In this document: piece after piece, positions 1-11,449 of the stretch
Layout: each line of letters starts with the position of its first letter
How positions within the stretch are numbered: the first letter of the stretch is position 1
Source of the DNA: an uncultured Bacillota bacterium
Lineage (GTDB): Bacteria; Bacillota; JAAYKD01
DNA: 11,449 nucleotides
Reading direction: 5' to 3'
NCBI GenBank assembly: GCA_937897315.1
Contig: CALCNS010000280.1
Coordinates: forward strand, 1 to 11,449
Made by a program: the position numbers and the translations under genes
The notes under the pieces: model-generated
The model's database searches: none
What the model was told of the DNA's origin: nothing
What the model saw: the letters and a program-made list of their open reading frames with translations, nothing else

Positions 1-1236
1 GCAACTTTCGTTTTGGAAGGTGCTTTTTTGAATGTTATGAGTAGGCGAATACTTCCAATTGGATTTCTCGTCAAAATTCGGCATCATGTTATCGTCAACT
101 ACCTCCAGCATGGTTTCCTGTGAAGGAACATGCCGTAGAGCAACGTACTTATAAGGGCGCTCTTCGGTAATCTCTGGATTATAACCTACTCGGAAGATAA
201 TTTTCCCTTCCGAAGAACTGCCCAACCCGGAACCATCTGGTTTCTCGTCCAAATGGCATTCAAAACAATTGTTGTTTGCTTGCGCATGACATACCTGACA
301 GGACAGAGAATCGCCATGTACTTTATGCATGGTATCTTTCGCTGTTGCAGGATTTTGCTCTTCATGACAATCTAAACAAGATGGTAACTCTTCGTCCCAC
401 ATATTGTACGATTCTGTTCCATCGCCATGAAAGTTCGAAGTCGGATGGCAATCCATACAAGTCATACCTTTACTAAAGTGCACATCGCCACTGAATCCAA
501 CTGTTCCCATGTACTCTCCACCATTACGGGCATTGTGACAGGCATAGCAGTTTTCTTCCATGGAGGGTGTGGCTAGGAAATCATGTTGTGAGACTAACCC
601 ATTGGAATAGTTTTTATCACGACTAACATGACAATCCCCACAAGTAGCATGACATTTGTAGCAATCGTTATCGAAGACTTCTTCATGATGCGGACTATCA
701 GATAGTAGTGTAAAATCGGTAAACTCTAGTAGTCCATTGGCAATCCCGCCCAATGTGTAATGAATGGAGGTGCCAAATGTGGTAGTCACATCACTATGAC
801 AATTACCACAGGATACCTCGAAATTACTGGATGGGTATGGGTCCATATCGGCGTGAGCGAGCGCTTTATCTGCTGTATTCTCTCCCCCATGACAAGAAAT
901 ACATCCCAGTTTACCATGAGTGGTCTCCAGAAATGCCTCGGAAACGAGAAACATTTGCACAGCTTCCAGCTGTGGTCCGGGAGCACCTCAGCCGCCTGTA
1001 TTGACGGCCACTGGTTTGTCTTTGCCCCAATTGGATGCAGCGATAACACTTTCATTCGTATGACACGCGACGCAACTAGAACTATCTACGATTTTATAAG
1101 GGAATGGTTCTTCCAGGACCAAACTTCCTGCGGTCGGATTGACGCCCAATTGACTGAAGCCCACGACAGTCACTCCAACCAAGAGAACGGCTAACAAGCC
1201 TAAGAGCCATTTTTTTAAGGCTATGGGCTGATTCAT
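1..1236 (-). CDS. Multihaem c-type cytochrome with a predicted selenocysteine at an in-frame UGA (C-terminus beyond window)
   Basis: Secreted or membrane-anchored electron-transfer protein; 412 codons are visible and the frame is still open at position 1. The N-terminus (residues 8-28: two lysines, then a hydrophobic stretch) is a signal peptide or anchor. Ten CxxCH haem motifs start at residues 55, 112, 143, 192, 199, 230, 260, 287, 313 and 324; residue 412 is a Cys that may begin an eleventh. Codon 83 is UGA (990-988). Translation in the same frame continues without another stop for 329 codons and carries nine haem motifs, so the UGA is most likely read as selenocysteine (context GG-U-GAPGP), helped by the hairpin just downstream. 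The start is the ATG at 1236, eight bases after GGAGG; the GTG at 1245 overlaps that ribosome binding site. The gene lies 36 bases after the rhodanese lipoprotein gene, so they form an operon. It matches no named cytochrome I can place. The alternative is a pseudogene with a nonsense mutation, which I consider less likely. Confidence 0.85.
958..974 (-). promoter_or_regulatory. SECIS-like hairpin downstream of the UGA codon
   Basis: In the mRNA sense, bases +14 to +30 after the UGA read CACAGCT-GGA-AGCTGTG, a perfect 7-bp stem with a GGA tip (or 6 bp with a UGGAA loop). Bacterial SECIS elements are stem-loops inside the coding region with a GG pair in the apical loop roughly 16-37 bases after the UGA, where SelB binds. 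In E. coli fdhF the loop GGU is at about +19 to +21; here the GGA is at +21 to +23. I do not see the bulged U of the E. coli element, but SECIS structure varies among bacteria. Confidence 0.75.
988..990 (-). other. In-frame UGA, predicted selenocysteine codon (Sec83)
   Basis: This is the only stop codon in the cytochrome frame between its ATG and the window edge. It falls between haem motifs 1 and 2 in a glycine-rich segment. The first ATG after it (Met95) has no signal peptide behind it, so a separately initiated downstream product could not be exported for haem attachment. That favours read-through as selenocysteine. No SelA/B/C/D genes are in the window to confirm the machinery. Confidence 0.75.
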
Positions 1237-1272
1237 CGACGTCACCTCCCATTATAATGTTTGACACGTGAC

Positions 1273-2187
1273 CTATTTAGGTACAACTACGCCCAACTCC
1301 GCACCGGTCCAACCAGTCATACCCCGATTTAAACTGATTGCATTAATGCCCATCAGTCTCAAAGGAGCAATGGTAATGCCTGCAGTTTGTCCCGTGTAGC
1401 AAGTTACATAAACCGGTTTATTGGAAGGTAGTTGATCCAAGTTCTTGCCCACTTCTTTGAAAGCAATGTTTTTGGCGGTTGCAATCGCGCCTTTGGCAAA
1501 ATCTTCGGCAGAACGGATATCTAGCACCATAATCGCATCGGGATTTTCTTTGACTAACGCATCTAAGTCAGCCGGAGCGATGATGTAATTCTTATCGGTG
1601 AAGTATGAAACAACAGCATCCCAAAGAATTTGTTTTTTGGCATCTAGTTCCGGTTTTTTAGGTTCGGGTAATTTGTTTTCAGTGGTTTGCAAGGTGGCTT
1701 CCCCTAAATTCAATGGAGCCCAACCAAAGTTCATACCTCCACGGAAAGAAACTGCATTATAACCAAGCATGTTCGCTAAAGCAGTGACTTGAGCAGAAGT
1801 CTGCCCGGAATAACATTGGAAAACAATTTGTTTGTTTGTCGGCAATACCCCTAATTTTTCACCGGTTTTTGCATAGGGAATGTTGACTGCATTGGTGATG
1901 TGACCTTTAGCATAATCTTCAGCAGAACGCATATCTACCCAGAAAACAGCATCGGGGTTCTCGGAGTTCAACTTCAATGCCGCATCTGCCGCCATAATGT
2001 AGTTATTATCCGGAATCGTAGTCAAGAAGCCTTTTACTGCTTCGGCAATGACTTCGGCGGGAACCAAAGCGGGAGCTGGGGCTGGGGTCGGGGTAGGTGC
2101 TGGGGCTGGAGTTTGATTACAAGCAGCTAAGAAAGAGAACATCATAACAAATACTAAAAGCAAGCTAACAATTTTAGATTTACGCAT
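1273..2187 (-). CDS. Lipoprotein with two tandem rhodanese domains
   Basis: Predicted surface-anchored sulfurtransferase, 304 residues. The signal peptide ends in the lipobox LAAC (Cys23, the lipidated residue), followed by a Pro/Ala/Thr linker (about 26-43). Rhodanese domain 1 (about 47-162) has the D-x-R-S-A-E-D-Y-x-K-G-H segment and active loop CYSGQT with Cys125. Domain 2 (about 186-300) repeats this arrangement with DIRSAEDFAKG and loop CYTGQT, Cys263. The near-identical loops suggest internal duplication, and both domains keep the cysteine that would carry a persulfide. The ATG start is preceded by AGGAGG at eight bases. It is the promoter-proximal gene, followed by the selenocysteine-type multihaem cytochrome, so it probably handles sulfane sulfur or a related chalcogen species for that cytochrome. 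The substrate is unknown. From memory, rhodanese-like lipoproteins also sit beside multihaem cytochromes in the Geobacter ext clusters. Confidence 0.9.
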   Translation of the reverse strand: MRKSKIVSLLLVFVMMFSFLAACNQTPAPAPTPTPAPAPALVPAEVIAEAVKGFLTTIPDNNYIMAADAALKLNSENPDAVFWVDMRSAEDYAKGHITNAVNIPYAKTGEKLGVLPTNKQIVFQCYSGQTSAQVTALANMLGYNAVSFRGGMNFGWAPLNLGEATLQTTENKLPEPKKPELDAKKQILWDAVVSYFTDKNYIIAPADLDALVKENPDAIMVLDIRSAEDFAKGAIATAKNIAFKEVGKNLDQLPSNKPVYVTCYTGQTAGITIAPLRLMGINAISLNRGMTGWTGAELGVVVPK

Positions 2188-2221
2188 TCTTTCATCCTCC
2201 TAAATTTTTGAATCCATCCAT

Positions 2222-2257
2222 AACAACCCTTGTTGTTTTGTATTCTCTTTGAAGAGA
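2222..2257. repeat. Two short inverted repeats in the rhodanese leader
   Basis: AACAAC-CCTT-GTTGTT (2222-2237) and TCTCTT-TG-AAGAGA (2244-2257) are both perfect 6-bp inverted repeats. They lie in the untranslated leader between the operon promoter and the ribosome binding site. They could be operators or small mRNA hairpins; neither has a T-tract that would make it a terminator. Confidence 0.35.
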
Positions 2258-2295
2258 CCCCCTTCCTTCGAGAATTCTGTAACAAATCTGTCATT

Positions 2296-2324
2296 ATTCT
2301 AACTTAGTTTTTGACATACGTCAA
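2296..2324 (-). promoter_or_regulatory. Promoter of the rhodanese-cytochrome operon
   Basis: On the minus strand, -35 TTGACG (2324-2319), a 17-base spacer and -10 TAGAAT (2301-2296) form a good sigma-A promoter, one mismatch from consensus in each box. Transcription would start near 2289, leaving a leader of about 100 bases before the rhodanese ATG. Confidence 0.65.
2311..2324. promoter_or_regulatory. Crp/Fnr-type palindrome TTGAC-N4-GTCAA
   Basis: TTGACATACGTCAA is a perfect 5-4-5 inverted repeat, the geometry of Crp/Fnr-family operators (compare Fnr TTGAT-N4-ATCAA). It overlaps the -35 box of the rhodanese-cytochrome promoter. A site on the -35 box can serve repression or class II-like activation. 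No regulator gene is visible in the window. Confidence 0.5.
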
Positions 2325-2387
2325 GTATTCGAATTAAAATTAAGTGATAATTATAACGAAGAGCATAAATAAATGGGATTTTTTTCA

Positions 2388-2416
2388 TATACAACTTTTT
2401 CATATTATGATATGAT
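2388..2416 (+). promoter_or_regulatory. Possible promoter of the HAD phosphatase-diguanylate cyclase pair
   Basis: TATACA (2388-2393), a 17-base spacer and TATGAT (2411-2416) lie about 35 bases before the phosphatase start in an A+T-rich stretch. The -10 is good, the -35 matches consensus at four of six positions. The surrounding A+T richness makes chance matches likely. Confidence 0.35.
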
Positions 2417-2450
2417 GTATTTCAATAACGACTAGTAAGGTGGTATTGTG

Positions 2451-3101
2451 ATGAAACTTCTGGTGATTTTTGATTTAGATGGCACATTATGGGATTCGAG
2501 AAGCCAAATTGTTCCCATTTGGAATCGCGTTTTTTCTCGATATCCAGAAATAAAGATTCGCATTACGGAGCAAGATTGTTTGGGTTATATGGGACGAACC
2601 ATATGGGATATCGCAGAAGAGATTTTGCCCCATCATACAGAAGAACAACGACGCATCATTATGAAAGAATGCAGCATAGAAGAAACCGAATATTTACGGA
2701 TACACGGAGCCGTTTTATATCCACATCTACTCGAAACGCTCAAGGAACTTCAACATGTGGGGTATGATTTGCATATTGTTAGTAATTGTCAAGATGGTTA
2801 CATCGAAGCTTTTATGGAAGCCCATGATATGAACGAATACTTTACAGATTACGAGTGCCCAGGCAGAACCGGACTGAGCAAAGCGAAGAACATTCAACTG
2901 ATTCTCGAAAGAAATCCGTGGAGTAAAGCGGTTTACATTGGCGATACTCTGGGTGATTATAACGCCGCGACGGAAGCAGGACTTCCCTTTATTCATGCAA
3001 AGTATGGATTTGGAAGTGTTCCAGATGCGAAATTTAAACTGAACTCGCTTTTGGAGTTGCCACTGCTGTTGTCGACTCTCTTTGCTAATAGTGGCAAATA
3101 G
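2451..3101 (+). CDS. HAD-superfamily phosphatase (phosphoglycolate phosphatase-like)
   Basis: Cytosolic hydrolase of small phosphorylated metabolites, 216 residues, the normal size for the Gph/PGMB-like branch. All HAD motifs are present: motif I FDLDGTLWDS with nucleophile Asp8 and acid/base Asp10, an alpha-helical cap of type C1 after it, motif II VSNC (about 111-114), motif III lysine in the GLSKAKN segment, and motif IV GDTLGD near 166-171. The ATG at 2451 lies seven bases after AAGGTGG; a GTG one codon upstream would be only four bases away and is less likely. The stop codon runs into the ribosome binding site of the diguanylate cyclase gene, so the two are co-transcribed. The substrate cannot be told from sequence. 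Confidence 0.85.
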   Translation: MKLLVIFDLDGTLWDSRSQIVPIWNRVFSRYPEIKIRITEQDCLGYMGRTIWDIAEEILPHHTEEQRRIIMKECSIEETEYLRIHGAVLYPHLLETLKELQHVGYDLHIVSNCQDGYIEAFMEAHDMNEYFTDYECPGRTGLSKAKNIQLILERNPWSKAVYIGDTLGDYNAATEAGLPFIHAKYGFGSVPDAKFKLNSLLELPLLLSTLFANSGK

Positions 3102-3112
3102 GGGGGAATGAA

Positions 3113-4594
3113 ATGACTTTTCTCAAAAGTAGCACAAAACATTACAGGATACAAATCAATCTAGTGATTAGTTTTATCATCCTACTTGGCTTCTTAACGG
3201 TTGGTTTTAGTACCTATGCCATATACTCAAAGCTAATCAAAGAAGACATTGTCAATATTAGCAAATTGACAGCCAGTAATATCTATGGAGAAATTGGGAA
3301 TGAGTTAACCAAGCCCATTTTCGTATCCCTTACCATGGCTAACGATAGTTTTGTTAAGAAATGGATTTTGGATGAGCAAGCAAACCCGAATACCAAAGAA
3401 CATCGGCTTGAACTTCAGCAGTACTTGCTTGGAATCAAGAGCAAATACTTATACGATTCGGTTTTTCTCATTTCCGATCCATCCAAAATCTATTACCATT
3501 ATGAAGGGATTAATAAAATCATCAGCCCAACCGATTCGCATGATGTTTGGTACTACAATTTCGTCAATAGTCAGATGATTTATGATTTAGATGTGGATAC
3601 CGATCAAGCCAATCAAAATCGCCTATCTGTCTTTATTAATTGTAGAATCGTGGACGAAGATAAGAGTTTACTCGGTGTCACCGGAGTGGGACTTGAAATT
3701 CAGCATGTGCAAGAGCTGTTATCGGGGTTCGAAAACAATTATAAACTAGAAGCTATTTTGTTTAGTAGAGATGGTAGCATTCAAATAGATTCTGCTGGCT
3801 CTCACATGGGAGCCGGGAATCTATTTACTGATCCCATCCTTCAAAACAAACAAGAAGCTATTTTGGCAAACCGAACCGGTTATGAAATCATTGAGTTTAA
3901 AGACCAACCGTACGATGGATACTACATTACAAAATACATTGAAGATTTAGACTGGTATCTTCTTGTTAAGAAAGACACCTCCGATTTGGCCGCTACTTTG
4001 AACGCTCAGATCTATCGCTTCACTTTTATCTATATCTTTGTTACCGCTTTCGTTCTTCTTTTTGCCAACCGAATTATTACAAAGCATCGATTGGAAATGC
4101 TATCTTTAACCAAAACCGATACTCCCACTGGGTTAATGAATCGAAGAGGGTTTAACGAAAAAATCCAAGACTTTGTGACTCATAAAAAAACAGCTGAAGC
4201 CACTCATATTTTTATTTTTGACATTGATAATTTCAAACATGTGAACGATCGCTATGGACATATGGTGGGTGACAATGTATTAAACATGGTTGGTCAGCTT
4301 GCTTCCTCCTTTGTTGGCACCCAAGGAAATATCAGCCGTTGGGGTGGCGACGAATTTGCCGGTAGCTTAAATGGAACTTCAGAAGAGCTGATACCTAAAC
4401 TGGATTCTTTTCTCAACCAAATAAGGAACCATCCGGAGTTGTCCTCCTATGGTATCACCATTAGCTTAGGCATCACGAAGATTCATATGGTGGATTCTGC
4501 CGAATCGGTAGTTCATAGGGCGGATCAGGCCTTGTATAAAGCAAAAGATCTAGGAAAGAACTGTTATTACGTCATGGAAATTCAACAGAAGTAG
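3113..4594 (+). CDS. Membrane-bound diguanylate cyclase (GGDEF) with extracytoplasmic sensor
   Basis: Predicted to make cyclic di-GMP from two GTP in response to an outside signal; 493 residues. A transmembrane helix (about 16-38) is followed by an extracytoplasmic region of about 260 residues resembling a Cache-type sensor, a second helix (about 303-320), then a C-terminal GGDEF domain. The metal/nucleotide segment FDIDNFKHVNDRYGH and the catalytic loop RWGGDEF (GGDEF at 411-415) are intact. There is no RxxD at the usual spacing before GGDEF, so the product-inhibition I-site appears absent. No HAMP domain is evident. The start is set by a run of six G ending just after the phosphatase stop, eleven bases before the ATG. 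The gene converges on the ygbA-like gene with only eight bases between stops; I see no clear terminator there. Confidence 0.9.
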   Translation: MTFLKSSTKHYRIQINLVISFIILLGFLTVGFSTYAIYSKLIKEDIVNISKLTASNIYGEIGNELTKPIFVSLTMANDSFVKKWILDEQANPNTKEHRLELQQYLLGIKSKYLYDSVFLISDPSKIYYHYEGINKIISPTDSHDVWYYNFVNSQMIYDLDVDTDQANQNRLSVFINCRIVDEDKSLLGVTGVGLEIQHVQELLSGFENNYKLEAILFSRDGSIQIDSAGSHMGAGNLFTDPILQNKQEAILANRTGYEIIEFKDQPYDGYYITKYIEDLDWYLLVKKDTSDLAATLNAQIYRFTFIYIFVTAFVLLFANRIITKHRLEMLSLTKTDTPTGLMNRRGFNEKIQDFVTHKKTAEATHIFIFDIDNFKHVNDRYGHMVGDNVLNMVGQLASSFVGTQGNISRWGGDEFAGSLNGTSEELIPKLDSFLNQIRNHPELSSYGITISLGITKIHMVDSAESVVHRADQALYKAKDLGKNCYYVMEIQQK

Positions 4595-4602
4595 TTCATC
4601 TC

Positions 4603-4938
4603 TTATTTACTATTCAGTTTTGTTAAAACGAAATATCTCAACGTTAAAATGGGATGATGCCATAACATACGGGGACCCGCATATCGCATAACTTTGCGTA
4701 TTTGCTCGCGTCGATTTGGATCATAACATTGAACTTTGCATAACGAACAAAAACTCTTTGTCTCCATGAGAGGGCACGCATCGATTCTTTGCCAAGCGTA
4801 TTCTTTAAGCGTTTGACATGAATCGCAGAGGCGCTGACCCTCTTTTTTTATATGCCTTTTTCCTGTACAGTACATTCTAATCATAAGTTCCAATACCGCT
4901 TTTTCATTATCTTTTTTCTGCTCTATCATGTCTGGCAT
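4603..4938 (-). CDS. ygbA: YgbA family protein (nitrous oxide-stimulated promoter family)
   Basis: Small cytosolic Cys-rich protein of 111 residues, about the usual family size. Recognised from the order of conserved elements: an early MIRMYC (Cys24), CDSC (38-41), the segment Y-A-x-Q-R-I-D-x-C-P (Cys55), CSLCKVQC (Cys64/67/71), R-E-x-I-R-x-V-M-R-Y-x-G-P-R-M-L, and a C-terminal H-P-I-x-x-L-R. In enterobacteria ygbA is in the NsrR regulon and has been linked to recovery from nitrosative stress; the biochemical role is not settled. The paired cysteines suggest metal or Fe-S binding (inference). Two starts are possible: the ATG at 4938 (AAGG upstream) or the ATG at 4929 (GGAAG nine bases before). 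It has its own promoter and is monocistronic in view. Confidence 0.85.
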   Translation of the reverse strand: MPDMIEQKKDNEKAVLELMIRMYCTGKRHIKKEGQRLCDSCQTLKEYAWQRIDACPLMETKSFCSLCKVQCYDPNRREQIRKVMRYAGPRMLWHHPILTLRYFVLTKLNSK

Positions 4939-4966
4939 CTTCCGCCTTCTTTCGCCGTAGGGCTCA

Positions 4967-4981
4967 TTGTATTTCTCACAA
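4967..4981. promoter_or_regulatory. Imperfect palindrome over the ygbA transcription start
   Basis: On the minus strand TTGTGAGAAATACAA has matching TTGT...ACAA ends. It sits directly downstream of the -10 box, where a repressor would block initiation. Given that ygbA genes elsewhere answer to nitric oxide, an NO- or redox-responsive regulator is a reasonable guess, but only the outer four bases on each side are symmetrical. Confidence 0.3.
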
Positions 4982-4983
4982 AA

Positions 4984-5012
4984 ATCATACCATTGAAGCT
5001 TGAGATTTGCAA
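4984..5012 (-). promoter_or_regulatory. Promoter of ygbA
   Basis: On the minus strand, TTGCAA (5012-5007), a 17-base spacer and TATGAT (4989-4984) are preceded by TGG, giving an extended -10 (TGnTATGAT). It lies about 46 bases before the start codon, with a predicted transcription start near 4977. Confidence 0.65.
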
Positions 5013-5505
5013 GTTTTCTCCCCTAAGAAGTGTTTGTTTTTAAACGCTACTGAGTATTTTTTTGTATTTTTATTAATCTTTATGAGTTTTTCGAGCACCT
5101 ATCTACAAGAAAACTCCTATATTACACATCAAAATATAGAACTTTTGCTATACTTTATCGTTTATTACTATATAAAAACTTAGTTTATCTTCTTTTTCTA
5201 TTATACCAGTGGAGAAACTCGATTAATTTTATTATGCAATCCTAAAGAACAGCCAAAAGTGCTTGCTGGGATTCTTACATGGAATGCGAATTTTATAAGC
5301 GAAAAGGGGGTGTGTACTGCAACTACAGGTCCGTCGTTAGAAAAAATCGGTCTTATGATGCATCGTTAGTCCATTTGTTTTTTCGTTCGGCTCCGAGGGG
5401 GCCTGCTCAATTCGCAGTCAGTCCAAACCACACATCTTGATTCTGCACATGGTAAATATTTCTGCCGCGTGATGAATCCGCTCCGTTATCGTTAGGAGGA
5501 TTTTG
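5013..5505. other. Long intergenic region between divergent ygbA and the amidohydrolase operon
   Basis: No convincing gene. The left half (5041-5235) is very A+T-rich and carries an extended -10-like TTTTGCTATACT (5143-5154) that could serve the amidohydrolase operon, with a poor -35. The right half (about 5290-5500) is less A+T-rich and would be a leader RNA of 200 or more bases. It contains a 6-bp hairpin GGCTCC-GAG-GGGGCC (5389-5403, one G-U pair) and three copies of TCGTTAG (5334, 5363, 5489), the last just before the ribosome binding site. I found no match to a riboswitch class I know; T-box and c-di-GMP signatures are absent. Confidence 0.5.
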
Positions 5506-6822
5506 ATGAAACACTCCAAAGAAGAACTCAAAAAAATTGCTTGTGCAGCGATTGACCAAAATCGTGACGCGATTATTGCTTTAGGCGACTCTATTTTAGT
5601 AGAACCCGAATTAGGATACAAGGAGTTTAAGACTGCAGACAAGGTCAAGAAACTCTTTGAACAATTAGGGTATCCCTATCGTAGTGAAGTAGCGATTACC
5701 GGCGTCGTAGCAGAACGCAAGGGAAAAGAATCCAAAATGAAGGTCGCTATTATGGGAGAATTAGATGCGGTCATCGTTCGTGATCATCCTTACGTTTGTG
5801 AAGAAACCGGTGCCGCTCATGCGTGCGGACATAACTGCATGATTGCTTCCTTAGCCGGCGTTGCCTATGCACTAAAAGGCACGGGTATTATGGAAGAACT
5901 CTCGGGTGATATTGTTCTCATGGCCGTTCCTGCAGAAGAATATGTAGAACTCGGTTATCGCAATAGTTTACGCGAAGCCGGCAAGATTCATTTCTTAGGT
6001 GGGAAACAAGAATTCATTCGTTTAGGTGAATTCGATGGAATCGATGCCATGATTATGCAACACACCACTAGTACTACCGGCAAAGTTAAGGCCTTAACAC
6101 GTAATTTTAGTAATGGATTTACCGGGAAACTGGTCCGCTACATTGGTAAAGAAGCGCACTCCGGCGGAGCTCCTCATATGGGTATCAATGCCTTGAATGC
6201 GGCTCAAATTGGTCTCATGGCTGTTCATGCTCAACGTGAAACCTTTAAAGACGAAGATCACATTCGTGTTCATCCCATCATTACAAAAGGTGGAGACCTA
6301 GTCAATGTAGTTCCAGCCGATGTCAGAATCGAAACCTATGTTCGTGGTAGCAATGTTCCGGCTATTTTAGATGCCAGCTTCAAAGTCAATCGAGCTTTCA
6401 AAGCCGGTGGCGATGCGGTCGGTGCACAAACCGTCATTACAGAACTACCTGGTTATTTACCCAGTTGTTTCGATGAGAAACTAACCGATGTGATGCATGC
6501 TAATTTGGTTGCATTGCTCGGTGAAGAAGCCGTTTTACGTGAAGGTCCCAGTGGTGGTGGTTCCACCGACGCATCTGATGTAGCACACTTGATACCAACG
6601 CAACACATTTATATGGGCGGCTCGGTAGGTGGAGCACACAGTAAGGAATTTATGATCGCTGACAAAGAACTGGCCTATATCAATGCTGCCAAAGCCTTGA
6701 TTTGCACCGCCATAGATATGTTAGCGGATGGAGCAGAATTGGGTCTGGATATAAAGAACAATTTCAAAGCTCCCATGACAAAAGAAGAATATTTAACCAA
6801 ATGGGGTCATCTAAATTCTTAA
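5506..6822 (+). CDS. M20 family metallo-amidohydrolase/peptidase
   Basis: Predicted cytosolic di-metal hydrolase that cleaves an amide bond, 438 residues, the usual size for the M20D (HipO/AbgB-like) group. Visible signatures are GELDAV (84-89), the metal-binding HACGHN (105-110; Cys107 and His109), the catalytic pair PAEE (Glu144/145), MQHTTS with another likely His ligand, a dimerisation (lid) domain in the middle third, GGGSTDASDV, and the C-terminal GGAHSKEF with the last metal-binding His. The common HACGHD is HACGHN here. The ATG at 5506 is six bases after AGGAGG; the TTG just before it is not needed. Two membrane protein genes follow on the same strand, pointing to import and hydrolysis of an N-acylated or peptide-like compound. 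The substrate is unknown; aminobenzoyl-glutamate, hippurate-like or indole conjugates are only family precedents. Confidence 0.88.
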   Translation: MKHSKEELKKIACAAIDQNRDAIIALGDSILVEPELGYKEFKTADKVKKLFEQLGYPYRSEVAITGVVAERKGKESKMKVAIMGELDAVIVRDHPYVCEETGAAHACGHNCMIASLAGVAYALKGTGIMEELSGDIVLMAVPAEEYVELGYRNSLREAGKIHFLGGKQEFIRLGEFDGIDAMIMQHTTSTTGKVKALTRNFSNGFTGKLVRYIGKEAHSGGAPHMGINALNAAQIGLMAVHAQRETFKDEDHIRVHPIITKGGDLVNVVPADVRIETYVRGSNVPAILDASFKVNRAFKAGGDAVGAQTVITELPGYLPSCFDEKLTDVMHANLVALLGEEAVLREGPSGGGSTDASDVAHLIPTQHIYMGGSVGGAHSKEFMIADKELAYINAAKALICTAIDMLADGAELGLDIKNNFKAPMTKEEYLTKWGHLNS

Positions 6823-6831
6823 TTTTTTTAG

Positions 6832-6847
6832 CTGAATAATGATTCAG
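6832..6847 (+). repeat. Small hairpin between amidohydrolase and DUF3100 genes
   Basis: CTGAAT-AATG-ATTCAG is a perfect 6-bp inverted repeat in the 54-base gap. It has no downstream T-tract (the T run is upstream), so it is not a terminator. It may affect mRNA processing or relative expression of the enzyme and transporter genes. Confidence 0.35.
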
Positions 6848-6876
6848 TAACTAATCGTATAGGAGGAAACAATAGC

Positions 6877-7710
6877 ATGAAGCATTTTAACCTCAAAGAC
6901 TGGAAAGTCCATTTAATGTGTATTGTCATTGTTGTTATCGCAGAGTTAATCGGTAACTTCAAATATGCCAACGGTCTCTTAAGTTTTACATTATTCCCCA
7001 TGCTTTACGCCTTGGTAATTGGCGCTATCTTCTTTGGTGTGAAGATCATTGATCAAAAAATGATGGAAACTGCATCCCCTTACATTGGGATTAGCGTTAC
7101 CCTTTTAACCGTAAAAGTGGGCTCCACCATTGGCCCGAACCTTGAACAAGTTATCAAAGCCGGTCCTGCACTTTTATTACAAGAATTAGGAAACCTAGGA
7201 CCAATTCTGTTCTCTATGCCCATTGCCATCTTTGTGTTTAATATGGGTCGTGAAGCCGTAGGAGCTTGTTTCTCCATTTCCCGTGAAGGTTCCTTAGCCG
7301 TTATCGGTGACCTCTATGGTCTCGATTCTGCTGAAGGCCGCGGTGTTATGGGTGCTTATGTTACCGGAACCTTATTAGGCACCATTTTCAATAGCTTAAT
7401 GTCATCTGCTGCTTTAGCATCGGGCTTGTTCCATCCTTTCTCTCTTGCCATGGCTTGCGGAACCGGTTCAGCTTCGATGATGACCGCAGCTTTAGCACCA
7501 CTGGTTGAGAAATTCGCTGCTCAACCTGAAATGGTAACCCAAATGCAAGCGTATGCGGCAGGTAGCCAAATTTTAACTGGTGTTGATGGTCTCTACATTA
7601 ACTTATTCGTAGCAATTCCCTTTACCAACTGGTTCTACAAAAAGTTAAAACGTATGAGAAACCCAAATATCACCGAAGCCGAGCTATTACCTGTTAAAAA
7701 AGTGAAATAG
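6877..7710 (+). CDS. DUF3100 family integral membrane protein, probable transporter subunit
   Basis: Inner-membrane protein of 277 residues, recognised as DUF3100-like from its N-terminal W-x-V-H-L-x-x-I-V-V-I-A-E-L-I-G segment and overall composition. Hydrophobic segments are at about 11-28, 34-57, 66-86, 91-123 (probably two), 157-210 (two) and 236-255. The central region 124-205 (F-S-I-S-R-E-G-S, then a Gly/Ala/Ser-rich stretch ending in A-C-G-T-G-S-A-S-M-M-T-A-A) resembles substrate-path regions of permeases of the LrgB/KdgT type; this is my impression, not a demonstrated homology. The C-terminus is basic and cytosolic (KKVK). AGGAGG lies before the ATG. It follows the amidohydrolase gene by 54 bases and precedes the partner membrane protein by 16. 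The family has no established function that I know of. Confidence 0.75.
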   Translation: MKHFNLKDWKVHLMCIVIVVIAELIGNFKYANGLLSFTLFPMLYALVIGAIFFGVKIIDQKMMETASPYIGISVTLLTVKVGSTIGPNLEQVIKAGPALLLQELGNLGPILFSMPIAIFVFNMGREAVGACFSISREGSLAVIGDLYGLDSAEGRGVMGAYVTGTLLGTIFNSLMSSAALASGLFHPFSLAMACGTGSASMMTAALAPLVEKFAAQPEMVTQMQAYAAGSQILTGVDGLYINLFVAIPFTNWFYKKLKRMRNPNITEAELLPVKKVK

Positions 7711-7726
7711 GTAGGAGGAAAACATC

Positions 7727-8236
7727 ATGGAAAAATGGGCAACTCGAATAAAGGTCCTGTTCTTTGCCGCTTTATTTGCTTCCTTAGGAAACACAATAAA
7801 CACCTGGGTAACACATAACAGATCTGCTACACCGGCAAAAGTCATTATTTATATGCCTTGGGACGTTTGGCCAGCATTGGCTTTAATGGTCGCTATTTGT
7901 ATGCTTGGCCTCGTCATCACCGATTGGGTAGAGAAAAAATGGCCAAAAGCTGATTTACCAAGTATTCTTTTCATCTCAATGATTGCTATTATTGTAGGGT
8001 TACCGGGAGTTTCTCCTTTAGCCAACTTCATGAAAGTTGAATTTGCTAAAATTGGTTTGCTGCCTCTTTGCACCCCGATTCTTTCTTATGCCGGTATTTC
8101 AATTGGCAAAGACCTACCTGCTTTTAAGAAGCAGGGTATAGCCATTGTCACCGTAGCATTATTCACATTCATTGGTACCTTCATTGCTTCTGCTATTATA
8201 GCTGAAATCGCTTTACGGGCAACCGGACAAATCTAA
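7727..8236 (+). CDS. Small integral membrane protein, partner of the DUF3100 protein
   Basis: 169 residues with about five hydrophobic segments: roughly 9-29, 45-66, 77-103, 105-128 and 138-164. It has no family motif I recognise. The ATG follows AGGAGG by eight bases, and the gene is only 16 bases after the DUF3100 gene, so translation is closely linked. A two-component membrane unit, like the LrgA/LrgB arrangement of a small and a larger subunit, is a reasonable inference. The residues GLPGVSPLANF and CTPILSYAGISIGKDL contain helix-breaking Gly/Pro pairs typical of transporters. It is the last gene of the operon and is followed directly by a strong terminator. Confidence 0.7.
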   Translation: MEKWATRIKVLFFAALFASLGNTINTWVTHNRSATPAKVIIYMPWDVWPALALMVAICMLGLVITDWVEKKWPKADLPSILFISMIAIIVGLPGVSPLANFMKVEFAKIGLLPLCTPILSYAGISIGKDLPAFKKQGIAIVTVALFTFIGTFIASAIIAEIALRATGQI

Positions 8237-8250
8237 TTATACCTTTGTTT

Positions 8251-8288
8251 AAAAAACGAGCCGCTTCACCAGAAGCAGCTCGTTTTTT
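8251..8288. terminator. Bidirectional rho-independent terminator
   Basis: AAAAAACGAGC, C, GCTTC, loop ACCA, GAAGC, A, GCTCGTTTTTT: a long stem with one C-A mismatch, an A-tract before and a T-tract after. It works on both strands. It ends the amidohydrolase-transporter operon on the plus strand and the hydrolase-small membrane protein operon on the minus strand, whose last stop codon touches it. Confidence 0.92.
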
Positions 8289-8451
8289 ATCTTCCTAAAA
8301 TTAAAAACCCGAAAAAGAAAATTCCCGCACCCATGAGAGCTCCCATGACTGAGCTAAAATTCATTCCAGTTCGTAGTGCCGCAACTAATGCCAAGCCTAC
8401 AGTATAAATTCCCAATCCCATAATGCTCAAGCCGGGTAAGTATTTTTTCAT
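8287..8451 (-). CDS. Small 54-residue, two-helix membrane protein
   Basis: This short frame begins MKKYLPGLSIMGLGIYTVGL and ends FGFLILGR. It has two hydrophobic helices (about 6-26 and 34-51) joined by a short RTGMNF turn, with a positive N-terminus. A GAGG ribosome binding site lies eight bases before the ATG. The start is 18 bases after the alpha/beta hydrolase stop, and the TAA sits at the edge of the terminator. Clean placement between a stop, a ribosome binding site and a terminator supports a real gene. The function is unknown. Its Gly/Ala-rich helices resemble small hypothetical membrane proteins common in Bacillota. Confidence 0.75.
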   Translation of the reverse strand: MKKYLPGLSIMGLGIYTVGLALVAALRTGMNFSSVMGALMGAGIFFFGFLILGR

Positions 8452-8469
8452 CGTTCTATCCTCATGGTG

Positions 8470-9399
8470 CTATATTTTTGTCACATATTGCTGCAAAAAT
8501 TTGACCTTTTTTGGAATGTATTCATCCCGTGCTACCCAAGAGGCTGCATTGTGAGAAGCATTCTCCACAATCCAAATTTCTTTTGGAGCATTGCACGCTT
8601 GTATCATTTCTTGAGCTGCTGAAAGGAGTACAAATTTATCTTGAGCCCCATGGATGAAGAAAGTAGGCGTCGTTGATTTTTTTACCGCCTCTATGGGAGT
8701 TATTTCATCAAATGTATAGTGGCAGATTAATTTACACCATTGTTCAATAGCCCACATATGAATTTGTTTCAAGTATTGCGAAGGGAAATGGACCATCCCG
8801 GAAATGAGCCCACGTAATGACGCAAAAGAGCTATCACTAATCAGAGCTTTCACTGATTTAGGGAAGTTGCCTTCTCCACTTAAAGACAATATGGCAGCTG
8901 CTCCAATGGACGAGCCATCGAGTACAAATTCGAGCTCGGAACCACTGAGCTTTTGAAGATGATTCAACCAAGCAATAATATCATATCTGTCGCTAATTCC
9001 CATACCAATGTACTTACCTTGACTTTTGCCATGGGAACGGAGATCCGGAAGAAAGACCGAATATCCTAATTGGGCATACTCGAATCCTTCACGCATTTTC
9101 ATTTCAGCTTCATCCTGCCAACCATGTAGGAGGATGATTGTGACCGGGTTCTTTGTCGGTAGATAATATCCATGAAGTTTATACCCTTGATGAACAATAT
9201 CTAACTCTTGGGGATTTAGTTTTTTAAAATTCTCTATTCCCTGCCAATAATGTTGTGCTTTAGCCATACTTGCTTCCGGTATTTTTTCGATTATCAGTTT
9301 GCGCCGAGGGTTTTGAAATAAAGTCTGAAAAATCTGATAGGAAAATAATAACAAAACGAACAAAAAACCAGCGACCACAATAGCAGGCAAATACTCCAT
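8470..9399 (-). CDS. Membrane-anchored alpha/beta hydrolase
   Basis: 309 residues, similar in size and layout to B. subtilis YqkD-type serine hydrolases. A single N-terminal transmembrane helix (about 6-28) is followed by a basic PRRK stop-transfer, suggesting either an extracytoplasmic or an anchored cytosolic catalytic domain. The fold signatures are complete: LLHGWQDE (91-98, oxyanion region), PDLRSHGKS (118-126), nucleophile elbow G-S-S-I-G with Ser164, and the likely acid Asp254 (HGAQDKF) and catalytic His283 (NASHNAA). Ester or amide hydrolysis is expected; the substrate is not predictable. AGAGGT lies seven bases before the ATG. The 54-residue membrane protein gene follows and the pair has its own promoter. 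Confidence 0.88.
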   Translation of the reverse strand: MEYLPAIVVAGFLFVLLLFSYQIFQTLFQNPRRKLIIEKIPEASMAKAQHYWQGIENFKKLNPQELDIVHQGYKLHGYYLPTKNPVTIILLHGWQDEAEMKMREGFEYAQLGYSVFLPDLRSHGKSQGKYIGMGISDRYDIIAWLNHLQKLSGSELEFVLDGSSIGAAAILSLSGEGNFPKSVKALISDSSFASLRGLISGMVHFPSQYLKQIHMWAIEQWCKLICHYTFDEITPIEAVKKSTTPTFFIHGAQDKFVLLSAAQEMIQACNAPKEIWIVENASHNAASWVARDEYIPKKVKFLQQYVTKI

Positions 9400-9431
9400 G
9401 GATAGTACCTCTTTCTCAGTTGGTTTTCATC

Positions 9432-9460
9432 ATTATAACACGAATATTGGCTGTTATCCA
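9432..9460 (-). promoter_or_regulatory. Promoter of the alpha/beta hydrolase operon
   Basis: On the minus strand, TATAAT (9437-9432) is preceded by TGT, a consensus extended -10. The -35 is TGGATA (9460-9455) at 17 bases, four of six matches. It lies about 30 bases before the start codon. Confidence 0.65.
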
Positions 9461-9504
9461 GCAAATCCTTTTTGTGCTGCTACCTTTTATAAATAAACTC
9501 AAAC

Positions 9505-9532
9505 TTGACTTCGTGCATTTTGTGGATATAAT
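9505..9532 (+). promoter_or_regulatory. Promoter of the YczE-like gene
   Basis: TTGACT (9505-9510), a 16-base spacer and a perfect TATAAT (9527-9532). Transcription should start near 9539, leaving a leader of about 33 bases. The gene is divergent from the alpha/beta hydrolase, with about 45 bases between the two -35 boxes. Confidence 0.75.
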
Positions 9533-9571
9533 CATAGGAGAAACATATTCTTAACCTTGAAAGGACTCTTT

Positions 9572-10216
9572 ATGAAACATTTTTTACTAAGATTACCACG
9601 CCTTTTTTTAGGGCTCTTTCTGTATGCTTTGGGAATTTACGTTACAATTCGTGCGAACATTGGCTATGCTCCTTGGGATGTCTTCCACACCGGCTTATCT
9701 AAGGCTACAGGGATGACTTTGGGAATGTCTTCCATCATCACGGGGGTGGTCATTGGCATTTTTGCTGTGTTGCTGGGTGAGAAGATTGGTTTAGGAACTC
9801 TGGCTAATATGGTGGTAGTAGGTGTTTTTATCGACGTGTTAATGACCTGGAACCCGACTCCGGTAAACCAAAACTTTTGGTTTGGTATTCCCATGATGAT
9901 TGTGGGTTTATACATCATTGCTTTTGCCACTTACTTTTACATTGGAACCGGGTTCGGTGCAGGCCCTCGCGATAGCCTCATGGTTGCGCTAACTCGCAAA
10001 ACGAAATTACCGGTTGGGTTATGTCGTGGAACGATAGAAGTTATCACCTTACTCACCGGTTGGTATTTAGGAGGTCCTGTCGGTTTAGGCACGGTGCTCT
10101 CTGCTTTTGGTTCAGGATTTTGTGTGCAAACAACTTTCAAGCTCATGCGGTTCGATATCACTTCTGTGAAACATGAAACTTTGGCAGATACTTGGCGCTT
10201 AATGCGCACAACGTAG
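9572..10216 (+). CDS. YczE/YitT-type integral membrane protein
   Basis: 214 residues, five to six predicted membrane helices. The early segment L-Y-A-L-G-I-Y-V-T-I-R-A-N-I-G-Y-A-P-W-D-V-F-H and the later G-T-G-F-G-A-G-P-R-D-S-L-M are hallmarks of the YczE/YyaS/YitT membrane family; the two halves look like an internal duplication. B. subtilis YczE has been linked to surfactin and other lipopeptide production by an unknown mechanism, but no such genes are here. The ATG at 9572 lies six bases after AAAGGA; a TTG at 9557 would precede that site and is rejected. It is a single-gene unit with its own promoter and terminator. Confidence 0.85.
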   Translation: MKHFLLRLPRLFLGLFLYALGIYVTIRANIGYAPWDVFHTGLSKATGMTLGMSSIITGVVIGIFAVLLGEKIGLGTLANMVVVGVFIDVLMTWNPTPVNQNFWFGIPMMIVGLYIIAFATYFYIGTGFGAGPRDSLMVALTRKTKLPVGLCRGTIEVITLLTGWYLGGPVGLGTVLSAFGSGFCVQTTFKLMRFDITSVKHETLADTWRLMRTT

Positions 10217-10240
10217 CATCTTCATAAAAACTTAAGAATT

Positions 10241-10269
10241 CAGGAAGGGCTTTCGCTCTTCCTGTTTTT
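10241..10269 (+). terminator. Rho-independent terminator after the YczE-like gene
   Basis: CAGGAAGGGC, loop TTTC, GCTCTTCCTG form a 10-bp stem with one G-U pair, directly followed by TTTTT. Confidence 0.9.
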
Positions 10270-10329
10270 GTCATTTCGTGATACGATAGATGGTACGATT
10301 AATTAGCTCTCAAAGGAAGGATATGTCAC

Positions 10330-11449
10330 ATGTTACAAATAAAAGAGATTCACAAGCAATATATTAGCGGTGAATTTATCCAAAATGCGTTAGCAGGGGT
10401 TAGCTTAACGTTTCGCGATAGTGAGTTTGTTGCTGTTCTTGGCCCGAGTGGCTCGGGTAAAACCACGCTGTTAAATATTATTGGAGGCTTGGATCGCTAC
10501 GACAGGGGTGATTTAATCATCAATGGCGTATCCACCTGCAAATACTCCGACCGTGATTGGGATTCTTATCGGAACCATACCATAGGTTTTGTCTTTCAGA
10601 GTTATAATTTAATTCCTCATCAGTCGGTATTGTCAAACGTTGAATTAGCCCTCACGATATCGGGAATACCAAGGGCAGAACGTTTGGAGCGGGCAAAGCA
10701 AGCATTACACCAAGTGGGTTTAGCGGAGCATATTCACAAACGTCCGAACCAACTTTCGGGTGGACAAATGCAACGTGTGGCTATCGCTCGAGCACTCGTA
10801 AACAATCCAGACATTCTGTTAGCGGATGAACCTACCGGTGCACTCGATAGTGAAACCAGTCAGCAAGTTATGGCTTTGTTAAAAGAAGTAGCCCAAAATC
10901 GGCTAGTTATCATGGTCACCCACAACAGCGAGTTGGCAGAGACCTATGCCAATAGAATTATCCGTTTACAAGACGGGCTCACCGTCAGTGATACGAACGC
11001 TCCTGAACTACCTGATATATCTTCTACAGCAGAACACAGAAATCTAGGACGTTCCTCCATGTCTTTTATTACAGCCCTAAACTTAAGTTTCAACAATCTA
11101 AGAACCAAGTTGGGACGCACCTTATTAACGGCCTTTGCCGGGTCAATAGGAATTATTGGCATCGCTCTAATACTATCTCTATCTACAGGGGTCAGCCAGT
11201 ATATCGATGATGTTCAAAAAGAGACCATGGTCTCCTACCCCATCAGCATCGATGCAGAGTCTATTGATATAGCAGCGATTATGGCCCAACGTCGAGAAAC
11301 CGTGCGTAATCGTCTAGGGGGTGATGTGCAAACCGCTTCCCCCGAAGGAATTCTCATGGATTCTTCGGATTTAAACATTGAAAGCGGCAACCGTTTTAGC
11401 ACAACAGAAAATAATTTAACTCGCTTCAAGCAATATCTGGACAATCCCG
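10330..11449 (+). CDS. ABC transporter, fused ATPase and MacB/FtsX-like permease (C-terminus beyond window)
   Basis: The frame runs from the ATG at 10330 to the window edge without a stop (373 codons visible). The N-terminal ATPase is of the LolD/MacB type: Walker A GPSGSGKT (38-45), Q-loop FQSYNLIPH (89-97), signature LSGGQ (142-146), Walker [13 protein letters not shown] (162-173), and H-loop His198. A linker (about 218-245) leads to a first membrane helix (about 264-284) beginning [12 protein letters not shown], typical of FtsX/MacB permeases, and then an extracytoplasmic domain that is cut off. Such fused proteins export peptides, antibiotics or lipoproteins, or act as mechanical transducers. 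GGAAGG lies nine bases before the ATG. The upstream terminator makes it the first gene of its unit; a weak extended -10 (TGGTACGAT, 10291-10299) may be its promoter. Confidence 0.88.

Follow-up and report, generated by a model that had tools for sequence, protein, structure and literature searches.

Analysis of the window, which is the whole stretch of 11,449 nucleotides given above, indicated that a multihaem c-type cytochrome gene lies at its beginning on the minus strand and that a gene coding for an exported rhodanese lipoprotein is found next to it. The features are as follows.

1..1236, minus strand: gene of a predicted selenocysteine (Sec)-containing multihaem c-type cytochrome; base 1 of the window cuts off its 3' end with the 11th haem motif and the stop, and the C-terminus is taken from the public record P0002.
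1242..1250, minus strand: Shine-Dalgarno-like GGGAGGTGA, 5 nt upstream of the ATG, recognised from the sequence.
1147..1215, minus strand: N-terminal hydrophobic signal or anchor segment, seen by eye in the translation; it corresponds to helix 9-33 in the structure model of the L001 homologue.
1060..1074, minus strand: first CxxCH, the sole one preceding the TGA by motif count.
988..990, minus strand: in-frame TGA, predicted Sec residue 83 counted from the ATG at 1236, in the Gly-rich loop GG-U-GAPGPQL.
958..974, minus strand: SECIS-like hairpin CACAGCU-GGA-AGCUGUG, from folding and comparison among loci.
1273..2187, minus strand: exported lipoprotein with two rhodanese domains (PF00581, 3.4e-28 in two stretches), encoded upstream at 36 bases from the cytochrome ATG and the likely partner of the cytochrome.

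The cytochrome frame begins with the ATG at 1234-1236, leaves the window at base 1 and covers 412 codons up to the window edge; its sole stop is the TGA at codon 83 (bases 988-990). CxxCH motifs were located at codons 55, 112, 143, 192, 199, 230, 260, 287, 313 and 324, one of the ten before the TGA and nine after it, and the Sec loop is located between haem motifs 1 and 2. Since P0002, a public record of identical sequence, extends beyond the window edge and supplies one more CxxCH and the C-terminus, the whole cytochrome carries 11 motifs. An earlier note on this DNA had described a frame of ten CxxCH motifs broken by a single UGA over 412 codons, with nine haem motifs and no export signal after the UGA; this description was borne out on the minus strand, which the note had not named, nine motifs being counted and no signal peptide being seen by eye downstream of the site. 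The structure model of the L001 homologue drew on 75 sequences chosen by hand from the 120 listed homologues, together with those of the window, L001 and L002. Elsewhere in the window, positions 4603-4938 code for a YgbA family protein (PF11756, nitrous oxide-stimulated promoter).

Homologous loci were collected from a genome-contig scan (2 loci), from 249 genomes of the order to which G001 belongs (6 genomes) and from 398 genomes of the phylum searched with a profile, among which 17 had a cytochrome homologue; a class-wide search returned one genome out of 391, the one at its own centre. Loci L007, L008 and L018 repeat L001 and L002 and were counted once. Alignment of these loci revealed a single in-frame TGA at the aligned residue in 17 of the 22 homologous loci, or in 18 of 23 when the window is included, and the recurrence at the same residue in 17 loci besides the window excludes chance. 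The TGA members in alignment A3 showed 33-78% identity to the window cytochrome. The Sec loop of most TGA loci reads G(G/A)-U-G(A/V)xxP(Q/K)L, and that of L024 and L027-L029 reads GE(S/G)-U-AGPPPP. The remaining loci were L026 of genome G1001, with TCA (Ser) at the Sec site, and the four homologues L030-L033, which carry no Sec loop (three as judged from alignment A3, L033 by eye). None of the 23 loci has TAA, TAG or a Cys codon at the Sec site, and Cys was also absent from three proteins that span the site. The homologue comparison proposed in the earlier note upheld the TGA in 18 of the 23 loci and also turned up sense residues (Ser in L026, Trp in P0017 and P0114, Phe in P0101) and the four loop-less homologues; the note had listed sense residues of this sort among the results that could refute it, and they are few beside the 18 TGA loci. 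The alternation of Cys with Sec at residue 83 that the note had looked to was not found, the alignment having given no Cys; homologues with Cys in place of Sec are common for bacterial selenoproteins but do not define them. The phylogenetic tree of 22 rows (without L010-L012 and L033) showed long branches and does not decide for or against a single gain of Sec. No relatives were found by a scan of viral contigs and plasmids.

The public protein records carry the trace of the same site. A total of 277 protein homologues was found, and among the best 120 of these 117 start downstream of the Sec site, 54 of them within 10 residues of it, in agreement with the earlier expectation that gene callers would split or truncate the gene. 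The other three of the best 120 span the site, where P0017 and P0114 have Trp and P0101 has Phe; P0101 and P0114 are more distant members. A search with N-terminal pieces gave 35 records, 33 of which terminate in GG or EG at the Sec site; P0142 terminates there in VG and P0140 is different. Protein records do not show the type of stop codon at the split. The N-terminal fragment P0151, which has a long Thr/Pro-rich stretch like that of P0114, terminates in EGEG, so that a stop may lie at the Sec site in this more distant group too. Members of the P0118 group, named Anaerolineae, share truncated protein starts, which would point to a TGA there as well. The family is hidden from annotation because its gene is cut at the TGA, and several members were named thiosulfate/3-mercaptopyruvate sulfurtransferase by JGI.

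That public records break at the TGA is also what would be expected of a true stop, whether it separates two adjacent genes or arose by nonsense mutation or sequencing error, and the 2007 account considered a conserved operon of two genes for the Geobacter cytochrome ExtKL (PMC1914089). This explanation is very improbable for the present family: the identical site recurs in 18 loci from separate assemblies, the residues are conserved flush across it (GG-U-G..PQL), a hairpin follows, and the downstream part, which carries nine to ten haem motifs and no signal peptide by eye, could hardly obtain haem alone.

The hairpin in the window consists of a 7 bp stem and a GGA loop and is located at a distance of 17-33 nt from the TGA, measured from its T. 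It was named SECIS-like from folding and comparison among loci. A stretch of 24 nt, positions 13-36 when numbering starts at the T of the TGA, was folded and set against shuffles of synonymous codons. All 18 TGA loci fell below the shuffle mean; their mean z was -1.76, and 797 control windows taken from these genes averaged -0.03 (Mann-Whitney 3.5e-9, kinship ignored); the TGA loci are kin, so this pooled p-value is not clean. Taken singly, 8 of the 18 loci reached p 0.05, and in 17 of the 18 the hairpin window was in the most stable tenth of the windows of its own gene. The test on a wider window of 42 nt was weaker (mean z -0.92). The hairpin that the earlier note had placed at the right distance downstream was recovered as more stable than its codon-matched controls.

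Within the clade of the window the stem CACAGCU-GGA-AGCUGUG showed a compensatory change from C-G to U-A in three of nine sequences (L009, L017 and L026). Cells with changes on both sides of the stem were matched by 6 of 500 shuffles; the number of doubly changed pairs was not unusual, being equalled in 380 of 500. The other clades have a different stem at a nearly equal distance from the TGA, L025 has a stem of 3 bp only at the hairpin place, and G1001 has retained the hairpin despite the TCA (Ser) at its Sec site.

Searches for the Sec machinery revealed selB above the cut-off and tRNA-Sec in all 22 genomes with homologues (6 of 6 and 16 of 16 for each), the selB match covering part of the model in G697 (2-362 of 581) and in G922. 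All 18 genomes searched for selD contained it, with one internal TGA each, which served as an internal positive control; in G1001 selD is in two pieces. Every one of the 17 relatives with a TGA cytochrome had selB, tRNA-Sec and a TGA-bearing selD. In G001, the one genome in which selA was examined, selA, selB and tRNA-Sec are clustered. As selB also occurs in 18 of 20 order neighbours that lack the cytochrome, the machinery shows that Sec insertion is possible and not that the two are associated, and it is weak evidence.

The 11 genes of the window contain 40 TGG codons, 36 in the ten other genes and 4 in the cytochrome, and the TGA of the cytochrome is the only in-frame TGA among them. A reading under code 4 was rejected on this count. 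It also argues against translation of the TGA as Trp, by an altered code or by leaky read-through, as do selB, tRNA-Sec and the TGA-containing selD of related genomes. The Trp at the Sec site of P0017 would favour that explanation, and this record may itself stem from a gene call made under code 4; we consider translation as Trp or leaky read-through extremely unlikely. As a side observation, the nine complete genes at 1273-10216 of the window terminate in TAG (six) or TAA (three) and none in TGA, which may be due to chance.

Because a TGA and no other stop is conserved at the site, because both sides are coding, and because a positioned hairpin is present and the carrier genomes hold the Sec machinery, the reading advanced in the earlier note is supported, and we consider it very likely that TGA codon 83 is read as selenocysteine; selenium in the protein is a prediction from the DNA.

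Analysis of the genes beside the cytochrome showed that a rhodanese gene adjoins it in every one of the 17 TGA loci whose neighbouring gene could be read, preceding the cytochrome in 7 of them and following it in 10; L010 was left out of the count since its contig ends too early. Eleven of these rhodaneses were confirmed by Pfam and six were identified by tblastn with the window rhodanese (L001, L002, L011, L012, L035 and L044). The window rhodanese has a lipobox-like LAAC and the Cys loops CYSGQT and CYTGQT, one per domain. Sixteen rhodaneses, 15 out of the 17 plus the one in G1001, were checked for the active-site Cys, and each has retained at least one; P0071 is a single protein of 655 residues in which a cytochrome of the family is fused to two rhodanese domains. 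No rhodanese was detected beside the four loop-less homologues by tblastn, a search that also missed some true rhodaneses, nor by a Pfam scan of ten proteins near them (L047:5648-6826, with masked bases, left out). In G1001 the active-site Cys codon of the second rhodanese domain (L046:4896-5789) is TCA (Ser), like the Sec codon of the cytochrome. This is a possible joint loss of Sec and one rhodanese Cys, and the paired Ser replacements, in a single case, suggest that the two residues work together. It is highly likely that cytochrome and rhodanese are functionally paired.

Genes for ResB (6 loci) and ResC (3 loci), which we take to be haem-attachment proteins, were found downstream in the clade of the window. 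At L040:10085-11676 (G735) a six-haem protein and a membrane protein that looks cytochrome b-like by eye are encoded upstream of the Sec cytochrome, and at L050:9662-12044 the genes after a loop-less homologue code for a b561-type cytochrome and a sulfur transport protein (PF04143).

Sec-containing multihaem cytochromes had been predicted before. The earlier note named no characterised selenoprotein of such a kind; ExtKL of Geobacter, already known as a predicted Sec multihaem cytochrome, corrects it on this point. A 2007 study put ExtKL forward as a selenoprotein (PMC1914089), its authors link it to selenite reduction (PMC5877670), and a 2026 review, in its available part, names as Sec c-type multihaem cytochromes ExtKL and TIGR04315, and also a CXXCH-containing barrel protein, the GSU2204 family (PMC13188914). 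ExtKL (NF040886; GSU2937-2936) resembles the family of the window in being a c-type multihaem protein with one TGA, in having had no non-Sec homologues at the time of the 2007 account and in the rhodanese (ExtH) of its cluster (PMC5877670, PMC1914089). That account gives it five haem motifs, all N-terminal, a C-terminal part unlike known proteins and no SECIS (PMC1914089), whereas the window family has 11 motifs and a hairpin, with the predicted Sec placed after the first motif and before the second. With NF040886 (cut-off 250 bits) the window protein gave no match at E 1, and none of 22 members matched at 1e-3. TIGR04315, the GenBank-annotated tetrathionate reductase family octahaem selenoprotein, is likewise a Sec multihaem cytochrome according to the review (PMC13188914) and was absent from the 13 NCBIfam families that the 22 members scanned matched at 1e-3. 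The DmsE-type decahaem model TIGR03508 gave the window protein 36.3 bits against a cut-off of 192.2.

The sulfite reductases SirA/MccA, the tetrathionate reductase OTR and multihaems of the HAO/OcwA type are among the closest known systems. A Foldseek search of the PDB had no hit below 0.001, and a second look gave weak matches only, mostly HAO-like; we therefore make no claim on the fold of the window cytochrome. Since none of the Sec multihaem models named in the available part of the review (ExtKL, TIGR04315 and the GSU2204 family) is among the matched families, we regard the family as new and of a known kind. By sequence comparison the 11-haem cytochrome belongs to a separate family of predicted Sec multihaem cytochromes, with the rhodanese partner as its mark. 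Our literature search, which covered the 2026 review in part (PMC13188914), brought up no earlier report of it.

A link to sulfur physiology is offered by Dethiobacter alkaliphilus. The genome report, in its available part, describes a thiosulfate sulfurtransferase, DealDRAFT_1917, that directly adjoins the rhodanese DealDRAFT_1918, and states that key sulfur reduction genes were not found (PMC5609068). A later study treats DealDRAFT_1917 as a misidentified SirA-like multihaem that was reliably raised on thiosulfate versus ferrihydrite; it terms the protein octahaem, whereas the Sec cytochrome family has 11 CxxCH, and it reports other multihaems up on thiosulfate, DealDRAFT_1451 and 1670 the most and above DealDRAFT_1917 (PMC10376724). 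In our collection P0043, named D. alkaliphilus, carries the sequence of L019 (genome G979), and among the rhodanese loci found in G979 only that of L019 has a multihaem gene within the examined stretch. DealDRAFT_1917 is very probably the L019/L034 gene of G979 (C9:44565-45731), a match based on the neighbouring rhodanese, on how the gene is named and on the genome and not on a locus tag. If so, its peptides map beyond the TGA, in keeping with read-through. Soehngenia, in a comparison with Gudongella, is described as reducing thiosulfate, and S. longivitae also sulfur; the part of that study available gives no acceptor data for Gudongella (PMC7763609).

The reading that we favour as a whole, and consider probable, is that of an exported 11-haem Sec cytochrome which would take sulfane sulfur from the rhodanese and release sulfide. 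The downstream hairpin would help TGA codon 83 to be read as Sec, and the Cys of the neighbouring exported rhodanese would be loaded with sulfane sulfur drawn from thiosulfate or polysulfide. This sulfur would then pass to the selenolate of the cytochrome, forming a selenosulfide, from which electrons delivered through the haem chain would set it free as sulfide. For the substrate itself the chances are about even that it is sulfane sulfur or thiosulfate, handled by Se-S transfer chemistry. Slightly short of that, we tentatively suggest that the protein is a terminal reductase that acts without molybdenum on thiosulfate, polysulfide or sulfur, with the Sec by a haem chain and a dedicated extracellular rhodanese.

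Two further explanations were weighed. The Sec reading may be correct and the substrate may be a selenium or tellurium oxyanion or a metal, as proposed for the Geobacter ext cluster, which likewise pairs a rhodanese (ExtH) with a Sec cytochrome (ExtKL) (PMC5877670); the NCBIfam ExtM model was matched by 21 of 22 members, far below its cut-off (42 versus 800 bits for the window). Against such a substrate, ExtKL was above the cut-off in none of six carrier genomes searched, where sub-threshold fragments alone appeared (L013-L016), and DealDRAFT_1917 was induced by thiosulfate (PMC10376724), so that we regard it as rather unlikely, though a serious contender. The cytochrome might also conduct electrons out of the cell in a general way, with Fe(III) as one possible acceptor, and Sec and rhodanese might serve repair or sensing. 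Its multihaem architecture, and a modelled weak structural likeness to OcwA among others, would agree with this. The increase of DealDRAFT_1917 on thiosulfate relative to ferrihydrite (PMC10376724), the constancy of the rhodanese neighbour and the finding of none beside homologues without the Sec loop make a general conduit improbable.

If the preferred reading, sulfane sulfur reduction by a Sec cytochrome paired with a rhodanese, is right, it adds a selenoprotein family with 18 loci at the DNA level and 277 related protein records, not all of which necessarily carry the TGA; its members are now annotated as fragments, some under the name of thiosulfate sulfurtransferase. It would also be a case of a selenol working with a haem wire and a rhodanese, a combination met again in the Geobacter ext cluster. 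The family would provide a testable candidate for thiosulfate or sulfur respiration without Dsr or molybdopterin enzymes, a point that two studies leave open for D. alkaliphilus (PMC5609068, PMC10376724), and a catalyst for thiosulfate reducers such as this species, for which the genome report did not find key sulfur reduction genes (PMC5609068).
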